Assembly (NCBI RefSeq): GCF_019216885.1
Contig: NZ_JAAQRC020000001.1
Location: 1,860,001 to 1,924,000, forward strand
DNA: 64,000 bases
Source: Methylobacterium sp. SyP6R
Lineage (GTDB): Bacteria > Pseudomonadota > Alphaproteobacteria > Rhizobiales > Beijerinckiaceae
Reading direction: 5' to 3'
This document shows, piece after piece, positions 1 through 64,000 of this stretch. The number at the start of each line of letters is the position of its first letter. The stretch's first letter is position 1. A program made the position numbers and the translations under genes. The notes beneath the pieces were generated by a model that was not told the DNA's origin, did no database searches, and worked only from the letters and a program-made list of their open reading frames with translations.

Positions 1-533
1 CGATCCGCCTTCTCGCCCGCGGCTTCCCTGGCGACGAACCCCTTCGTCACCGGCACGATCTGAGCAAACACCGCCTCGGCCATCCGCTCCTCCTCCTTGA
101 GAGACAGGCGCAGGGTCTCGATGTCGCGGGCGTGCCCGGCCTCCTCGGCCAGCGTGATCAGCGAGGTATAGGCGGCGATCTCGTAGGTCTCGACCGAGTA
201 GTCGGTATAGAGGTTCTTCAAGACCTCGTCGCCGGTCACGCTGTGGACGAGCGCCGCGACATTGCCCACCGTCTGGGTCACCACGTCCTTGAGGAGCGAG
301 CGGTCCTCGCCGTGGCGGTGCAGCAGGTCGGCGAGGCGGGTGACCTGCTGGTCGGTCTCGCTCCTGTGCAGCCGCAGCGCCTGGGTCAGGTCGGGATAGT
401 GCTCGTAGCGCTCGATCTGGCGCTGGATCATCTGCGCCGCCTGCTTCTCCAGGGCGTGGGTGTTGCGCAGGGCCGTGACGTAGATCGCCTGCACGGTCTC
501 GTCGCTCTTGGCCGCGGTCGCGGTCGTGGTCAT
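1..533 (-). CDS. DUF892 (YciE/YciF-type) ferritin-like protein, partial
   Basis: The reading frame starts at an ATG (531-533, reverse strand) and runs open off the left edge, so only about 177 N-terminal residues are visible. The protein is all-helical and rich in Glu, His and Gln, with pairs such as ALEKQAAQM, YEHYPDL and a late SLKEEERMAEAVF helix. This is the DUF892/YciF pattern of four-helix ferritin-like stress proteins, which put carboxylate and histidine residues on the bundle interior and are induced by osmotic or general stress. The role is inferred from family resemblance only; the metal-binding state is unknown. It diverges from rpsO. Confidence 0.8.
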   Translation of the reverse strand, partial: MTTTATAAKSDETVQAIYVTALRNTHALEKQAAQMIQRQIERYEHYPDLTQALRLHRSETDQQVTRLADLLHRHGEDRSLLKDVVTQTVGNVAALVHSVTGDEVLKNLYTDYSVETYEIAAYTSLITLAEEAGHARDIETLRLSLKEEERMAEAVFAQIVPVTKGFVAREAAGEKAD

Positions 534-851
534 CGCACATCCTCTCGTGGGGTGGAGAATGGCGGGCAAACTACGTGGGGGTATCTCGGGTTCGACCTCG
601 GCCGTTCCCGGATGCAGCCGGCATGGGCGTGACGAAACCGCGCGCGGTCAGAATGGCACGCAGGCCACAGGGGAGTGGCAAGGGGCGACGGATCGTGTAT
701 AGGCTGCGCCACCCTCGCCCGCACACGGCGAGGTTTTTCGCCTTGGCAGACCGCGCTGGACGACATCCCGGCCCGGCCGAGCCCTTGCGGAAGGCGGCCT
801 CCCTCAAGAGCCCGCGCACCTCGTGAACCCGTAGCACTGAAAGGACACGCG
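534..851. other. intergenic region between the DUF892 gene and rpsO
   Basis: This stretch of about 320 bases must hold the divergent promoters of the DUF892 gene and of rpsO. A TATAGG block at 698-703 (preceded by TG) could be a -10 element for the plus strand, but I see no convincing -35. No RNA gene or credible small ORF was recognised. Confidence 0.4.
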
Positions 852-1121
852 ATGTCGATCACGGCGGAGCGCAAGACCGCGCTCATCAAGGAACATGCCC
901 GCGGCGGGACCGACACCGGCTCGCCGGAAGTGCAGGTCGCGATCCTCACCGAGCGGATCCAGAACCTCACCGGGCACTTCAAGACCCACACCAAGGACAA
1001 CCACTCGCGCCGCGGCCTGCTCAAGCTGGTGTCGCAGCGCCGGTCGCTCCTCGACTACCTGAAGCGCAAGGACGAGGCCCGCTACCGCGCCCTCATCGAG
1101 CGCCTCGGCATCCGCCGCTAA
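852..1121 (+). CDS. rpsO: 30S ribosomal protein S15
   Basis: An 89-residue protein with the S15 signature: the N-terminal helix MSITAERK, the central [14 protein letters not shown] segment, [12 protein letters not shown], and the C-terminal [12 protein letters not shown]...IERLGIRR. S15 binds 16S rRNA at the helix 20/21/22 junction and nucleates assembly of the 30S platform. The start at 852 gives the standard family length; an in-frame extension to 675 has no family counterpart. The gene sits directly upstream of pnp, the conserved rpsO-pnp order of bacteria, so co-transcription is likely. Identification is secure. Confidence 0.98.
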
Positions 1122-1197
1122 GGTGGACCTCACGCGGTTCGGGCACCGGTCCGGGCCGCGTTTTCGCGGGTGAGCCTCGAGGCTCCCCCGTCCCGGG

Positions 1198-1221
1198 TGG
1201 GCCGGAATGGGTCCGGCCGCC
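1198..1221 (+). promoter_or_regulatory. hairpin in the rpsO-pnp leader
   Basis: GGCCGGA (1200-1206) pairs with TCCGGCC (1212-1218) around a short loop, followed by CCCTTAA. It lies in the 230-base gap before pnp. In enterobacteria the pnp leader forms an RNase III-cleaved hairpin that mediates PNPase autoregulation. Here the hairpin could play that part or attenuate rpsO read-through. Only the inverted repeat is seen; the function is inferred. Confidence 0.4.
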
Positions 1222-1351
1222 CTTAATCCGGGACCCGCACTGAAGAATGCGGGCCGCGACCGCCAGGGCAGGATCGCCGGTGGCTCTCAATGAGCCCCTC
1301 GCCGTCTTGCGCTGGCGCCGCCCTCCCGGACCGCAGGAAGGCATGACGAAC

Positions 1352-3520
<2,169 letters not shown>

Positions 3521-3571
3521 TCGCTGAGGCGGTCGGCGGGGGCCGGACGGTTTCCGCCGCCATGCCCTGGA

Positions 3572-3602
3572 AGCGCGGCCCTGCGGGGCCGCGCTTTTTT
3601 GT
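3572..3602 (+). terminator. intrinsic terminator after pnp
   Basis: A ten-base-pair stem (AGCGCGGCCC pairing with GGGCCGCGCT) with a tight TGCG-type loop, followed by a T run (TTTTTT, 3595-3600). It is the clearest rho-independent terminator in the window and closes the rpsO-pnp unit. Confidence 0.9.
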
Positions 3603-3676
3603 GCCCGCTGCGAAAGGCTGCGTCAGGCACGTTGATACTGCGACGTGCCTTGCATCCCGGTCGGCGGGCAACTGAT

Positions 3677-4023
3677 TTGACGACGGATGACGCGTACCAG
3701 CGGCTCGTCGAGCAACTGGACGAGGTGCTCGGCCCCTTCGCTGGCGAGATGAGGATCATCCCCTCGCCCTTCTGGCGTCCCGTATGGGCGACCTGATCGA
3801 AGCCTACGACGAGGAGCATCGCCCGCTTCCGGTGGCCACGGGAGCCGAGGTGCTGCGCGTGATCATGGTGGAGCGCGGGTTGGGGCAATCCGATCTGCCG
3901 GAGGTCGGGGGGCCGTCGGTCGTGTCAGAGATCCCGGCCGGGAAGCGCCAGATCAACCTGCGTCAGGCGCGAGCGCTTGCAGATCGGTTCGGCTTTCCGG
4001 CCGCGCTGTTCCTGGGACTGTGA
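3677..4023 (+). pseudogene. HigA-type antitoxin / XRE-family HTH gene with a one-base frameshift
   Basis: Two overlapping frames together spell one HigA-like protein. Frame two, from a TTG at 3677, gives TTDDAYQRLVEQLDEVLGP...GE. Frame one then continues DEDHPLALLASRMGDLIEAYDEEHRPLP, followed by a helix-turn-helix (TGAEVLRVIM...LGQSDLPEVGGPSVVSEI) and a typical C-terminus (RQARALADRFGFPAALFL). The switch falls at 3746-3750, where GAG-GAT-GAG has apparently become GAGATGAG by loss of one G. The intact ATG frame 3784-4023 (79 residues) still encodes the whole DNA-binding domain and might be translated. No HigB toxin gene is adjacent. Sequencing error is the main alternative. Confidence 0.75.
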
Positions 4024-4117
4024 GCCGCCTGCCGCCATCATTCTTCCCGTCCGCCTCCGCCCCTGCTTAAAGGTCTGCCGCGGGCCGCAGCCGATTCGCC
4101 CGCCGGGGAGGCAGCGC

Positions 4118-4750
4118 ATGAGCGACGATCTCGTCTTCTACACCCACCCGATGTCCCGCGGGCGCATCGTCCGTTGGATGCTGGAGGAGGTCGGGGCGCC
4201 CTACCGGACCGAAATCCTCGGCTACGGGCAGACGATGAAGGATGCCGCCTACCGCACCATCAATCCGCTCGCCAAGGTGCCTGCGCTCGTGCATCGCGGC
4301 GTGACCGTGACCGAGACGGCGGCGATCTGCGCCTACCTGGCCGATGCCTTCCCGCAGGCCGGCCTCGCCCCGGCCATCGATGATCCGGAGCGCGGCGCCT
4401 ATTACCGCTGGCTGTTCTTCGCCGCCGGCCCGGTCGAGGCGGCGGTGACCGACAAGGCGCTCGGCGTCGAGGTGCCGGAGGACAGGCGCCGCATGGTCGG
4501 GTACGGCAGCATGGCGGAGGTGCTCGACGCCCTCGAAGGCGCGGTTTCGGGCAGAGACTACCTCGCCGGCGGGCGCTTCTCGGCCGCCGATCTCTATCTC
4601 GGGTCGCACCTGATGTGGGGGATGCAGTTCGGCGGCATCGAGCGACGCCCTGCCTACGAAGCCTATGTCGCCCGCCTCGCCGGCCGGCCGGCGGCCGTGC
4701 GCGCCCGGGAGATCGACGACCGGCTGATCGCACAAGCGCCGCAGGCCTGA
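4118..4750 (+). CDS. glutathione S-transferase family protein
   Basis: A 210-residue two-domain GST. The N-terminal thioredoxin fold shows the Ser-type active-site region FYTHPMSRGRIVRWML, the cis-proline segment NPLAKVPAL, and the glutathione gamma-Glu-binding VTETAAICAYLAD. The helical C-terminal domain contains FSAADLYLGSHLMWG. GSTs conjugate or transfer glutathione in the cytosol; the substrate here cannot be read from sequence. The start at 4118 follows GGGGAGGCAGCGC, and extension to 3977 would overlap the antitoxin gene. The gene stands alone. Confidence 0.9.
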   Translation: MSDDLVFYTHPMSRGRIVRWMLEEVGAPYRTEILGYGQTMKDAAYRTINPLAKVPALVHRGVTVTETAAICAYLADAFPQAGLAPAIDDPERGAYYRWLFFAAGPVEAAVTDKALGVEVPEDRRRMVGYGSMAEVLDALEGAVSGRDYLAGGRFSAADLYLGSHLMWGMQFGGIERRPAYEAYVARLAGRPAAVRAREIDDRLIAQAPQA

Positions 4751-4883
4751 GAGAAGCGCCGCAGGCTTGAGCGATACGCCGCAAGGGCCGAGCGGAGCTT
4801 TCGCCAGGGAACGTCCGGCCTCCGGCCGCGTTCGCACCGCGACGCAGCGGAATTCTTCCGCGACCGACCCTGACGGAGACCCC

Positions 4884-5126
4884 ATGGCCAACGACCTGAT
4901 GCACGACGTGTTCGGCGGCGAGCGCAACCTGACCACCAAGGAGCGCGCCATCTCGGTCGTGCTCGGCCTCGGGCTGGCCGCGGCGGCGGCGCAGCCCCGG
5001 CCGAACAAGTTCCTGAGCCTCGCGGCCCTGGTCGCCGGCTCGCTCCTGGCGATCCGCGGCGCCACCGGCCATTGCGCCGCCAAGTCGCTGATGAACAGCG
5101 GCTCCCACGAGCCGGCGCGGATTTGA
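4884..5126 (+). CDS. DUF2892 (YgaP-like) small membrane protein
   Basis: An 80-residue protein with two hydrophobic segments (AISVVLGLGLAAAAA, residues about 22-37, and FLSLAALVAGSLLAIRGATG, about 43-63) and the GHCAA motif after the second. This is the pattern of DUF2892 inner-membrane proteins. The function of the family is not established; some members are fused to rhodanese domains. The ATG at 4884 follows GACGGAGACC, giving a GGAG site. A terminator follows immediately at 5133. Confidence 0.75.
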   Translation: MANDLMHDVFGGERNLTTKERAISVVLGLGLAAAAAQPRPNKFLSLAALVAGSLLAIRGATGHCAAKSLMNSGSHEPARI

Positions 5127-5132
5127 TCCCGG

Positions 5133-5160
5133 GGGGCGCCGATTCGGCGCCCCTTTCCTT
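5133..5160 (+). terminator. intrinsic terminator after the DUF2892 gene
   Basis: A nine-base stem GGGGCGCCG / CGGCGCCCC with an ATT loop, followed by TTTCCTTTG. It lies six bases past the TGA of the DUF2892 gene. Confidence 0.8.
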
Positions 5161-5177
5161 TGTGCCTTTGTGCGAAC

Positions 5178-5213
5178 GAAAAAAGGCCCGCACCGGGCTG
5201 CCGGCGCGGGCCT
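5178..5213 (-). terminator. intrinsic terminator for the GlsB/YeaQ-type gene
   Basis: Read on the minus strand, GGCCCGC...GCGGGCC forms a GC-rich stem followed by TTTTTTCG (complement of 5178-5184). It lies about 47 bases downstream of the minus-strand gene that ends at 5260. Confidence 0.75.
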
Positions 5214-5259
5214 TGTCTCGTACAGGATGGCCGGCGGTGTCCCGCCGGCTTCCCGGATA

Positions 5260-5532
5260 TCAGAGGACCGTGGTGCGGCGGCGGCCCTGGATGAAGCCGT
5301 AGATCGCCAGGACGATCACGGCGCCGACGACCGAGGCGATCAGGCCCGCGCCCTCGTTGGGCGGGTACCAGCCGGTGAGCTGACCCAGGAACGTCGCCAC
5401 GAAGGCGCCGACGATGCCCAGCAGCGTGGTCATGATGAAGCCGCTCGGCTCGTTGGCCGAGCCGGGCATGATGAACTTGGCGATGACACCGGCGACGAAG
5501 CCGATGATGATGGTCCACAGGATCGCAAGCAT
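5260..5532 (-). CDS. GlsB/YeaQ/YmgE family stress-response membrane protein
   Basis: A 90-residue protein with three hydrophobic helices: LAILWTIIIGFVAGVIAKFI (residues 2-21), the Gly-rich middle GFIMTTLLGIVGAFVATFLG (31-50), and GLIASVVGAVIVLAIYGFI (63-81). The IMPGSANEPSG loop is typical of the transglycosylase-associated GlsB/YeaQ family. These small inner-membrane proteins are induced by stress, and their molecular activity is unknown. The internal ATG at 5532 is chosen because upstream in-frame sequence has no membrane-protein character. Confidence 0.9.
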   Translation of the reverse strand: MLAILWTIIIGFVAGVIAKFIMPGSANEPSGFIMTTLLGIVGAFVATFLGQLTGWYPPNEGAGLIASVVGAVIVLAIYGFIQGRRRTTVL

Positions 5533-5706
5533 TGGGGTCTGCCCTTCGGCTCCGCTTCGATGCAGGGCAAACGCACGAGGTCCGGCCATGGTTGCGCCGA
5601 ACTTCGCGCTTCGGAACGCTGTGGATGGCGCGAGGCCTTTACGTGGCCCTCGGTTCGGCGGCACAAGGCGCCGGAGCGCCATTCCAGCGCCTCGAGGAGT
5701 GTTTCG

Positions 5707-6066
5707 ATGACCATCACCCGTTTCGACACCGGCCCCCGGATGAGCCAGGCGGTGGTCCATAACGGCACCGCCTACCTCGCCGGCCAGGTCGCGGACAACG
5801 TCTCGAACAACGAGGGCGTCGAGGCGCAGACCAAGGACATCCTGGCCCAGATCGACGCGCTGCTCGCGACCGTCGGCAGCGACAAGACCCGTCTGCTCTC
5901 GGCCACGATCTACCTCGCCGACATGTCGACCTTCGCCGAGATGAACCGTGCCTGGGACGGCTGGGTCGCCGAAGGCCACACCCCGGCCCGCGCCACCGTC
6001 GAGGCGAAGCTCGCCGGCCCGCAATACAAGGTCGAGATCTCGATCATCGCCGCGGTCAAGGCCTGA
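5707..6066 (+). CDS. RidA/YjgF family protein
   Basis: A 119-residue Rid-family protein: VVHNGTAYLAGQVAD near the N-terminus, QTKDILAQIDALLATVGSDKTRLLSATIYLADM in the middle, and the C-terminal PARATVEAKLAGPQYKVEI. The Arg of PARATVEA is the conserved residue that binds the carboxylate of enamine/imine intermediates in active RidA-type deaminases. These enzymes hydrolyse reactive 2-aminoacrylate-type imines. GAGGAG at 5694 provides the ribosome site. The PotF-like gene starts one base after this stop codon, so the two are likely co-transcribed, hinting at amine metabolism. Confidence 0.9.
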   Translation: MTITRFDTGPRMSQAVVHNGTAYLAGQVADNVSNNEGVEAQTKDILAQIDALLATVGSDKTRLLSATIYLADMSTFAEMNRAWDGWVAEGHTPARATVEAKLAGPQYKVEISIIAAVKA

Positions 6067-6067
6067 C

Positions 6068-7192
6068 ATGCGGCTCCTCCGGCGCGGCTTCCTGCGGGCG
6101 ACCACCGCCTGCCTTCTCGCTCTGGCGGCTGGGTTCCCGACGGGGCCAGCAGTCGCGGCCGCGCCGGAGCGGGTCGTCAACATCTACAACTGGTCGGATT
6201 ATATCGACCCCAAGATGCTCGACGCCTTCACGCGCGAGACCGGCATCAAGGTCGTCTACGACACCTACGACACCAACGAGATCCTCGAGACCAAGCTGCT
6301 CGCCGGCCGCTCGGGCTACGACCTCGTGGTGCCGACGGGGCCCTTCCTGCAGCGCCTGATCAAGGCCGGCGCCTTCCAGCCCCTCGACAAGGCCAAGCTG
6401 CCGAACCTCAAGCACGCCTGGCCCGAGGTGACGGCGCGGCTCGCGGCCTACGATCCGGGCAACGCCTACGCCGTCGACTACATGTGGGGCACCACCGGCA
6501 TCGGGGTGAACACCGCGCTCGTGCGCGAGCGCTTGGGGCCCAACCAGCCGCTCAACACCTGGGACATCGTCCTGCGCCCGGAGCTGATCGCCAAGCTCAA
6601 GGATTGCGGCGTCACGATGCTGGATTCTCCCGACGATATCATTCCGAGCGTGCTCCAGGCGCTCGGGCTGAAGCCCGATTCGCGCCGGGTCGACGACCTC
6701 GACAAGGCGGGCGACGCGCTGTTCCGCATCCGCGGCGCGGTGCAGAAGTTCCACTCCTCCGAGTACATCAACCAGCTCGCCAATGGCGACGTCTGCCTCT
6801 CGGTCGGCTATTCGGGCGACATCCTGCAGGCCCGCCGTCGCGCCCGCGAGGCCAAGAACGACGTCGACATCGCCTATTACATCCCGCAGCAGGGCGCCCT
6901 GATGTGGTTCGATGCCTTCGCGATCCCCAAGGACGCGGCCCACGCGGCGGAGGCCCACGCCTTCATCGACTTCATGATGCGGCCCGAGGTGGCGGCGGCC
7001 AACACCAACTTCGTCTCCTACGCGAGCGGCAACCTGGCGGCGAAGACCCTGATCCGCCCCGAGATCCTGTCCGATCCCGGCATCTACCCGGACGAGGCGA
7101 CCTTCCGGCGGCTGTTCACCAACACCGCCTACGACGACCGCACCCAGCGGGTGGTGACGCGGCTCTGGACCCGCGTCCGCACCGGGCGGTGA
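6068..7192 (+). CDS. polyamine ABC transporter substrate-binding protein (PotD/PotF type)
   Basis: A 374-residue periplasmic binding protein with a signal peptide (MRLLRRGFLRATTACLLALAAG). The mature part begins VVNIYNWSDYIDPKMLDAF, the hallmark opening of PotD/PotF proteins. Other family motifs are the YDTYDTNEILETKLLAG, GYDLVVPTGPFL and WGTTGIGVN segments. It should bind putrescine- or spermidine-like polyamines. No permease or ATPase of this transporter lies nearby, so it either serves components encoded elsewhere or works with RidA in amine handling. Confidence 0.9.
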   Translation: MRLLRRGFLRATTACLLALAAGFPTGPAVAAAPERVVNIYNWSDYIDPKMLDAFTRETGIKVVYDTYDTNEILETKLLAGRSGYDLVVPTGPFLQRLIKAGAFQPLDKAKLPNLKHAWPEVTARLAAYDPGNAYAVDYMWGTTGIGVNTALVRERLGPNQPLNTWDIVLRPELIAKLKDCGVTMLDSPDDIIPSVLQALGLKPDSRRVDDLDKAGDALFRIRGAVQKFHSSEYINQLANGDVCLSVGYSGDILQARRRAREAKNDVDIAYYIPQQGALMWFDAFAIPKDAAHAAEAHAFIDFMMRPEVAAANTNFVSYASGNLAAKTLIRPEILSDPGIYPDEATFRRLFTNTAYDDRTQRVVTRLWTRVRTGR

Positions 7193-7297
7193 GGCCCAAG
7201 GTCCGGCCAAGCTCCGGCCAAGTCCCGGGCAAGTTCGAGCCGCGTTTGGACCAAACGGCCGGTACTGCCGGCACGGACGGCATGCTAACCGGGAGGG

Positions 7298-7828
7298 ATG
7301 GGTGATCCGTGCGAACCCGTCCTGATGATGCTCCGCGATGCCGGCGAGGCGGTGCCGCCCCTCGCCGGGCAGCTCGCCGCCAAGGGCTACGGCATCGTCG
7401 ATGCCGTGGGGACGGAACTGGATCCGGTGCCGGCCGCCATCGCCGGAGGGTGGGTGGTCGATCTGGCGCTGGTGAGCCCGGGCCTGTCGGCCTCGCCGGA
7501 GCTGCCGGGCATCGCCGCGCGCCTGCGGGTGGCCTGGCCCCGCCTGCCGCTGGTCTGCTTGCCCGAGGCCGCTGCCGTCCCCGGCCTGCCCTCCCTGTCC
7601 CGGGACATGAGCCTGTCCGAGATTTGCGAGCGCCTGGACGACCTGATGCTGGCGGCCGCGGAGATGCGCGCCGAGGCCGAGAGGCTGCACTGGATGGCCA
7701 CCGGTTTCGCCGCGCGAGTGCGGCAGGCGCGCCTCGGGCTCGGACATGCCGTCGCCGATGCGCAGCGTCTCCTCGCCGAGGTCCGGCGTCTCCCCGGGAA
7801 GGGCGGGCCGGACGACGGCCTGTCGTGA
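7298..7828 (+). CDS. hypothetical protein, possible degenerate receiver-like domain
   Basis: A 176-residue soluble protein without a family I recognise. The first 110 residues alternate strands and helices (VLMMLRDAGEAV, GYGIVDAVG, VDLALVSPGLSAS, PRLPLVCLPEAA) in a way that resembles a response-regulator receiver fold. A clear phosphoacceptor Asp environment is missing. The C-terminal third (ICERLDDLMLAAAEMRAEAERLHWM) is a long helix, possibly a coiled coil. The start is uncertain: GGGAGG lies just upstream of 7298, and an in-frame ATG at 7325 is an alternative. Confidence 0.5.
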   Translation: MGDPCEPVLMMLRDAGEAVPPLAGQLAAKGYGIVDAVGTELDPVPAAIAGGWVVDLALVSPGLSASPELPGIAARLRVAWPRLPLVCLPEAAAVPGLPSLSRDMSLSEICERLDDLMLAAAEMRAEAERLHWMATGFAARVRQARLGLGHAVADAQRLLAEVRRLPGKGGPDDGLS

Positions 7829-7831
7829 GGA

Positions 7832-7857
7832 CGGCCCCCTCTTGGCGAGAGAGGGCC
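7832..7857. terminator. bidirectional terminator-like stem between convergent genes
   Basis: CGGCCCCCTCT pairs with AGAGAGGGCCG around a TGGCG loop. The stem lies in the 37-base gap between two convergent stop codons (7828 and 7866). It lacks a long T run, so termination efficiency is uncertain. Confidence 0.6.
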
Positions 7858-7865
7858 GGGACTCA

Positions 7866-8288
7866 TCAATCCTTGAGGTCGTCCGGCACCTTGCCGCCGT
7901 TCTCCTCCAGCTTCTTGATGACCTGCTTGTGCAGCCACACGTTCATCGTGGCCGAGTCGTCGGTGTCGCCGGTGTAGTTCAGCTCCTTGGCGAGCTCCTT
8001 GCGGGCCGACAGGCTGCTGTCGAGATGGAGCAGCTTCATCAGATCGACGATCGAGGTGCGCCAGTTGAGCGGCTGCCCGGCCTTCGCGGCGAGGTCGTTG
8101 AGCACCGCCTCGACATCGACCTTCCCGTCGACCTTCGGCACGCTGGCGCCCGAAGACGCGTCCGAGCCGCCGCCGAGTGCGCCGCCCGTGGAGGTGTCGG
8201 TCTTCGGCGCGTCCGACGTCTGCGCCTGGGCGTCGCCGCCGCCGAAGGGGTGCAGGATCTTGCTGACGATCGTCCCGAGCAGGCTCAT
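7866..8288 (-). CDS. DUF3597 domain-containing protein
   Basis: A 140-residue protein. It has a short amphipathic N-terminus (MSLLGTIVSKILHPFGG), a Ser/Gly/Thr-rich linker (residues 18-50), and a C-terminal DUF3597 domain (VDVEAVLNDLAAKAGQPLNWRTSIVDLMKLLHLD, then KELAKELNY and NVWLHKQVIKKLEENGG). The fold is a small helical bundle of unknown function, with a LysM-independent peptidoglycan-like hydrophilic surface reported for some members. The ATG at 8288 has GGAGGA eight bases upstream; the in-frame ATG at 8306 does not. Confidence 0.85.
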   Translation of the reverse strand: MSLLGTIVSKILHPFGGGDAQAQTSDAPKTDTSTGGALGGGSDASSGASVPKVDGKVDVEAVLNDLAAKAGQPLNWRTSIVDLMKLLHLDSSLSARKELAKELNYTGDTDDSATMNVWLHKQVIKKLEENGGKVPDDLKD

Positions 8289-8523
8289 CGTGTCATCCTC
8301 CGTCAAGGGCTCATGGTGGCGCCCGCGACCATGCGGCCGTGGGCGGATATAGGGTGCGCTCGCCCTGCGGCACCGTCGTCACGGTAACGAACCGCCCCGC
8401 TTCCCGTTCCTCGCCGCAGGGGAGATGCGCGCTTCCGGCCGCTTCACGGACCCGCCGGATCGGGTAAGGACGTTGCGCCGGCCTCGACACGGGGCCGATG
8501 AGATCGAAGGCCGTGGACGAGGC

Positions 8524-9573
8524 ATGACAGGGGATCCGATCCGCCGGGCGCTCGACGACGTCTGGTACTGCGTCGGCGAGAGCCGCAGCCTGCGGCCCGG
8601 GGGTATGCGGTCTGTGAGCCTCGGCGAGGAGGCCGTGGTGGTCGGGCGCGAGGAATCGGGTGCGCTGTTCGCGCTGCGCGACCGCTGCCCCCATCGCGGC
8701 ATGGCGCTCTCGGCCGGCCGCATCGTCGACGGCAACCTCGTCTGCCCGTTCCACGGCTGGCAGTTCCGGCCCGACGGCGCCTGCGCGGCGATTCCGGCCC
8801 TCGCCCGCCGGGACGACGCCAACTTCGCCTCGGTCCGCCTCGCCCGCTTCGCGATTGCCGAGAAATCCGGCCTGATCTGGATCCATGCGAGCGCGAATCC
8901 CGCGGGTGCGAACCCGGACGCGGCGCCGCCGATCCCGGAGGTCGAGTTCAAGTATTGCGGCCAGCTCGTCGAGATCCTGGAGGTCGAGGCCTCGTTCGAC
9001 CTCGTCGCCCTGAGCTTCGTCGATCCGGCCCACGTCGCCTACGTGCACGATTCCTGGTGGTGGCGCCCGTCGAAGACCATGAAGGAGAAGGTGAAGCACT
9101 TCGCGCCCTCGCCCTTCGGCTTCACCATGACGAGCCACACCGCGAAGACCGCCTCCCTCGCCTACCGCCTGCTCGGCTCGATCCCGGAGGTCGAGATCGA
9201 GTTCCGGCTGCCGGGGGTGCGGCTGGAGCGGATCACCGCCGGCGAGAAGCGCTTGGCCAACTACACCTTCGCCGCGCCGCTGGCGAACGGGCGCACCGCG
9301 CTCATCAATGCGATGTACTGGAACATTCCGGCGCTCAACCTGCTCAAGCCCGTCGCCCGGCCGCTGATGCGCCAGTTCCTCGGCCAGGACCGGGACGTGC
9401 TCCAGATCGCCCAGCGCGGCCTCGACCGGAAGCCCGCCATGGTGCTGATGGGCGAGAGCGACGTGCAGTCGCAATGGTATTTCAGCCTCAAGCGCGAGTT
9501 CCTGCGCGCCCGCGAGGCCGAGGCTGCCTTCGTCAATCCCTTGGAGCCGCGGGAACTGCGCTGGCGCAGCTGA
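8524..9573 (+). CDS. Rieske non-heme iron oxygenase, alpha-subunit type
   Basis: A 349-residue protein with a complete Rieske [2Fe-2S] motif: C55-x-H57 ... C74-x2-H77 (CPHRGMAL, CPFHGWQF). The mononuclear iron site D167-x2-H170-x4-H175 (VDPAHVAYVH) is also present, so it should be a catalytic ring-hydroxylating or O-demethylating oxygenase. Related proteins such as vanillate O-demethylase or pheophorbide/choline-type Rieske enzymes need a separate reductase, and none is encoded next to it. The substrate is unknown. ATG 8524 is chosen as the family-like start just before the DDVWYCVGES segment. Confidence 0.88.
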   Translation: MTGDPIRRALDDVWYCVGESRSLRPGGMRSVSLGEEAVVVGREESGALFALRDRCPHRGMALSAGRIVDGNLVCPFHGWQFRPDGACAAIPALARRDDANFASVRLARFAIAEKSGLIWIHASANPAGANPDAAPPIPEVEFKYCGQLVEILEVEASFDLVALSFVDPAHVAYVHDSWWWRPSKTMKEKVKHFAPSPFGFTMTSHTAKTASLAYRLLGSIPEVEIEFRLPGVRLERITAGEKRLANYTFAAPLANGRTALINAMYWNIPALNLLKPVARPLMRQFLGQDRDVLQIAQRGLDRKPAMVLMGESDVQSQWYFSLKREFLRAREAEAAFVNPLEPRELRWRS

Positions 9574-9700
9574 GTTCGGCCTGGGAATTCCATCCTGGGT
9601 AGAGGCCCTGACGCAGAATTCTTCCGGTTGTGTGTCCGGGCGCTATCGCGACCCGCATCGTTTGGCCTATTCAGGGTCGAGTCGCTGCCCGGAGAATCGG

Positions 9701-10189
9701 ATGTCCGAGGACATCTTCCGCATCATCTACAAGAGTGCCGCCGCGCATCCGGCGGATGTGATGCTGGGTCACGGCCATATCGCGAACCTGCTCGCCACGG
9801 CCCGGCAGCGCAACCGGGCGGCCGATGTCTCGGGCGTCCTGGTCTATACCGGCCTCGGCTTCTTCCAGGTGCTGGAGGGCCCGCGATCCAGCGTCCAGCC
9901 GATCTTCGAATCGATCCTGGCCGATCGGCGCCATCACACCCTGGCGGTGATCGAGATGGATTTCACCGCCGAGCGCCGCTTCGACGGCTGGGCCATGGGG
10001 TTTCTCGGTACCACCCGCGAACTCGACGACCGGCTCAACGGCATCGGGCTCGGCCCGGTCGGGGGGCCCGAGACCCTGGACCGGCTCCTGCGCCGGACCC
10101 TGCTCGTCCTCGTCGACAGCCCGATCAGCATGCCGTGGCTCGGTGCGCGCGAGGATGGTCTCGGGGCCGCCCTCGCGCGGCGGTTCTGA
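9701..10189 (+). CDS. BLUF domain blue-light photoreceptor protein
   Basis: A 162-residue single-domain BLUF protein. The key flavin-site residues are all present: Tyr10 (RIIYKS), Asn38 (RQRNRAADVSG), Gln56 (GFFQVLEG) and Trp97 (FDGWAMGF). These match the Tyr-Gln-Asn-Trp set of AppA and PixD that drives hydrogen-bond rearrangement around FAD on blue-light excitation. There is no GGDEF/EAL or other output domain; the C-terminal 60 residues form only a cap region. It presumably signals by protein-protein contact. GGAGAA at 9691 supports the start. It is a stand-alone gene. Confidence 0.93.
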   Translation: MSEDIFRIIYKSAAAHPADVMLGHGHIANLLATARQRNRAADVSGVLVYTGLGFFQVLEGPRSSVQPIFESILADRRHHTLAVIEMDFTAERRFDGWAMGFLGTTRELDDRLNGIGLGPVGGPETLDRLLRRTLLVLVDSPISMPWLGAREDGLGAALARRF

Positions 10190-10233
10190 CCTGACAGCCT
10201 GTTTGAGGGGATTGCTCTGCTGTAAGCTGAGAG

Positions 10234-10275
10234 TGACACGGCTTCCGGAGGATTCCTTCCGGACGCCGTATCACC
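10234..10275. repeat. palindromic element of the GTGATACGG...CCGTATCAC family
   Basis: Arms GTGA-ACGGC-TCCGGA and TCCGGA-GCCGT-TCAC pair with three interruptions around an 8-base loop. It is related to the palindromes at 41951 and 42500. It sits in the 89-base gap between two convergent genes (BLUF and the C1-pathway protein), where it may also act as a terminator. Confidence 0.65.
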
Positions 10276-10278
10276 AGT

Positions 10279-11334
10279 TCATCCCGCTGCCAGCACCGCC
10301 ACCGCCACCGCCGGCCCGCAGGTTGACGCGAAGGCGGCTGCTTCGGCGGCGAGGCGCGGCGCGATCAGGTCCGCCAAATCCTCCGCCGGATGCCCGAGGC
10401 GCGCGGCGAGGCGCGTGGCGACGAAGCGGCCGGCGCCGCAGTACACGATCGGCGCCGTCTCGAACAGCTCGCCGCGGGACAGGATCAGGCCGGCGGCATC
10501 GTGCAGCAGACGCAGCTGCGCCTCGGCGAAGAAGCCCGCGAGTCGCACCCAGTCCTCCTCCGAGCCCTCGTGGCGGTCGCGGCCGATCATCCGGGCGAGG
10601 CGGATCTCGGTCTCGGGGATGGACTTGCCCTTGAGGTCGGCACTGTCCTGCTGGTCCTCCGCCTCCGGCAGCAGCCCGAGCAGGCGGTAGGCGTCGGCCG
10701 TGGTGGCGAAGCACTCCGCCATCAGCGCCGTGCGCCGGCCGCGGAACGGCGCGGTCTGCGACAGGGCCAGCAGCGGCGTGCGGACCACGCCGGTATAGAC
10801 CAGCTCCCCCGTCTCGAGCCGCTCGGCATCGCTGTAGCCGATCGGGCGGGGCTGCCCGCCCCGGATCGGGATCAGGTCGGCGGTGGTCGATCCGATATCG
10901 ACGAGGAGCGCGTCCGGCCGTAAGGCTCCGATCAGGGCGGCGGTGGCGTGCCAGTTGGCGCTGGCGATGTCGGGGGCATGGGACGAGGCCGCGTCGGGCG
11001 CGACGAGGCCCGCCCGCCCGGCATAGACCGCCACCTCGCCTTGCAGGGTCCTGGCGGCCCAGGCAGCGAGTTGCGCCACGCCGTCGGCGCGGTCGGCGAA
11101 GCAGTCGGTCAGCTCTCCGGTCATCGTCACCGCGTGACGGGCGGGTTCCCGGGTCCAGTCCGGCAGGGCCGCGAAGGTGGCATCCAGCGCCGGCAGGCCG
11201 TTCCAGAGCGGGCACGGCGCCTGGACCACCGCCTGCACGCGGTCATCCTCGACCAGCGCCGCCTTGACATGGACCCCGCCGAGGTCCCAGCCGATGACGC
11301 GACGGAGCGAGGCGGAGGGATGGAGATGGGTCAC
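10279..11334 (-). CDS. H4MPT-linked C1-transfer pathway protein, hydantoinase/oxoprolinase-like
   Basis: About 351 residues with an actin/hydantoinase-type ATPase opening (VIGWDLGGVHVKAALVEDD) and a second nucleotide-binding segment (DALLVDIGSTTADLIPI). The late VYCGAGRFVATRLAARLG segment is also typical of hydantoinase A-like proteins. This family occurs only with H4MPT-dependent C1 pathways in methylotrophs and archaea, and its precise reaction is unknown. GTG 11334 is chosen; GTG 11349 and ATG 11394 are alternatives that approach or overlap the divergent HisA-like start. Context next to fae and mch supports a role in cofactor synthesis. Confidence 0.82.
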   Translation of the reverse strand: MTHLHPSASLRRVIGWDLGGVHVKAALVEDDRVQAVVQAPCPLWNGLPALDATFAALPDWTREPARHAVTMTGELTDCFADRADGVAQLAAWAARTLQGEVAVYAGRAGLVAPDAASSHAPDIASANWHATAALIGALRPDALLVDIGSTTADLIPIRGGQPRPIGYSDAERLETGELVYTGVVRTPLLALSQTAPFRGRRTALMAECFATTADAYRLLGLLPEAEDQQDSADLKGKSIPETEIRLARMIGRDRHEGSEEDWVRLAGFFAEAQLRLLHDAAGLILSRGELFETAPIVYCGAGRFVATRLAARLGHPAEDLADLIAPRLAAEAAAFASTCGPAVAVAVLAAG

Positions 11335-11372
11335 GGTCGGGTCTCGCACGGGATGGATCGGGGCGGGGTGGC

Positions 11373-12071
11373 ATGAGCGGGCCCGCTTCCGCAACCCGGA
11401 CCGAGGTGGTGCCGGTCCTCGATCTGCGCGGCGGCGTGGTGGTGCGGGCGCGCGCCGGCGACCGCGAGGCTTACGCGCCGATCGTCACGCCGCTCTCGGG
11501 CAGCCCCGCCCCTGCCGAGGTGGCGCACGGCCTCCTCGCAGCCTGGCCGGCGCGCCGGCTCTACGTCGCCGATCTCGACGCGATCATGGACGGGACGCCG
11601 CCGGACCTCGACTCCCTGAGGGCGATCACGGCGTCCTGCCCGGGGGTGGAGCTTTGGGTCGATGCAGGTTTCTCGACCGACGAGGGCGTGGCGGCCTTCC
11701 TGGCTGCGGGCTCAGGCCGGCCGGTGCTCGGCAGCGAGAGCCAGGCCGATGCGATGCTGGTGCGTCGGATCGGCGCCCGGGCGATACTCTCCCTCGACAG
11801 CCGCGATGGCGTGCCGATGGGCGCGGCCGAGCTGCACGTGGACCCGTCGGCTTGGCCGCCGGAGGTGATCGTGATGACCCTGTCGCGGGTCGGCAGCGGT
11901 GCGGGGCCGGATCTCGCGACCTTACGCGCCCTCAAGGCGCGATCGCCTCACACGGCCTTCTACGCAGCCGGGGGCCTGCGCGGGCCGGAGGACCTGCCGG
12001 TGCTGGAGGCGGCGGGCGCCGCCGGGGTGCTGGTGGCGAGCGCGATCCATGACGGGCGGCTGCGGGCCTGA
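11373..12071 (+). CDS. HisA/HisF-like TIM-barrel protein of the H4MPT gene set
   Basis: A 232-residue (beta/alpha)8 protein with HisA-type features: VVPVLDLRGGVVVRA at the N-terminus, LYVADLDAIMDG (first phosphate-loop half), LWVDAGFST, and the second phosphate-binding half FYAAGGLRGPEDL...GAAGVLVASAIHDG. It resembles the archaeal hisAF-related family conserved with methanopterin pathways more than true histidine biosynthetic HisA, and no other his gene is present. The substrate is probably a phosphorylated precursor of methanofuran or H4MPT, but this is inference. Its start is only 38 bases from the divergent hydantoinase-like gene. Confidence 0.8.
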   Translation: MSGPASATRTEVVPVLDLRGGVVVRARAGDREAYAPIVTPLSGSPAPAEVAHGLLAAWPARRLYVADLDAIMDGTPPDLDSLRAITASCPGVELWVDAGFSTDEGVAAFLAAGSGRPVLGSESQADAMLVRRIGARAILSLDSRDGVPMGAAELHVDPSAWPPEVIVMTLSRVGSGAGPDLATLRALKARSPHTAFYAAGGLRGPEDLPVLEAAGAAGVLVASAIHDGRLRA

Positions 12072-12095
12072 ACCGCGAGGACCCGCAAACGAGAA

Positions 12096-12120
12096 GGGAG
12101 GGCCCCGTAAGGGCCCTCCC
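12096..12120. terminator. perfect 10-bp hairpin between the HisA-like gene and fae
   Basis: GGGAGGGCCC and GGGCCCTCCC form a perfect ten-base stem with a five-base loop, between two convergent genes. On the minus strand (fae direction) it is followed by TTCTCGTTTG. It probably terminates both. Confidence 0.8.
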
Positions 12121-12130
12121 GATGTTGCAT

Positions 12131-12235
12131 TCAGCGTCCGAGGAAGATGGAGGCCAGTCGCTGGAACAGTCCCTGCGGCGGAGGCGGCGGGGGCGGCGGG
12201 GGAGGTGCCGCTGGCTGTTCCGGACGGTTTCCTGT
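12131..12235 (-). other. in-frame extension behind the fae stop codon
   Basis: Reading on past the fae amber codon in the same frame gives 34 sense codons and then TGA. The string is TGNRPEQPAA, nine prolines in a row, then QGLFQRLASIFLGR. The TGA falls 11 bases before the terminator hairpin. No ATG or GTG lies inside, so it could be made only by TAG read-through, or it is an untranslated remnant. I annotate it as a region, not as a gene. Confidence 0.4.
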
Positions 12236-12751
12236 CTAGGCGACGTTCGCCGCGAAGGGGTGCTGGGCGGTCTTGTACTGCTGCGTGACCTCGGCGGCGG
12301 TCGGCGTGCCCTTGATGGCGCGCTCGATCGACAGCTTCGTGGCCTCGTAGTTGTACTTCTCGATCTTGGCGTCGTCCGCGGCTTCCCAGTGGATGAACAC
12401 GCCGACCAGGATGTACAGGTCGTCGGCCTCGGCGGCCGGGATGATGCCCTCGGCCACGCAATCCTGCACCGCCTTGGCGACGGCGTGCTGGGCCGGGCCG
12501 AACATCTGGACGGCCTGGCGGGCGTCGTTGATGGTCACCTTGTTGAACAGCAGGGTGTTGGGCTTGCACGGCAGGTTCGGCGCCACCACCGCGAGCAGGC
12601 TGGTGAAGCCGTGCTTGTTGTTGGTCAGGCTGTTGCAGAACGCCGTCTCGGCGGCGCTGCCGCGCGGGCCGATGATGAGGTCGATATGGGCGACCTCGTT
12701 GCCGTCACCGACGAGGGCCTCGCCCACCATCACCTTATTGATCGTCGCCAT
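12236..12751 (-). CDS. fae: formaldehyde-activating enzyme
   Basis: A 171-residue protein nearly identical in layout to Fae of methylotrophic bacteria. Diagnostic segments are [23 protein letters not shown] (with the conserved active-site His22), [19 protein letters not shown], the [15 protein letters not shown] segment, and [11 protein letters not shown]. Fae catalyses condensation of formaldehyde with tetrahydromethanopterin to methylene-H4MPT in the cytosol and is essential for formaldehyde tolerance. A GGGAGAA ribosome site lies 8 bases before the ATG. About 210 bases of untranslated sequence separate it from the upstream CitG-like gene, so it likely has its own strong promoter. Confidence 0.98.
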
Positions 12752-12963
12752 GTGGGGGTTCTCCCAAATATCGATAAGGTTAGCCGGCCGCTGGAACAGT
12801 GCGGCGCAGCACCGCCATCCTTGCTGTCGGCGTTCAGCGCGAGCCGAACCGGTTCTCTGGATGGCGGGCGGACCCTACAGCGCCGCCGAACCCTGAACAA
12901 GCCGGCTCGACCGGTACATTGGGCCATTTTGCGCCCGGCGACGGAAGGAAAGCCGGGTCTGGG

Positions 12964-13848
12964 TTAAGACTTATTGGCAGGTTGCGCGGGCTCTCCGTCC
13001 TTCAGGCGCTGCACGGCGTCGAGGAACAGCGTCGCCACCGTGAGGTCGGCGCTGGTACCGGGGTTGAACCCGGCGGTCTTGAGTGCGGAATCGTGGGCCA
13101 GCAGGGCCGCCCGCGCGCCCTCCCCCAGGGTCAGCCCGCGCAGGGCGGAAGCGGCCTCCGCCCGCACCCGCTCGGCGGTCGCCGCGCCGAACTTGCGGGC
13201 GATGTGGCTGTCGGGGAATCCGGTCAGGAAGGCGAGATGGACCGCCGTCGTGGTCCAGGGCTCGGCCAAGCCCCGGGCGCGGGCCGCCGCCAAGGCGGGC
13301 AGGCCGACCGTGAACAAGTCCTCGAACCCGCTGACGTAGGCGCGCGCGATCCGGTCGCGCACCGCCGCCTCCGCCATGGCGGCGAGGAACGGGGGCGGCG
13401 GGCCCTCGGCCGTCACGTCGTGGCGCGCCGCACTGCCGAGCCCGCCGGGATTGGCGAGCCGGATCGCCGCGTAGAGTCCGGCCGCATCGGCCGCGTCGAG
13501 CCCGGCCAGCACGCAACCAAGGCCGTCGCGCAACGGCCCGGGCCGCTCGGCCGCGGCGGCCAGCGGGGCGCAGAGCAGCACGATGCCGAGATTGGTGTTC
13601 TGGCCGACGCCTGCGCGGGTGGCGGCCACCGCGCCCTCGATCCGCGCCCCGACCCGGGCGCCGGGCGCCGTGAGAGGGGGGGCGGAGAGCGCGGCGCTCG
13701 CCTCGAAATCCGCGACGCTCATCCGGTGCCCGGCGGCGTGGACGTGGACGTTGCCGGGCTTGATCGCCGCCAGTTCCGCCCGGCAGGCCGCGAGATAGGC
13801 TTCTGCGATCGTCGCCGGGGCAAGGGCCGGCGGGGCAAGGGCCGGCAT
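12964..13848 (-). CDS. CitG-like (triphosphoribosyl-dephospho-CoA synthase family) protein of the H4MPT cluster
   Basis: A 294-residue protein with the CitG/MdcB fold signature AAIKPGNVHVHAAGHRMSVADFEASA, GQNTNLGIVLLCAPLA, and the glycine-rich NPGGLGSAARHDV segment. True CitG makes the citrate-lyase prosthetic group, but no lyase is present here. In methylotrophs this paralogue is found beside mch and fae and is thought to serve methanofuran or H4MPT synthesis; its reaction is not established. The ATG at 13848 overlaps the stop of the ATP-grasp gene (TGATG), implying translational coupling. Confidence 0.8.
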   Translation of the reverse strand: MPALAPPALAPATIAEAYLAACRAELAAIKPGNVHVHAAGHRMSVADFEASAALSAPPLTAPGARVGARIEGAVAATRAGVGQNTNLGIVLLCAPLAAAAERPGPLRDGLGCVLAGLDAADAAGLYAAIRLANPGGLGSAARHDVTAEGPPPPFLAAMAEAAVRDRIARAYVSGFEDLFTVGLPALAAARARGLAEPWTTTAVHLAFLTGFPDSHIARKFGAATAERVRAEAASALRGLTLGEGARAALLAHDSALKTAGFNPGTSADLTVATLFLDAVQRLKDGEPAQPANKS

Positions 13849-14762
13849 CACGCCCCCTCGGCGACGAGGCGCGGCGTCCGCCCCGCCCGGACCGCCGCCA
13901 GGAAGCCGGCCGCGACCTCCCGGGCGATGTCGACCGGCGTGACCTGCTGCAGGCCCGACCAGGCCGGCATGCTGTTGACTTCGAGCACCTGGAAGCCGCC
14001 CTCCCCGTCCTCCACGAGGTCGATTCCCGTGTAGCCGCATCCCACCGCGTCGGCGGCCGCCTCTGCGAGCGCCACCGCCCGGACCGGCGGGCGCCAGGGC
14101 AGCGGCCGGCCGCCGCGATGGACGTTGGTGATCCAGCCGTCGCCCTGGCGGATCATCCCGGCGATGGCCCGGCCGGCGCAGACGAAGACCCGGTAATCCT
14201 GCCAGGCCCCGTCATGGCGGGCGACGTAGCGTTGCAGGTAGTAGACTCGCCCGACCAGTTCCTCGGGCGGCAGCTCGTCGGGCCGTGAGATGAGCTGCAG
14301 CCCCTCCCCTTGCGAGCCGAACAGAGGCTTGAGCACCAGCGGCCGCCCGGGACCCGCCTCACGGGCCACCACCTCGGCGGCGGCGTCCCGGCGCGAGAGC
14401 ACGAAGGTCTCCGGCGTCGGGATGCGGTGGCGGGCGAGCAGCAGGCTCGTCATCGCCTTGTCGACCGAGCGCTCGATGGCCTGCGGCCCGTTCCACACCG
14501 TGGTGCCGGCGGCCACGAGCGCGTGCAGGGCGCCGAGCCGCATCGTCGTCGCCTCGAAGGTGCCGCCCGCGATGGTGCGCAGGAGCACCCCGTCCGGCAG
14601 GTCGCCGCCGAAGCCCGGCACCCGAAGGGGCTCCGGATATCCGGTCTCGATCGTGACGTCGGCCAGCGAGAACAGGACCGGCGCCGCGCCGAGATCCGTC
14701 AGGGCGGTCAGCAGCCGGGCCTTGTGCCAGGCGCCGTTATCGGCCGCGAGCCCGATCCGCAT
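13848..14762 (-). CDS. RimK-type ATP-grasp ligase of the H4MPT cluster
   Basis: A 304-residue ATP-grasp enzyme. Recognisable parts are the N-terminal domain (MRIGLAADNGAWHKARLL), an ATP-binding lysine segment (PLVLKPLFGSQGEGL), the hinge YYLQRYVARHDGAWQDYRVFV, and the Mg-binding end (GYTGIDLVEDG, FQVLEVNSMPAWSGL). It most resembles MptN/RimK enzymes that add glutamate to a carboxylate. A role in glutamylating H4MPT or methanofuran is plausible but not demonstrated. It lies between mch and the CitG-like gene in one minus-strand operon, 12 bases after the mch stop. Confidence 0.85.
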   Translation of the reverse strand: MRIGLAADNGAWHKARLLTALTDLGAAPVLFSLADVTIETGYPEPLRVPGFGGDLPDGVLLRTIAGGTFEATTMRLGALHALVAAGTTVWNGPQAIERSVDKAMTSLLLARHRIPTPETFVLSRRDAAAEVVAREAGPGRPLVLKPLFGSQGEGLQLISRPDELPPEELVGRVYYLQRYVARHDGAWQDYRVFVCAGRAIAGMIRQGDGWITNVHRGGRPLPWRPPVRAVALAEAAADAVGCGYTGIDLVEDGEGGFQVLEVNSMPAWSGLQQVTPVDIAREVAAGFLAAVRAGRTPRLVAEGA

Positions 14763-14774
14763 CGATCGGTTCTC

Positions 14775-15755
14775 TCAAGCGAAGGAGCGCGCCACCAACT
14801 CCGGCACCAACCGGCCGGCGCGGTGGCTGGCGCCGGAGCGCAGCGAGGTCACGATCACCTCGGCCGGGCTGAACAGGTGCTTGTCGATGGCGTAGAAATC
14901 GCCGTTGAAGCGGGAAAAGATCTCCGCGAAGGGCGCACCGTGGTCGCGCGAGGTGGTGCTCGGCAGGGCCTCGGCCAGTCCCTTGGCGTCGGCATCGTCG
15001 GCCTCGACGAAGAGCTGCACCCGCCCGCCATAGATGATCGCGTCGTTGGTGCGGCCCATCGCCTGGATGAAGTCCGGATGCGGTGGGCTCAACGGCGCGG
15101 CGCCGAGCCCGTCGACGATGGCATTGAGGTCGAACCCGACCGAATGCGCCTTATGCAGCGCCACCTCCAGCACCCGGGCGACCACCTGGGTCGCGCCGGC
15201 GAGGCTCTGGGTCGGGGCGTAGACGAAGGTCACGTCGGACGGCGCCACGCCCGCGGCACTCGCGACCTTGGCGGTCACCGAGGCCGGCGGCGGGCTGCCC
15301 GATTCGAGCACCAGGGCGATGCGCGAGGCCTCGTCGCGATAGGCCAGTTCCTCGAACAGGTGCTCCACGGCGGCAGCCGCCCGGCCGGGGCCGGAGCCGA
15401 GGGCGAAGAAGCCCGAATCGCCCTCCTCGTCGGCGAGGCTCCAGCCGGCATACTGGCTGCCGAGGCAGGCGAGCACCGGGTCGGCGCTGTGCACGGTCAG
15501 GGTGAAGGGCCAGGCCTCCAGCGGGCCGGCGGGGCTCACCGTCACGGTGCCGAGGCCGCCTAAGCAGATCTCGGCGATGCGCCGTCCGGCCTCGATCGAG
15601 CCGCGCACCCCCGCCCCGGCATCGATCAGCCGCGCCCCTTCCGGCGCCCGCGTCACGGCGAGCCGGAGCTTCACGGCATCGGCGGCCAGGGCCTCGACCA
15701 GGGGAGCGGCGAGCGCGTTCACGCTCGGGCGGGACGGGGCGGCGGATGAACTCAT
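14775..15755 (-). CDS. mch: methenyltetrahydromethanopterin cyclohydrolase
   Basis: A 326-residue protein with the Mch signatures [43 protein letters not shown], the [10 protein letters not shown] segment, [12 protein letters not shown], and [17 protein letters not shown]. It hydrolyses methenyl-H4MPT to N5-formyl-H4MPT, the third step of the formaldehyde oxidation branch. The start at 15755 (MSSSAAPS) matches family N-termini, and longer in-frame extensions run into repeat sequence. It is the first gene of the mch / ATP-grasp / CitG-like operon. Confidence 0.97.
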
Positions 15756-15997
15756 GGATAACTCCCTCGGGTCCGGGGTCGGAGGATGCCCCGGTATGAT
15801 CGGTCGGGGTCTTGGACAGGCCCCGTGGGGTGACGAACGAAACGTGGGGTTCCCCCGCCCCCGCGTGGGAGAGGAGGCAGCGTGAGGGTGGGACGGTTCA
15901 GGATCAAGTGCGGAACGCGGGCACAGAGAGCCCGACTCCTCACTCCGTCCCTTCCCCGGAAACAGCAAGTCTGTCCGGCGAGAGGAATGGCGCGTCT
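15756..15997. other. mch upstream region
   Basis: This gap before the repeat element contains the presumed mch promoter. GGGAGT, read on the minus strand at about 15762-15767, is the likely ribosome site. I see no small gene. It runs into the paired-hairpin repeat at 15998. Confidence 0.35.
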
Positions 15998-16147
15998 CCC
16001 CTCTCCCGTGCGGGAGAGGGGTCGGGGGTGAGGGTGACGCGCTTCAGCGCAGAACTCCGAGCGTGGTGCTGGCAGCGAGACGGTTCAGTCCTTTTGCGGC
16101 GCCGTCTCCACCCGCACCCCCTGCCCCTCTCCCACACGGGAGAGGGG
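15998..16147. repeat. 150-bp paired-hairpin repeat (BIME-like), copy 1
   Basis: Two REP-like hairpins bound the element: CCCCTCTCCCG/CGGGAGAGGGG (15998-16021) and CCCCTCTCCC/GGGAGAGGGG (16124-16147). The about 100-base interior starts GGTGAGGGTGACGCGCTTC. The same architecture, with a similar interior, recurs at 19977-20124. It lies between MfnB and mch and is noncoding. Confidence 0.8.
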
Positions 16148-16206
16148 ATCCCGCGATCGATCTTTGAAGGGCTTTCCCCGGGCACCCCCATCCCGCCCCG
16201 GCACGC

Positions 16207-16905
16207 CTACGCCGCCTCGGTACACGGCACGATCGCCGCCAGACGCCGCACCGCTTCCGCGATCCGCGCCGGGTCGAGGCGGCCTGTCCGGTCCCCCTGC
16301 CCACACAGCCCCCCGCGGAAGCCGAGATAGCCCGGCCCGAGCGCCGCGAGTGCCGGGATGTCGTCGAGGGCGAGCGAGCCGGCGAGGCCGGAGAGCAGGC
16401 CGTGCGCCCGGCACGACGCCGCGAAGCCGGCGAGCCGCGACACGGACAAGTGGTCGGTGAGGCGCCGGCCGTCCTTGGCTCTGGTGTCGATCATCGCGCC
16501 GGAGAAGCCGGCGGCAGCGAGCGCCGGCACGTCGGCGCCTGCCGGCCCGTCCTCGGCGAACAGGACGGCGATCACCGGGAGGCCGGCGGGCAGGACCAGG
16601 CCGGTCGCGTCACGCCCGGGCGCCCAGGCGATCTTGAGGTAGCGCACGCCCGTGCCGGCCAAAGCCGCCAGGCAGGCGGAGGCCTCGCGGCCGTCCTGCG
16701 GCTCACCCGCCACCGCGCTCGTCAGCCGGTCGCCCGAGGCCGCCGCGATCGCCCGGACGGTGTCGGGCGCAAGCGCCCCGAGGGCGCCGCGGTCGGGGTC
16801 CTTGGCATCGATCAGATCGGCGCCGTGGTCGCGGGCGAGCGCCGCCTCGGCGGCGTCGCGTACGCTGACGAGGAGGCGGACGCGGGGAGAAGACAGGTCG
16901 GGCAC
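16207..16905 (-). CDS. mfnB: (5-formylfuran-3-yl)methyl phosphate synthase (MfnB)
   Basis: A 232-residue TIM-barrel protein of the former DUF556 family: RLLVSVRDAAEAALARDHGADLIDAKDPDRGALGAL at the N-terminus (catalytic Lys in the DAKDP motif), VRYLKIAWAPG, GAMIDTRAKDGRRL, and GYLGFRGGLCGQGDRTGRLD at the C-terminus. MfnB condenses two glyceraldehyde 3-phosphates to the furan precursor of methanofuran, the formyl carrier used by Fhc. It starts at GTG 16905, five bases after the stop of the upstream DUF2380 gene. Confidence 0.93.
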   Translation of the reverse strand: MPDLSSPRVRLLVSVRDAAEAALARDHGADLIDAKDPDRGALGALAPDTVRAIAAASGDRLTSAVAGEPQDGREASACLAALAGTGVRYLKIAWAPGRDATGLVLPAGLPVIAVLFAEDGPAGADVPALAAAGFSGAMIDTRAKDGRRLTDHLSVSRLAGFAASCRAHGLLSGLAGSLALDDIPALAALGPGYLGFRGGLCGQGDRTGRLDPARIAEAVRRLAAIVPCTEAA

Positions 16906-16910
16906 GGGGA

Positions 16911-17420
16911 TCAGGACCGGTTCGGCAGCGGCTCGGCGAAGAGGCGGTTCTTCACCAGGGAGCGCACGCCATGGAGCCAGGTGTCGTCGGTGTCGCCCTG
17001 GATCACGACCTGGCCGCCGCGCAGCACCTTGCCGCTTCCGGCCTCGGTGACGGTGATGGTCAGGTTGAGCACCTGCGGCGCGCTGCGCTGGACGTAGCCG
17101 TAGACGACGAGCGCCGCCCCCGCCGCCTGGGCGATTTTTTCGGCGCAGCCCTCGCACTTGTAGAACGGCGCGTCGCGCCGGATCGCGGCGGCCTGAGGCG
17201 CGAGATCGACGGGGTCGAGACCGCGGCTCGCCACCTCCCGGCGCAGGGCATCGGTGGCCAGGCCCAGGCGTCGCGCATCCTGCGGCTTCAGCGGCCGCGG
17301 CCCGATCGTGCCGGGCTCCGCCAGCTCGATCCCGAACACCGCCACGTCGTTCGGCGCGGCGGCAGCCGGCAGGCCGACGAGCAGGACCGCGAGAGCGGGA
17401 AGGGCGCGAAGGAACGACAT
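16911..17420 (-). CDS. exported DUF2380 domain protein
   Basis: A 169-residue protein with a signal peptide (MSFLRALPALAVLLVGLPAAAA). The mature domain DVAVFGIELAEPGTIG...RRLGLATDALRREVASRG, then a CEGC pair, then GAALVVYGYVQRSAPQVLNLTITV, fits the DUF2380 family. It resembles TolB-N/LpoB-like periplasmic domains, and the function is unknown. The family is often found with PQQ-dependent alcohol oxidation genes, and the divergent neighbour at 17584 belongs to such a set. ATG 17420 is chosen because it opens directly onto the signal peptide. Confidence 0.78.
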   Translation of the reverse strand: MSFLRALPALAVLLVGLPAAAAPNDVAVFGIELAEPGTIGPRPLKPQDARRLGLATDALRREVASRGLDPVDLAPQAAAIRRDAPFYKCEGCAEKIAQAAGAALVVYGYVQRSAPQVLNLTITVTEAGSGKVLRGGQVVIQGDTDDTWLHGVRSLVKNRLFAEPLPNRS

Positions 17421-17583
17421 CGCCCGACCCTCGCATGCCGGCGCGGGGATGCGCAACGCGCTCCCCCGCGAGCCGTGTTCGGACTTTTGGGGCAGGATCG
17501 GCAAGGGTGGGATGGCGTCTTACGAAATCCTCATCGAACAGACGTTGAGGCCGCGCGAGAAACCCTGGTAGCGTGCCTGCCGC

Positions 17584-18852
17584 ATGGCACAGTTCCGCAA
17601 GGCCACCCTCGCCTCCCTCGGGCTCCTCGCCGGTCTGGCGGCCCCGGCCGCTCTCGCGCAGGCTCCGGGCCCGCCGCAAGCGGCCGCCCCGCAGGCGCAA
17701 GCCGCCGCACCGCAGGCATCCGAGATCCGCATCGGCCTGGTCTACCGGCCGGCCCCGGCCCCCTCCTCGTACGACGCCCAGGCCGCACCCGAGGACGAGG
17801 GGCTGGCGGGCGCCAAGCTGGCGATCCAGGACAACACCACGACCGGCCGCTTCGTGCGCCAGAGCTACGCCCTCGATGCGGTGGCGCTCGGCACCGCCGC
17901 CCCCGGCGAGGCGCCGCCCCAGAGCCCGGTCGAGGCCGCCCGAGGGCTCGTGGCGAAGGGCCTGCGCTTCATCGTGCTGGCGCTCTCCGCCGACGAGGTG
18001 CTGGCGGTGGCCGACGCCCTCAAAGGGTCGGGCGTCACCCTGTTCAACGCCGCCGCCCCCGACGACCGCCTGCGCGGCACCGATTGCCGGGCCGACGTGT
18101 TCCACGTCGCCCCGAGCCGGGCGATGCAGACCGATGCGCTCGCGCAGTTCCTGGCCTTCATGCGCTGGCGCAAGCTCTTCCTGATCACAGGTCCGCAGGA
18201 CGGCGACAAGCTGTGGGCCGAGGCGATGAAGCGCTCGGCGAAGAAGTTCGGGCTCCAGATCAGCGCCGAGCGGCCCTGGACCTTCGGCCCCCTGGCGCGG
18301 GCGCGGGGCGACACCCCGACCCGGGCCGAGGCCCTCGTCTTCACCCGCGGGCTCGATTACGATGTCGCCGTGGTGGCCGACGAAGCCGGCGATTTCGGCG
18401 ATTACGTGCCGTTCCACACCGTCGATCCGCGGCCCGTCGTCGGCACGCAGGGGCTCGTCCCGACCACCTGGCACCCGACGCTCGAGGTCTGGGGCGCCGC
18501 CCAGGCCCAGAACCGCTTCCGCCGCCTCGCCGGCCGGCTGATGCGCCCCCTCGACTACCAGGTCTGGGCGTCGGTGCGGGCGGTCGGCGAGGCCGCCTTC
18601 CAGAAGAAGACCACCGATCCGGCGGCGCTGAGCGCCGCCATCGCCGATCCGGGTTTCACCCTGCCGGGCTACAAGGGCGTGGCCTTGAGCTTCCGCCCCT
18701 GGGATCATCAGCTGCGCCAGCCGATGCTGCTGGTGCAGCCCCAGGCCCTGGTGGCGGTGGCGCCGGAGCAGGGCTACCTGCACCAGCGCACGCTGCTCGA
18801 CACGCTGGGGGTGGACCTGCCGGAGACGCAGTGCAGGCTGGCGAAGTCGTGA
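17584..18852 (+). CDS. ABC transporter substrate-binding protein of the PQQ-alcohol-dehydrogenase system
   Basis: A 422-residue exported protein with a signal peptide ending near ALAQA, an Ala/Gln/Pro-rich linker (residues 28-45), and a type-I periplasmic-binding fold (EIRIGLVYRPAPAPSS, GAKLAIQDNTTTGRF, VLALSADEVLAVADALKG, TLFNAAAPDDRLRG). The pattern fits the branched-chain-amino-acid-like binding proteins that accompany PQQ-dependent alcohol dehydrogenases. The ligand is unknown. It heads a plus-strand set with a beta-propeller, cupredoxin-like protein, ATPase and permease. The divergent DUF2380 gene is 163 bases upstream. Confidence 0.85.
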   Translation: MAQFRKATLASLGLLAGLAAPAALAQAPGPPQAAAPQAQAAAPQASEIRIGLVYRPAPAPSSYDAQAAPEDEGLAGAKLAIQDNTTTGRFVRQSYALDAVALGTAAPGEAPPQSPVEAARGLVAKGLRFIVLALSADEVLAVADALKGSGVTLFNAAAPDDRLRGTDCRADVFHVAPSRAMQTDALAQFLAFMRWRKLFLITGPQDGDKLWAEAMKRSAKKFGLQISAERPWTFGPLARARGDTPTRAEALVFTRGLDYDVAVVADEAGDFGDYVPFHTVDPRPVVGTQGLVPTTWHPTLEVWGAAQAQNRFRRLAGRLMRPLDYQVWASVRAVGEAAFQKKTTDPAALSAAIADPGFTLPGYKGVALSFRPWDHQLRQPMLLVQPQALVAVAPEQGYLHQRTLLDTLGVDLPETQCRLAKS

Positions 18853-18961
18853 CCCGGCCATAAGTCGGTCTCGCCCGCCGCGGCGCGGCGGGTCAGGTAA
18901 GAGCAACGAGCGCGACCAGAGACGGACCGTGGGCGAAGAGCGCGGCCGGAAGGGAGGACGA

Positions 18962-19942
18962 ATGAGCCGTCACCGGATGAGACCGGCGCAAGCCGCAGCC
19001 CTTGCGGTTGCTCTTCTTGCAGCACCCGCCCACGCCACCACCGTGTACGTCAGCAACGAGAAGGGCAACTCGGTCAGCGTCATCGACGTCGAGACCCTGA
19101 AGGTCACGGCGACCTGGCCGGTCGGGCGGCGGCCGCGGGGGATCACCGTGGGCAAGGATGGGAGCCTGCTCTACGTCTGCGCCAGCGACGACGACCGCAT
19201 CGACGTGCTCGACACCAAGACCGGCAAGATCGTCCGCTCGCTGCGCTCGGGGCCGGACCCGGAGCAGTTCATCGCGCATCCTTCCGGCAACCCGCTCTAC
19301 ATCGCCAATGAGGACGACAGCCAAGTCACGGTGCTCGACATCGAGAAGAACAAGGTGGTGGCCGAGGTGCCGGTCGGCGTCGAGCCGGAGGGAATGGGGT
19401 TGAGTCCGGACGGGTCGATCCTGGTCAATACCTCCGAGACGACCAACATGGCCCACTTCATCGACACCAAGACCTTCCAGGTGATCGACAACGTGCTGGT
19501 CGATGCGCGGCCCCGCTTCGCCGAGTTCAGCCAGGACGGCAAGTGGCTGTGGGTCTCGGCCGAGGTCGGCGGCACGGTCTCGGTGATCGACGTCGAGACC
19601 CGCAAGGTGGTGAAGAAGATCACCTTCAAGATCGCAGGGATCACCGACGAGCAGATCCAGCCGGTCGGCATCCGCCTGACCAGGGACGGAACCAAGGCCT
19701 TCGTGGCCCTCGGGCCGGCCAACCGGGTCGCGGTGGTCGATGCCAAGACCTACGAGGTGCAGAAATACCTGCCGGTCGGCCAGCGGGTGTGGCAACTCGC
19801 CTTCACGCCGGACCAGAAGCTGCTGTTTTCGACCAACGGCACCTCGAACGACGTCTCGGTGATCGACGTCGAGGCGTTGAAGGTGACGAAGAGCATCCCG
19901 GTCGGGCTTCTCCCCTGGGGCGTCGCGGTCTCGCCGCAGTAA
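18962..19942 (+). CDS. PQQ-associated YVTN beta-propeller protein
   Basis: A 326-residue periplasmic protein with a signal peptide (residues 1-24, ending AAPAHA). It has about seven repeats of the form TVYVSNEKGNSVSVIDVETLKV...VGRRPRGITVGKDG, typical of YVTN-type beta-propellers. Members of this subfamily are found with PQQ-dependent catabolic gene sets and may scaffold or chaperone periplasmic dehydrogenases, though the function is not proven. GGGAGGACGA gives a good ribosome site at 18953. The next gene is separated by the 148-base repeat at 19977. Confidence 0.88.
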   Translation: MSRHRMRPAQAAALAVALLAAPAHATTVYVSNEKGNSVSVIDVETLKVTATWPVGRRPRGITVGKDGSLLYVCASDDDRIDVLDTKTGKIVRSLRSGPDPEQFIAHPSGNPLYIANEDDSQVTVLDIEKNKVVAEVPVGVEPEGMGLSPDGSILVNTSETTNMAHFIDTKTFQVIDNVLVDARPRFAEFSQDGKWLWVSAEVGGTVSVIDVETRKVVKKITFKIAGITDEQIQPVGIRLTRDGTKAFVALGPANRVAVVDAKTYEVQKYLPVGQRVWQLAFTPDQKLLFSTNGTSNDVSVIDVEALKVTKSIPVGLLPWGVAVSPQ

Positions 19943-19976
19943 AAATCGTGAGCCGCGTCCTGAAAAGGCGCGGGAT

Positions 19977-20124
19977 CCCCTCTCCCGAGTGGGAGAGGGG
20001 TAGGGGTGAGGGTGACACGCTTCCGCGTGAAACGCTGAGTCTGGTGCCGGTGGCGGAACGGTCTGAGCCTTCTGCGGAACCGTAGCACCCTCACCCCCGG
20101 CCCCTCTCCCACTCGGGAGAGGGG
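19977..20124. repeat. 148-bp paired-hairpin repeat (BIME-like), copy 2
   Basis: Hairpins CCCCTCTCCC-GAGT-GGGAGAGGGG (19977-20000) and CCCCTCTCCC-ACTC-GGGAGAGGGG (20101-20124) flank an interior beginning GGTGAGGGTGACACGC. It is homologous to the element at 15998-16147. It sits inside the PQQ-associated gene set between the propeller and cupredoxin-like genes, where it may attenuate or stabilise the transcript. Confidence 0.8.
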
Positions 20125-20154
20125 GGAGAGCCCCACTTCTCACCCGGACAGATC

Positions 20155-20580
20155 ATGCGCGCCCTTCTCACCGCCGCCGCCCTCGCGGCCAGCCTCCTCG
20201 CCACCACCTCCTCCGCCCACGACCTCACCAAGGGCCGCACCGACCTGCCCGATCTGGTGCTGGGCGCCGAGGACAACGACTATGCCGTGCCGGCGAAGGA
20301 CATCGAGATGGAGGCCGGCAAGTCCTACCGTCTTCGCATCGTCGCCAAGGGGCAGAAGGAGTACAAGTTCTTCGCCAGCGAGTTCTTCCGCGGCGTGTGG
20401 ATGAACCAGATCGTCATCAACCACCTCGAGGTGCACATGGCCGGGCCGCCGCACCACCTCGAATTCGACGACCAGGGTACGATCGCGGTGGAGTTCGTGA
20501 CGGTGCGGGCCGGCGAGTTCCCGTGGTCGGTCCAGGGGCTGGAGAGCCGGGGCATGACCGGGCGCTTCATCGTGAAGTGA
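20155..20580 (+). CDS. exported cupredoxin-like protein lacking the usual copper ligands
   Basis: A 141-residue protein with a signal peptide (MRALLTAAALAASLLATTSSA). The cupredoxin fold segments are YAVPAKDIEMEAGKSYRLRIVAKGQKEYKFFASEFF and TIAVEFVTVRAGEFPWSVQGLESRGMTGRFIV. In copper-binding relatives the last segment reads like C-x-GH-x-GM. Here Ser and Glu replace Cys and His, while the Met is kept, so a standard type-1 copper site is unlikely. It lies in the PQQ-associated ABC cluster, and a structural or partner-binding role is my inference. Confidence 0.75.
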   Translation: MRALLTAAALAASLLATTSSAHDLTKGRTDLPDLVLGAEDNDYAVPAKDIEMEAGKSYRLRIVAKGQKEYKFFASEFFRGVWMNQIVINHLEVHMAGPPHHLEFDDQGTIAVEFVTVRAGEFPWSVQGLESRGMTGRFIVK

Positions 20581-20645
20581 CAGGGGTTTGCGGGTTCGCC
20601 AGCCCGGCCTACATCGACGCCAACACGACCGGAGGAACCCCAAGG

Positions 20646-20885
20646 ATGCGTCTCGCCCTCGCCGCCCTGCTCCTGCTGACGGCCTTGCCCGCCCGCGCCG
20701 ACGATGCGGCCGCGTGCCGGGACGGCATCGCGACGATCAAGGCGGAACTGGCGAAATCGCCGCCCGAGCCGGTCGCCAAGACCCTCCGGAAAGAGCTGCG
20801 CATCGCCGAGCGGGAACTCGGCGAGAAGGAATACGACGAGTGCCTCGACGCGGTGCGCGACGCCCGCAAGGCGCTGGCGCGATGA
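20646..20885 (+). CDS. small exported helical protein of the PQQ-associated cluster
   Basis: A 79-residue product with a signal peptide (MRLALAALLLLTALPARA) and a short charged helical mature part containing two cysteines (ACRDGIATI and YDECLDAV), possibly disulfide-linked in the periplasm. Function unknown. GGAGGAACCCCAAGG supplies the ribosome site. Its stop overlaps the ATG of the ABC ATPase by four bases, so it is part of the operon. Confidence 0.7.
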   Translation: MRLALAALLLLTALPARADDAAACRDGIATIKAELAKSPPEPVAKTLRKELRIAERELGEKEYDECLDAVRDARKALAR

Positions 20886-21628
20886 GCGCGGCCCTCGCGG
20901 TCGAGGGCGTGAGCCATCGCTTCGGCGCCCGCACGGCGCTCGACGACGTGTCGTTCGAGGTGCCGCGCGGCACCTTCGTGGCGCTGCTCGGGCCGAACGG
21001 GGCCGGCAAGACCACCCTGTTCTCGGTGGTGACCCGGCTCTATGCCAGCCAGGCCGGCCGGGTCTCGCTCCTCGGGCACGACCTGAACCGCGAACCCTCG
21101 CAGGCGCTGGCCCGCCTCGGTGTGGTGTTCCAGGCTCGCACCCTCGACACCGACCTGACGGTGCGCCAGAACCTGCTCTACCACGCGGCGCTCCACGGCA
21201 TCCCCCGCAAGGCGGCGCTGGCCCGGATCGACTCGCTTCTGACCCGCATCGGCCTCTCGGAGCGCCGCGACGACAAGATCCGCACCCTGTCGGGCGGCCA
21301 GTCGCGGCGAATCGAGATCGCCCGGGCGCTGATCCACGCCCCCGACCTGCTGCTCCTCGACGAGCCGACCGTCGGCCTCGACCTCGAATCCCGCGCCGAC
21401 ATCGTCGCCATCGTGCGGGCACTGGTGCGGGAGGAAGGGCTGTCGGTGCTCTGGGCCACCCACATCTTCGACGAGATCGACGCGGACGACCGGGTCGTGG
21501 TGCTGCATCGCGGCCGCATCGTCGCCCGCGGCCTCGCCGGGACCTTGAGCGAGCCCTCGGGCTCCCTCGAGACGGCGTTCCGCCAGATGACTGCGGAGCG
21601 CGGCGACAATCCGAGGAAGGTGGCATGA
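20882..21628 (+). CDS. ABC transporter ATP-binding protein, PQQ-alcohol-dehydrogenase system
   Basis: A 248-residue ATPase: Walker A GPNGAGKTT (residues 37-45), signature LSGGQSRR (about 136-143), Walker B LLLLDEPTVGLD, and the switch His in WATHIFDEID. The order FSVVTRLY...LGHDLNREPSQALARLGVVFQ is typical of ABC-2 type exporters of the CcmA/DrrA group. It is translationally coupled to genes on both sides (ATGA overlaps). Direction of transport is likely outward, given the ABC-2 permease partner. Confidence 0.92.
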   Translation: MSAALAVEGVSHRFGARTALDDVSFEVPRGTFVALLGPNGAGKTTLFSVVTRLYASQAGRVSLLGHDLNREPSQALARLGVVFQARTLDTDLTVRQNLLYHAALHGIPRKAALARIDSLLTRIGLSERRDDKIRTLSGGQSRRIEIARALIHAPDLLLLDEPTVGLDLESRADIVAIVRALVREEGLSVLWATHIFDEIDADDRVVVLHRGRIVARGLAGTLSEPSGSLETAFRQMTAERGDNPRKVA

Positions 21629-22482
21629 GCGCCGGGACGACCCTCACCCCGGTGCGCGGCCGGCTCGATGCCGGCGGCTACCTCATCGCGCTCGCCGGCA
21701 TCGTCCGTCGGGAGTTGCTGCGCTTCTTCAACCAGAAGGAGCGGTTCTTCTCGGCGCTCGTACGGCCGCTGGTCTGGCTGTTCATCTTCGCCGCCGGCTT
21801 CCGCAACACGCTGGGCCTGTCGATCACGCCGCCCTACGAAACGTATGTCCTCTACGAGGTCTACGTGGTGCCGGGGTTGGCTGTGATGATCCAGCTGTTC
21901 AACGGCATGCAATCCTCGCTGTCGATGGTCTACGACCGCGAGGTCGGCTCGATGCGGGTGCTGCTCACCAGCCCCTATCCGCGCTGGAGCCTGCTGCTGG
22001 CCAAGCTCATCGCCGGGGTGATCGTCTCGCTGATTCAGGCCTACGTGTTCCTGGCGGTCGCGAGTTTCTTCGAGACCGACATCCCGTGGATGGGCTATCT
22101 CTATGCCCTGCCGGCCTTCCTCGCCGCGGGGCTGATGCTTGGCGCCATCGGGCTGTTCCTGTCGTCGCTCGTGCGCCAGCTCGAGAACTTCGCGAGCGTG
22201 ATGAACTTCGTGATCTTCCCGATGTTCTTCGCCTCCTCGGCGCTCTACCCGCTGTGGCGGATCAACGAATCGAGCGCGACGCTCTACTGGATCTGCCAGA
22301 TCAACCCGTTCACCCACGCCGTCGAGCTGGTGCGCTTCGCGCTCTACGGCGCCTTCAACCCGGTCTCCTGCGCCGTCGTGGTCGGGACCGGACTCGCCTT
22401 CTTCGTCATGGCGGTCGCCGCCTACGATCCCGGCCGCGGGCTGCTCGCCCGGCGCGGCGGCCCGGCCGGGGATGCGGGCTGA
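21625..22482 (+). CDS. ABC-2 type permease, PQQ-alcohol-dehydrogenase system
   Basis: A 285-residue inner-membrane protein with six predicted helices, for example FFSALVRPLVWLFIFAAGF, LLLAKLIAGVIVSLIQAYVF, FLAAGLMLGAIGLFLSSLV and SVMNFVIFPMFFASSALYPL. The ABC-2 family motif region around NPFTHAVELVRFALYG is present. It pairs with the ATPase encoded just upstream (four-base overlap). Relatives in Pseudomonas ped clusters are annotated as alcohol-related exporters, but the substrate here is unknown. Confidence 0.9.
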   Translation: MSAGTTLTPVRGRLDAGGYLIALAGIVRRELLRFFNQKERFFSALVRPLVWLFIFAAGFRNTLGLSITPPYETYVLYEVYVVPGLAVMIQLFNGMQSSLSMVYDREVGSMRVLLTSPYPRWSLLLAKLIAGVIVSLIQAYVFLAVASFFETDIPWMGYLYALPAFLAAGLMLGAIGLFLSSLVRQLENFASVMNFVIFPMFFASSALYPLWRINESSATLYWICQINPFTHAVELVRFALYGAFNPVSCAVVVGTGLAFFVMAVAAYDPGRGLLARRGGPAGDAG

Positions 22483-22503
22483 CCGCCTGTGAGAGAGATG
22501 TCC

Positions 22504-23115
22504 ATGATGCTCCGTTCCGCCCTCGCCACCCTGCTGATCCTCGGCGCCGTGCCGGCCCTTGCGCAGCCCAAGCCCGATCCCGACTGGCCCTGCGCCCAGC
22601 GCAAGGTCTCGACGCTCGGCCCCGGCGCGGTCTGGACCGGGCCCGATCCGAGCCAGGCGCTGACTGACTGGGGCAACGACACCGACGCCGCCCTGCTCGC
22701 GCAGAAGATCGGGTCGCGCCGGCTGCCGCTGGAGGAGGTCGACGGCCTCCTCGACGGTTTCGTGGCCAAGCTCGACAAGGCCGACAAGGACGCCCGCCTG
22801 ACCCGCGTCTTCGCCGGCGTGTTCGAGGTGCTGAACGGCGAGCGCGACAAGGTCGTGGCCGGCATCGGCCGCTACGCCCGCGGCCAGCGGGTGATGGCCG
22901 AGCGCATCCGCGACGAGGCCGGGAAGATCAGCGAGGTGAAGACCGCGCCGGACGTGCCCGAGACCAAGGAGCTGACCGAGCTCGAGAGTCGGTTCAACTG
23001 GGACAAGCGCATCTTCCAGGAGCGCAGCCAGTCGCTGACCTATGTCTGCGAGGTGCCGACCCTGCTGGAGCAGAGGCTGGGGGCGATCGCGAAGAAGATT
23101 CAGGCGCGGTTGTGA
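22504..23115 (+). CDS. exported hypothetical protein of the PQQ-associated cluster
   Basis: About 203 residues with a signal peptide (MMLRSALATLLILGAVPALAQ). The mature part starts DPDWPCAQRKVSTLGPGAVWTGPD, a motif I associate with proteins of PQQ-dependent alcohol oxidation clusters. It then becomes helical and highly charged (LLDGFVAKLDKADKDARL, RDEAGKISEVKTAPD). Two cysteines flank the helical body (WPCAQ and YVCEV). The start at 22504 gives GAGAGAG an 8-base spacing; 22498 is possible. Function unknown. It ends the transporter operon. Confidence 0.7.
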   Translation: MMLRSALATLLILGAVPALAQPKPDPDWPCAQRKVSTLGPGAVWTGPDPSQALTDWGNDTDAALLAQKIGSRRLPLEEVDGLLDGFVAKLDKADKDARLTRVFAGVFEVLNGERDKVVAGIGRYARGQRVMAERIRDEAGKISEVKTAPDVPETKELTELESRFNWDKRIFQERSQSLTYVCEVPTLLEQRLGAIAKKIQARL

Positions 23116-23170
23116 GGATTCGGTTGGTCGCCTAAGCTATTGTCGCAGGTGATCCTGAAACCCTCGATGT

Positions 23171-23306
23171 CATCCCGGGGCTCGCCGAAGGCGAGAACCC
23201 GGGAACCATAAGCGCTGACGGTGCCGAACGAGGCGAAGACCCTTCCGCTTTATCCTGGATCGTCAGCTGTTATGGATCCCGGGTTCCGCTACGCGGCCCC
23301 GGGATG
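23171..23306. repeat. 136-bp palindromic-ended repeat, copy 1
   Basis: The ends are inverted repeats: CATCCCGGGGC (23171-23181) and GCCCCGGGATG (23296-23306). The interior contains TCGTCAGCTGTTATGGATCC and a GGGTTCCGCTACGCGG segment. A homologous copy lies at 54580-54716. It occupies the gap between two convergent genes and is noncoding. Confidence 0.8.
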
Positions 23307-23359
23307 ATCGAGAGGATGGTAGAGCTGACGGCGAAACCAGCGAGCCGTCTCGCCCGCAT

Positions 23360-24157
23360 TTATCCCACCGGCGTGAACAGCTCGCCCTTGCCCAGGGTCG
23401 CGAGGTCGCCGCCATAGCGGCGCATGGGCGCCCGCAGGAGCGCCGCTGCCTCGGGCGCCGAGGCCTTGAGCGAGGTCGCCAGCAGCTTCAGCACCACGAG
23501 GTCCTGCCGCCCGGTTTCGACGAAGGTCGGCAGCAGGGCGCCGTGGCGGGCGGCGACCAGGGTGCCGCGGCGCATGCCATAGCCGGGATGGTCGCCGATC
23601 GCCTCGGCCACGATGGTGCCGGCGATCATCCGGGAGCCCGCATGGGTGCCGGCGGTCGTCGCCAGGATCAGCCCGGCCCGCATCCGGTCGCCGAGGCGGT
23701 CGCCGGCCGTGCCGCCGATGATCAGCGTCGCGCCGTCGAGCCCGGCCTCCGCGCCGTGGAGCGCGCCGCCGGCGCTCTCGCCGGCATCGCCGGCAATGCG
23801 GATCGTGCCGCCCTTGGCCGCCGTCCCGGCGAAGGGGCCGGCCGAGCCGCTGACGGTGAGGGTGCCGCCGGTCATGCCGGCGCCGAGGCGCTGGCCGACA
23901 TCGCCCTCGACCACGATCCGCCCGGCGGCGAGGCCCGCGCCGACCCGGTCGAGCCGGTCGGTGGCGCCGACGATCCGCAACTCGTCCGAGCCGTCGATGT
24001 GAACCGTGAAGCAATCGCCGAGGGTGAGTCCGCGGCGGCTGGTGCCGACCGGCAGCCGGGCGGCCTCGGCCTCCGACAGGCCCGCGAGGGCGGCGGGGGT
24101 GAGGCCGGCAAGATCCAGGCGCTCCGGCGGCGCCTCGCGGAGGGTCAGGGTGCTCAT
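23360..24157 (-). CDS. fhcC: formyltransferase/hydrolase complex subunit C
   Basis: A 265-residue protein of the formylmethanofuran dehydrogenase C / GltS-like beta-helix family. Repeated G-x-x-G turns (RIVVEGDVGQRLGAGMTGGTLTVSGSAG, GGTIRIAGDAGESAGGALHG, GDRLGDRMRAGLILATT, GYGMRRGTLVAARHG) build the right-handed helix. In the bacterial Fhc complex it is a structural partner of FhcA, FhcB and FhcD. The ATG overlaps the fhcD stop by four bases. It is the last gene of the fhcB-A-D-C operon. Confidence 0.95.
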   Translation of the reverse strand: MSTLTLREAPPERLDLAGLTPAALAGLSEAEAARLPVGTSRRGLTLGDCFTVHIDGSDELRIVGATDRLDRVGAGLAAGRIVVEGDVGQRLGAGMTGGTLTVSGSAGPFAGTAAKGGTIRIAGDAGESAGGALHGAEAGLDGATLIIGGTAGDRLGDRMRAGLILATTAGTHAGSRMIAGTIVAEAIGDHPGYGMRRGTLVAARHGALLPTFVETGRQDLVVLKLLATSLKASAPEAAALLRAPMRRYGGDLATLGKGELFTPVG

Positions 24158-25086
24158 GCGGCCTCTCCGAGCAGGTCCCGGAGGTGGAAGTGGTGGCGCC
24201 CGAGATTGCCGCCGTAATTGCCCGCCGTGACGGCGACGAGGCCGAGATCGGCCCCCGCCCTGGTCGAGGCGTGGAGGGCGGCCCGCATCGCGGCCGAGAC
24301 GCTGGCCGAGGACAGCCCGTCGATGACGATCTCCAGCACCACATCGACTTCCGGAGGCAGGGCCGAGCCGGCCCGGCCCTTGAGGGTCGGGCAATAGGCG
24401 TCGTTGGTCGAGGCCATCATGCCCTTGGTGCGGGCGCCGACCTTGGAGCCGGAGCGCACCACGCCGCCCGGGAAGGGCAGGATCACGTCGGGGATCGTGC
24501 GCGCCGCCGCGACCGCGATCTCGGCCACCCGCAGGGTGTCGGCGAAGCGCCGGCCGAGAAACAGCAGGTTGCCGCCCCCGACCGCACCGTTGATCGTCGG
24601 CACCGAGTGCTCGCACAGGAACTCGCCGTCCATCACCGGCGTGCGCCAGTAGCGCCGGCCGTCGACGCGCTTGGCGGTGGAAAAGCCGTCGCCGAAATAG
24701 CGGATCGCGCCGCCGAGCTTGAGCGCCTTGCCGACATTGGGGTCGTCCCAGGCGATCCCGGCGAAGACCGCGCTGCCCGGCGAGGTCAGCACGCATTGCC
24801 CGACCCGGCGCAGGAGCTGGTCCTTGAGGCCGCCGGCATCGAAGCCGAAGAGCAGCACCCGCATGCCGGGGCGCCCGTCCGGGGTCTCGTCGGGGGAGAG
24901 CACGGCGTCGATCCCGGCCTCGGCGCCGCAGCCGATCACCGAGGTGGCGAAGCCCGTCATGGTCGTCGCGGCGATCGTCGCCCATTCGGGCGTCTCGGCG
25001 GTCAGCACCAGGGCGGTGGCCGCCATGTCGAAGGCCTCCGCGAAGGTGTCCTCGACCCGGATGCCGTTGAGAATCAGGTCCGGCAT
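24154..25086 (-). CDS. fhcD: formylmethanofuran:H4MPT formyltransferase (Fhc subunit D)
   Basis: A 310-residue Ftr-family enzyme beginning MPDLILNGIRVEDTFAEAFDM, with motifs GCGAEAGIDAVLSPDETPDGRPG, RVGQCVLTSPGSAVFAGI, the GGAIRYFGDGF segment, and CPTLKGRAGSALPPEVDVVLE. It transfers the formyl group between formyl-H4MPT and methanofuran. Its start overlaps the end of fhcA by 13 bases and its stop overlaps fhcC. Confidence 0.97.
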   Translation of the reverse strand: MPDLILNGIRVEDTFAEAFDMAATALVLTAETPEWATIAATTMTGFATSVIGCGAEAGIDAVLSPDETPDGRPGMRVLLFGFDAGGLKDQLLRRVGQCVLTSPGSAVFAGIAWDDPNVGKALKLGGAIRYFGDGFSTAKRVDGRRYWRTPVMDGEFLCEHSVPTINGAVGGGNLLFLGRRFADTLRVAEIAVAAARTIPDVILPFPGGVVRSGSKVGARTKGMMASTNDAYCPTLKGRAGSALPPEVDVVLEIVIDGLSSASVSAAMRAALHASTRAGADLGLVAVTAGNYGGNLGRHHFHLRDLLGEAA

Positions 25087-26702
25087 GACACCGCCTCGAA
25101 CACCTCACGATCGGGGAAGGCCGCGTCCGGCACCGTGAAGGTGGACAGACCGGCGCCGAAACGGCCCTGCAGATATGAATCGGTCCGCCGCGCCATGCCG
25201 GCATCGGCCTCGACGGACAGGCTCAGCGTATGACCGCGCGTCCAGGCGACGACCTCGCCGTCCTCGACGATCACCGCGCCGTCCTTCAGCACACGGTGGG
25301 CGCGGGCGAACATCGCGGTCCGGTCCGGCTGGTCGCGGTACACCGCGATGTCGGCCCGCGCCCCGGGGCGCAGGTGACCGCGGTCGGTGAGGCCCAGAAG
25401 CTTGGCCGGGCCCGAGCGGGTGAGCTGCGCGACCTCGGTGAGGGTATATTCGCGCTCGATGGCGGCGAGGCCGGAGCGCTCGGCTGCCACCTTCGGATGG
25501 GCGGCGACCTCGCGATCCCGCGCCTCCTTGTCCATCAGCAGGTGCAGGATGCGCGGATAGGCGGTGAACGGTCCGCCATTGGGGTGGTCGGTGGTCAGGA
25601 TGGTGCGCTCCGGATCGGGCGAGAGCAGCATCAGCTCGAGCCCGATGGCGAATTGCAGCGACGAGGTCGGGCCGCGGTCGCGGTAGCGGAACGGCACGAT
25701 GCCGCCGCCCTCGGCGTCGCCTGCATTGACGATCCACTTCTTCGGGCTCGCCGCCTTGCGGCCGGAGAACTGGCGCAGGATGTCGAGCGAGATCGTCGCG
25801 GTCTGGCCGAACACCACCTGGCCGATATCCAGGGTGGCGTTGGGATGGCGGGCCAGCGCCTCGGCGATCCGCGGCGCGGCCGACTGGAAGCCGCCGGTCA
25901 GCGGGTTGTCCTTGTCGATCGCGGCATAGGCGTAGAACTGGGCGTGGGCGAAGTGGATCCGCCGCCCTTCCGCCGCCTCGAGCGTCTCGATCAGGCTGTC
26001 GTCGGCCCCCGGCAGGCCGAGATTGCTGCAATGGACGTGCAGCGGGTGCGGGACCTTCAGGGCCTCGACCGCGTCGAGGAGCCCGTTGAGGATTTGTCGC
26101 GATGTCAGCCCGTAGGCCGGCACCTCGTCGTCGAGGGAGAAGCGGACCGCCCCGTCCTTGAAGGCGTCGGCGCCGCCGGCATTGATCACCTTGACGCCGA
26201 GCGCCCGCGAGGTCGCGACGTTCAAAGCCACGAGGTCGCGCACCGCGTCGGCGCTCTCGCGGTCGCGCAGCAATTGCAGCAACTGGTCGTCGTTGCCCAT
26301 CACGCACAGCCCGCCCCGGTCGAGGAGCGGGATCTCGTCGAGTTCGAGCTGGGTCGCCAGTGCGTTGACCGGCGGCATCGCCGGCTCGACCGCGGTGGTG
26401 TAGCCCATCCGGGCGTAGAGCAGGCCGACATCGCGGCCCGAGCCGTGCGGGTTCGGCGCGCCGGGTTCCGAGACGCCGAGTTCCGGCAGCAGCAGGCGCG
26501 CCAGCACCACGTTGCCGCCGGCGATGTGCGAATGGACCTCGACGCCGCCCGCCATGACGATGCAGCCGGCGGCGTCGATGATGCGGTCGGGCGCGCGGTC
26601 CGAGGGGGCGACGATACGGCCGTCCTCGATCCAGACGTCGCCGATGGCGTCGCGCCCGGCGGTCGGATCGACCACCCGGCCGCCGGCGATGCGGGTCAGC
26701 AT
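25074..26702 (-). CDS. fhcA: formyltransferase/hydrolase complex subunit A (amidohydrolase)
   Basis: A 542-residue amidohydrolase-fold protein. Metal-site elements are visible: HSH (VEVHSHIAGGN), LHVHCSNLG, HFAHAQFYAY and the Asp of TTDHPNGGPF. FhcA hydrolyses formyl-methanofuran to formate, the release step of H4MPT-linked formaldehyde oxidation. The start at 26702 (MLTRIAGGRVVDPTAGRD) is the family start; the open frame continues upstream only as a shadow of fhcB. It overlaps fhcB by 7 bases. Confidence 0.96.
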   Translation of the reverse strand: MLTRIAGGRVVDPTAGRDAIGDVWIEDGRIVAPSDRAPDRIIDAAGCIVMAGGVEVHSHIAGGNVVLARLLLPELGVSEPGAPNPHGSGRDVGLLYARMGYTTAVEPAMPPVNALATQLELDEIPLLDRGGLCVMGNDDQLLQLLRDRESADAVRDLVALNVATSRALGVKVINAGGADAFKDGAVRFSLDDEVPAYGLTSRQILNGLLDAVEALKVPHPLHVHCSNLGLPGADDSLIETLEAAEGRRIHFAHAQFYAYAAIDKDNPLTGGFQSAAPRIAEALARHPNATLDIGQVVFGQTATISLDILRQFSGRKAASPKKWIVNAGDAEGGGIVPFRYRDRGPTSSLQFAIGLELMLLSPDPERTILTTDHPNGGPFTAYPRILHLLMDKEARDREVAAHPKVAAERSGLAAIEREYTLTEVAQLTRSGPAKLLGLTDRGHLRPGARADIAVYRDQPDRTAMFARAHRVLKDGAVIVEDGEVVAWTRGHTLSLSVEADAGMARRTDSYLQGRFGAGLSTFTVPDAAFPDREVFEAVSCRT

Positions 26703-27793
26703 GAGGCGGAACGCTCCGGGTTCTTGGCAGGATTCTTGACGGTGTAAGAGAGCCGGGCCTGGAGATCGGCGAGGATCGTGGCGGCGGAATCTGTCCCCGG
26801 TGCCGGCGCGTCGGCTTCGTGCCAGGCGATCGCGGCGCGGCGCGGGTGCCACAGGGCGGCGCCGAAGGCCTCGCCCGGCACGCCGACGCCGATCACCACC
26901 TTCGCCTCGTCGCCCTTCGGCGTGCCGAGGAGCGCCACGGTCGGCACCGTGCGGGTCCAGTCCGGCAAGGGTGCCGGCAGAGCGGCGAGCCAGAGCGCGG
27001 CATCGGCCTCCCCTGCCGCGGCCTGGCGTGCGGCGTCGAAGCGCCAGGGATCGTGCTCGGGACGAGTGCGGCCGAATCCGACCCGCGGCCCTTGGCCGGC
27101 GCTCCAGGCGGCGATCTGTGCCACGGCCCGGCCCTGGTGGGGGTCGCCGAGGGGCAGCGCGAAGCAGCGGGTGGTCTCGTTGAGATCCTTGACGAGGCCG
27201 TTCAGCATCTCGGCCCCGAGGGCTCCGATCTCGGCGGGGTCGTAGACGATCACGCCGTAGAGCGCGTCGCGCAGGCGCGTCGCGAGGTCGGCCAGCGGAT
27301 GGGGACCGGCGATGCGGCCGGCGACGAGGCCGCGCAGCAAACCGATCGCCGCCGCGAGCCCGGCCTCGCCCGCCGGATAGGCGACGTGTTGCACGGCCCC
27401 ATCGCCCGGACCGCCGAGGGCGAGGATGCCGCGGGGCCGCCCCGATGCCCGTCCGCGGACGGGTCCGTCCGCCGCCAGCTCGCTCAAGGACTCGGAGGCC
27501 CACGGCGCGGCGCCCAGCGCCAGCACGACATCGGCCCGCCCACGCGCCTCGGCCGGGGTGGTGGTCATGGCGCCGCCGGAGGCCAGCGCCCCGAGATCGG
27601 CGTAGAGGGAGGGCGCCGCGGCGGAGTCGAGCGAAGCGCCGATTGCGCGCGCGAGGTCGAAGGCCGCCTGCACCGAGGCCGCCTCGGCGCAGAGGCCGGC
27701 AAAGACCGGGCTTCGCGCCCCTGCCAGCATCGCGGCGGCGGCCGCGACGGCCTCGTCCCGCGTCACCGCCCGTCCATCGATCCAGGCCGTCAT
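26696..27793 (-). CDS. fhcB: formyltransferase/hydrolase complex subunit B
   Basis: A 365-residue homologue of formylmethanofuran dehydrogenase subunit B (MTAWIDGRAVTRDEAVAAAAAML, ADVVLALGAAPWASES, GFGRTRPEHDPW). Compared with archaeal FwdB/FmdB it lacks the N-terminal iron-sulfur cysteine cluster and is shorter. This is the known bacterial condition, in which the redox function is lost and the subunit is structural. It is first in the fhcB-A-D-C operon; 233 bases separate it from the divergent beta-RFAP-synthase gene. Confidence 0.94.
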   Translation of the reverse strand: MTAWIDGRAVTRDEAVAAAAAMLAGARSPVFAGLCAEAASVQAAFDLARAIGASLDSAAAPSLYADLGALASGGAMTTTPAEARGRADVVLALGAAPWASESLSELAADGPVRGRASGRPRGILALGGPGDGAVQHVAYPAGEAGLAAAIGLLRGLVAGRIAGPHPLADLATRLRDALYGVIVYDPAEIGALGAEMLNGLVKDLNETTRCFALPLGDPHQGRAVAQIAAWSAGQGPRVGFGRTRPEHDPWRFDAARQAAAGEADAALWLAALPAPLPDWTRTVPTVALLGTPKGDEAKVVIGVGVPGEAFGAALWHPRRAAIAWHEADAPAPGTDSAATILADLQARLSYTVKNPAKNPERSASC

Positions 27794-28026
27794 CCGCCCT
27801 CGCCCGCTCCTGCCCTACGCAGTTCGCGGGAGACGGTTGCACCCGGGCGCCCGCTCAGGCAAGTCCCCCGAAAGTCCGGCTTCGCGCCCGGCCGGCGGGC
27901 ACATATCCGCCGATCGCGAGTTGCCCAGCCGGCAGACGGTGTGGGACAGTCCGGCCCCGAGGATTCGGACGGCCCTGCGGGCGCCGCCCGGTCGGGTCAG
28001 GAAGCGAGGCCGGTTTGGCGCACGGG

Positions 28027-28995
28027 ATGGCAACGGCGCGGGCGACGGTGCGGGTGCGTGCGCCGGCCCGGCTGCATTTCGGCTTCCTCGACCTGCATGG
28101 CGGGCTCGGCCGGCGCTTCGGCAGCATCGGGCTCGGCCTGGATGCCCCCGGCATCGACCTCACCGCCGCCCGGGCCGACAGCCTCACCGTCACCGGGGCC
28201 GACACGCCCGGCATCGAGGCCGAGTGCGAGCGGGTGCGCACCTATGCGGCGCTGGCCGCCCGTCACCTCGGCGTGCCGGAGACCGGGGCGTTCCACCTCG
28301 CCGACGTGATCCCGGCCCATGCGGGCTTCGGCTCGGGGACGCAACTCGCCCTCTCGGTCGCGGCGGCGCTCGCCGCGCTCCACGGCGCGCCCTTTTCCCC
28401 TGCCGCCTTCGCCGATGCCCTCGACCGCGGCAACCGGTCCGGCGTCGGTCTCGCCGCCTTCGTCACCGGCGGCCTGATCGTCGATGGCGGCCGCGACGAC
28501 AGCGAGGCTCCGCCGCCGGTGATCGCGCGGCTGCCTTTCCCGGAGGCCTGGCGGGTGGTGCTGATCCTGGATTCCGGCCGCACGGGCGTGCATGGGGCCG
28601 AGGAGCGCCGGGCCTTCCGCGAACTCCCCCGCTTTCCCGCGCCGGAGGCGGCCGAGATCTGCCGCACGGTGCTGATGCAGGTGCTGCCGGCGGTCGTCAC
28701 GGGGGACGTGGCGCGGTTCGGCGCCGGGATCACCGGGATCCAGCGCCGGATCGGCGATTATTTCGCCCCCCACCAGGGCGGGCGCTACGCCAGCGCGGCG
28801 GTGGCGGCGGCGCTGGCCGACGTCGAGGCGGCCGGCATCCCGGGCTTCGGCCAGAGTTCCTGGGGGCCGACCGGCTTCGCGCTCACCGGCGACGAGGCGC
28901 AGGCCAGGGCGCTGGCCGCGTCCTTGAGCGCCCGCCACCCGGCCTTGAGCGTCCGCATCGCCCGCGGGCGCAACCGCGGCGCCGAGATCGACTGA
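28027..28995 (+). CDS. beta-ribofuranosylaminobenzene 5'-phosphate (beta-RFAP) synthase family protein
   Basis: A 322-residue GHMP-kinase-superfamily protein with VRVRAPARLHFGFLDLHGGLGRRFGSIGLGLD at the N-terminus, the loop PAHAGFGSGTQLALSVAAALA, and the late GIPGFGQSSWGPTGFAL. Beta-RFAP synthase couples 4-hydroxybenzoate or 4-aminobenzoate to PRPP at the first committed step of methanopterin synthesis. ATG 28027 is preferred; a much longer frame to 27445 overlaps fhcB in antisense. It precedes mtdB by 146 bases and may be co-transcribed with it. Confidence 0.92.
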   Translation: MATARATVRVRAPARLHFGFLDLHGGLGRRFGSIGLGLDAPGIDLTAARADSLTVTGADTPGIEAECERVRTYAALAARHLGVPETGAFHLADVIPAHAGFGSGTQLALSVAAALAALHGAPFSPAAFADALDRGNRSGVGLAAFVTGGLIVDGGRDDSEAPPPVIARLPFPEAWRVVLILDSGRTGVHGAEERRAFRELPRFPAPEAAEICRTVLMQVLPAVVTGDVARFGAGITGIQRRIGDYFAPHQGGRYASAAVAAALADVEAAGIPGFGQSSWGPTGFALTGDEAQARALAASLSARHPALSVRIARGRNRGAEID

Positions 28996-29141
28996 CCGGA
29001 GCGGCGGGCTCCTTGCCGCAATTGCCACCAACGTCCAGGCCACAGGTGGGGCCTGCGGGCGTAAAGGTGGCACCGAACCTTGAAGCTTCACGCGCGAATC
29101 GGGTCGCCGGCGGGCGGCCGCCGCGTTTCAGGAGATGCCGG

Positions 29142-30047
29142 ATGGCCCGCTCGATCCTGCACATGCTGACCCCACTCAAGCACATGAGCCCGTTCGACGT
29201 GAACATGGCGGTGGATGCGGGGTTCGAGGTCGTCTCGACCTATACGAGCGTGGAGCCCGGCGAGGTGGTGCCGCTGGTCCAGGACTCGATCTTCTCCCGC
29301 GCGCCGCAGGACGGCACCCGCACGGCGATCTTCATCGGCGGCAAGAACGCGGAGGCCGCCCTCGACATGGTGGATGCCGCGACAGGTGCCTTCGTGCCGC
29401 CCTTCGCCAACCACGTCTTCGCCGATCCGGCCGGCTCCTTCACCACCGGCGCCGCCATGGTGGCCTGCACCCGCAAGGCTTTGCGGGAGAGGTTCGGCGA
29501 GGAGCTGCGGGGCAAGCGCGTCGCGATCTACGGCGGCACCGGCGTCGTCGCCTATTGCGCCGCGGTGATCGCCGCGCAGGAGGGCGCGCAGCCGGTCATC
29601 GTCGGCTATAACGGCCGCGAGCGGGTGGCGACGATCGCCGATGGGATGCGCACGCGCTTCGGCGTCGCCGTCGAGGCCGCCGACGGCTCGACGCCCGAGG
29701 GTCGTCTCGCGGCGGCGCGCGACGCCGAGGTGATCCTCTCCGCGGCTGCGGCGGGCGTGCAGGTCCTGAGCGCCGAGGACCTGACCCAGGCCGGCCGCCT
29801 CCTCGTCGCCGCGGACGTCAACGCCGTGCCGCCGGCCGGCATCGCCGGGATCGACGTCAACGCCGACGCCGTCCCCCTGCCGAGCGGGCGGGGCGTGGGC
29901 ATCGGGGCGCTCGCCATCGGCAACGTCAAGTACGGGACCCAGGCCGGCCTGTTCCGCCGCCTGCTCCAGGCCGACCAGCCCCTCGTCCTCGATTTCCGCG
30001 AGGCCTACCGGCTCGCCGTCGAGATCGCCGACCAGGCGGCGGCGTGA
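29142..30047 (+). CDS. mtdB: NAD(P)-dependent methylene-H4MPT dehydrogenase
   Basis: A 301-residue Rossmann enzyme starting MARSILHMLTPLKHMSPFDVNMAVDAG, the MtdB-type N-terminus (MtdA starts quite differently). Nucleotide-binding glycines are in AIYGGTGVVAYCAAVIAAQEGAQPVIVGYNGR; GIGALAIGNVKYGTQ follows near the C-terminus. It oxidises methylene-H4MPT to methenyl-H4MPT. GGAGATGCCGG gives the ribosome site. The following ATP-grasp gene begins with GTG overlapping this stop codon. Confidence 0.97.
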   Translation: MARSILHMLTPLKHMSPFDVNMAVDAGFEVVSTYTSVEPGEVVPLVQDSIFSRAPQDGTRTAIFIGGKNAEAALDMVDAATGAFVPPFANHVFADPAGSFTTGAAMVACTRKALRERFGEELRGKRVAIYGGTGVVAYCAAVIAAQEGAQPVIVGYNGRERVATIADGMRTRFGVAVEAADGSTPEGRLAAARDAEVILSAAAAGVQVLSAEDLTQAGRLLVAADVNAVPPAGIAGIDVNADAVPLPSGRGVGIGALAIGNVKYGTQAGLFRRLLQADQPLVLDFREAYRLAVEIADQAAA

Positions 30048-31288
30048 CGGCCGACGCGGTCCTGATCGCCGCGCAGTCGGGCCGGGCGCTCGCCGCCGCG
30101 GCGCGGCGGGCCGGCTACCGCCCCTTCGTCGCCGACCTGTTCGGCGACGCGGATACCCGGCTGCTTTCCGCCGGCTATCGCCGCGTCTCCGGCCGCCTCG
30201 GCGCCGGGCCGGGGGCCGGGAGCGTGGAGGCGGCGCTCTCGGACCTCGCAAGCCAAGCGGTCGCCCCCATCGGCCTCGTCCTCGGCTCCGGCTTCGAGGG
30301 TGCGCCGGGGCTGATGCGGCGGCTCGCCGGGCGGTTCAGGCTGATCGGCGCCGCGCCGGATGCCGTCGCGGCGCTCAAGGACCCGGCCGGCTTCGCGGCC
30401 CTGTGCGGGCGTCTCGGCATCCCGCATCCGGAGATCTCCTTGGCACCGGTGCCGGATCCCGAATCCTGGCTCACGAAGCGGCGCGGCGGGTCCGGAGGCG
30501 GCCATATCCGCCCGGCCGCTCCGGGCCGGCTCCCGGCGGGAGCCTATCTCCAGCGCCGCGTGCCGGGCCTGCCCCGCTCGCTCAACGCCCTCGCGGATGG
30601 ACGCGGCATCGCCGTGCTGGCGGTAACCGAGCAATGGACGGCGCCCGGGACCGGCCGCCCCTTCCGCTATGCCGGTGCCGCCGGACCGGCCGTCCTGCCC
30701 GCCGCGGTACGGGATGGAGCCGAGCGGGCGCTCGCGGCCCTCGTCACCGCGACGGGGTTGCGCGGTCTCGTCAGCGCCGACCTGCTGGTCGAAGGCGATG
30801 CCTGGTGGCTGCTCGAGGTCAATCCCCGTCCCGGCGCCACCCTGGACGTGCTCGACCGCGCGGCCCAGCCGCTCTTTTCCGCCCATCTGGCGGCGGCCGA
30901 CGGCCGGCTGCCCGAGCACCGCTCGATTCGTCCGGGCGCCGCCGCGACCGAGATCCTGTATGCCGGGACGGAGGTTCCTTCCGTTCCGGTCTTCGACTGG
31001 CCCGACTGGGCGATGGACCGCCCGCCGGCCGGCAGCCGCGTCGAGGCGGGAGCGCCGATCTGCACGGTGCTGGCCGAGGGGGCGGATGCGGGCGCGGCCC
31101 GGCAGGCGGTCGCGCGGCGGGCCGCCGATCTGCAGTCGCGGCTGCGCGCGACGGCCGACGCATTGGCTTTCGCCGGCCGCCGCTCCATCTTCGACGCGGC
31201 ACCCTGCAACCCGCTCTCCCGCGGCGAGGAGATGCCGCATCCTTCGATCGTTTCGGACAATCCTGCATGCACCGGGCACGACGCATGA
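30044..31288 (+). CDS. ATP-grasp protein of the H4MPT cluster
   Basis: A 414-residue ATP-grasp protein. It opens ADAVLIAAQSGRALAAAARRAGYRPFVADLFGDADT and has the ATP-lysine region (WLTKRRGGSGGGHIRPA) and the metal-binding end (LRGLVSADLLVEGDAWWLLEVNPRPGATLDVLDRA). It is distinct from the RimK-like enzyme at 13848, so the window encodes two ATP-grasp ligases tied to this cofactor. It corresponds in position to the conserved ORF directly after mtdB in Methylobacterium (recalled as orf20). Its substrate is unknown. It is coupled by four-base overlaps to mtdB and to the next gene. Confidence 0.85.
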   Translation: MTADAVLIAAQSGRALAAAARRAGYRPFVADLFGDADTRLLSAGYRRVSGRLGAGPGAGSVEAALSDLASQAVAPIGLVLGSGFEGAPGLMRRLAGRFRLIGAAPDAVAALKDPAGFAALCGRLGIPHPEISLAPVPDPESWLTKRRGGSGGGHIRPAAPGRLPAGAYLQRRVPGLPRSLNALADGRGIAVLAVTEQWTAPGTGRPFRYAGAAGPAVLPAAVRDGAERALAALVTATGLRGLVSADLLVEGDAWWLLEVNPRPGATLDVLDRAAQPLFSAHLAAADGRLPEHRSIRPGAAATEILYAGTEVPSVPVFDWPDWAMDRPPAGSRVEAGAPICTVLAEGADAGAARQAVARRAADLQSRLRATADALAFAGRRSIFDAAPCNPLSRGEEMPHPSIVSDNPACTGHDA

Positions 31289-31878
31289 GCCACGCCCTCG
31301 CCGTCGTGAAGGTCGGCGGCAGCCTCGTGGCTGATCAGGCCCGGCTGTGCCGGCTGCTCGGCGACCTGGCGGACGGGGCCGAGGGGCCGGTGGTGATCGT
31401 GCCGGGCGGCGGCGCGCTCGCCGAGGCGGTGCGGGCGACGCAGTCGGCCCTCGCCTTTCCGGACCCCCTCGCCCACCGGCTCGCCCTCGATGCCATGGCG
31501 GGCATGGCGCGCATCTTCGCCGCGCTGGAGCCGCGCTTGCGGGTGACGCCGGATTTCGCCGGAACCCTCGCCGCCGGCGGCGTACCGGTCTGGGACCCGT
31601 CGGCGCTCAAGGACGGCCATCCGGACATCCCGGAGAGCTGGGACGTGACATCGGACAGCCTGGCGCTCTGGCTCGCCACGCGCCTCGGCGCAGGCACCTG
31701 CCTGCTGGTGAAATCCGCCGATCCGGCGCCCGGGGCCGGACCGGCGGAGCTGGCTCGGGCCGGGCTGGTCGATGCCGCCTTTCCGGGTTTCGCCGCTCGC
31801 TTTCCCGGCCGGATCGTCCTGCGCGGCCCCGGCGGCGACCGGCCGTGCCGCGAGGCGCTGGCGGAGTGCGCCGCGTGA
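31285..31878 (+). CDS. amino-acid-kinase family protein of the H4MPT/methanofuran cluster (MfnE-like)
   Basis: A 197-residue protein with the kinase opening ALAVVKVGGSLVADQARLCRLL, the phosphate-binding VVIVPGGGALAEAVRATQ, and WDVTSDSLALWLATRLGAGTCLLVKSAD near the nucleotide site. It resembles archaeal MfnE, which phosphorylates the furan methanol phosphate in methanofuran synthesis. That would fit MfnB being encoded at 16207, but the assignment is by similarity and context. It starts inside the stop of the ATP-grasp gene and ends inside the start of the DHPS-like gene. Confidence 0.82.
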   Translation: MSHALAVVKVGGSLVADQARLCRLLGDLADGAEGPVVIVPGGGALAEAVRATQSALAFPDPLAHRLALDAMAGMARIFAALEPRLRVTPDFAGTLAAGGVPVWDPSALKDGHPDIPESWDVTSDSLALWLATRLGAGTCLLVKSADPAPGAGPAELARAGLVDAAFPGFAARFPGRIVLRGPGGDRPCREALAECAA

Positions 31879-33266
31879 GGGAGCATCTCGTCTTCGTCAC
31901 CGGGCGCCTCGCCAAGGCGCGGCTGGAAAAAATCGCCGCCGGCCTGCCGCCAGATCGCTTCGCCTGGACCATCGCGGATGCCGGCGTGAAGGTCGCCGCG
32001 CTGATGACCGAGGAGATCATCCGCCGCCGGGTCACGATGCCGGAGGGCGCGACGCGGGTGATCCTGCCCGGGCGCTGCCGGGCCGATCCGGCGGCGCTCG
32101 CCGCGCATTTCGGCCTGCCGGTGGAGCGCGGACCGGACGAGATCGTCGACCTGCCGGTCTTCCTCGGTCTCGCCGGGCGGAAAGTGGATCTTTCGCGCCA
32201 CGACGTGCGGATTTTCTCCGAGATCGTCGACGCGTCGCGGCTCACGCCCGAGGAGATCTTGCTTCGGGCGAAGGACCTCGCCCGGCGCGGGGCCGATGTC
32301 ATCGATCTCGGCGGGCTGCCGGATACCCCCTTCCCGCATCTGGGCGAGACGGTGCGTCTGCTGAAGTCCGAGGGATTGCGGGTCAGCGTCGATTCGTTCT
32401 CGGCCGACGAATTGCGCCAGGGCGCGGCGGCGGGCGCCGATTTCCTGCTCAGCCTCAACGAGGAGACCCTGGACCTCGCCTTCGAGACCGAGGCGGTGCC
32501 GGTTCTGGTGCCGATGCGCCCCGAGGACCTGCCCTCCCTCGACCGGGCGATCGAGCGGATGCAGCGGGCGGGCAAGCCCTTCATCGCCGACCCGATCCTC
32601 GAACCGATCCATTTCGGCTTCGCCGCCTCCCTGGTGCGCTACCACGAGACGCGGCGGCGCCACCCCGACATCGCCATGATGATGGGGACCGGCAACCTGA
32701 CCGAGCTCACCGAGGCCGATAGCCTCGGGGTGACGGCCCTGCTGATGGGGGTGTGCTCGGAACTGTCGATCGGCAACGTGCTGATCGTGCAGGTCTCGAA
32801 CCACACGCGCCGCACGGTCGAGGAGCACGATGCCGCCCGCCGGGTGATGTACGCGGCCAAGGCCGACGCCGCCCTGCCCAAAGGTTATGGCCGCGCCCTC
32901 CTCGCCCTCCACGACAAGCGGCCCTATACCCAGACCCCTGACGAGATCGCGGCCCTGGCCGCCGAGGTGCGCGACCCCAATTACCGGGTCGCGGTCGCGG
33001 AGGACGGGGTGCACATCTACAACCGCGACATCCACAAGGTGGGGCGCGATGCGATGGCGTTCTTCCCCGATCTCGGCGTCGAGGCCGACGGCGCCCACGC
33101 CTTCTATCTCGGCGGCGAATTGACCAAGGCGGAACTGGCCTGGCGGCTCGGCAAGCGCTACGTGCAGGACGAGGCGTTGGAATGGGGCTGCGCCATGGAT
33201 GCCGAGGTGGAGGACACCACGCGCTTCAAGGCCCCGGGCCATACGCGCCACAGCGGGAAGCCCTGA
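31875..33266 (+). CDS. dihydropteroate-synthase-like protein of the H4MPT cluster
   Basis: A 463-residue protein whose middle part is DHPS-like (EEILLRAKDLARRGADVIDLGG, GLRVSVDSFSADELRQGAAAGADFLLSLN, KPFIADPILEPIHFGFAASLVRYHE, MMMGTGNLTELTEADSLG). The C-terminal domain (NYRVAVAEDGVHIYNRD...AHAFYLGGELTKAELAWRLGKRYVQDEALEWG) is specific to methanopterin users. A role in pterin condensation or tailoring is plausible but unproven. GTG 31875 (GTGA overlap) is preferred; GTG 31866 is the alternative. Confidence 0.85.
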   Translation: MREHLVFVTGRLAKARLEKIAAGLPPDRFAWTIADAGVKVAALMTEEIIRRRVTMPEGATRVILPGRCRADPAALAAHFGLPVERGPDEIVDLPVFLGLAGRKVDLSRHDVRIFSEIVDASRLTPEEILLRAKDLARRGADVIDLGGLPDTPFPHLGETVRLLKSEGLRVSVDSFSADELRQGAAAGADFLLSLNEETLDLAFETEAVPVLVPMRPEDLPSLDRAIERMQRAGKPFIADPILEPIHFGFAASLVRYHETRRRHPDIAMMMGTGNLTELTEADSLGVTALLMGVCSELSIGNVLIVQVSNHTRRTVEEHDAARRVMYAAKADAALPKGYGRALLALHDKRPYTQTPDEIAALAAEVRDPNYRVAVAEDGVHIYNRDIHKVGRDAMAFFPDLGVEADGAHAFYLGGELTKAELAWRLGKRYVQDEALEWGCAMDAEVEDTTRFKAPGHTRHSGKP

Positions 33267-33270
33267 CGCC

Positions 33271-33864
33271 GTGCCGCTGATCCTCGAGACCATCGTGACG
33301 ACCCTCGCCGCCGACGGGTCCCTGCACCTGGTGCCGTTCGGGCTGATCCGGGAGGGCGAGGATTTCTGGGTGGCGCCGTTCCGGCCCTCGCCGACCATCG
33401 CCAACCTGGAGGCGCAGCCGTTCTTCGCCGCCGCCGTACCGGCCGACGTGCGGGTGATCGCCGGCTGCGTCACTGGCCGGCGCGACTGGCCGACCGTGCC
33501 GTGCCGCACGATTCCCGTGCCGCGGCTGGCCGAGGCCTACGGACACATGGAATTGCAGGTCGTGGAGGTGCGCGACGATCCCGTCCGCCCGCGCTTCCGC
33601 GGCCGGGTGGTGCATGCGGAGGCGCACCGGCCGTTCCTCGGCCACAACCGGGCGGTCAACGCGGTGCTGGAGGCGGCGATCCTGTCGACGCGCCTGCACA
33701 TGCTGAACCCCGAGACGGTGCTGGCCGAGCTGCACCACCACCGCATCGCCGTCGAGAAGACGGCCGGGCCCGCCGAGCGCGAGGCCTGGAACTGGATCGC
33801 CGCGAAGGTCGTGGCCGCCCTGCCGCAGGCGGCCGCCGCGTCCCTCGCGGTCGATGACGCGTAA
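33271..33864 (+). CDS. DUF447 family protein of the H4MPT cluster
   Basis: A 197-residue protein with the DUF447 layout: LILETIVTTLAADGSLHLVPFGLIREGEDFWVAPFRPSPTI (a flavin-reductase-like split barrel), RIPVP-type core strands, then GHNRAVNAVLEAAILSTRLHML and HHHRIAVEKTAG. The family occurs in methanogens and methylotrophs beside C1 genes, and its biochemical role is unknown. FMN binding is suggested only by the barrel resemblance. It starts at GTG 33271, four bases after the DHPS-like stop. Confidence 0.82.
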   Translation: MPLILETIVTTLAADGSLHLVPFGLIREGEDFWVAPFRPSPTIANLEAQPFFAAAVPADVRVIAGCVTGRRDWPTVPCRTIPVPRLAEAYGHMELQVVEVRDDPVRPRFRGRVVHAEAHRPFLGHNRAVNAVLEAAILSTRLHMLNPETVLAELHHHRIAVEKTAGPAEREAWNWIAAKVVAALPQAAAASLAVDDA

Positions 33865-33888
33865 GAACGCGTGAACAGGAGAGATCCG

Positions 33889-34428
33889 ATGAAGCGCATC
33901 ATCGCGGCGGCCCTCGTCGCCGCCTTCGCGGCGGCCCCCGCTGCCCAGGCCCACGGCCCGACCCGCAAGAAGGTCGAGGAGAAGGTCACGATCAATGCCA
34001 GCCCGGACAAGGTCTGGGCCGTGGTCGGCAACTTCCAGGACATGAGCTGGCTGCCGCCGGTCGAGAAGACCGAGGGCAAGGGCGGCAACGAGGTCAAGGC
34101 CACCCGCACCCTCACGTTGAAGGGCGGTGCCACGGTCGAGGAGGAGCTCTACAAGTACTCGGCCGAGCAGAAGAGCCTGTCGTACCGGATCGACAAGGTC
34201 GACGTGAAGGTGCTGCCGGTCAACAACTACTCCTCGACGATCAAGGTCGAGCCGGCGGATGGCGGCAAGGCGTCGGAAGTGGTGTGGGACGGCGCGTTCT
34301 ATCGCGGCTACATGAACAACGACCCGCCGCCCGAGCTGAGCGACGAGGCGGCGATCAAGGCGGTCAAGGAGCTGTACCGCAGCGGCCTCGACAACCTGAA
34401 GGCGAAGATCGAGAAGGGCAACTCGTGA
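33889..34428 (+). CDS. exported SRPBCC protein, MxaD-like
   Basis: A 179-residue protein with a signal peptide (MKRIIAAALVAAFAAAPAAQA) and a START/SRPBCC domain: VEEKVTINASPDKVWAVVGNFQDMSWLPPVEKTEG, then ATRTLTLKGGATVEEELYKYSAEQKSLSYRI. This matches MxaD, a periplasmic protein that promotes electron transfer between methanol dehydrogenase and its cytochrome c. The gene lies at the tail of the mtdB operon, not in an mxa cluster. GGAGAGATCC at 33878 is the ribosome site, and the beta-propeller start overlaps its stop. Confidence 0.87.
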   Translation: MKRIIAAALVAAFAAAPAAQAHGPTRKKVEEKVTINASPDKVWAVVGNFQDMSWLPPVEKTEGKGGNEVKATRTLTLKGGATVEEELYKYSAEQKSLSYRIDKVDVKVLPVNNYSSTIKVEPADGGKASEVVWDGAFYRGYMNNDPPPELSDEAAIKAVKELYRSGLDNLKAKIEKGNS

Positions 34429-35375
34429 GGCGAGCCCGGCATCTCGCCGGGCTCTGCCTGCTCGTCGGGGCCGGCGTCATGCCGGTCCCTTCCCGGGCGG
34501 CGGAGGCCTTCGTTACGGCGCAGAATTCAGACACGGTCGACGTGGTCGACCTCGACGCCCGCAAGGTGGTGGCGACGATCCCCGTGAAGGGCGCACCGGC
34601 CGGCATCGCCCTGTCTCCGGACCGACGTTCCGTCTACGTCACCGCGCCGGAGGGCAAGGCGCTCGTCGTGATCGATGCCGCCGCACGCCGGATCGCCCGC
34701 ACCGTCCCGCTCGGCGGCGGCCCCCTCGGGGTCGGGGTGAACCCGGTGAGCGGCGCGGTCTACGTCGCCGACTGGTACGCCAAGCGTCTCTGGGAGGTCG
34801 ATCCGAAGACCCTGTCGGTCGCGGCCGAGATCCCGGTCGGCACCTCGCCCTCGGGCATCGCGGTGACGCCGGACGGGACGTTCCTGCTGGCGGCGGACCG
34901 GGACGACGACGCGCTCTCGCTGGTCGATACCGCGACGCGGCAGCGGGTCGCGACGATTCCGGTCGGCACGCGGCCGTTCGGGGTCACGATCGACGCAGCC
35001 GGCAAGCGGGCCTATTCCGCCAATGTCGGCTCGAACGACGTCTCGGTGGTCGACATCGCGGCGCACCGGGAGATCGGTCGGGTCAAGGTCGGCGAGCGGC
35101 CCTACGCCGTGGCGCTCGCCCAGGGCCGGGCCTTCGTCACCGACCAATATGGCGGCACGGTCAGTACCTTCGATACCGCCACCTTGGCGCCGGGGCCCCG
35201 CTTCGATGTCGGCGAATACCCCGAGGGCATCCAGGCCAGCCCGGACGGCAAGACGATCTATGTGGCGAACTGGGAATCGAACACCCTCACGGTGATCGAT
35301 GCCACGGCCCTGACGGTGACCGGACAGGTGAAGACCTCGGACGGGCCGCGGGCCTTCGGTCAGTTCCTGCGCTGA
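34425..35375 (+). CDS. exported YVTN beta-propeller protein
   Basis: A 316-residue protein with a signal peptide (to about residue 25, PSRAAE) and seven repeats such as AFVTAQNSDTVDVVDLDARKVVATIPV and AYSANVGSNDVSVVDIAAHREIGRVKV. The fold is a YVTN beta-propeller. It is a paralogue in type of the protein at 18962. Co-translation with the MxaD-like gene (GTGA overlap) suggests that both act in periplasmic methanol/alcohol oxidation. Confidence 0.87.
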   Translation: MRRARHLAGLCLLVGAGVMPVPSRAAEAFVTAQNSDTVDVVDLDARKVVATIPVKGAPAGIALSPDRRSVYVTAPEGKALVVIDAAARRIARTVPLGGGPLGVGVNPVSGAVYVADWYAKRLWEVDPKTLSVAAEIPVGTSPSGIAVTPDGTFLLAADRDDDALSLVDTATRQRVATIPVGTRPFGVTIDAAGKRAYSANVGSNDVSVVDIAAHREIGRVKVGERPYAVALAQGRAFVTDQYGGTVSTFDTATLAPGPRFDVGEYPEGIQASPDGKTIYVANWESNTLTVIDATALTVTGQVKTSDGPRAFGQFLR

Positions 35376-35511
35376 GACGCGGCGGGGCGACCCGTTCGCG
35401 GATCGGCACCGAGGGATAGTTCGACGCGAACGGGTTGGTCACCAGCCCGCCCTGCGCCTGCGCCGGTACGGCGAGGAGCAGCAGCGAGGCCGCGAGGCTC
35501 AGCTGCCTCAC
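35287..35511 (-). CDS. possible small exported protein
   Basis: From GTG 35511 the frame reads MRQLSLAASLLLLAVPAQAQ, a convincing signal peptide with an AQA cleavage site. It continues GGLVTNPFASNYPSVPIRER and about 35 more residues that overlap the 3' end of the convergent propeller gene in antisense. The total is 74 residues. The start lies one base after the BrnA-like stop, so it could be translated by coupling. The N-terminal half looks real. The C-terminal half may be an accident of overlap. Confidence 0.4.
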   Translation of the reverse strand: MRQLSLAASLLLLAVPAQAQGGLVTNPFASNYPSVPIRERVAPPRLSAGTDRRPAARPRSSPVRSPSGPWHRSP

Positions 35512-35512
35512 A

Positions 35513-35800
35513 TCAGAGACCCGCGGCCTTGCGCAGGGCGGCGTTGATGCGTTCCTGCCAGCCCGGCCCGTCCTCCTGGAAGTGGTCGAGCACGTCGCGG
35601 TCGAGGCGCAAGGACACGGTCTCGCGCACGCCCGGGACGGCCGCCTTCGCGGCGGGCTTCGGCTTGCCGTCGGTCGCCTTGCCATCGGCTGCCTTGCCCT
35701 CGGGGCCTGAGCCCTCCGGCACTTTACGGGTCACGGCCCGGAACGCGGCCTCGGCGGCTTGCCGGGGGTCGCTGCCGCGGCGGGAACGGTCGAATGACAT
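35513..35800 (-). CDS. BrnA-family antitoxin-like protein without a BrnT partner
   Basis: A 95-residue protein: a charged Lys/Pro/Gly-rich N-terminus, then the BrnA-type ribbon-helix-helix core (VRETVSLRLDRDVLDHFQEDGPGWQERINAALRKAAGL). BrnA normally pairs with the RNase BrnT encoded just upstream. Here the upstream DNA is the 423-bp repeat array, and no BrnT is present. It may be an orphan DNA-binding regulator. GAGGAGGACCC upstream of ATG 35800 is a strong ribosome site. The open frame also extends upstream through the terminator into the first repeat (to GTG 35986). Confidence 0.8.
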   Translation of the reverse strand: MSFDRSRRGSDPRQAAEAAFRAVTRKVPEGSGPEGKAADGKATDGKPKPAAKAAVPGVRETVSLRLDRDVLDHFQEDGPGWQERINAALRKAAGL

Positions 35801-35845
35801 CAAGGGTCCTCCTCGGACAGCCCTACCATGGCGGCGGCGAACCCG

Positions 35846-35882
35846 AAAACGACGAAGGCCCGCCGGCGCACCGACGAGCCTT
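35846..35882 (-). terminator. terminator-like stem, repeat unit A
   Basis: The 28-base block 35855-35882 is identical in all three units. On the minus strand it folds as AAGGCTCG...CGGGCCTT with an inner CGG/CCG. Here a TTTT follows (complement of 35846-35849). Confidence 0.7.
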
Positions 35883-35926
35883 GAGGAGGCAGGGTCCACG
35901 TTCCAGGGTTTGCGGGTGGTCGTGCA

Positions 35927-35962
35927 CGGTACGTTGATGATGGCCGTCTCGGCCCCGTACCG
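35927..35962 (-). other. conserved two-part hairpin, repeat unit A
   Basis: CGGTACG/CGTACCG form the outer stem and GGCCG-TCT-CGGCC the inner stem. All stem bases are invariant across the three units. The only differences fall in the 8-base internal loop (here TTGATGAT on the plus strand). Confidence 0.65.
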
Positions 35963-35985
35963 CATGTCAGCCCGCCCTGAAGCCA

Positions 35986-36072
35986 CTATCCCTGTCGATC
36001 GACATTCGGTGGCGTTTCCTGGTCACCGGCATCGGTGTGAGTCGCATGAGGGCTGCAACCTTGAGAATTCAT
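35986..36072 (-). CDS. 28-residue peptide gene, repeat unit A
   Basis: ATG 36072 to TAG 35986 encodes MNSQGCSPHATHTDAGDQET followed by PPNVDRQG. GAGGAGG lies five bases upstream of the ATG. The peptide is hydrophilic, with one Cys, two His and several acidic residues, and has no signal peptide. Relative to unit B it differs at three bases, all synonymous third positions. The function is unknown and I recognise no family; a regulatory leader or a free small protein are both possible. A GTG overlapping its stop (TAGTG) opens a second short frame beginning ASGRADMRYGAETA. Confidence 0.75.
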   Translation of the reverse strand: MNSQGCSPHATHTDAGDQETPPNVDRQG

Positions 36073-36102
36073 GGCCACCTCCTCGAGTTCGTCTCGATGA
36101 AG

Positions 36103-36134
36103 ACTATGCTGCGCCTCCCGGCGAGAGTGGTCAA
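36103..36134 (-). promoter_or_regulatory. promoter-like block, repeat unit A
   Basis: On the minus strand, TTGACC (36129-36134) is followed after 20 bases by CATAGT (36103-36108). An A/T-rich stretch lies upstream. Both hexamers are invariant in all three units while the spacer varies, but a 20-base spacer is longer than usual. Confidence 0.5.
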
Positions 36135-36277
36135 GCGGAATTCGTAGCCGACTGCTCTCGATTTTTAAGGTTGAGATGGAACCTAACGAAAGATTAATAC
36201 TTCTGACGCCTGAAGCCGATTCGGCCTTTCGCTGCGGCATGAGGCAGGTAAGGGCTTGCACAAGGCCTATAACAGCG

Positions 36278-36305
36278 AAGGCCCGCCGGCGCACCGACGA
36301 GCCTT
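36278..36305 (-). terminator. terminator-like stem, repeat unit B
   Basis: Identical 28-base stem block to unit A. The base run after it on the minus strand is CGCTGTTA, a poorer T tract, so termination may be weaker here. Confidence 0.55.
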
Positions 36306-36349
36306 AAAGAGGCAGGGTCCACGTTTCAGGGTTCGCGGGTTTTGCCGCA

Positions 36350-36385
36350 CGGTACGATGATGACGGCCGTCTCGGCCCCGTACCG
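36350..36385 (-). other. conserved two-part hairpin, repeat unit B
   Basis: Same outer CGGTACG/CGTACCG and inner GGCCG/CGGCC stems; the internal loop reads ATGATGAC on the plus strand. Confidence 0.65.
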
Positions 36386-36408
36386 TAGTTCAGCCCGCCC
36401 TGAAGCCA

Positions 36409-36495
36409 CTATCCCTGTCGATCGACATTGGGTGGCGTTTCCTGATCGCCGGCATCGGTGTGAGTCGCATGAGGGCTGCAACCTTGAGAATTCAT
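36409..36495 (-). CDS. 28-residue peptide gene, repeat unit B
   Basis: It encodes exactly the same 28 residues as unit A, through three synonymous codon differences (Gly GGT/GGC, Asp GAC/GAT, Pro CCG/CCC). GAGGAGG sits at the same distance. The GTG overlapping its TAG opens a 27-codon frame (ASGRAELRYGAETAVIIVPC, then GKTREP) that ends at TGA. Confidence 0.75.
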   Translation of the reverse strand: MNSQGCSPHATHTDAGDQETPPNVDRQG

Positions 36496-36525
36496 GGCCA
36501 CCTCCTCGAGTTCGTCTCGATGAAG

Positions 36526-36557
36526 ACTATGCTGCGCCTCCCGGCGGGAGTGGTCAA
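36526..36557 (-). promoter_or_regulatory. promoter-like block, repeat unit B
   Basis: TTGACC (36552-36557) and CATAGT (36526-36531) with a 20-base spacer, as in unit A; the spacer differs from unit A by one base. Confidence 0.5.
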
Positions 36558-36700
36558 GGGGTATTCGTAGCCGGCTGCTTTCGATTTTTTAGGTCGAGAC
36601 GGAACCTAACGAAAGATTAAAGTTGCCCACGCCCGAGACCGATTCGGCCTTTCTCTGCGACATGAGGTGGTCGGTGCCTGCCGCCGGGCTCGAAACGACG

Positions 36701-36728
36701 AAGGCCCGCCGGCGCACCGACGAGCCTT
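36701..36728 (-). terminator. terminator-like stem, repeat unit C
   Basis: Same invariant 28-base stem block. On the minus strand it is followed by CGTCGTTTCG, a modest T tract. Confidence 0.6.
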
Positions 36729-36772
36729 GAAGAGGCAGGGTCCACGTTTCAGGGTTCGCGGGGTGTTTCGCA

Positions 36773-36808
36773 CGGTACGATGGTGATGGCCGTCTCGGCC
36801 CCGTACCG
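36773..36808 (-). other. conserved two-part hairpin, repeat unit C
   Basis: Same stems as units A and B; the internal loop reads ATGGTGAT on the plus strand. Confidence 0.65.
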
Positions 36809-36831
36809 TATTCTAGCCCGCCCTGAAGCCA

Positions 36832-36918
36832 CTATCCCTGTCGATAGTAGTCCGGCGGAGTTTCCTGATCACCGGCATCGGTATGTGTCGCGTGAGGGCT
36901 GCAACCTTGAGAATTCAT
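36832..36918 (-). CDS. 28-residue peptide gene, repeat unit C
   Basis: The first 22 residues are the same as in units A and B despite six third-position differences from unit A. The end reads DYYRQG instead of NVDRQG. GAGGAGG is retained five bases upstream. Protein-level constraint across an otherwise diverged copy is the best evidence that this frame is translated. Confidence 0.75.
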   Translation of the reverse strand: MNSQGCSPHATHTDAGDQETPPDYYRQG

Positions 36919-36948
36919 GGCTACCTCCTCGAGTTGGTCTCGACGGGA

Positions 36949-36980
36949 ACTATGCTGCCCCTCCGCGCGGGGATGGTCAA
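36949..36980 (-). promoter_or_regulatory. promoter-like block, repeat unit C
   Basis: TTGACC (36975-36980) and CATAGT (36949-36954), again 20 bases apart. The spacer differs from unit A at six of 20 positions while both hexamers are unchanged. Confidence 0.55.
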
Positions 36981-37122
36981 GAGGGATTTGTAGCCGCCTT
37001 TTTTGCACTGCCGCGCTGGAACAAAAACCTAAGGGGAGGTTTCGGGCGCGCCCGAGCCAGCGCGGTCCCGCCCGCCGCCGCGGGAGGCGCGCCGAGGATC
37101 AGGCCGAGGATCAGGCCGAGGA

Positions 37123-37611
37123 TCAGGCAACGTGCAGGATGGCGTCCTTCATCACCCGGGCGACGACGTCGCAGTTCAGGGCGCTCGCGGCACAGTGGGT
37201 CACCTGCCGGTCGAGATGGTCGTGGTCGAGGCGGGGGTCGCAGGCACTCGCCAGGAAGTAGCCCGCATCCGTGATGCTCATCACGTAGACGTCCGAGGCC
37301 TGGCCGGTATTCCGGTTGATCAGCATGAACTGGGTGTAGGCCTGCTCGAAATCGGGACGGCCGCGCAAGGACGGCCCGCGCTCGATGAGCACGCCATAGG
37401 GCGCGAGCTGGCTGGCTGCGGCCTGCAGCACCTCGGCGGCGATGTCGCGCAGGAGAGCGACGCGTCGTGCGTCCTCGGAGGAGAGCGGCGCCTCGTCCTG
37501 GGCGGCCGGCGCCACGTAGGCCTCGCGGCGCCGGCGGTGCTCCTCGAAGAAGCTCCCGAAATCCGACAGCACCACGTCCGGGCATCGGGGAACCGCCACG
37601 GTCTCCGTCAT
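37123..37611 (-). CDS. hypothetical protein
   Basis: A 162-residue soluble protein of no family I recognise. Its parts are VVLSDFGSFFEEHRRRREAYVAPAAQ, a helix with RVALLRDIAAEVLQAAASQLAPYG, and a C-terminal alpha/beta part (FMLINRNTGQASDVYVMSITDAGYFLASACDPRLDHDHL, CAASALNCDVVARVMKDAIL). The AAGGAG site upstream of ATG 37611 supports the start. It lies between the type II secretion genes and the repeat array, transcribed toward the array. A link to secretion cannot be shown. Confidence 0.6.
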   Translation of the reverse strand: MTETVAVPRCPDVVLSDFGSFFEEHRRRREAYVAPAAQDEAPLSSEDARRVALLRDIAAEVLQAAASQLAPYGVLIERGPSLRGRPDFEQAYTQFMLINRNTGQASDVYVMSITDAGYFLASACDPRLDHDHLDRQVTHCAASALNCDVVARVMKDAILHVA

Positions 37612-37766
37612 CGCACCCTGCTCCTTGTCGTCTCCGAGGTGGTCTTTCGCAACCCGTCTCAAGCTCAACTCGCGTCCCGGCCAATCCGATCCTGGCCGAC
37701 CGTGGGTGACGGTCGGGCGATTCGTGCGGCTTCCTCTCGGACAGGGGCGGGAACTGCGCGAGGCCG

Positions 37767-38666
37767 TCAGGGAGCCGATCCCAGGGCCGCCGCCACCAGC
37801 GCGCAGGCGGGGTGACCGGTGCCGGCGACGAGGTCCGCCGCGACGGTCTGCTGCCAGACGAGGAAGCCGCTGCCGCCGCCGAGGTTGAGGATCGCCGAGC
37901 GCCCGGCCCGGGCGCGGCCCGCCTCGACGACGACCGAGAGGCGGAAGACCTGCCGGGGCGACGGGACCGGGCCGGCGGAGCCCGGCAGCGAGCGGATCGC
38001 CGAGGGGTTGGCCCGCCGCACCAGGGCGGCGAGGTCGAATCGGCCGCCCTCGTTGTAGACCGTCAGCACCGGTCGCAGGCGGGCGGCGATGGCGGGCGTC
38101 ATCGAGGGCAGGCGGTCGATCTCGTCGATGCTGGCGAAGGGGGCGTTGCGCGGCCCCCAGGGCAGGCCCCGGGCGCGGTATTGCGGCAGTTCCGCCCCGC
38201 CATTGGGCTCCGGCGCGTCGTCCGGGTCGCGGTAATCGACGATCTCGGCGCCGAGCGCCAGTGCCTCCCGGTCCGACACCCCGAGGAGCCGGAAGGCCTC
38301 CTCCATCGCCGGGCGCGGGCTGCCGTTGAGGTCGATGAGCGTGCCCTGGTCCTGGAGCGACAGGAGCGCTCTGCGCCCCGGCGCCAGCGGGCAGGCGGTC
38401 ACCGTGCCGTCCTCCGGCAGGCCGGCGCTGGACTGGCGATAGGTCCGGCCCAGATCGAGCCGGTAGGCGATCAGGCGGGCGATTCCGTCCGCCTCGCCCT
38501 GGAGCCGCACCGCCTCGGCCCGGGCCTGGGCGAGGCCGGTGGCGGAGCGCACCTGGAGGATCGCCGCCGCCAGCACCGCACCGACCACGATGAAGATCGC
38601 CAGCACCGACAGGAGCACGAAGCCGGCCTCGCCCTCGTCGGAGGGGGGCTCGCCCGGGGCGCTCAC
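37767..38666 (-). CDS. gspK: type II secretion minor pseudopilin GspK
   Basis: A 299-residue protein with a pseudopilin N-terminus (EGEAGFVLLSVLAIFIVVGAVLAAAIL; the residue before F is Gly, as required for prepilin peptidase). The large GspK-type insert domain (LIDLNGSPRPAMEEAFRLLGVSDREALALGAEIVDYRDPDD, SIDEIDRLPSMTPAIAARLRPVLTVYNE) identifies it. GspK caps the pseudopilus tip with GspI and GspJ. GTG 38666 overlaps the gspJ stop by four bases. It is the last gene of the minus-strand pseudopilin operon. Confidence 0.93.
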   Translation of the reverse strand: MSAPGEPPSDEGEAGFVLLSVLAIFIVVGAVLAAAILQVRSATGLAQARAEAVRLQGEADGIARLIAYRLDLGRTYRQSSAGLPEDGTVTACPLAPGRRALLSLQDQGTLIDLNGSPRPAMEEAFRLLGVSDREALALGAEIVDYRDPDDAPEPNGGAELPQYRARGLPWGPRNAPFASIDEIDRLPSMTPAIAARLRPVLTVYNEGGRFDLAALVRRANPSAIRSLPGSAGPVPSPRQVFRLSVVVEAGRARAGRSAILNLGGGSGFLVWQQTVAADLVAGTGHPACALVAAALGSAP

Positions 38667-39283
38667 GGGCCGGAATCCAGGGCGATCACGAGGGGGGGCC
38701 ATCGGCGGCTGTCTGCGGGAGGAAAGGCGACCTGGATCTCGACCAGCAGCGGCGGCCGGTCCGGCCGCGACCAGGCCGGCAGCCAGAGCGGCCGGGCGCC
38801 GCGGCTGGGCGCGCCGTAATAGCGAAGCGCGAGGCCGGCGATCCGCCCGAGGATCGCCTCGCTGCGCGGCATCAGGGGTTGCCCCGGCAGCGCCTCGGCC
38901 TCGCTGCGGCTCTCCAGGAGGTCGAAGGCCCCTGGCCCGCCGGGCACGCGTGCCAGGGTCACGGCGATTTCGGTCGGGCGCTCCAGCGTCTGGTCGGGGG
39001 CGAGCACCGCGACGAGCCCGTCCGGGCCCCCGCGCAGGGTCGGCCTCTTGCCGTCGGGGCGGCTCTGCGCCAGGCTGCCGAGGGTGCGCCGCAGGTGGTC
39101 GCGGACCGACTGCACCTCCTCGGTCCCCGCCGCCCGGGCCGCCGCGGCCGCGGCCCCGCCGGCGATCCGCACGGCGTTGAGCAGGAGCACGCCGATCAGC
39201 CCGGCGAGCGCCAGGCAGACCAGGGTCTCGACCAGGGTGAACCCGGCCTGCCGCGCTTCGGCGTCGGGCGGCTCCCGGCTCAT
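38663..39283 (-). CDS. gspJ: type II secretion minor pseudopilin GspJ
   Basis: A 206-residue pseudopilin with N-terminal QAGFTLVETLVCLALAGLIGVLLL (G/F cleavage site, Glu at position +5). The J-type globular region includes VRDHLRRTLGSLAQ and a C-terminal LLVEIQVAFPP strand. It forms part of the pseudopilus tip complex. Coupled to gspI and gspK by four-base overlaps. Confidence 0.9.
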   Translation of the reverse strand: MSREPPDAEARQAGFTLVETLVCLALAGLIGVLLLNAVRIAGGAAAAAARAAGTEEVQSVRDHLRRTLGSLAQSRPDGKRPTLRGGPDGLVAVLAPDQTLERPTEIAVTLARVPGGPGAFDLLESRSEAEALPGQPLMPRSEAILGRIAGLALRYYGAPSRGARPLWLPAWSRPDRPPLLVEIQVAFPPADSRRWPPLVIALDSGP

Positions 39284-39693
39284 TCCTGCCTCTCCGGGAT
39301 CAGCGTCGCGTAGAGCGGCACCGTCGAGGCCCCCGTCACCCGCACCTGCCAGAGCGGCGGCACCCGGCCGAGGCCGAGGGCCGGGCGCAGGTCGGTGACG
39401 GCGAGCGTCCAGGGCGTGCCGTCCGAGAAGACGCCCCGCGCCAGGCCCGGCCGCAGCGGGCCCTCGGCGAGGCGGCGCAGGACGACGCCCTCCGCCTCGT
39501 CGGCCGCGACGCGGCGTGCCTCGATCCGCCGGACGGCCGCGGCCGCGGTGCCGGCGATCTGGAACGCCATGATCGTGGCGGCGGCGGCGATCCCGAACGC
39601 CACCAGCACCTCGACGGTGGTGAAGCCCTCCTCGTCCCGCGTGCCGGCGCGCCGGACGATCCGTCGGAGCCGCGCCGCGATGGCCTCCTTCAT
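39280..39693 (-). CDS. gspI: type II secretion minor pseudopilin GspI
   Basis: A 137-residue pseudopilin: EEGFTTVEVLVAFGIAAAATIMAFQIAG is the cleavage and transmembrane segment, with Glu+5. The small C-terminal domain ends WQVRVTGASTVPLYATLI. Length fits GspI. It is coupled to gspH upstream and gspJ downstream. Confidence 0.88.
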   Translation of the reverse strand: MKEAIAARLRRIVRRAGTRDEEGFTTVEVLVAFGIAAAATIMAFQIAGTAAAAVRRIEARRVAADEAEGVVLRRLAEGPLRPGLARGVFSDGTPWTLAVTDLRPALGLGRVPPLWQVRVTGASTVPLYATLIPERQE

Positions 39694-40151
39694 GGCCCGT
39701 CCTCCCGGCGCACCCGGCCGGTGAGCGCGCTGACCGAGAGGATCCGGCGCGCGCTCCCTGCGGCGAGCAGGATCCGTCCGCCGGTCGAGCTGCCGTCGGG
39801 CAGGAGGTGCAACTCGCCCGGCACCGGCCGGCCGACCGGGCCGGGCTCGACCGCGACCGACAGGCCGCCGACCGGGATCGGGACCGCGCCCGGGCGGGAG
39901 CTGAGGAAGAGCCGGGCCTGCGGCTCGAAGGCGAGACGCCCGGCCCGGCCCGTCCGGATCGCCTCGGCCCGCAGGCGGCCGATCTCGGCGGCGACGGTCT
40001 CGGAGACGAGCAGGGTGCGCCGATCGAGGGCGCCGGGGCCGAGGGACTGGAACGCGACCCCGGCGGCGAGGCCCAGGATCGCCATCGTCACCAGCATCTC
40101 GACGAGGGTGAACCCCGCCTCTCCCCCGCCCCTGCCGTCGCCGCCGCGCAT
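39690..40151 (-). CDS. gspH: type II secretion pseudopilin GspH
   Basis: A 153-residue pseudopilin with GEAGFTLVEMLVTMAILGLAAGVAFQSLG as leader and helix, and a GspH-like beta domain (AAEIGRLRAEAIRTGRAGRLAFEPQARLF...ILLAAGSARRILSVSALTGRV). ATG 40151 overlaps the prepilin peptidase stop (TGATG). Confidence 0.9.
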   Translation of the reverse strand: MRGGDGRGGGEAGFTLVEMLVTMAILGLAAGVAFQSLGPGALDRRTLLVSETVAAEIGRLRAEAIRTGRAGRLAFEPQARLFLSSRPGAVPIPVGGLSVAVEPGPVGRPVPGELHLLPDGSSTGGRILLAAGSARRILSVSALTGRVRREDGP

Positions 40152-40645
40152 CAGCCGGCCGGCCCGATCGGGAGGGCGGCGTGCAGGAGCGCGGCATGGA
40201 GGCCGAGCGCCAGGAACGGGCCGAACGGCAGGGCGGTCCCGCGCGAGACCGTCCGCCCGGCGAGCGCCATGAGCCCGACCGCGGCCAGCGCCGACAGGCT
40301 GGCCGCCAGGATCAGCACCGGCAGGCCGGACAACCCGGTCCAGGCGGCGGCCGCCGCGATGAACTTCACGTCGCCGAGGCCGAGTCCGATCCGGCCGCTC
40401 GCCCGGGCGTGCAGGGCGCGCAATCCCCCGAACAGCCCGTAGGCGAGGCAGGCCTCGGTGAGGCCGAGCCCGATCCCCGTCATCCCGTCCCGCCAGCCGG
40501 CCACAGCGAGGCCGAGGACCAGGAGCGCGAGGGTGAGCGCGTCCGGGATGATGCGGCGCCGCAGGTCGATCAGGCTCGCCGGCAGGGTCAGCGGCAGCGG
40601 CAGCAGGGCGGGCAGCACCGCGCCGGCAAGGAGCACGTCGGACAT
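40151..40645 (-). CDS. prepilin peptidase (A24 family, GspO-like)
   Basis: A 164-residue integral membrane protein with the two aspartates of the A24 family: SLIDLRRRIIPDALTLALLVLG (first Asp) and GLGDVKFIAAAAAWTG (GxGD motif, second Asp). It lacks the N-terminal cysteine/methylase domain of full-length GspO/PilD, so it is a minimal TadV/CpaA-type enzyme expected to cleave the pseudopilins encoded beside it. It overlaps genes on both sides by one base. Confidence 0.9.
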   Translation of the reverse strand: MSDVLLAGAVLPALLPLPLTLPASLIDLRRRIIPDALTLALLVLGLAVAGWRDGMTGIGLGLTEACLAYGLFGGLRALHARASGRIGLGLGDVKFIAAAAAWTGLSGLPVLILAASLSALAAVGLMALAGRTVSRGTALPFGPFLALGLHAALLHAALPIGPAG

Positions 40646-41697
40646 CAGGCGCGCCGGGGCGGGCGCGCCCGGGGCGCCGCCGGGGTGAGGGCGAGGATCC
40701 GGTCCGCGGGGATCCGCGCCGGGGCGGCCGGGCGCGCCGGCTCCACGGCCTCGGGCGGGGGCGTCACGGGCGGCGGCATGGCGGACGCCGCCGCCGCTTC
40801 GGCGACGGGCTCGACCGAGAGTGCCGCGGGCTCGGTCGAGCGGATCGCGGGTTCGGTCAGCCGTTCCGCCGGCGCGGGCGGCGGCACCGCCGCAGGTTCC
40901 CGGGCCGGCACGGAGGCCGGCGCCGAAGCGGCCCGCATCGCCTGGCGCACCGTCCATTCGCGCAGGTGCAGCCAGTAGAAATAGGCCGCCAGCGAGGCCG
41001 CCATGACGGCGCAGAGCCACAGGGCGAGGAGCAGGCCGGCGGGCACGACGCCGTTCAGCTCGCGCATCAGCCCGAGGGCGAAGGCGGTGTACCAGGACAC
41101 GCCGGAGATCGCGCCGGAGACCAGGAAGATGCCGGTGCGCACGCCCGACACGCCGTCGAGCATCGGCCGGCGGATGTCGCGCAGCACCCCCGGCAGCACC
41201 ATGGCGTGGATCAGCAGGCCGTTGACGGTCAGCACCGCCACGACGGCGATCTTCGCCAGGAGCTTCGGGTTGCCGAACTTCTCCGGCGATTCCACCGCGT
41301 AGACGGCGAGGAAGCCGAGCCCCGAGAGCCAGAGCAGGCCGAGGCCGACCGTGACGACCTTGCTGACGAACAGGAAGATGCGGGCGATCTCGCCCGGCAG
41401 GCTGCCCCAGCGCATCCAGCGCAGGATCCAGAAATCCAGCATCGTCGCGCCGCCGAGGCCGAAGGACAGCCCGATGAGGTGAACGGCGACGAGCAGCGTC
41501 AGCACGCGGATCGGCGGGAACGGTGCCGGCAGCGGGACGCTCAGCGGCTCTGCGGCGAGCGCGTTGCCGCCGAGGACGAGGAGGCCCGCGAGCGAGAGCC
41601 CGGCAATCCCCGACCCCGCGATCGCCGCCCCCGCGAGTCCCTGGCCGCGCCGGCGGCGGCCACCGGCGCGGGCCGCGTGGTCGGCTGAGCGGTTCAT
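40645..41697 (-). CDS. polytopic membrane protein heading the pseudopilin operon
   Basis: A 350-residue protein of no family I can name. It has an N-terminal hydrophobic stretch (GAAIAGSGIAGLSLAGLLVLGGNALA), then segments IRVLTLLVAVHLIGLSFGLGGATMLDFWIL, ARIFLFVSKVVTVGLGLLWLSGLGFLAVYAV, LLAKIAVVAVLTVNGLLIHAMVL, ISGVSWYTAFALG and a last one with LLLALWLCAVMAASLAAYFYWL. The C-terminal about 100 residues are Ala/Pro/Glu-rich and probably disordered. GGGGAGACGC lies before ATG 41697. Co-transcription with gspO-H-I-J-K suggests a secretion-linked role, which is inference. Confidence 0.65.
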   Translation of the reverse strand: MNRSADHAARAGGRRRRGQGLAGAAIAGSGIAGLSLAGLLVLGGNALAAEPLSVPLPAPFPPIRVLTLLVAVHLIGLSFGLGGATMLDFWILRWMRWGSLPGEIARIFLFVSKVVTVGLGLLWLSGLGFLAVYAVESPEKFGNPKLLAKIAVVAVLTVNGLLIHAMVLPGVLRDIRRPMLDGVSGVRTGIFLVSGAISGVSWYTAFALGLMRELNGVVPAGLLLALWLCAVMAASLAAYFYWLHLREWTVRQAMRAASAPASVPAREPAAVPPPAPAERLTEPAIRSTEPAALSVEPVAEAAAASAMPPPVTPPPEAVEPARPAAPARIPADRILALTPAAPRARPPRRA

Positions 41698-41950
41698 GCG
41701 TCTCCCCTGCCCTTCCCGTGGACCGAAAGGCTCTCGCCCCGAACGGCATGCCCCAAGGCCTCGCCTCACGCGGGCCGATCCTGGCCGGAATTGGATAACA
41801 AAGTCCGACTCCCGCGGCGGTCCGCCGCTCCGTCAGGACCGGCAGTGAGGGCTTCTTTACGAAGAGACGGCACCTTGCTGGGCGATTGTCCGTCTGCCCC
41901 GAGGCCGCACGATGCTCATCACAACCATGCCGGATCGCGGCGAGACGCGA

Positions 41951-41992
41951 GTGATACGAAATCCGGAAGATCACTTCCGGATTTCGTATCAC
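41951..41992. repeat. perfect palindrome upstream of gspG
   Basis: Arms GTGATACGAAATCCGGAAG (41951-41969) and CTTCCGGATTTCGTATCAC (41974-41992) are perfect 19-base inverted repeats with an ATCA loop. A second, looser dyad (ATTTCCG...CGGAAAT, about 42040-42070) follows and runs into the gspG start. Confidence 0.85.
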
Positions 41993-42073
41993 GTGCCCGC
42001 GGCGGTGAAGCTTCGCTTCACACGCCGGAGCGAAGCCGATTTCCGCATCGCGAAGCGATCAGCCGGAAATCGT

Positions 42074-42502
42074 ATGACTCCCTCCGAAGACCGGAGCGGG
42101 GGGCAGGCCGGCTTCTCCCTGGTCGAGCTCCTGGTCGTCCTGGCGATCATCGGCATGATCGCCACCATGGTGACGCCGCAGGTGCTCGGGTATCTCGGCC
42201 GCGCCAAGGGCGAGACGGCACGCATCCAGGTCAAGAACATCGCCCAGGCGGTCGAGCTCTACTATCTCGACCTCGGCGCCTATCCGACGTCGCAGCAGGG
42301 CCTGCAGGCCCTGGTGCAGCCGACCGGCGCGGGCTGGCGCGGCCCCTACGTGCGCGACGCCCGCGGCCTGACCGATCCCTGGGGCCACGCCTATCTCTAC
42401 CGCTCGCCCGGAATGGCCGGCACCCCGTTCGAGGTCTACAGCCTGGGGGCCGACGGCAAGGCCGGCGGGACCGGCGACCAGGCCGACGTGGCGAGCAACT
42501 GA
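42074..42502 (+). CDS. gspG: type II secretion major pseudopilin GspG
   Basis: A 142-residue protein with the classic major-pseudopilin leader and helix (GGQAGFSLVELLVVLAIIGMIATMV). The GspG C-terminus has IAQAVELYYLDLGAYPTSQQGLQALVQPTG, GPYVRDARGLTDPWGHAYLYRSPG and EVYSLGADGKAGGTGDQADV (calcium-site region). It forms the pseudopilus shaft. ATG 42074 has no good ribosome site and lies inside repeat-derived sequence. Its TGA forms the first bases of the palindrome at 42500. Confidence 0.95.
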   Translation: MTPSEDRSGGQAGFSLVELLVVLAIIGMIATMVTPQVLGYLGRAKGETARIQVKNIAQAVELYYLDLGAYPTSQQGLQALVQPTGAGWRGPYVRDARGLTDPWGHAYLYRSPGMAGTPFEVYSLGADGKAGGTGDQADVASN

Positions 42503-42539
42503 TACGGGATCCGGAAGATCAATTCCGGATCCCGTATCA
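42500..42539. repeat. palindrome covering the gspG stop codon
   Basis: Arms TGATACGGGATCCGGAA (42500-42516) and TTCCGGATCCCGTATCA (42523-42539) pair perfectly. Relative to the element at 41951, AA/TT has changed to GG/CC in both arms, so pairing is kept. It probably also terminates gspG transcription. Confidence 0.85.
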
Positions 42540-42983
42540 TCAGCCCGCGCGGCGCCTGAGCGAAGCCGCTTTCCGCATCGCGAAGCGATCAATCGGAAAG
42601 CGTATGATACGGCGTCCGGACGATGCGGGCCCGCCCCCGTCGTCCGAAGCGCGTGCCATGTCTCCGGTTATGTATCCGGGTGACATTCCATGACCGTCCG
42701 GCAATCGATCGCGCGGCGTCGGCAGTCGGTCGCGCCGCCGGTGCGGTCTAGACCGGTCGTTTCCGCGGTCGATCCGGCCGGTTCGGTCCGGCGTTCATTG
42801 CCGACGTCATGCCGATCGGCCGGCCGGGCGTGGAATCGCTCCGGCCTGCTGCACGTGCAGGCTGCATATCCGGTCCGCGGACATGGCCGTAACCCGGTCT
42901 CCGCCCCGTCCTCAACCCCCCATTAACCATAGCTCTCCTAACGTTCGCTCCATCGACGAGCGGGTGATGGGGACGGCGGGGTG
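42540..42983. other. gspG-gspD intergenic region
   Basis: The first about 90 bases repeat the sequence found after the upstream palindrome (TTTCCGCATCGCGAAGCGATCA). The rest holds no convincing gene; a 78-codon open frame at 42690 lacks coding character. TTAACCAT at 42923-42930 matches the half-site bound by the alphaproteobacterial cell-cycle regulator CtrA and lies about 55 bases before gspD. Regulation by CtrA is a guess from motif only. Confidence 0.4.
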
Positions 42984-45434
42984 ATGATCAAGGGTGCGCC
43001 TGTCCTCGCCCTGGCGCTCGCCTGCGGCTGGCCGCTGACCGCGAGCGCCGCCGAGCCCCTCGGGCCGTCCGATCCGCGGGACACCGGCGCCCTGGTGATG
43101 CGCGGCGACGACCGCCTGATCGGCGGCGAGGCCCCGGCCCGGGAGCCGATCGCGGGCGGACCGGTCAGCCTCAACCTCGTCGAGGTGCCGCTGCCGGTGG
43201 CCGCCAAGGCGGTCTTCGCCGACACGCTCGGCTGGGGCTACAGCCTGGACGAGCGCGCCTCCGGCACCATCACGCTCCAGACCGGCGGGCCGGTGAGCCG
43301 CGAGGCCCTGCTGCGGATGGTCGAGACCGCGCTCGCGAGCCGCGGCCTGTCCCTGCGCCGCCACGGCCGCAGCGTCCAGATCGTGCCCGCGGGCGGCGCG
43401 ACCACCGAGGTCCGGCCGGTCCAGGGCGTCGGGGCCGAATCGGGGGCGGTCGCGGTGCCCCTGCGCTGGATCTCGGCCGCCGAGATGCAGGCGATCTTAA
43501 GCTCGGTGGCGCCGCGCGAGGTGGTGCTGCGGGCCGACCGGGCGCGCAACCTGCTGATCCTCTCCGGCGACGCCAACCAGATCCGGGTGCTGCGCCAGAC
43601 CATCGCGGTGTTCGACGTCGACTGGATGCGCGGCATGTCGACCGCGATGGTGCCGTTGCGCAGCGCCAACCCGGTGGCGCTCGCCCGCGACCTGACCCAG
43701 ATCTTCGGCGGCGAGACCGCCGGCACCGGCGACGTGATCCGCTTCATCCCCAACGAGGCGCTGAACGCGATCCTGGTGGTCAGTTCCCGCGCCGCCTATC
43801 TCGACCGCGCCCGGGCGCTGCTCGAACAGCTCGAGACCCTGGCCGCCGACCGCGAGCGCCAGCTCTTCGTCTACCGGATCCAGAACCGCTCCGCCAAGGA
43901 ACTCGCCGCCGTGCTCCAGGGCGTGGTGATGTCGGAGATGGGCGGCGCCTACGGCATGTCCGGCATGGGCGGATATGGCGGCGGCATGAGCGGCGGCATG
44001 AGTGGCAGCTACGGGGGAGCGTCCGGCGGCTACGCCGCCATGGGCGGCGGCCTCGGCGGAATGGGCGGTTCCGGAGGTTTGGGCGCTGGGAGTTTGGGCG
44101 CCGGCGGCATGGGATCCGGCGGCATGGGATCCGGCGGCATGGGATCCGGCGGCATGGGATCCGGCGGCATGGGATCCGGCGGCATGGGCGCCGGGGTCCC
44201 GGGCAGCGGCGGGGGGCCGGGAGGCGGTTCGCCCTCGACCTCGGGCTGGGCCTCGGGCGGATCCGCCGGCGAGGCCGGGGCCGGCGGGGCGGGCCTCGGC
44301 GGCATGTCCGGCGGGCTCGGTGCCGGCGGAGGGGGCCTGTTCGGCGGTGGCTCCAGTGGCGGCGCCTATGGCGGGGGCGGCTATGGTGGCGGCTACGGCG
44401 GGGGCTTCGACACGACCTTCGCGGGCGGCGGCGCCGGGATGCGGCGCGACGCCATCGGCATCGTGGCGGACGACGCCAACAACAGCCTGGTGATCTCGGC
44501 GACGCGCAACCAGTACGACAAGATCCTGCGCATCCTCGGCCGCCTCGACGCGATGCCGACCCAGGTCCTGCTCGAGACGGTCATCGCCGAGGTGACACTC
44601 AACGACAGCCTGGCCTTCGGCGTGCAGTGGTTCCTCAAGAACCGCGGCGACCGCTTCAACCTCGCGAGCACCGACACCGACAAGGCGGCGGTGACGAACG
44701 GCACCGCGGGCCTGATCACCGCGGCGATGCGCGGGGTGCCGGGCTTCAACTACCTGCTCGCCGGGACCGACTTCAACGTGGTGCTCAACGCGCTCCAGGG
44801 CGTGACCCGGGTCAACGTGATCTCGTCGCCCAACATCACGGTGCTCGACAACCGCACCGCCAAGCTCCAGGTCGGCGACCAGGTGCCGATCATCAAGCAG
44901 ACCGGCCAGAGCGCCCTCGTCGCCGGGGCGCCGATCCTCAACCAGATCGAGATGAAGGATACCGGCGTGATCCTGTCGGTCACGCCGCGGGTGAACAAGA
45001 ACGGCCTCGTCGTGCTCGACATCAACCAGGAGGTCAGCGACGTGGTCCCGACCACGACCTCGACGATCGACTCGCCGACGATCCGCCAGCGCCGGGTCGC
45101 CACCAGCGTCGCGGTGCGGGACGGGCACAGCCTCGCCATCGGCGGCATGGTGCAGGAGAAGGCGCAGATCACCAACGAGAACCTGCCGGTCCTGAGCGAC
45201 CTGCCGGTGATCGGCCCGGCCTTCCGCAATCGGGTCGACCAGCGGGTCCGGACCGAGCTCCTGGTCTTCATCCGCCCCCGGGTGATCCGCGGCACCGCCG
45301 AGGCCGACCGCATCGCCGAGGATTTCCGCCAGCAGTTCCGCACGATGATGCCGGTGCGCCCGGTCCTGCCGCCCCCGCCCCTGCCGGCGGCGCATCAGGG
45401 CCCGGAGGGAATCTTGCGGCGGATGCTGGATTGA
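42984..45434 (+). CDS. gspD: type II secretion outer-membrane secretin GspD
   Basis: About 816 residues: a signal peptide (MIKGAPVLALALACGWPLTASA), N0/N1/N2/N3 domains (VSLNLVEVPLPVAAKAVFAD; AVPLRWISAAEMQAILSSVAP; STAMVPLRSANPVALARDLTQIFGG; FVYRIQNRSAKELAAVLQG), then the secretin barrel (VLLETVIAEVTLNDSLAFGVQWF, VISSPNITVLDNRTAKLQVGDQVPI, LPVLSDLPVIGPAFRNR, RTELLVFIRPRVI). A Gly/Ser/Met-rich insert of about 165 residues (about 320-485) interrupts N3. GTG 42981 is an alternative start. Confidence 0.96.
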   Translation: MIKGAPVLALALACGWPLTASAAEPLGPSDPRDTGALVMRGDDRLIGGEAPAREPIAGGPVSLNLVEVPLPVAAKAVFADTLGWGYSLDERASGTITLQTGGPVSREALLRMVETALASRGLSLRRHGRSVQIVPAGGATTEVRPVQGVGAESGAVAVPLRWISAAEMQAILSSVAPREVVLRADRARNLLILSGDANQIRVLRQTIAVFDVDWMRGMSTAMVPLRSANPVALARDLTQIFGGETAGTGDVIRFIPNEALNAILVVSSRAAYLDRARALLEQLETLAADRERQLFVYRIQNRSAKELAAVLQGVVMSEMGGAYGMSGMGGYGGGMSGGMSGSYGGASGGYAAMGGGLGGMGGSGGLGAGSLGAGGMGSGGMGSGGMGSGGMGSGGMGSGGMGAGVPGSGGGPGGGSPSTSGWASGGSAGEAGAGGAGLGGMSGGLGAGGGGLFGGGSSGGAYGGGGYGGGYGGGFDTTFAGGGAGMRRDAIGIVADDANNSLVISATRNQYDKILRILGRLDAMPTQVLLETVIAEVTLNDSLAFGVQWFLKNRGDRFNLASTDTDKAAVTNGTAGLITAAMRGVPGFNYLLAGTDFNVVLNALQGVTRVNVISSPNITVLDNRTAKLQVGDQVPIIKQTGQSALVAGAPILNQIEMKDTGVILSVTPRVNKNGLVVLDINQEVSDVVPTTTSTIDSPTIRQRRVATSVAVRDGHSLAIGGMVQEKAQITNENLPVLSDLPVIGPAFRNRVDQRVRTELLVFIRPRVIRGTAEADRIAEDFRQQFRTMMPVRPVLPPPPLPAAHQGPEGILRRMLD
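44103..44190 (+). repeat. 15-bp tandem repeat inside gspD
   Basis: GGCGGCATGGGATCC is repeated five times in perfect tandem plus a partial sixth copy, encoding Gly-Gly-Met-Gly-Ser units in the low-complexity N3 insert. Such a tract can expand or contract without a frameshift. Confidence 0.9.
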
Positions 45435-45602
45435 GGGGGATGGTCTCGGTAGGGTCCGGGATCGAGAGAGACGCTCTCCTTTGACCTGCGACGGCCCCGA
45501 GCGTTAAGTCTCGAACAGACTATTTCGTGGTCGACGCTCCCCGCTGCGCAGGGTTGTTCGAGGACGATCCTCTTCGAAAATCAGGCGTGTGCCCCCCAGC
45601 CC

Positions 45603-46139
45603 TCACCGCCGCAAGGATGGCCCCGCCTCCGTCACCGGCTTCGCGCCCACGGGCCGCAGGGTCGTCGGGGTGCCCAGGAAGGTCGCGACATAGCGGCGCT
45701 CGCCTTGGACCAGGGTGACCTCGTCGCGCCCGACCGCGATGACCCGCCAGTCGCCCCGTCCCTCGCCGCGGGCGAGCCAGGCCTGGCTGCCGCTGCCGTC
45801 GTCGATCAGCACCCGGGCGACCGCGCCGTCGAGCAGGATGCCGCGCACCGTCAGGACCGGCCGCGGCGGATCGCCGAAGAGGATGTCGCGCGGGCCCCGG
45901 GCGGTCCAGGGACGCCGACCGGGATCGAAGAGCGGGCGCTGCAACGCGGTCTCGTCCGTCGGCGGCATCGCGGCCACCGCGCGGCGCGGCAGGGGCGCGG
46001 GCCCGCCATCGATCGGCCAGGCAAACGCCCCGAGCATCACGATGGCGGCGAGCCCGCAGGCGATGCGGGGTCCGCGCCCGGTCGCCGCCAGGGTCGCCCG
46101 CAGATGGGGGACGGTCCGTCTCACGGCGCGCTCCGTCAC
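45603..46139 (-). CDS. type II secretion GspC/GspN-like inner-membrane protein
   Basis: A 178-residue protein with one N-terminal transmembrane helix (IACGLAAIVMLGAFAWPI) and a periplasmic domain: LQRPLFDPGRRPW, VLTVRGILLDGAVARVLIDDGSGSQAWLARGEGRGDWRVIAVGRDEVTLVQGERRYVATF. The last part is an HR-domain-like strand set of GspC, which links the inner-membrane platform to the secretin; a PDZ domain is absent. It starts at GTG 46139. It is the last gene of the gspL-M-C/N operon. Confidence 0.75.
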   Translation of the reverse strand: MTERAVRRTVPHLRATLAATGRGPRIACGLAAIVMLGAFAWPIDGGPAPLPRRAVAAMPPTDETALQRPLFDPGRRPWTARGPRDILFGDPPRPVLTVRGILLDGAVARVLIDDGSGSQAWLARGEGRGDWRVIAVGRDEVTLVQGERRYVATFLGTPTTLRPVGAKPVTEAGPSLRR

Positions 46140-46152
46140 GGCGTGGTCTTGC

Positions 46153-46680
46153 TCACGGGATTGCTTTGGCGGCCGGGGCGGGCGGCAGCACGCCGCGGGC
46201 CGTGAGGGTCAGGCGCAGCACGGTCGCCCGCCCGATCTCGGGATCGGCCGGGCGCTCGACGCTGATCTCGGCCTCTTCCAGCACGACCAGCGGGATTCCG
46301 GTCTCGAGGGCGTCGAGCAGGCCGTGCAGGCCCTCCGCGGTGCCGCGTAAGGAGGCCGAGAGGCGCGGCAGCGTCGGTCGGCTCAGGTCCGGCTGGATCC
46401 CGGCCCCGTCGAATGCGACGCTCCGCTCCGCCGCCAGCGCGGTGAGGCGGGACTGGAAGGCGGCGACGAGGCCGGCCTCGTCCGCAGCGCTCAAGGGCGC
46501 CGGCGCCGGGGGCGCGAGAGCGGCGGCCTGCGCCCGGGCCAGCCGGTCGCGGGCCATGGCGATGTCGTCCTGCGCCGCCAGCGCGTCGAGCACCGGCCCC
46601 GTCCCGAGGGCGGCGGCCAGCCCGAGACCGGCGAGGCCGAGGAGCAGCGGCCGCCCGGCGGCGGGCAGGACCGCCCTCAC
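46153..46680 (-). CDS. gspM: type II secretion assembly protein GspM (type b)
   Basis: A 175-residue bitopic protein: an N-terminal helix (LLLGLAGLGLAAALGTGPVL), a short coiled coil (AQDDIAMARDRLARAQAAAL), and a ferredoxin-like domain (LPRLSASLRGTAEGLHGLLDALETGIPLVVLEEAEIS...TVLRLTLTARG) typical of GspM-b. It partners GspL in the inner-membrane platform. It starts at GTG 46680, overlapping the gspL stop. Confidence 0.85.
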   Translation of the reverse strand: MRAVLPAAGRPLLLGLAGLGLAAALGTGPVLDALAAQDDIAMARDRLARAQAAALAPPAPAPLSAADEAGLVAAFQSRLTALAAERSVAFDGAGIQPDLSRPTLPRLSASLRGTAEGLHGLLDALETGIPLVVLEEAEISVERPADPEIGRATVLRLTLTARGVLPPAPAAKAIP

Positions 46681-47762
46681 GGCCGGGCTCCCGCGACGCG
46701 GCGCGGCAGCGCGACGACGAGGTGCTGGCCGCCCTCGACGGGGGAGGATTGGCGCAGCTCCGGCGCGCCGAAACCCGGCAGGCGCGCCAAAGCCGCGAGG
46801 ACCGCCGGCCCGTCGGGCGCCAGCAGGGTCAGCTCCATCCCCTCGCGGGTGAGGCGCAAGGACTGCGCCGAGGCCGTGTCCGGCAGGGCGGCCGCGACCG
46901 CATCCCAGATCCGCGCGAGCGGAAGGCCGCGCTCGGCCAGGATCGCGGCGGCGCCGGCCTGGACCGCGGGCGGAAGGCCGGAGGACGCCGCCCGGCGGGC
47001 GGTCGCGAAGGCGTCGTCGAGGGCGGCGAGCGTCGCCGCCTGGTGCTGGCGCAGGCCCAGGAAGGCGCCGAGGAGAAAGAGGCCGGTCGCCGCCACGAGA
47101 GCGAGGTTGCCGCTGCTGCGCAAGAGGCCCGGCAGGGCGTGGTGCCCGCTCGACAGGAGGTCGACCGGCATCGTCCGGTCCTCCGCCGGGCCGACCGCCA
47201 CGACGCTCGCCGTCAGACCCGCCCCCGCCAAAGCCGCCAGCACGGGGCCGAGGCGGGCGCGCTTGAGCACCACGTGGCGCACCCGCAGGGTGCGGGTTTC
47301 CAGGTCTTCGCCCTCGATGTACCAGTCGCTGAAGACCTGATCGGCGCGGAACGGGGTCGCGGCCTCCAGTTCCTGCGCCAGCACCGCGCGCATCCGCGGC
47401 AGGGCGGCGCTCGGCAGGTCGAGGGTGCGGATGAAGCAGGCGGCGGGATCGACGACGACCTTCGCCCGACCCTCCGGCCGGCCGCCCCGGATGGCGGCGA
47501 TCTGCTCAGGCAGGTCGTCGGCCTGGAGGTCGAGGCGGTAGGTCCGGTCGGGCCCGTCGCGCCGGTCGACGACCGTCAGGCCGGCCTCGTGCGGCGCCCC
47601 GAGCCGGAGCGTCAGCACGGCCGGCTCGCGGTCGGTGCGGGCCTCGGTCAGGCCGAGGAGATGGGAGGCGGCATCGACGCCCTGGCGCCACGAGGCTTCG
47701 AGCGACGAGAGGAGGCCCTTGGACGAGAGCAGGCCTGGAGACGAGGCGGATGGCGCACGCAA
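46677..47762 (-). CDS. gspL: type II secretion assembly protein GspL
   Basis: About 361 residues: a cytoplasmic actin-like domain (VLTLRLGAPHEAGLTVVDR, KVVVDPAACFIRTLDLPSAALPRMRAVLAQELEAATPF), one transmembrane helix (LALVAATGLFLLGAFLGL), and a periplasmic ferredoxin-like end (LARIWDAVAAALPDTASAQSLRLTREGMELTLLAPDG). GspL couples the GspE ATPase to the membrane platform. The start is uncertain. TTG 47762 with GGAG nearby is chosen; an ATG at 47888 would leave no room for the divergent gspE promoter. Confidence 0.85.
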   Translation of the reverse strand: MRAPSASSPGLLSSKGLLSSLEASWRQGVDAASHLLGLTEARTDREPAVLTLRLGAPHEAGLTVVDRRDGPDRTYRLDLQADDLPEQIAAIRGGRPEGRAKVVVDPAACFIRTLDLPSAALPRMRAVLAQELEAATPFRADQVFSDWYIEGEDLETRTLRVRHVVLKRARLGPVLAALAGAGLTASVVAVGPAEDRTMPVDLLSSGHHALPGLLRSSGNLALVAATGLFLLGAFLGLRQHQAATLAALDDAFATARRAASSGLPPAVQAGAAAILAERGLPLARIWDAVAAALPDTASAQSLRLTREGMELTLLAPDGPAVLAALARLPGFGAPELRQSSPVEGGQHLVVALPRRVAGARP

Positions 47763-47917
47763 GACGGGTCGGCTCCGGCGCCCGCGCAGTCGTCGGGGGG
47801 CGTCGCGGACCGGTCTAACGCAGCGATATTTCCGTCCGCTTAAGGACGCCGCGCGAGAATGGCCCCGGCGGGGCGGCGCCGGATCCACTTCTCTCGTGTC
47901 TTCTCTGGGGCAGGACG

Positions 47918-49648
47918 ATGCTGAGCATCTGGGCGGGCAAGACCCGGCCGCGGCGGGCGCGGGCCGACCGGCGCGACGCGGCCCGCAGCCGCACCGCGGA
48001 CCTGCGCGCCTTCGTCGACCGGCTCGCCGAGAGCGAGGTGCTGGACGAAGCCGGCCACGAGCGGGCGCTCGCCGCCCTCGACGGGCCCGGGCGACGCCCC
48101 TTGCCCCTGCTGCTCACCGAACTCGGCCTCGTCCACGAGGCGACGCTCGTCACCGCCCTCTCGGAGGCGACCGGCCTGCCGATCCTGCGCCAGGAGGATC
48201 TGCCGGGCGAGCCGGTTCTGGCCGACCTGCTCTCGCCCGATTACTGCGCCCGCGCCCGGGTGCTGCCGCTCGCCGCCGAGCCCGACCGCCTCGTCGTCGC
48301 CCTCGTCGATCCGTTCGAGCCCGAGACCGGGCAGGCGCTGGAGCACCTCGTCGACCGGCGGGTGGCCTTCCGCCTCGTCGGCCCGGGCAGCTTCGAGCGG
48401 GCCCACCGCGCCGTCTACGGCGACGTCGCCGAGGAGGGCGAGGCGGGGAGCGACGACGACCTCGCGCGGCTCGCCGACGTGGCGAGCCAGGCGCCGATCG
48501 TCCGGCTCGCCGCCCGGCTGGTGCGCAAGGCCTTCGAACTGTCCGCCTCCGACATCCACCTGGAGGCGGAGGAAGCCGACATGCGGGTGCGCTACCGCGT
48601 GGACGGCGTGCTGGTCGAATCCGAGCGGCTGCCGAAATCGGTCCAGCTCGCGCTCACCACCCGCATCAAGATCCAGGCCGGCCTCAACATCGCCGAGCGG
48701 CGCCTGCCCCAGGACGGGCGCATGCAGGCCCCCGATCGCGGCCAGGAGGTCGACATCCGCGTCTCGACCCTGCCGACGGCGCACGGCGAGAGCGTGGTCC
48801 TGCGCGTCCTCGACGGCTCGCGCCGGGTCGAGGATTTCTCCGCGCTCGGCTTCGACGCGGCGGCGATCCAGGAGATCGCCGCGATGACGAGCCGGCCGAA
48901 CGGTCTCGTCCTCGTCACCGGCCCGACCGGCTCGGGCAAGACCACGACGCTCTACGCGGCGCTCCGCCGGATCAACGGCCCCCACCTCAAGGTCGTCACC
49001 GTCGAGGACCCGGTCGAGTACCGGATGGCGGGAGTGAACCAGGTCCAGGCCCATCCGGGCATCGGCCTCGACTTCGCGGCGGCGCTCCGCTCGATCCTGC
49101 GCCAGGACCCGGACGTGGTGATGGTCGGCGAGATTCGCGACGGCGAGACCGCCCGCATCGCCGTGCAGGCGGCGCTGACCGGCCACCTCGTCATCTCGAC
49201 GCTCCACACCAACTCCGCCCCCGCCACGGTGACCCGGCTGATGGACATGGGCATCGAGCCCTACCTCATCGCCGCGACCCTCAACGGCGTGGTGGCGCAA
49301 CGCCTGGTGCGCCGGCTCTGCGGGGCCTGCGCCGAGGCCATTCCGGCGAGCCCGCAGGAGCGCCTGCGCCTCGGCGTCCCGGCCGACGCCCCCTTGAGCC
49401 TCAAGCGCGCCCGCGGCTGCCCGGCCTGCAACGGCACCGGCTATCGCGGCCGCATGGTCGCCTCGGAGATCATGACCCTCGACGGCGAGTTGCGCGGGCT
49501 CATCGCCACTCGCGCCGACGAGCAGACCCTGACCGACCGGGCCCGCAAAGCCGGCATGACGACGCTCGCCGACAGCGCCCGGGCGCGGGTGCTCGACGGC
49601 GACACCACCCTCGACGAGGTCGGGCGGGTGCTGGAAGGAACGCTGTAG
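47918..49648 (+). CDS. gspE: type II secretion ATPase GspE
   Basis: A 576-residue cytoplasmic ATPase. The N-terminal domain binds GspL (LTELGLVHEATLVTALSEATGLP). The core has Walker A GPTGSGKTT (335-343), Asp box VEDPVEYRMAGVNQVQ, Walker B VVMVGEIRDGETA (about 398), and the His box HLVISTLHTNSAPATVTRLMDMG. A zinc-binding pair of CxxC motifs (CGAC about 468, CPAC about 499) is present, as in GspE/PilB. It powers pseudopilus assembly. gspF follows directly without a gap. Confidence 0.97.
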   Translation: MLSIWAGKTRPRRARADRRDAARSRTADLRAFVDRLAESEVLDEAGHERALAALDGPGRRPLPLLLTELGLVHEATLVTALSEATGLPILRQEDLPGEPVLADLLSPDYCARARVLPLAAEPDRLVVALVDPFEPETGQALEHLVDRRVAFRLVGPGSFERAHRAVYGDVAEEGEAGSDDDLARLADVASQAPIVRLAARLVRKAFELSASDIHLEAEEADMRVRYRVDGVLVESERLPKSVQLALTTRIKIQAGLNIAERRLPQDGRMQAPDRGQEVDIRVSTLPTAHGESVVLRVLDGSRRVEDFSALGFDAAAIQEIAAMTSRPNGLVLVTGPTGSGKTTTLYAALRRINGPHLKVVTVEDPVEYRMAGVNQVQAHPGIGLDFAAALRSILRQDPDVVMVGEIRDGETARIAVQAALTGHLVISTLHTNSAPATVTRLMDMGIEPYLIAATLNGVVAQRLVRRLCGACAEAIPASPQERLRLGVPADAPLSLKRARGCPACNGTGYRGRMVASEIMTLDGELRGLIATRADEQTLTDRARKAGMTTLADSARARVLDGDTTLDEVGRVLEGTL

Positions 49649-50863
49649 ATGCCGCGCTTTGCCTACAAGGCCTATGCCGCGGACGGGCGCTCCCGTGCCG
49701 GCCGGATCGAGGCCGAAACCCGCCAGCGCGCTGTGGCCCTGCTCCGCGCCGACGGGCTCCAGGTCTACGAGATCGCCCAGGCGGCGGCCGGCCCGGCGCC
49801 GTTCTGGCGCCGCGACCTCTTCGGGCGCGACCGCGTCAACGACGCCGCCCGCGTCGCGTTCCTGCGCGAGTTCGGCACCCTGGTCGGCGCCGGGCTCACG
49901 GTCGACAAGGCCTTGCGCCTCGTCGAGCGCCAGGCCGGGCCGGCGTTGAAGCCCGTCCTCTCCGACCTCCTGGAACGGGTCGTGGCCGGCGCCTCCCTGT
50001 CGCGGGCGATGGCGGCCCATCCGCAGGCCTTCCCGCGCGACATGGTCGACATCGTGCGTGCCGGCGAGGCCACCGGTACCCTCGTCGACGTGGTCGGCTC
50101 GCTCACCGCGTCGATCGAGCGCCGCGACGCGGTCAAGCGCCACCTGATCTCGGCGATGATCTACCCGGCGCTCCTCGTCGCGATGGCGATCGGCACCGTG
50201 GCGATGATCGTCGGCGTGCTGGTGCCGGCCTTGGCCCCGCTCTTCGAGGGCAGCGGCCAGGCGCCGCCCTTCGCGATCCGCGCCGCCGCCTGGCTCGGCG
50301 AGACGCTCTCGACGACCTGGCCGTTCCTCCTCGGCGGCCTCGCGCTCCTGATCCTGGGGCTTGCCCGGGCGTGGCGGATGCCCGGCTTCGCGGCGTCCCG
50401 CGCGCAACTGGCGCTCCGCCTGCCGCTGGTGCGCGAGATCGTGGTCGGCATCGAGTGCGGCCGGTTCTGCCGGGTGCTCGGCACCCTGCTGACTGCCGAG
50501 GTGCCGATCCCCGATGCGGTGGCGGCGACGCGGCCGCTCGCCGGCAACCGGGTCTTCCGCCATGCCCTCGACGAGGCCGGACGGCGGCTGGCGGAAGGCG
50601 GCAGCCTCGCTTCCGGTCTGTCCTCGCTCAAGCCCTATGCCGCCTCGACCCTGAATCTCATCGCGAGCGGCGAGCAGGTGAACCGCCTCGGCAGCGTGCT
50701 GATCCACGCCGCCGAGATGCACGAGACCGAGACCCGCCAGCGCATCGACCGGCTGCTCGCCCTGCTCACCCCCCTGGTGACCGTGGCGATCGGCGGGCTG
50801 ATCGGCGGGCTGATCATCTCGGTGATGGGGGCGATCCTGAGCGTGGGGCAATTGACGCAGTAG
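49649..50863 (+). CDS. gspF: type II secretion inner-membrane platform protein GspF
   Basis: A 404-residue polytopic protein starting MPRFAYKAYAADGRSRAGRIEAET, with two repeated cytoplasmic domains (FLREFGTLVGAGLTVDKALRLVERQAGPALKPVL; FCRVLGTLLTAEVPIPDAVAATRPLAGNRVFRHAL). The membrane segments include LISAMIYPALLVAMAIGTVAMIVGVLVPALAPLF and the C-terminal LLALLTPLVTVAIGGLIGGLIISVMGAIL. It forms the platform on which pseudopilins are extracted. The initiation codon follows the gspE stop directly. Confidence 0.96.
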   Translation: MPRFAYKAYAADGRSRAGRIEAETRQRAVALLRADGLQVYEIAQAAAGPAPFWRRDLFGRDRVNDAARVAFLREFGTLVGAGLTVDKALRLVERQAGPALKPVLSDLLERVVAGASLSRAMAAHPQAFPRDMVDIVRAGEATGTLVDVVGSLTASIERRDAVKRHLISAMIYPALLVAMAIGTVAMIVGVLVPALAPLFEGSGQAPPFAIRAAAWLGETLSTTWPFLLGGLALLILGLARAWRMPGFAASRAQLALRLPLVREIVVGIECGRFCRVLGTLLTAEVPIPDAVAATRPLAGNRVFRHALDEAGRRLAEGGSLASGLSSLKPYAASTLNLIASGEQVNRLGSVLIHAAEMHETETRQRIDRLLALLTPLVTVAIGGLIGGLIISVMGAILSVGQLTQ

Positions 50864-50926
50864 GGCGGTGGATCGAAGCCGGGCCCCCGGGCGTTGGCCG
50901 CGCTCCTGTCCCCGGGAGCGCCGTGC

Positions 50927-51244
50927 GTGTCCGCCGATCGTCGACAAGTCCTGATTCCGTTCGCCGCCCTTGCCCTCGCGACGGTCCCCACCGTCGCGCT
51001 CGCGCAAGGACGTCCCTCGACGCTCGCGATGACCTGCGGCCAAGCGCGGGGCTTTCTCGCCGCGCAAGGGGCGGCGGTGCTCGGCACCGGCGGCTACACC
51101 TATGACCGCTTCGTGCGCGACCGCAGCTTCTGCGAGCCGACGCAGATTACGAAGAACGCCTTCGTGCCGACCCGCGACACGCCGGAATGCCTCGTCGGCT
51201 ATCGCTGCATCGAGCCGGGCCGCAACTGGTTCGACGACGAATAG
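50927..51244 (+). CDS. small exported hypothetical protein
   Basis: About 105 residues with a signal peptide (QVLIPFAALALATVPTVALAQ). The cysteine-containing mature part includes LAMTCGQARGFLAAQGAAVLGTGGYTYDRFVRDRSFCEP and ECLVGYRCIEPGRNW, four cysteines that may form disulfides. Similar short exported proteins are common in Methylobacterium and Rhizobiales, with no known function. GTG 50927 follows GGGAGCGCC; a longer frame to 50894 is possible. It lies 63 bases past gspF. Confidence 0.7.
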   Translation: MSADRRQVLIPFAALALATVPTVALAQGRPSTLAMTCGQARGFLAAQGAAVLGTGGYTYDRFVRDRSFCEPTQITKNAFVPTRDTPECLVGYRCIEPGRNWFDDE

Positions 51245-51304
51245 GGCGAACAGAGGAGAGCGGCCTCGCCCCCGGCTCAGGTGCGGGGGGAGGCCGGATC
51301 CGCG

Positions 51305-52171
51305 TCAGCCCTTCGCCAGCAGCGCCTCGATCTCCTGCTTGAGCGCGTCGCGCAGCTCCGGCCGCTCCAGGCCGTAGGCGAGGTTGGCGACCAGGAAGCC
51401 GAGCTTCGAGCCGGTGTCGTAGGTCTTGCCGCGATAGTGCATGCCGTAGAACTTCTGCGTCTCCGACAGGCGCTTCATGCCGTCGGTGAGCTGGATCTCG
51501 CCGCCCGCCCCGCGCTCGCCGCGCTCGAGGATCGAGAAGATCTCCGGCTGGAGGATGTAGCGGCCCGAGATGATGTAGTTCGACGGCGCGGTGCCCTTCG
51601 CCGGCTTCTCCACCATGCCGGTGATCTCGAAGGTGTCGCCGTATTCCTGGCCGACGCTGACGATGCCGTACTGGTGGGTCTGGTCGGGGGCGACCTCCTC
51701 GACGGCGATGATGTTGCCGCCGTGCTGCTCGTAGGCCTTGAGCATCTGCACCATGCTGCCGCGGCTGAGCATGTCGGGCAGGATCACCGCGAAGGGCTCG
51801 TCGCCGACGATCTCGCGGGCGCACCACACCGCGTGGCCGAGGCCGAGCGGTTCCTGCTGGCGGGTGAAGCTGGTCTGGCCGGCGGCGGGCAGGTCCTTCT
51901 TCAGAGCCTCGTAGGCCTCCGTCTTGCCGCGCTCCTGCAGCGTGCGGTCGAGCTCGTAGGACATATCGAAATGGTCCTCGATCACCGCCTTGCCGCGGCC
52001 GGTGACGAAGATGAAATGCTCGATTCCCGCCTCCCGGGCCTCGTCGACCACGTGCTGGACCACCGGACGATCGACGACCGTCAGCATCTCCTTGGGCACC
52101 GCCTTGGTCGCCGGCAGGAAACGGGTGCCGAGACCGGCGACCGGGAGGACGGCTTTGCGAATGCGTTTCAT
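51305..52171 (-). CDS. galU: UTP-glucose-1-phosphate uridylyltransferase
   Basis: A 288-residue nucleotidyltransferase with the N-terminal KAVLPVAGLGTRFLPATKAVPKEML (nucleotide loop and catalytic Lys), QQEPLGLGHAVWCA, FAVILPDMLSR (metal-binding Asp) and GKTYDTGSKLGFLVANLAYGL. It makes UDP-glucose for exopolysaccharide, LPS and glucan synthesis. It diverges from galE, 179 bases between the two starts. Confidence 0.97.
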   Translation of the reverse strand: MKRIRKAVLPVAGLGTRFLPATKAVPKEMLTVVDRPVVQHVVDEAREAGIEHFIFVTGRGKAVIEDHFDMSYELDRTLQERGKTEAYEALKKDLPAAGQTSFTRQQEPLGLGHAVWCAREIVGDEPFAVILPDMLSRGSMVQMLKAYEQHGGNIIAVEEVAPDQTHQYGIVSVGQEYGDTFEITGMVEKPAKGTAPSNYIISGRYILQPEIFSILERGERGAGGEIQLTDGMKRLSETQKFYGMHYRGKTYDTGSKLGFLVANLAYGLERPELRDALKQEIEALLAKG

Positions 52172-52350
52172 CGTGCGTGATCCAGTGAACACCGAGGAGC
52201 TGCCGGACCGCCCGGCGGGGACGGCCATCCCCGGGCATCTCACGCCCGGCGGACATCCTCCCCCGGGCACCCTTGCCACCGGACAGCTTAATTGACGCTG
52301 AAGCATTGCGGGATATGGATCAACCCGTCTCACGCCGGGGAGCGGACGGA

Positions 52351-53343
52351 ATGGCGGTACTTGTCACGGGTGGCGCGGGCTATATCGGCAGCCACATGGT
52401 GCTCGCCCTGATCGACGCCGGACACGAGGAAGTCGTGGTCCTCGACGATCTCTCCACCGGCTTCGATTGGGCGCTGCCGCCGGAAGTCACGCTGGTGCGC
52501 GGCGACGTCGCCGACCAGACCTTGGTGGCCGAGACCATCCGCCGGCACAAGATCGACGCGCTCGCGCACTTCGCCGCCAAGATCGTGGTGCCGGATTCGG
52601 TCTCCGATCCCCTCGGTTACTACCTCGCCAACACGGTCAAGTCGCGCGCGCTGATCGAGGCGGCGATCGGCGCGGGCGTGCGCCACGTGATCTTCTCCTC
52701 GACCGCCGCGGTCTACGGCGAGCCGTCGGTCGTGCCGGTGCCCGAGGACCTGACGCCGAACCCGATCAACCCCTATGGCCGCTCGAAGCTGATGACCGAG
52801 TGGATGCTGGAGGACGCCGCCCGCGCCCACGGCATCAGCACCGTGGTGTTGCGCTACTTCAACGTGGCGGGCGCCGATCCGCGCGGGCGTTCGGGCCAGT
52901 CGACCCCCAACGCCACCCATCTCATCAAGGTCGCCACGCAAGCCGCCCTCGGCAAGCGCGGCCAGCTGGAAGTGTTCGGCACCGACTATCCGACCCCGGA
53001 CGGCTCGTGCCTGCGCGACTACATCCAGGTCTCCGACCTGGCGCAAGCCCACCTCGTCGCGCTCAACCACCTGCGCGGAGGGGGGACAAGCCTGACGCTC
53101 AATTGCGGCTACGGCCGCGGCTATTCGGTGCTGGAGGTGATCGACGTGGTGAAGTCGGTCTCCGGCGTCGATTTCCCGGTCAAGCTGTCGCCGCGCCGGG
53201 CCGGCGACCCGTCGCGGATCGTCGCCGGAGCCGACCGGATCCGGGCCGAACTCGGCTGGGTGCCGCAGCACGACGACCTGCGCGAGATCGTCACCCAGGC
53301 GCTGGCCTGGGAAGAGGCTCTGGGCCGGCGCAACCGGGTCTGA
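52351..53343 (+). CDS. galE: UDP-glucose 4-epimerase
   Basis: A 330-residue extended short-chain dehydrogenase: MAVLVTGGAGYIGSHMVLAL (NAD-binding GxxGxxG), FSSTAAVYGEPSVVPVPED, Tyr142-x3-Lys146 in PYGRSKLM, and the family VVLRYFNVAGADPRGRSGQ. It interconverts UDP-glucose and UDP-galactose. GGGGAG eight bases before ATG 52351 decides the start over 52315. The transglycosylase gene follows after three bases. Confidence 0.95.
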   Translation: MAVLVTGGAGYIGSHMVLALIDAGHEEVVVLDDLSTGFDWALPPEVTLVRGDVADQTLVAETIRRHKIDALAHFAAKIVVPDSVSDPLGYYLANTVKSRALIEAAIGAGVRHVIFSSTAAVYGEPSVVPVPEDLTPNPINPYGRSKLMTEWMLEDAARAHGISTVVLRYFNVAGADPRGRSGQSTPNATHLIKVATQAALGKRGQLEVFGTDYPTPDGSCLRDYIQVSDLAQAHLVALNHLRGGGTSLTLNCGYGRGYSVLEVIDVVKSVSGVDFPVKLSPRRAGDPSRIVAGADRIRAELGWVPQHDDLREIVTQALAWEEALGRRNRV

Positions 53344-53346
53344 TCG

Positions 53347-54528
53347 ATGCCCCAGACCCGGTTCGTCCTGCGCAGCGTTCTGGCCCTCGGCGCCGTCCTG
53401 GTCCTCGCCGCGCCCGTCGGCGCGGGCGATTTCCGGGCCTTCGTCGAGGAATTATGGCCGGCGGCCCAATCGCGAAAGGTGTCGCGGGCGACCTTCGACG
53501 CCGCGTTCCGGGGCGTCACCCCGGACCCGGCGGTGCTGGCGCGCCTGCGCCGCCAGGGCGAGTTCGGCCGCCCGGTCTGGGAGTACCTGACCGGCGCCGT
53601 CTCGCCCGGCCGCATCGCCCGCGGACGGGCGGAAGCCGCGCGCCGCGCCGAGACCCTGGCGGCGATCGAGGCGCAGTATGGCGTGCCCGGCCCGGTCCTG
53701 CTCGCCTTCTGGGGCATCGAATCGGATTTCGGCGCCAGCGCCGGCACGATGCCGGTGATCCGGGCGCTCGCCACCCTGGCCGAGGCGCGCCATCGCGGCG
53801 AGCTTTTTCGCGATGAACTCCTGGCCGCTCTGGAGATCCTCGAGCACCACGACGTGACGCCGGAGCGGATGCGCGGCTCCTGGGCCGGCGCGATGGGCCA
53901 GACGCAGTTCCTGCCCTCGGCCTACCTGAAGGCGGCGGTCGATTTCGACGGCGACGGGCGGCGCGACATCTGGGATTCGGCGCCGGACGCGCTCGCCTCG
54001 ATCGCGCATTTCCTCAACCAGGCCGGCTGGCGCCGCGACCTGCCCTGGGGCGTCGCCGTGACCCTGCCGGCAGGGTTCGACCTCGCGCGCTACCGCGGAC
54101 CGCTCGCAGACTTCGCCGGCCGCGGCGTGCGGACCCTCGACGGCGCGCCCCTGCCCGATCAGGGCGAGGCGAGCCTGTTCCTGCCTGGCGGCGTCGGCGG
54201 GCCGGCCTTCCTGATCACCGCCAATTTCGAGGCGATCCGCGCCTACAACACCTCGGATTCCTACGCGCTCGCGGTCGGCCACTTCTCCGACCGGATCGCC
54301 GGCGGACCGCCGCTCGCCGCGCCCTGGCCGACCGGGCCGCGCCTCGACCAGGCCGGGCTCACCGCGCTCCAGCGCGGGCTCTCCGCCCGCGCGCTCTACG
54401 ACGGCCCGTTCGACGGAAGGGCCGGCCCCAAGCTCCGCGAGGCGGTGCGGCGCTACCAGATCGCCGCCGGGCTGCCGGCGGACGGCTACGCCACCCCTGC
54501 CCTGCTGGAGCACGTGAAGGCGCGCTGA
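53347..54528 (+). CDS. lytic murein transglycosylase, MltB family, with peptidoglycan-binding domain
   Basis: A 393-residue exported protein: a signal peptide (SVLALGAVLVLAAPVGAG), the MltB/SLT-2 catalytic domain with Glu125 in LAFWGIESDFGAS and the GSWAGAMGQTQFLPSAYLKAAVDFDGDGRRDIWDS segment, and a C-terminal PG-binding domain (LTALQRGLSARALYDGPFDGRAGPKLREAVRRYQIAAGLPADG). It cleaves glycan strands with formation of 1,6-anhydro ends in the periplasm. It is coupled to galE, consistent with envelope biogenesis. Confidence 0.94.
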   Translation: MPQTRFVLRSVLALGAVLVLAAPVGAGDFRAFVEELWPAAQSRKVSRATFDAAFRGVTPDPAVLARLRRQGEFGRPVWEYLTGAVSPGRIARGRAEAARRAETLAAIEAQYGVPGPVLLAFWGIESDFGASAGTMPVIRALATLAEARHRGELFRDELLAALEILEHHDVTPERMRGSWAGAMGQTQFLPSAYLKAAVDFDGDGRRDIWDSAPDALASIAHFLNQAGWRRDLPWGVAVTLPAGFDLARYRGPLADFAGRGVRTLDGAPLPDQGEASLFLPGGVGGPAFLITANFEAIRAYNTSDSYALAVGHFSDRIAGGPPLAAPWPTGPRLDQAGLTALQRGLSARALYDGPFDGRAGPKLREAVRRYQIAAGLPADGYATPALLEHVKAR

Positions 54529-54579
54529 TCGTCCGAGGGCCTGTTCGATCGAGGGGACCGACCTCGAACCCTCCATCGT

Positions 54580-54716
54580 CATCCTGGGCCCCGGCGCAGC
54601 CGGGAGCCCGGGATCCAGAGCCGCCGACGTGGAAGGGAAAGGCGGTACGCATTCCGCTTCATCCTGCATCGTCAGCGGTTATGGCTCCCGGGTTCCGCTG
54701 CGCGGCCCCAGGATGA
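54580..54716. repeat. 137-bp palindromic-ended repeat, copy 2
   Basis: Ends CATCCTGGG (54580-54588) and CCCAGGATG (54708-54716) are inverted; the interior (TCGTCAGCGGTTATGGCTCC, GGGTTCCGCTGCGCGG) matches copy 1 at 23171-23306. Compared with copy 1, a C-to-T change in one end is matched by G-to-A in the other. It fills most of the 330-base gap before the aldolase gene, which otherwise holds only that gene's leader. Confidence 0.8.
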
Positions 54717-54858
54717 TGGGGTGAGGTGGCGATGTCGGTGCCAGATCGACGGGTGCACCCGATCGAACACGCTCCGAGGCCTCGTGAAGCCTCGATCCTC
54801 ATGGACAAGCGGGGCCGGCTTCCCCAGGATCCGCCGCGACGAAGGAGACACGCACATC

Positions 54859-55656
54859 ATGGCTCACGCATTGGGCGCGCCGGCCGGCGAGCGGATTCCG
54901 GACGGCCTCAACCAGCCCGACCTCGCCGGGCCCGAGGTGCGCCGCGCCAAGGAGGATCTGGCGGCCTGCTTCCGCATGGCGGCGCGCCACGGCCTCGAAG
55001 AGGGCATCTGCAACCACTTCTCGGCGATGGTGCCGGGCTACGACGACCTCTTCCTCGTCAACCCCTACGGCTACGCCTTCGCGGAACTGACCGCCTCGAA
55101 GCTCCTGGTCTGCGACTTCCACGGCAACGTCGTCTCCGGCGAGGGCCAGCCGGAGGCCACCGCCTTCTACATCCATGCCCGCCTGCACCAGCGCATCCCG
55201 CGGGCGCGGGTGGCGTTCCACACCCACATGCCTTACGCCACCGCCCTCTCGATGACCGAGGGCGATCCGCTGATCTTCGCCGGGCAGACCTCGCTCAAGT
55301 TCTACGGCCGCACCGCCTTCGACCGGAACTACAACGGGCTCGCCCTCGATTCCGCCGAGGGCGACCGCATCGCCGACAGCGTCGGCGAGGCCGACATCGT
55401 GTTCATGAAGAACCACGGCGTGATGGTGCTCGCCCCCACCATCGCGGAGGCCTGGGACGACCTCTACTACCTGGAGCGTGCCGCGGAGGTGCAGGTGCTC
55501 GCCCTCTCGACCGGCCGCTCGGTCCTGCCGGTCGCGTCCGCCATCGCCGAGGCGGCCTCCCGCCAGATGCGCGAGGGCGATCCGGAATCGGCCCGCCTCC
55601 ACCTCGCCTCGATCCGCCGGCGGCTCGACCGGGAGGAGCCGGATTACGCGGAGTGA
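54859..55656 (+). CDS. class II aldolase/adducin family protein
   Basis: A 265-residue protein with LAACFRMAARHGLEEGICNHFSAMVPG (phosphate-site half), LVNPYGYAFAELTASKLLVCD, the metal-binding pair His121/His123 in AFHTHMPYATALSM, and His186 in MKNHGVMVLAPTIAEAWDDLYYLERA. Family members cleave or epimerise sugar phosphates or dehydrate related compounds; the exact reaction is not readable. It stands at the edge of a sugar-acid type cluster. Upstream in-frame ATGs lack the GAAGGAGACACGC ribosome site seen before 54859. Confidence 0.87.
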   Translation: MAHALGAPAGERIPDGLNQPDLAGPEVRRAKEDLAACFRMAARHGLEEGICNHFSAMVPGYDDLFLVNPYGYAFAELTASKLLVCDFHGNVVSGEGQPEATAFYIHARLHQRIPRARVAFHTHMPYATALSMTEGDPLIFAGQTSLKFYGRTAFDRNYNGLALDSAEGDRIADSVGEADIVFMKNHGVMVLAPTIAEAWDDLYYLERAAEVQVLALSTGRSVLPVASAIAEAASRQMREGDPESARLHLASIRRRLDREEPDYAE

Positions 55657-56078
55657 TCCTGGCGGGGCGCCGGGGCCAGCATCCACAGGGCGATGACCGC
55701 CAGCACCCCGGCGCTCATCCCGTGCAGGGCCACCTGCCACCAGGCCGCCGTGCCGGCGGACAGGATGAGGGCGAGGTCGCAGGCCGGGATCGCGAGGCTT
55801 CCCGCCAGCACGATCATCACGGCGCGCCGGGTCGAGAGCAGGCTGAGGCCGGCGAGATGGAGCGCCAGGGCTGCGTCCCGCGCGCCGATCGCCCTGAGAT
55901 AAGTCCGGCCGATCCCTTCGGGCTCCGGCACGCCGTAGATCAGCGCGCCGAGCGCGGGCGTCGCCAGTAAGACGCCGCCCAGCGCCAGAAAGACCAGCGC
56001 CATGGCCAGCACGATCCAGAGGCGCAGGTCGGAGGGGGAGAGGCGGCCGTCTCCGGTCGCGAGGTGTCGTCGGTCCAT
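55644..56078 (-). CDS. DUF4267-type small membrane protein
   Basis: A 144-residue protein with four hydrophobic segments: LWIVLAMALVFLALGGVLLATPALGALIYG, ALALHLAGLSLLS, AVMIVLAGSLAIPACDLALIL and WWQVALHGMSAGVLAVIALWML. The GIGRTYLRAIGARDAALAL motif between helices 1 and 2 is characteristic of the DUF4267 family, function unknown. Its stop overlaps the convergent aldolase gene by 13 bases. The internal ATG 56078 is chosen as a start just ahead of the soluble lead. Confidence 0.65.
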   Translation of the reverse strand: MDRRHLATGDGRLSPSDLRLWIVLAMALVFLALGGVLLATPALGALIYGVPEPEGIGRTYLRAIGARDAALALHLAGLSLLSTRRAVMIVLAGSLAIPACDLALILSAGTAAWWQVALHGMSAGVLAVIALWMLAPAPRQDHSA

Positions 56079-56219
56079 GCCGCCGGCATGCCCGAAGGCG
56101 CGGGCCGGTGCCTTCACCTGGGTTGAGAGTCTGTTTCACCGATCGACATGGCCCATCCCGCCTGCACCTCGGGATGAGGTCGCGGGTGGGATGGAAGTGC
56201 GCTCTGCGGTGCAGGTCGG

Positions 56220-57230
56220 TCAGAGTTCCAGAATCGCCTTGATCACCCCCGCCTCCGGCCGCAGCCAGTCGCGAAAGAGCTCCGGCCCGTCGGCCAGCGC
56301 GCCGCGATGGGTGCGGAGCGCCTGGGTCGGCACCCGGCCGGCCTGCATCTGGCGCACCACCTCGGCGAAATCGTCCGGTTGGGCGTTGCGGCTGGCGAAC
56401 AGGGTGGTCTCGCGCTTGTGGAACTCGGGGTCCGAGAACACGATGTCGTCGCGCACCACGCTCACCAGCACGTAGCGCCCGCCATGGCCGACGAAGCCGA
56501 AGCCGCGCTGCATCGCGGCGCGGTTGCCGGTGCAGTCGATCACGCAATCGTAGAAGTCGCCGGACGTGGCGGCGCCCGCCTTCGCCTCGGCCTCGTCGTT
56601 GGCGAGAAGCAGCGCGTCGGCGCCGAGCGAAGCTTGCGTGAAGGCCAGCCGGTCCTCGCGCAGGTCCATGACGGTGACGTGGGCGCCGCGCGCCTTGGCG
56701 AAGATCACCGCCGACATGCCGATCGGCCCGGACCCGACCACCAGCACCCGATCCCCGGCCGCGATGCCGCCGCGCTTCACCCCGTGGGCGCCGATCGCCA
56801 GGAACTCGATCATCGCGGCATCGTCGAGCGGGGTATCACCCACCGGCACCACGTTCTGCGCCGGCACGCTGATCAACTCGGCCATGCCGCCGTCGCAATG
56901 GACGCCGAGCACGCTGATGTTCTGGCAGGCATTGGTGACGCCTTTGCGGCAGGCGACGCAGTGTCCGCAGGAGAGATACGGCACGATGTAGCAGTTCTGG
57001 CCTGCCGTGAGGCCGCTGCCGGCCGGCGCCTGCTCGATCGTTCCGGAGAGCTCGTGGCCCATCACCCGCGGATATTGCAGGAACGGGTGCTTGCCCTGGT
57101 AGATGTGGAAATCCGTGCCGCAGATGCCGACCCGGCGGATGCGCACCAGCGCCTCGCCCTCGGCCGGGACCGGCTCCGGCCGCTCGGTCAGCCGCAGCCG
57201 GCCCGGCTCGTCGCAGAGGAGCACCTTCAT
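56220..57230 (-). CDS. zinc-dependent alcohol dehydrogenase, L-gulonate/L-galactonate-5-dehydrogenase-like
   Basis: A 336-residue medium-chain dehydrogenase. The catalytic zinc ligands are Cys37 (GICGTDFHIYQG) and His59-Glu60 (MGHELSG). The structural zinc loop has Cys88, 91, 94 and 102 (SCGHCVACRKGVTNAC). The NAD site is VLVVGSGPIGMSAVIFAKARGA. It resembles RspB/YjjN-type enzymes that oxidise L-gulonate or L-galactonate. The neighbouring hexuronate reductase makes that substrate class plausible, but it is inference. It lies 219 bases downstream of the transporter operon. Confidence 0.85.
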   Translation of the reverse strand: MKVLLCDEPGRLRLTERPEPVPAEGEALVRIRRVGICGTDFHIYQGKHPFLQYPRVMGHELSGTIEQAPAGSGLTAGQNCYIVPYLSCGHCVACRKGVTNACQNISVLGVHCDGGMAELISVPAQNVVPVGDTPLDDAAMIEFLAIGAHGVKRGGIAAGDRVLVVGSGPIGMSAVIFAKARGAHVTVMDLREDRLAFTQASLGADALLLANDEAEAKAGAATSGDFYDCVIDCTGNRAAMQRGFGFVGHGGRYVLVSVVRDDIVFSDPEFHKRETTLFASRNAQPDDFAEVVRQMQAGRVPTQALRTHRGALADGPELFRDWLRPEAGVIKAILEL

Positions 57231-57292
57231 GGGATGGGTCTTTCGAGGGTAGAGATTTGGGAAAGGGCTGGTGGTGCGAAGATGAGGCTTCT

Positions 57293-57395
57293 CCCCTCCC
57301 CCTTGTGGGGAGGGGTGAGGGGGTGGGGGTGGTGCCGGATAAGGCTCAGCGGTGCCTTCTGCACCACCCCCACCCCTAACCCCTCCCCACAACTT
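57293..57395. repeat. palindromic repeat between the dehydrogenase and the transporter
   Basis: The hairpin CCCCTCCCC/GGGGAGGGG (57293-57315) is followed by a long inverted repeat GGTGGGGGTGGTGC (57322-57335) / GCACCACCCCCACC (57361-57374). A CCCCTCCCCAC flank follows. It is noncoding and likely punctuates the operon between binding protein and dehydrogenase. Confidence 0.75.
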
Positions 57396-57449
57396 GCCGC
57401 GATACCGGGCAAGCCCGGGATCGCCTGGGGAGTGGAAGTGCCCTCTCGA

Positions 57450-58232
57450 CTACGCCAGCATCTCGGGCGGCAGGTCGCTGCCGTGGTACGTCTTGTAGAT
57501 CGTGTTGAGCTTGCCGTTGCGCAGGTTCTTGTGCACCCACTCGTTCAGCGCCGTCTGGAGCTTGCCCTCGCCCTTGCGGATGCCGATCGCGTAGGGGAAC
57601 GTCCGCATCACGATCTTGGTCTCGAACGGCGCCGGGGGCTTGCGGGCATTGGCGGTGTTCATGACCTGCGGCGAGGTCGCCACCATGTCGACCTGGCCCG
57701 AGACCATCGCGGTGATGAGCGTGGCGTCGTCGTCGTAGCGCACCATCTGGGCGCCCTGGGCGCGATTGGTCGCCTCCTTGTCGTTGGTGCTGCCGCGGGT
57801 GGTGCCGAGGCGCTTGCCGACGACGGCCGCGTAATCCTTGACCTCGCGGTCCTTCGGGCCGGCGATCACCGCCTGGATCACCCCGTAGGGGTCCGAGAAG
57901 TCGATCACCTTCTGGCGCTCCTCGTTCACGCTGAACGAGGCGATGACCATGTCGGCCTTGCCGGTGAGCAGGAACGGCACCCGGTTCGGGCTCGTGACCT
58001 GCACGATCTCCAGCGGCAACTCCCAGTCGGCGGCGAGCAGCCGGGCGGTCTCGACGTCGGAGCCGGTCGGCTGCATCGCGGCATCGGTCATGCCGAAGGG
58101 CGGCGAGCCGAGATCGAGGGCGACGAGCAGCTTCTTGCGGCTCCTGATCGTGTCGAGCGTGTCGGCGAGCGCCGGCATCGCCAGGGTGGACGCGGCCGCG
58201 AGGCCGCCGGCCAGGAAGGTCCTGCGCTTCAT
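57450..58232 (-). CDS. polar-amino-acid-type ABC transporter substrate-binding protein
   Basis: A 260-residue protein with a twin-Arg-like signal (MKRRTFLAGGLAAASTLAMPALA) and an SBP_bac_3 fold: TIRSRKKLLVALDLGSPPFGMTDAAMQPTGSDVETARLLAADW, VTSPNRVPFLLTGKADMVIASFSVNEERQKVIDFSDPYG, and the RLGTTRGSTND hinge. The family binds amino acids, but opines, sugar acids and related anions are also known ligands. It is the fourth transporter gene of the minus-strand operon. Confidence 0.92.
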   Translation of the reverse strand: MKRRTFLAGGLAAASTLAMPALADTLDTIRSRKKLLVALDLGSPPFGMTDAAMQPTGSDVETARLLAADWELPLEIVQVTSPNRVPFLLTGKADMVIASFSVNEERQKVIDFSDPYGVIQAVIAGPKDREVKDYAAVVGKRLGTTRGSTNDKEATNRAQGAQMVRYDDDATLITAMVSGQVDMVATSPQVMNTANARKPPAPFETKIVMRTFPYAIGIRKGEGKLQTALNEWVHKNLRNGKLNTIYKTYHGSDLPPEMLA

Positions 58233-58251
58233 CCCCAAAACTCCTTCTTGA

Positions 58252-58980
58252 TCACAGCCCGCTGCCGACGAAGTCGCGCAATTCGGGCGTGCGTGGGTTG
58301 TCGAGGTCGCGGCCGGCCAGGGTCTCCCAGACCCGGCCCTGGCGCATGTAGATGACGGTGCCGGCGACGCGCCGGGCAAAGCCCATCTCGTGGGTGACCA
58401 GGATCATGGTCATGCCGCCGCGGGCGAGATCCTCCATGACCTTCAGCACCTCCGAGGTCAGCTGCGGGTCGAGGGCGGAGGTGACCTCGTCGAACAGCAT
58501 CACCTGCGGCTGCATGGCGAGCGACCGGGCGATGGCGACCCGCTGCTGCTGCCCGCCCGACAATTGCTCGGGATAGTGCTCGGCCTTCTCGGCCAAGCCG
58601 ACCCGGGTCAGGCACGCCATCGCCAGGTCGCGGGCCTCGGCCCGCTTGAGGCCCTTCACGCAGGTCGGCGCCAGCATGATGTTCTGAAGGGCCGTCAGGT
58701 GCGGGAAGAGGTTGTAGCTCTGGAAGACGATGCCGACCGAGAGCCGCAGCGCCCGCTTGTCGAGGTTGGGCGAATGGATCGCGTGACCGCAAACCTCGAT
58801 CGCCCCCTCCTCGATCGTCTCGAGCGCGTTGATGCAGCGGAGCGCCGTCGACTTGCCGGAACCGGACTGGCCGATCAGCGCCACCACCTCGCCGCGGCCG
58901 ACCTCGAACGAGACGCCGTCCAAGACTTTCAGCGGGCCGAAGCTCTTGTGGACGTTGGCAAGCTTAACGACGGCCGACAT
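58252..58980 (-). CDS. polar-amino-acid-type ABC transporter ATP-binding protein
   Basis: A 242-residue GlnQ-like ATPase: Walker A GQSGSGKST (37-45), Q-loop IVFQSYNLFPHLTALQN, signature LSGGQQQR, Walker B VMLFDEVTSALDPQL and switch His in LVTHEMGFARRVAG. It powers the importer encoded on both sides. Its start overlaps the permease gene by 17 bases. Confidence 0.95.
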   Translation of the reverse strand: MSAVVKLANVHKSFGPLKVLDGVSFEVGRGEVVALIGQSGSGKSTALRCINALETIEEGAIEVCGHAIHSPNLDKRALRLSVGIVFQSYNLFPHLTALQNIMLAPTCVKGLKRAEARDLAMACLTRVGLAEKAEHYPEQLSGGQQQRVAIARSLAMQPQVMLFDEVTSALDPQLTSEVLKVMEDLARGGMTMILVTHEMGFARRVAGTVIYMRQGRVWETLAGRDLDNPRTPELRDFVGSGL

Positions 58981-59617
58981 TGAGCCTCCTCTCCAGCCCG
59001 CGGCTCCAGGCCGACAGCGGATAGCAGATGGCGAAGTAGAACAGCGCCACGGTCACGAAGATGATGAAGGGCTGGAAGATCGAGTTGTTGATGAGCTTGC
59101 CGGCCTGCGACAATTCCACGAAGCCGACGACCGAGGCGAGCGAGGTGTTCTTGACGATCTGGACCAAGAAGCCCACCGTCGGAGCGGTGGCGAGCCGCAT
59201 CGCCTGCGGCAGCACCACCCGGGTCAGGCGCTGCCAGCGCGACAGGGCCAGGCACTCGGCGGCCTCCCACTGGGTCTTCGGCACCGCCTCGATGCAGCCG
59301 CGCCAGATCTCGCCGAGGAAGCCCGAGGCGTAGATGGTGAGCCCGGCGCCCGCCGCGATCAGCGCCGGCAGCTGGTCGAAGCCCGCGATGGCAAGGCCGA
59401 AATAGATCATGAACAGCAGGATCAGGAGCGGCGTGCCCTGCACCACCTGCACGTAGGCCGTGGCCAGGCCGCGCAGGACGCGGTTGCGGGAGATGCGCGC
59501 GAGTGCCACGCCGAATCCGAGGAGGCCGCCGCCGAGGAAGGCGATGGCGGAGAGCGCCAGCGTCCAGCCGGCGGCCTGGAGCAGGAACCAGAGGTGCTGG
59601 GGTCCGAAAGTGGGCAT
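58964..59617 (-). CDS. polar-amino-acid-type ABC transporter permease 1
   Basis: A 217-residue His/Glu/Gln/Arg-type permease with FLLQAAGWTLALSAIAFLGGGLLGFGVALARIS, VVQGTPLLILLFMIYFGL and the EAA loop WEAAECLALSRWQRLTRVVLPQAMR. It forms the membrane channel with permease 2. It is separated from that gene by 14 bases. Confidence 0.93.
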   Translation of the reverse strand: MPTFGPQHLWFLLQAAGWTLALSAIAFLGGGLLGFGVALARISRNRVLRGLATAYVQVVQGTPLLILLFMIYFGLAIAGFDQLPALIAAGAGLTIYASGFLGEIWRGCIEAVPKTQWEAAECLALSRWQRLTRVVLPQAMRLATAPTVGFLVQIVKNTSLASVVGFVELSQAGKLINNSIFQPFIIFVTVALFYFAICYPLSAWSRGLERRLNVGRR

Positions 59618-59631
59618 CGATCCCCTCCCCG

Positions 59632-60315
59632 CTAGAGCGCCGTGCCGAGCTTGCGCCGGCGGGTGAAGACGAGTTGCCCGAAGCCCCAGAAGGCTCCGCG
59701 CACCACGAAGGACAGGGCGAGGTAGACGAGGCCGACGACGATGTAGGTCTCGAAGCTGCGGAAGGTGTCGGACTGGATGCGGTTGGCCACCGCCGTCAGC
59801 TCCTCGGCCGAGATCTGCGAGCAGATCGAGGATGCGAGCATCAGCAGCACGTACTGGCTGACGAGGGCCGGGTAGACCCGCTCGATCGCCGGGCGTAAGA
59901 CCACGTGCCAGTAGATCTGGCGGCGGTTGAGCCCCAGGCACTCGCCGGCCTCGACCTGCGCCTTATGAATGCTCTCGATCCCGGCGCGCATGATCTCGCA
60001 GGTATAGGCCACCACGTTGACGACGAGAGCCAGCACCGCCGCGATGGTGGCGTCGACCCGCAGGCCCAGCACCGCGATGCCGAAATAGACCAGGAAGATC
60101 TGGACGAGCAGCGGCGTGTTGCGGATCACCTCGACATAGGCGCCGACGACCCGCTGGAGCCAGGGCGGCCCGTCGGCCCGGGCGATGGCGCAGAGCGCGC
60201 CGCCGATGAAACCCAGAACCGTCGCCACGCCCGACAGCTGGAGCGTCAGCCAGACGCCGGCGGCGAAGTCGCGCCAGTACGGCAGCAGGGACGCGAAGTC
60301 GAACTGGTAGGTCAT
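59632..60315 (-). CDS. polar-amino-acid-type ABC transporter permease 2
   Basis: A 227-residue permease: FAAGVWLTLQLSGVATVLGFIGGALCAIARADG, VIRNTPLLVQIFLVYFGIAVLG, and the EAA loop QVEAGECLGLNRRQIYWHVVLRPAIERVYPAL. Its ATG overlaps the stop of the upstream reductase gene by four bases, tying transporter and enzyme synthesis together. Confidence 0.93.
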   Translation of the reverse strand: MTYQFDFASLLPYWRDFAAGVWLTLQLSGVATVLGFIGGALCAIARADGPPWLQRVVGAYVEVIRNTPLLVQIFLVYFGIAVLGLRVDATIAAVLALVVNVVAYTCEIMRAGIESIHKAQVEAGECLGLNRRQIYWHVVLRPAIERVYPALVSQYVLLMLASSICSQISAEELTAVANRIQSDTFRSFETYIVVGLVYLALSFVVRGAFWGFGQLVFTRRRKLGTAL

Positions 60316-61463
60316 GCCGCGCCCGGCGTCGGATAGGCGGCGGCGAGTGCCCGCAGGACCGGAGCGGGCAGGCTGGTCCCCGCCTCCTCGACCCAGGCCA
60401 GGAAGGCGTCGACCCGCCGCTCGATCTTCTGGACGTGGTTCTGGGCGATGTCGGCGATGCGGTGGTTGAGATACGGATTCAGGAACCGGTCGAGGGTGGC
60501 GGCGACGTAGTCGTTCGCTTGCGGCCCCATCCCGCGGGCGGAGAAGCCCGGCACGACCTCGTCGCGATAGAGCGCGTCGAGCCGGGCCCGGATCGCCGGT
60601 TCGGCCAGGATCTCGCGCACGGTCTCGGCGGCAGGCCGGCCCTCGCGCTGCCAGATCTCGGCGAGGAAGGTATGGCCGAGATTGAGGATGTGGAGCTTGA
60701 GCCGCTCGTAGGGTTCGAGGTCGTCGGCGAGCACGATGCAGGGATGCTCGCACGGGACCACGAGGCCGGGCCGGCGCTCGATCGCCCAGATGGCGTAGGG
60801 CTCGGCCACGGCGCCGACGGGCTCGATCGGCTCCGAGACGATGCGGTCGACGAGGGTGTCGGTGAAGATCGTGCTCTCGCGCAGCCAGGCGGAGAACGCC
60901 TCCGGCAGGCCTGCCTCGCGGGCGAGGTCTAGGACGAGGCCCTGGAGCACCCGGCCGTTGCGGTTGATGAGTTCGCAGGGCAGCACCGTGAGCGGCCGCC
61001 CGCCCGCCTGCCAGCGGCGATACAGGAGCTGGGTGAGCTTGCCCGGGAACGAGACCGGGGGATGCGCCTCGATCAGGGCCGGACCGCGATCGGCCGGGTC
61101 GATCGCATAGCCGGTATCGCCGGTATTCGACAGCACGATCTCGGCCTCCTCGACGAACAGGGCCGTCACGGCGTCCCAGTCCGTCGTCGCCGAGAGCCCG
61201 CGATCGATGCTGGTGACGGTGACCTGCCGCTCGACCGGAACGCCGTCCGCGATGCCGCGGATGATGACCGGGTAGCCGCCCGGCGCCCCGAAGGCGGCGA
61301 CGCGCCCGGCGCGGGCAGCGCTGCCTGAGGTCTGCACCACCGCGACAGGGCCGACCGCCTGGCCGGCCTCGCGCGCCTCGTGGATGAACAGGTCGGCATG
61401 GGCCTGAAGGAAGCGGCTGGTGCCGAACTGGACGACCCTTCGGGATGTCGGGACGGCGCTCAT
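60312..61463 (-). CDS. mannitol-dehydrogenase-family hexuronate reductase (tagaturonate/fructuronate reductase-like)
   Basis: A 383-residue long-chain polyol dehydrogenase: VVQFGTSRFLQAHADLFIHEA (Rossmann opening), IVLSNTGDTGYAID, LTVLPCELINRNGRVLQGLVLD, FTDTLVDRIVSEP, and KLHILNLGHTFLAEIW with the family Lys-x-x-x-Leu-N-x-x-H. The layout fits UxaB/UxuB-type reductases that reduce tagaturonate or fructuronate with NADH. It is the first gene of the operon with the ABC importer, and it diverges from the GntR-type regulator. Confidence 0.86.
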   Translation of the reverse strand: MSAVPTSRRVVQFGTSRFLQAHADLFIHEAREAGQAVGPVAVVQTSGSAARAGRVAAFGAPGGYPVIIRGIADGVPVERQVTVTSIDRGLSATTDWDAVTALFVEEAEIVLSNTGDTGYAIDPADRGPALIEAHPPVSFPGKLTQLLYRRWQAGGRPLTVLPCELINRNGRVLQGLVLDLAREAGLPEAFSAWLRESTIFTDTLVDRIVSEPIEPVGAVAEPYAIWAIERRPGLVVPCEHPCIVLADDLEPYERLKLHILNLGHTFLAEIWQREGRPAAETVREILAEPAIRARLDALYRDEVVPGFSARGMGPQANDYVAATLDRFLNPYLNHRIADIAQNHVQKIERRVDAFLAWVEEAGTSLPAPVLRALAAAYPTPGAA

Positions 61464-61531
61464 GCGCGACGCGCCGCGTAGGCGGAGATGCTGCCGATCG
61501 GGGTCAAGGGCGTGTCCTCACCGGGTGGGTC

Positions 61532-61551
61532 TTATGTATTATCATGCATAA
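61532..61551. promoter_or_regulatory. candidate operator for the GntR-type regulator
   Basis: TTATGTA (61532-61538) and TGCATAA (61545-61551) form a near-perfect inverted repeat with a six-base spacer. It lies in the 200-base divergent region between the reductase/transporter operon and the regulator gene. The locally A/T-rich sequence stands out from its surroundings. Size and symmetry suit a GntR/FadR-type dimer. Confidence 0.55.
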
Positions 61552-61663
61552 AGAACTGCCCTATCCCGCCTGTCAAACGGTTTTTTATGTGCGAAAAACC
61601 GAACCAAGGCGGATGGACGGGTCGCAGCCGGCGTGCTGGAATCGCTTTCTTCCGGAGGGCGGG

Positions 61664-62581
61664 ATGCGGGCGAACACGGTCCATAAGCGGGCCACCAACC
61701 AATGCTTGTCCGTGCTGGCGGCGCGGCCGCTCGGGCCGTGGTGCGCCTCGGAGGCCGAGCTGGCCGAGGCGCTGGAGGTCAGCCGCACCACCGTGCGGGG
61801 CGTGCTGGCGGGCCTGTCCGCGGCCGGCATCGTCGGGATGGACGGGACCCGGCGCCACCTCCTTCGCCACCCGGTGCCGGATGATTACTTCCCGGGCGTC
61901 GAGACCGAGACGGTGGCCGAGGCCGTCGAGCGCAAGTTCATGCAATGGGTGCTCCAGGGTGATTGCCGTCCGGGCCAGGTGGTCAACACCGCGGAACTGG
62001 CTCGGCTGTTCGGCGTCTCGACCACGGCGGTGCGGGAATACCTGACCCGGTTCAGCCAGTTCGGGCTCCTGAAGCGGCGCGAGAACAGCGGCTGGATCTT
62101 CGCCGGGGTGACACCGGACTTCGCCGCCGAGATCTACGAGATCCGCGAGATGTTCGAGCTACGCTCGGCCCGCCGCTTCGTCGAGCTGGCGCCGGATTCA
62201 CCGGCCTGGGCCGAGCTCGCCGCGATCGAGCGCGAGCATCACGCGCTGCTCGCCGAGATCGATGCGCGCCATCGCGACTTCTCGCGCCTCGACGAGCGGT
62301 TGCACCGGCTGATCCTCGACGCCTCGCGCAACCGTTTCATCCGCGATTTCTACGACGTGATCTCGATCATCTTCCACTACCATTACCAGTGGGACAAATC
62401 GGACGAGAAGGAGCGCCACCGCGTCGCCCTGGGCGAGCACCTGGACTACATCGCCGCCCTGCGCTCCCGCGACCTGCGCCAGATCGACCAGACCTGCCGG
62501 GTGCATCTGCGTACCGCTCGGGCGACCCTGCTGCGCTCGATCGCCGTCGGCCCGCTCGGTGGTGTGCCGGCGCGGGGGTGA
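61664..62581 (+). CDS. GntR-family transcriptional regulator with FCD domain and duplicated N-terminal HTH
   Basis: About 305 residues. The first winged-helix-like segment (SVLAARPLGPWCASEAELAEALEVSRTTVRGVLAGLSAAGIVG) is followed by a second GntR-type HTH (QGDCRPGQVVNTAELARLFGVSTTAVREYLTRFSQFGLLKRREN) and a helical FCD ligand domain (IYEIREMFELRSARRFVEL, HHALLAEIDARHRDFSRLDERLHRLILDASRNRFIRDFYDVI). Two tandem HTH units are unusual for FadR-type regulators. GGAGGGCGGG decides ATG 61664 over 61613. It probably controls the divergent operon. Confidence 0.88.
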   Translation: MRANTVHKRATNQCLSVLAARPLGPWCASEAELAEALEVSRTTVRGVLAGLSAAGIVGMDGTRRHLLRHPVPDDYFPGVETETVAEAVERKFMQWVLQGDCRPGQVVNTAELARLFGVSTTAVREYLTRFSQFGLLKRRENSGWIFAGVTPDFAAEIYEIREMFELRSARRFVELAPDSPAWAELAAIEREHHALLAEIDARHRDFSRLDERLHRLILDASRNRFIRDFYDVISIIFHYHYQWDKSDEKERHRVALGEHLDYIAALRSRDLRQIDQTCRVHLRTARATLLRSIAVGPLGGVPARG

Positions 62582-62951
62582 GAGCCGGATGCCGCCGAGG
62601 CGCCTCTCTCCGCCACAGGGCTGTCGGGGAAAAGGAATGGCGCGGGATTTTCTCCTCTCCCCGTGGGCGGGGAGAGGGCTGATCCCCCGTCCAGGGGGGG
62701 CAGCGAGCCCGTGCGGCGAAATGCAGGTTCGCCGCGAGGATGAGGGGGAGTTTCCGGAGGAGCCTCACCCATCGAGACCCCCTCCCCGCCCGCGGGAAGA
62801 GCAGGGGACCTGCGCATCTTCCTTTCCCCAAAACAGCGTCGCGGCCTCCGGATGACGCATCGCGACTGCGGACCATGCCGGACTGGTCGAATATCGACCG
62901 GCCGCGGCCACAGATCTTTGTAATCTTCATCGACCGAGCAACGCGGGAGGT
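62582..62951. other. intergenic region with hairpin repeat remnant
   Basis: A CCTCTCCCC/GGGGAGAGG hairpin (62654-62677) resembles the paired-hairpin repeats elsewhere, but the second hairpin is degenerate here. No gene or RNA was recognised in this part. Confidence 0.45.
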
Positions 62952-63038
62952 ATGCGGTATGACGTGGATATGATCAGATTGACGGCCGCTCATCATCACC
63001 CATCCGGTCACGTTGTCCTGTGCAGTCGAGCCCCGTGA
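62952..63038 (+). CDS. possible leader peptide upstream of the TolC-like gene
   Basis: A 28-codon frame, MRYDVDMIRLTAA then HHHPSGHVVLCSRAP, ends at TGA 115 bases before the TolC-like start. GGGAGG lies at 62945-62950, only one base before this ATG. It is better spaced for an overlapping four-codon frame (Met-Thr-Trp-Ile, 62959-62973) or for the internal GTG 62964. The His triplet and the late Cys would suit a translational attenuator. Coding is uncertain. Confidence 0.3.
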   Translation: MRYDVDMIRLTAAHHHPSGHVVLCSRAP

Positions 63039-63153
63039 GGCTTCGCGTCCGTAGGTAAGGCTTCGTTCACCCTGTTGCGCGAAGAAGAGAGCGACCGTTC
63101 GCGGCGTCCTCGCCAGGAAGGCGCCCGGCGCTCCCCTACCCTTCGGAGATCAG

Positions 63154-64000
63154 ATGCCGGTGCGGCGCGCGACGTTGGAGAGGCTGGGCTGCGTCCTGGC
63201 GATCCTGGCGATCCCCGCCGGCGCGGCCCGGGCGCAGAGCCTCGAGGAGGCCTCCGCCGCCGCGCTCGACTCGAGCTTCGTGCTGCGGGCCGAGCGCGCG
63301 CGCCAGGACGGCGCCGAGGAGCGCCTGCGCGGCGCCATCGACGCCTTCATGCCCACCGTCGCCTTCACGGCCGACCGGCCGCTGCGGAGCCGCATCACCT
63401 ATTCGCCGGAAGCCGCACCTCCGACGGTCGGGCTCGACGCGACGCCGCGGCGGGCGCCGACCGTGGTCGGGCTCACCGCGAACCTGCCGCTCTTCGACGG
63501 GTTCCAGCGCTGGAACGGCTACCAGACGGCGAAGACGCTGGCCGAATCGGGCCGGCTGCTGCTGATCGGCCGGCGCCAGCAGGTGCTGCTCGATACCGCC
63601 ATCGCCTATATCGCGGTGTTGCGCGACACCCGGATCCTCGCCGCCCGCGACGCGCAACTCGTCGCGATCCAGCGCATCGCCGCCTTCACCGACAAGCAGT
63701 TCGAGCTCAACGACGCCACCCGCACCGACGTGGCCTTGGCCCGCTCCCGCGTTCAGGAGGCCGAGGCCCTGCGGATCCGCGCCCAGGCCGATCTCACCGC
63801 GTCCCGGCTCGACTTCACCCGGCTGACCCGGATGGCGCCGGAGCGGATGCCGCCGCCGCGCCTGCCCGACCGGCTGCCGCGCAGCGCCGACGCCTATGCC
63901 GAACTGGTGCGGACGGCCAATCCCGACATCGCCGCGTCCCAGCTCGAGGCGGAGGCCGCGGGCTACCAGGCCAAGGCCGCGGTCGCGGACCTCCTGCCGA
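63154..64000 (+). CDS. TolC-family outer-membrane efflux protein, partial
   Basis: At least 282 residues, open at the right edge. It has a signal peptide (LGCVLAILAIPAGAARA), then the TolC repeat pattern: SLEEASAAALDSSFVLRAERARQDGAEERLRGAIDAFMPTVAF, VGLTANLPLFDGFQRWNGYQTAKTLAESGRLLLIGRRQQVLLDTAIAYIAVLRD, and QFELNDATRTDVALARSRVQEAEALRIRAQADLTASRLDFTRLT. It is expected to be the outer-membrane duct of a type I secretion or RND efflux system, whose partners lie beyond the window. GGAG at 63145 supports ATG 63154. Confidence 0.93.
   Translation, partial: MPVRRATLERLGCVLAILAIPAGAARAQSLEEASAAALDSSFVLRAERARQDGAEERLRGAIDAFMPTVAFTADRPLRSRITYSPEAAPPTVGLDATPRRAPTVVGLTANLPLFDGFQRWNGYQTAKTLAESGRLLLIGRRQQVLLDTAIAYIAVLRDTRILAARDAQLVAIQRIAAFTDKQFELNDATRTDVALARSRVQEAEALRIRAQADLTASRLDFTRLTRMAPERMPPPRLPDRLPRSADAYAELVRTANPDIAASQLEAEAAGYQAKAAVADLLP

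Follow-up and report, generated by a model that had tools for sequence, protein, structure and literature searches.

Arrest and leader peptides, among them SecM, TnaC and ErmCL and the proline-codon leaders mgtL/mgtP, act as sensors, and to our knowledge arrest peptides occur as cis leaders. Dual-function small RNAs such as SgrS/SgrT, Spot 42 and RNAIII carry a small ORF (open reading frame). A third system for comparison is the PPX sites that depend on elongation factor P (EF-P), described by Elgamal et al. (2014, PMC4140641). According to the excerpts of that paper used here, PPD and PPN were confined, among the PPX sites of E. coli cells without EF-P, to the well-defined pausing set; strong pauses besides those at PPG and PPP carry a polar A-site residue; pause strength is modulated by residues up to three codons upstream, and by some further away; and in such cells a strong pause occurs at only 2.8% of the PPX sites. 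The same excerpts mention secM, TnaC and ermAL1.

The locus analysed here lies in a 64,000-nt stretch of DNA from Methylobacterium sp. SyP6R (referred to as the window) and is built of small repeated units. Like the arrest and leader peptides, the unit has a short ORF in which constraint is strongest beside the last residues before a putative stall, and an RNA structure that would lie at the ribosome's edge; unlike them, it has no conserved regulated gene downstream, it possesses its own promoter-like pair and terminator, its stop codon is inside the RNA element, and it occurs in tandem copies. Like SgrS/SgrT, Spot 42 and RNAIII, it is apparently a stand-alone transcript with an ORF and a structured RNA, but the constraint profile of its peptide is not that of a free protein. 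As at the EF-P-dependent PPX sites, its Pro-Pro is followed by Asn or Asp and upstream residues matter; the sites in the excerpts of PMC4140641, however, are incidental ones inside proteins, whereas here a whole mini-gene seems to be built around one.

The array occupies positions 35855-36980 of the window on the minus strand and consists of three units of 423 bp (Table 1). A repeat search of the window found a 300-nt block three times at a spacing of exactly 423 nt, with 100, 92 and 86% identity to the reference copy, which confirmed the identical spacing described in an earlier note on this DNA. Copies beyond these three were not found in the strain's own genome, either by DNA search or with a covariance model. 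Each unit has a promoter-like pair, GAGGAGG as ribosome-binding site, a frame of 28 codons, a 3' part with structure and a terminator-like stem of 28 nt that is identical across all three units; the GAGGAGG, the frame and the stem of each block had been reported in the earlier note and were all recovered on the sequence. The silent-only differences that it claimed also held, since the frames starting at 36495 and 36072 differ at three silent sites and the first 22 codons of those starting at 36918 and 36072 differ at six. Its promoter pair, TTGACC...CATAGT, was retained in the first hexamer only: CATAGT sits 20 nt past TTGACC in the window units and is probably not the -10 box, because the relatives share, as judged by eye, the hexamer CAGCAT 17-18 nt past TTGACC. 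A simple scan found no sigma-70 site in the array, and the last of the three stems was the sole one that it scored as terminator-like. Just past the last unit lies a gene for a BrnA-type antitoxin (Pfam BrnA_antitoxin, E 2.7e-14; window 35516-35800, minus strand), and just upstream of the units lies a gene for a protein of 162 residues that matched nothing in Pfam or NCBIfam (window 37126-37611, minus strand); among predicted genes, a relative of it precedes the unit in a number of same-clade loci.

Table 1. Features of the three units. Positions are those of the window; for each ORF the higher number is the first base of the ATG and the lower one the end of the stop codon.
Unit	Feature	Positions	Strand	Details	Basis
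1	Promoter-like pair	36952..36980	-	TTGACC-17-CAGCAT	Sequence; same pair in relatives
1	ORF	36832..36918	-	28 codons, MNSQGCSPHATHTDAGDQETPPDYYRQG; GAGGAGG at 36924-36930	Family-wide coding selection
1	Pro-Pro codons 21-22	36853..36858	-	Pause motif PPD with codon 23 (pause predicted)	Pro-Pro in 95/95 units
1	RNA element P1-loop-P2	36735..36840	-	CAGGG AUAGUG ... GUGGA CCCUGC; stop codon in internal loop	
1	Terminator-like stem	36701..36728	-		Sequence
2	Promoter-like pair	36529..36557	-	TTGACC-17-CAGCAT	Sequence; relatives
2	ORF	36409..36495	-	MNSQGCSPHATHTDAGDQETPPNVDRQG; GAGGAGG at 36501-36507; Pro-Pro codons 36430-36435	
2	RNA element	36312..36417	-	P1 = 36413-36417 with 36313-36317	
2	RNA element, parts		-	Loop strand 36407-36412 with UAG; P2 arms 36397-36406 and 36323-36332	
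2	Terminator-like stem	36278..36305	-		Sequence
3	Promoter-like pair	36106..36134	-	TTGACC-17-CAGCAT	Sequence; layout as in unit 2
3	ORF	35986..36072	-	Peptide as in unit 2; GAGGAGG at 36078-36084; Pro-Pro codons 36007-36012	
3	RNA element P1-loop-P2	35889..35994	-		
3	Terminator stem and T-rich tail	35855..35882	-		

The unit is a gene family, which is present in most of the Methylobacterium species checked. A DNA search of 99 genomes found relatives in 19, counting the strain's own, and all 19 belong to the same genus. The exact pattern CAGGGRTAGNGG-N67-97-GTGGMCCCTGC matched 51 stretches in the named-species collection, 49 of which are in Methylobacterium, Methylorubrum or one Methylobacteriaceae MAG; the two records outside the family (L040 and L058) have no ORF and were rejected as relatives. 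Across the order the same pattern was found in 3 of 397 genomes, again all of the same genus. The covariance search that the earlier note had proposed was run with a model built from 27 of the pattern-found units, and of the 111 genus genomes it matched 82, the best E being below 1e-11 in every one of these; in the other 29, no convincing copy appeared even with laxer filters (best E 0.012). Among 298 genomes drawn from the GTDB family the model matched 37, of which 16 were strong matches of the same genus and 21 were others with E above 1e-4. The best of these 21 other-genus matches had an E of 1.5e-4, the four that were read (L124, L125, L126 and L129) are without the CAGGG-stop element, and they were rejected as relatives. 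Convincing matches are confined to the genus among the genomes searched. Genomes with the family have one to three copies, and the unit is not special to the triplicate analysed here.

Two variants of the unit were observed. A short form that lacks the middle hairpin occurs in seven genomes (L111-L117); on a contig of one of them (G042), a second unit, cut by the contig end (L115:1-57, minus strand), faces away from the short-form unit, which shows that a divergent pair of units can fit into some 400 bases. A diverged subfamily in four genomes (L118, L119, L120 and L121) encodes 27 residues of the form ...RTDxGDADDPPNxxRQG followed by a UGA stop, and keeps the spacing from Pro-Pro to P1 despite a one-codon difference upstream. 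A search with a diverged unit as query gave strong matches in no genomes but the four of its subfamily; in the 29 unit-less genus genomes, its best matches (E of 7e-4 and weaker) were short, and several fell on the terminator stretch.

The earlier note had assigned the peptide to no named family, and this agrees with the database searches: the unit 2 peptide, the one family member scanned, hit 0 families in Pfam and NCBIfam, and the window had no Rfam match above the gathering score (three scores below the threshold in the region, with E from 1.6 to 4.7). A search of the plasmid collection with the window's unit likewise gave no match. This last result speaks against a type I toxin-antitoxin unit or a mobile repeat, which we regard as highly improbable; the small ORF, the tandem copies and a gene context that differs between clades would suit such an element, but the known type I toxins are hydrophobic membrane peptides and the 95 peptides analysed below are strongly hydrophilic (GRAVY -1.16 to -2.11).

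The tests were performed on 95 distinct units; the pattern that collected them required CAGGG, CCTGC and an ATG that is in frame and accompanied by a ribosome-binding motif. When the pattern was checked on 54 loci, the covariance model recovered five units that it had missed, all with CAGGG and Pro-Pro. Two of these (L134 and L152) have GUAGA in the 3' loop strand and one (L164) has AUGGA there, one (L159) has a G-U pair in P1, and the last (L162) has PPH and then TAG at codon 24, with the loop stop lost, and is perhaps a decaying copy. Peptide length in the 95 units is 28 residues in 87, 27 in four, 29 in one, and 23, owing to an in-frame TAG, in three.

To what extent the unit stands alone was judged from its neighbours and its upstream sequence. 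Neighbouring genes, taken as ORFs picked and clustered by a simple script without annotation, differ from clade to clade, and in 14 of the 15 loci with a common upstream gene family (MSNHGIFP/MSDHG-type peptides) the next downstream predicted gene is on the opposite strand. The units were thus not found directly upstream of a regulated gene conserved with them, as a cis leader or attenuator would be. That the unit controls a downstream gene in this way is suggested by its layout, since a pausing ORF with a hairpin and a terminator resembles the classical attenuators, and in the window the BrnA-like gene follows on the same strand; but the variation of neighbours between clades, the opposite strand of the following gene and the separate promoter-like pair and terminator-like stem of each tandem copy all count against it. 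We rejected this reading on the synteny of the script-derived genes and consider it very unlikely. Promoter-like patterns, chosen after inspection of the sequences, were sought in the 94 units with enough upstream sequence. A pair was present in 68 of them (TTGAC...CAGCAT in 32, CTTGNNN...CTAG in 33 and CTTG...CCTACC in 3) and was not recognised in 26; 24 of the latter belong to the MSNHGIFP-like clade, and autonomy is therefore least supported there.

The 28-codon frame is coding, but the constraint on it rises toward Pro-Pro and ends one residue past it. In 45 disjoint pairs, pN/pS over codons 2-23 was 0.39 in frame versus 1.64 and 1.48 in the shifted frames. A parsimony codon test on a tree of the same 95 sequences gave an omega of about 0.86 for codons 2-9, 0.44 for codons 10-16, 0.18 for codons 17-23 and 0.83 for codons 24-25, the difference between the last two windows being clear (Fisher p = 5e-9). 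At Pro21 and Pro22 together, parsimony over the 95 units counted 20 silent changes and no replacing change. The codon CCA encodes the first Pro in 69 of the 95 units, compared with a share of 2.8% among the Pro codons of 290 genes predicted on the fetched loci, a bias that could alternatively be an RNA constraint. Codons 27-28 (CAG GGR) are fixed in all 95 units; CAGGG was part of the collecting pattern, but it is likewise present in the five units that were recovered independently of that pattern.

The main rival to the reading that we prefer is an ordinary microprotein, in which a released hydrophilic peptide acts in trans through the conserved stretch D-Q-D-x-P-P-N/D while the hairpin and the terminator only stabilise the mRNA. 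The clear coding selection, the strong ribosome-binding site and the multiple copies in some genomes are consistent with it; however, constraint stops at the A-site residue of the pause motif, residues 24-25 evolve freely, codons 2-9 are almost unconstrained, and the final three codons look conserved as RNA. Premature stops exist as well: an in-frame TAG at codon 24 is present in three of the 95 units and in L162, one of the five missed by the pattern, and a unit with this TAG is the only copy found in two genomes (G133 and G046). The earlier note had itself named stops in the 28-codon frame of homologues as evidence against its proposal, and judged from the sequence the TAG at codon 24 would be easier to reconcile with a pausing nascent chain than with a complete peptide of 28 residues. 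We hold a microprotein to be rather unlikely. The proposal of that note, an undescribed peptide gene or dual-function small RNA kept in multiple copies, survives in so far as the unit is a translated small gene and a structured RNA, with coding selection, a covarying stem and one to three copies; it does not survive as to the selected object, which is not a 28-residue protein, constraint being confined to about codons 10-23.

At the point where constraint peaks, Pro-Pro is followed by Asn in 47, Asp in 46, Ser in one and Gly in one of the 95 units, that is, by Asn or Asp in 93; in the five further units the residue is Asn or Asp in four and His in one. On sequence, the family has Pro-Pro together with a strong-pausing residue of the EF-P-dependent PPX motif, and Pro-Pro-(Asn/Asp) is likely a ribosome-pausing motif here. 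Pro-Pro is most often preceded by Thr (55 of 95 units), which the excerpts of PMC4140641 do not name as an enhancer. A nascent chain that pauses the ribosome is what we propose as the reason why constraint fades N-terminally, peaks at Pro-Pro-N/D and vanishes thereafter, and why TAG at codon 24 is tolerated.

The RNA element begins within the last codons of the ORF and consists of two helices, P1 and P2, separated by an internal loop with the strands AUAGNG and GUGGM. P2 covaries: it scores 0.290, shuffles gave 0.131, and none of the 500 shuffles scored as high as P2; 90.7% of its cells are paired versus at most 50.5% when the arms are slid, and in 58 distinct arm pairs 7.69 of 10 positions pair between own arms versus 5.98 +/- 0.15 between swapped arms. 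Of five measures of covariation, four were reached by 0 of 500 shuffles; the remaining one, which counts pairs with changes on both sides (5), was reached by 58 of 500. P1 (CAGGG:CCCUG) is invariant in the alignment and shows no covariation, its CAGGG arm being fixed by the collecting pattern. Predicted folds contain P1 in 49 of the 95 units when folded from P1 onward, in 39 when folded from the ATG and in 35 when the whole transcript is folded; L111 and L012 are predicted to fold without it. The stop codon in the loop is UAG in 90 units and UGA in four, and in one it is replaced by TCG and a subsequent in-frame UGA. Counted from first base to first base, P1 starts 15 nt after the second Pro codon in 95 of 95 units, including the four 27-codon forms. 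By the size of the footprint, 15 nt corresponds to about the leading edge of a ribosome that has the second Pro codon in its P site; this fixed spacing alone is weak evidence, because little length change occurs anywhere in the ORF.

Between the two conserved strands the gap is 76-91 nt, or 35-37 nt in the short forms. With this variation one would not expect a conserved frame downstream, and stop-codon readthrough was rejected. The idea that the Pro-Pro codons pair alternatively with the UAGNGG loop strand found no support either, as the loop base (U, G or A) occurs with CCA and CCG in most combinations. A further alternative is that the unit is a regulatory small RNA that acts through P1-loop-P2, either by binding a protein or ligand or by base pairing of the conserved CGUGGACCCUGC strand, and that translation of the ORF only tunes its stability. 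The conserved P1 arms and loop, the covariation of P2, and the promoter-like pair and terminator stem point in this direction; nevertheless, amino-acid selection at codons 17-23 is strong while silent change is free, which an RNA-only role leaves unexplained, and the middle of the element is variable and is missing in the short forms. We consider this alternative quite unlikely.

The reading that we prefer, to which we give a little less than an even chance, is that of a small mRNA that is autonomous and whose peptide, while still nascent, makes the ribosome pause next to an element acting as an RNA switch. The family, the varying neighbours, the constraint window, the invariant Pro-Pro, the fixed spacing, the covarying P2 and the stop in the loop are read from the sequences themselves; to these the reading adds transcription as a unit, the pause, its EF-P dependence, the folding of P1 and the output. 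Each unit, some 250-270 nt long, would be a gene equipped with a promoter and a terminator of its own, and between them with a strong ribosome-binding site, the tiny ORF and the RNA element. The pause would occur when D-Q-(D/E)-x-Pro-Pro occupies the tunnel and the A site holds Asn or Asp, and its length would be set by EF-P or by the supply of Pro-tRNA. With the leading edge of the paused ribosome at the first base of P1, the P1-loop-P2 hairpin could form ahead of it, whereas a ribosome past the pause would reach the stop inside the P1/P2 internal loop and open the hairpin. The fate of the stand-alone RNA (its stability, its processing or the binding of a partner at the loop) might then report the cell's capacity to translate Pro-Pro.

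In its strictest version this would be a free-standing sensor, whose sole translated product is the pausing nascent chain, in which the pause gates the stop-containing hairpin, and in which the fate of the RNA reports EF-P or Pro-tRNA status in trans and not to a cis gene; this version we regard as unlikely, and the unit may be an undescribed kind of translation-sensing RNA. If it is true, translation would be sensed here through a new layout, namely a genus-wide gene that apparently comprises a pausing ORF, an RNA element and nothing else. The reading is easy to test, since EF-P dependence, pause position and RNA fate are each measurable, and we suggest that constraint windows ending at PPN or PPD could serve as a search handle for similar genes among unannotated small ORFs.

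Two further features of the window were recorded. The only tRNA called in it by ARAGORN is a 95-base tRNA-Pro with anticodon AGG at positions 4985-5079 on the minus strand, an unusual call that is possibly a false positive. Several ORFs on both strands between positions 37767 and 42502 have prepilin-like N-termini (GFTLVE..., GFSLVE...), which suggests type II secretion or pilus genes.
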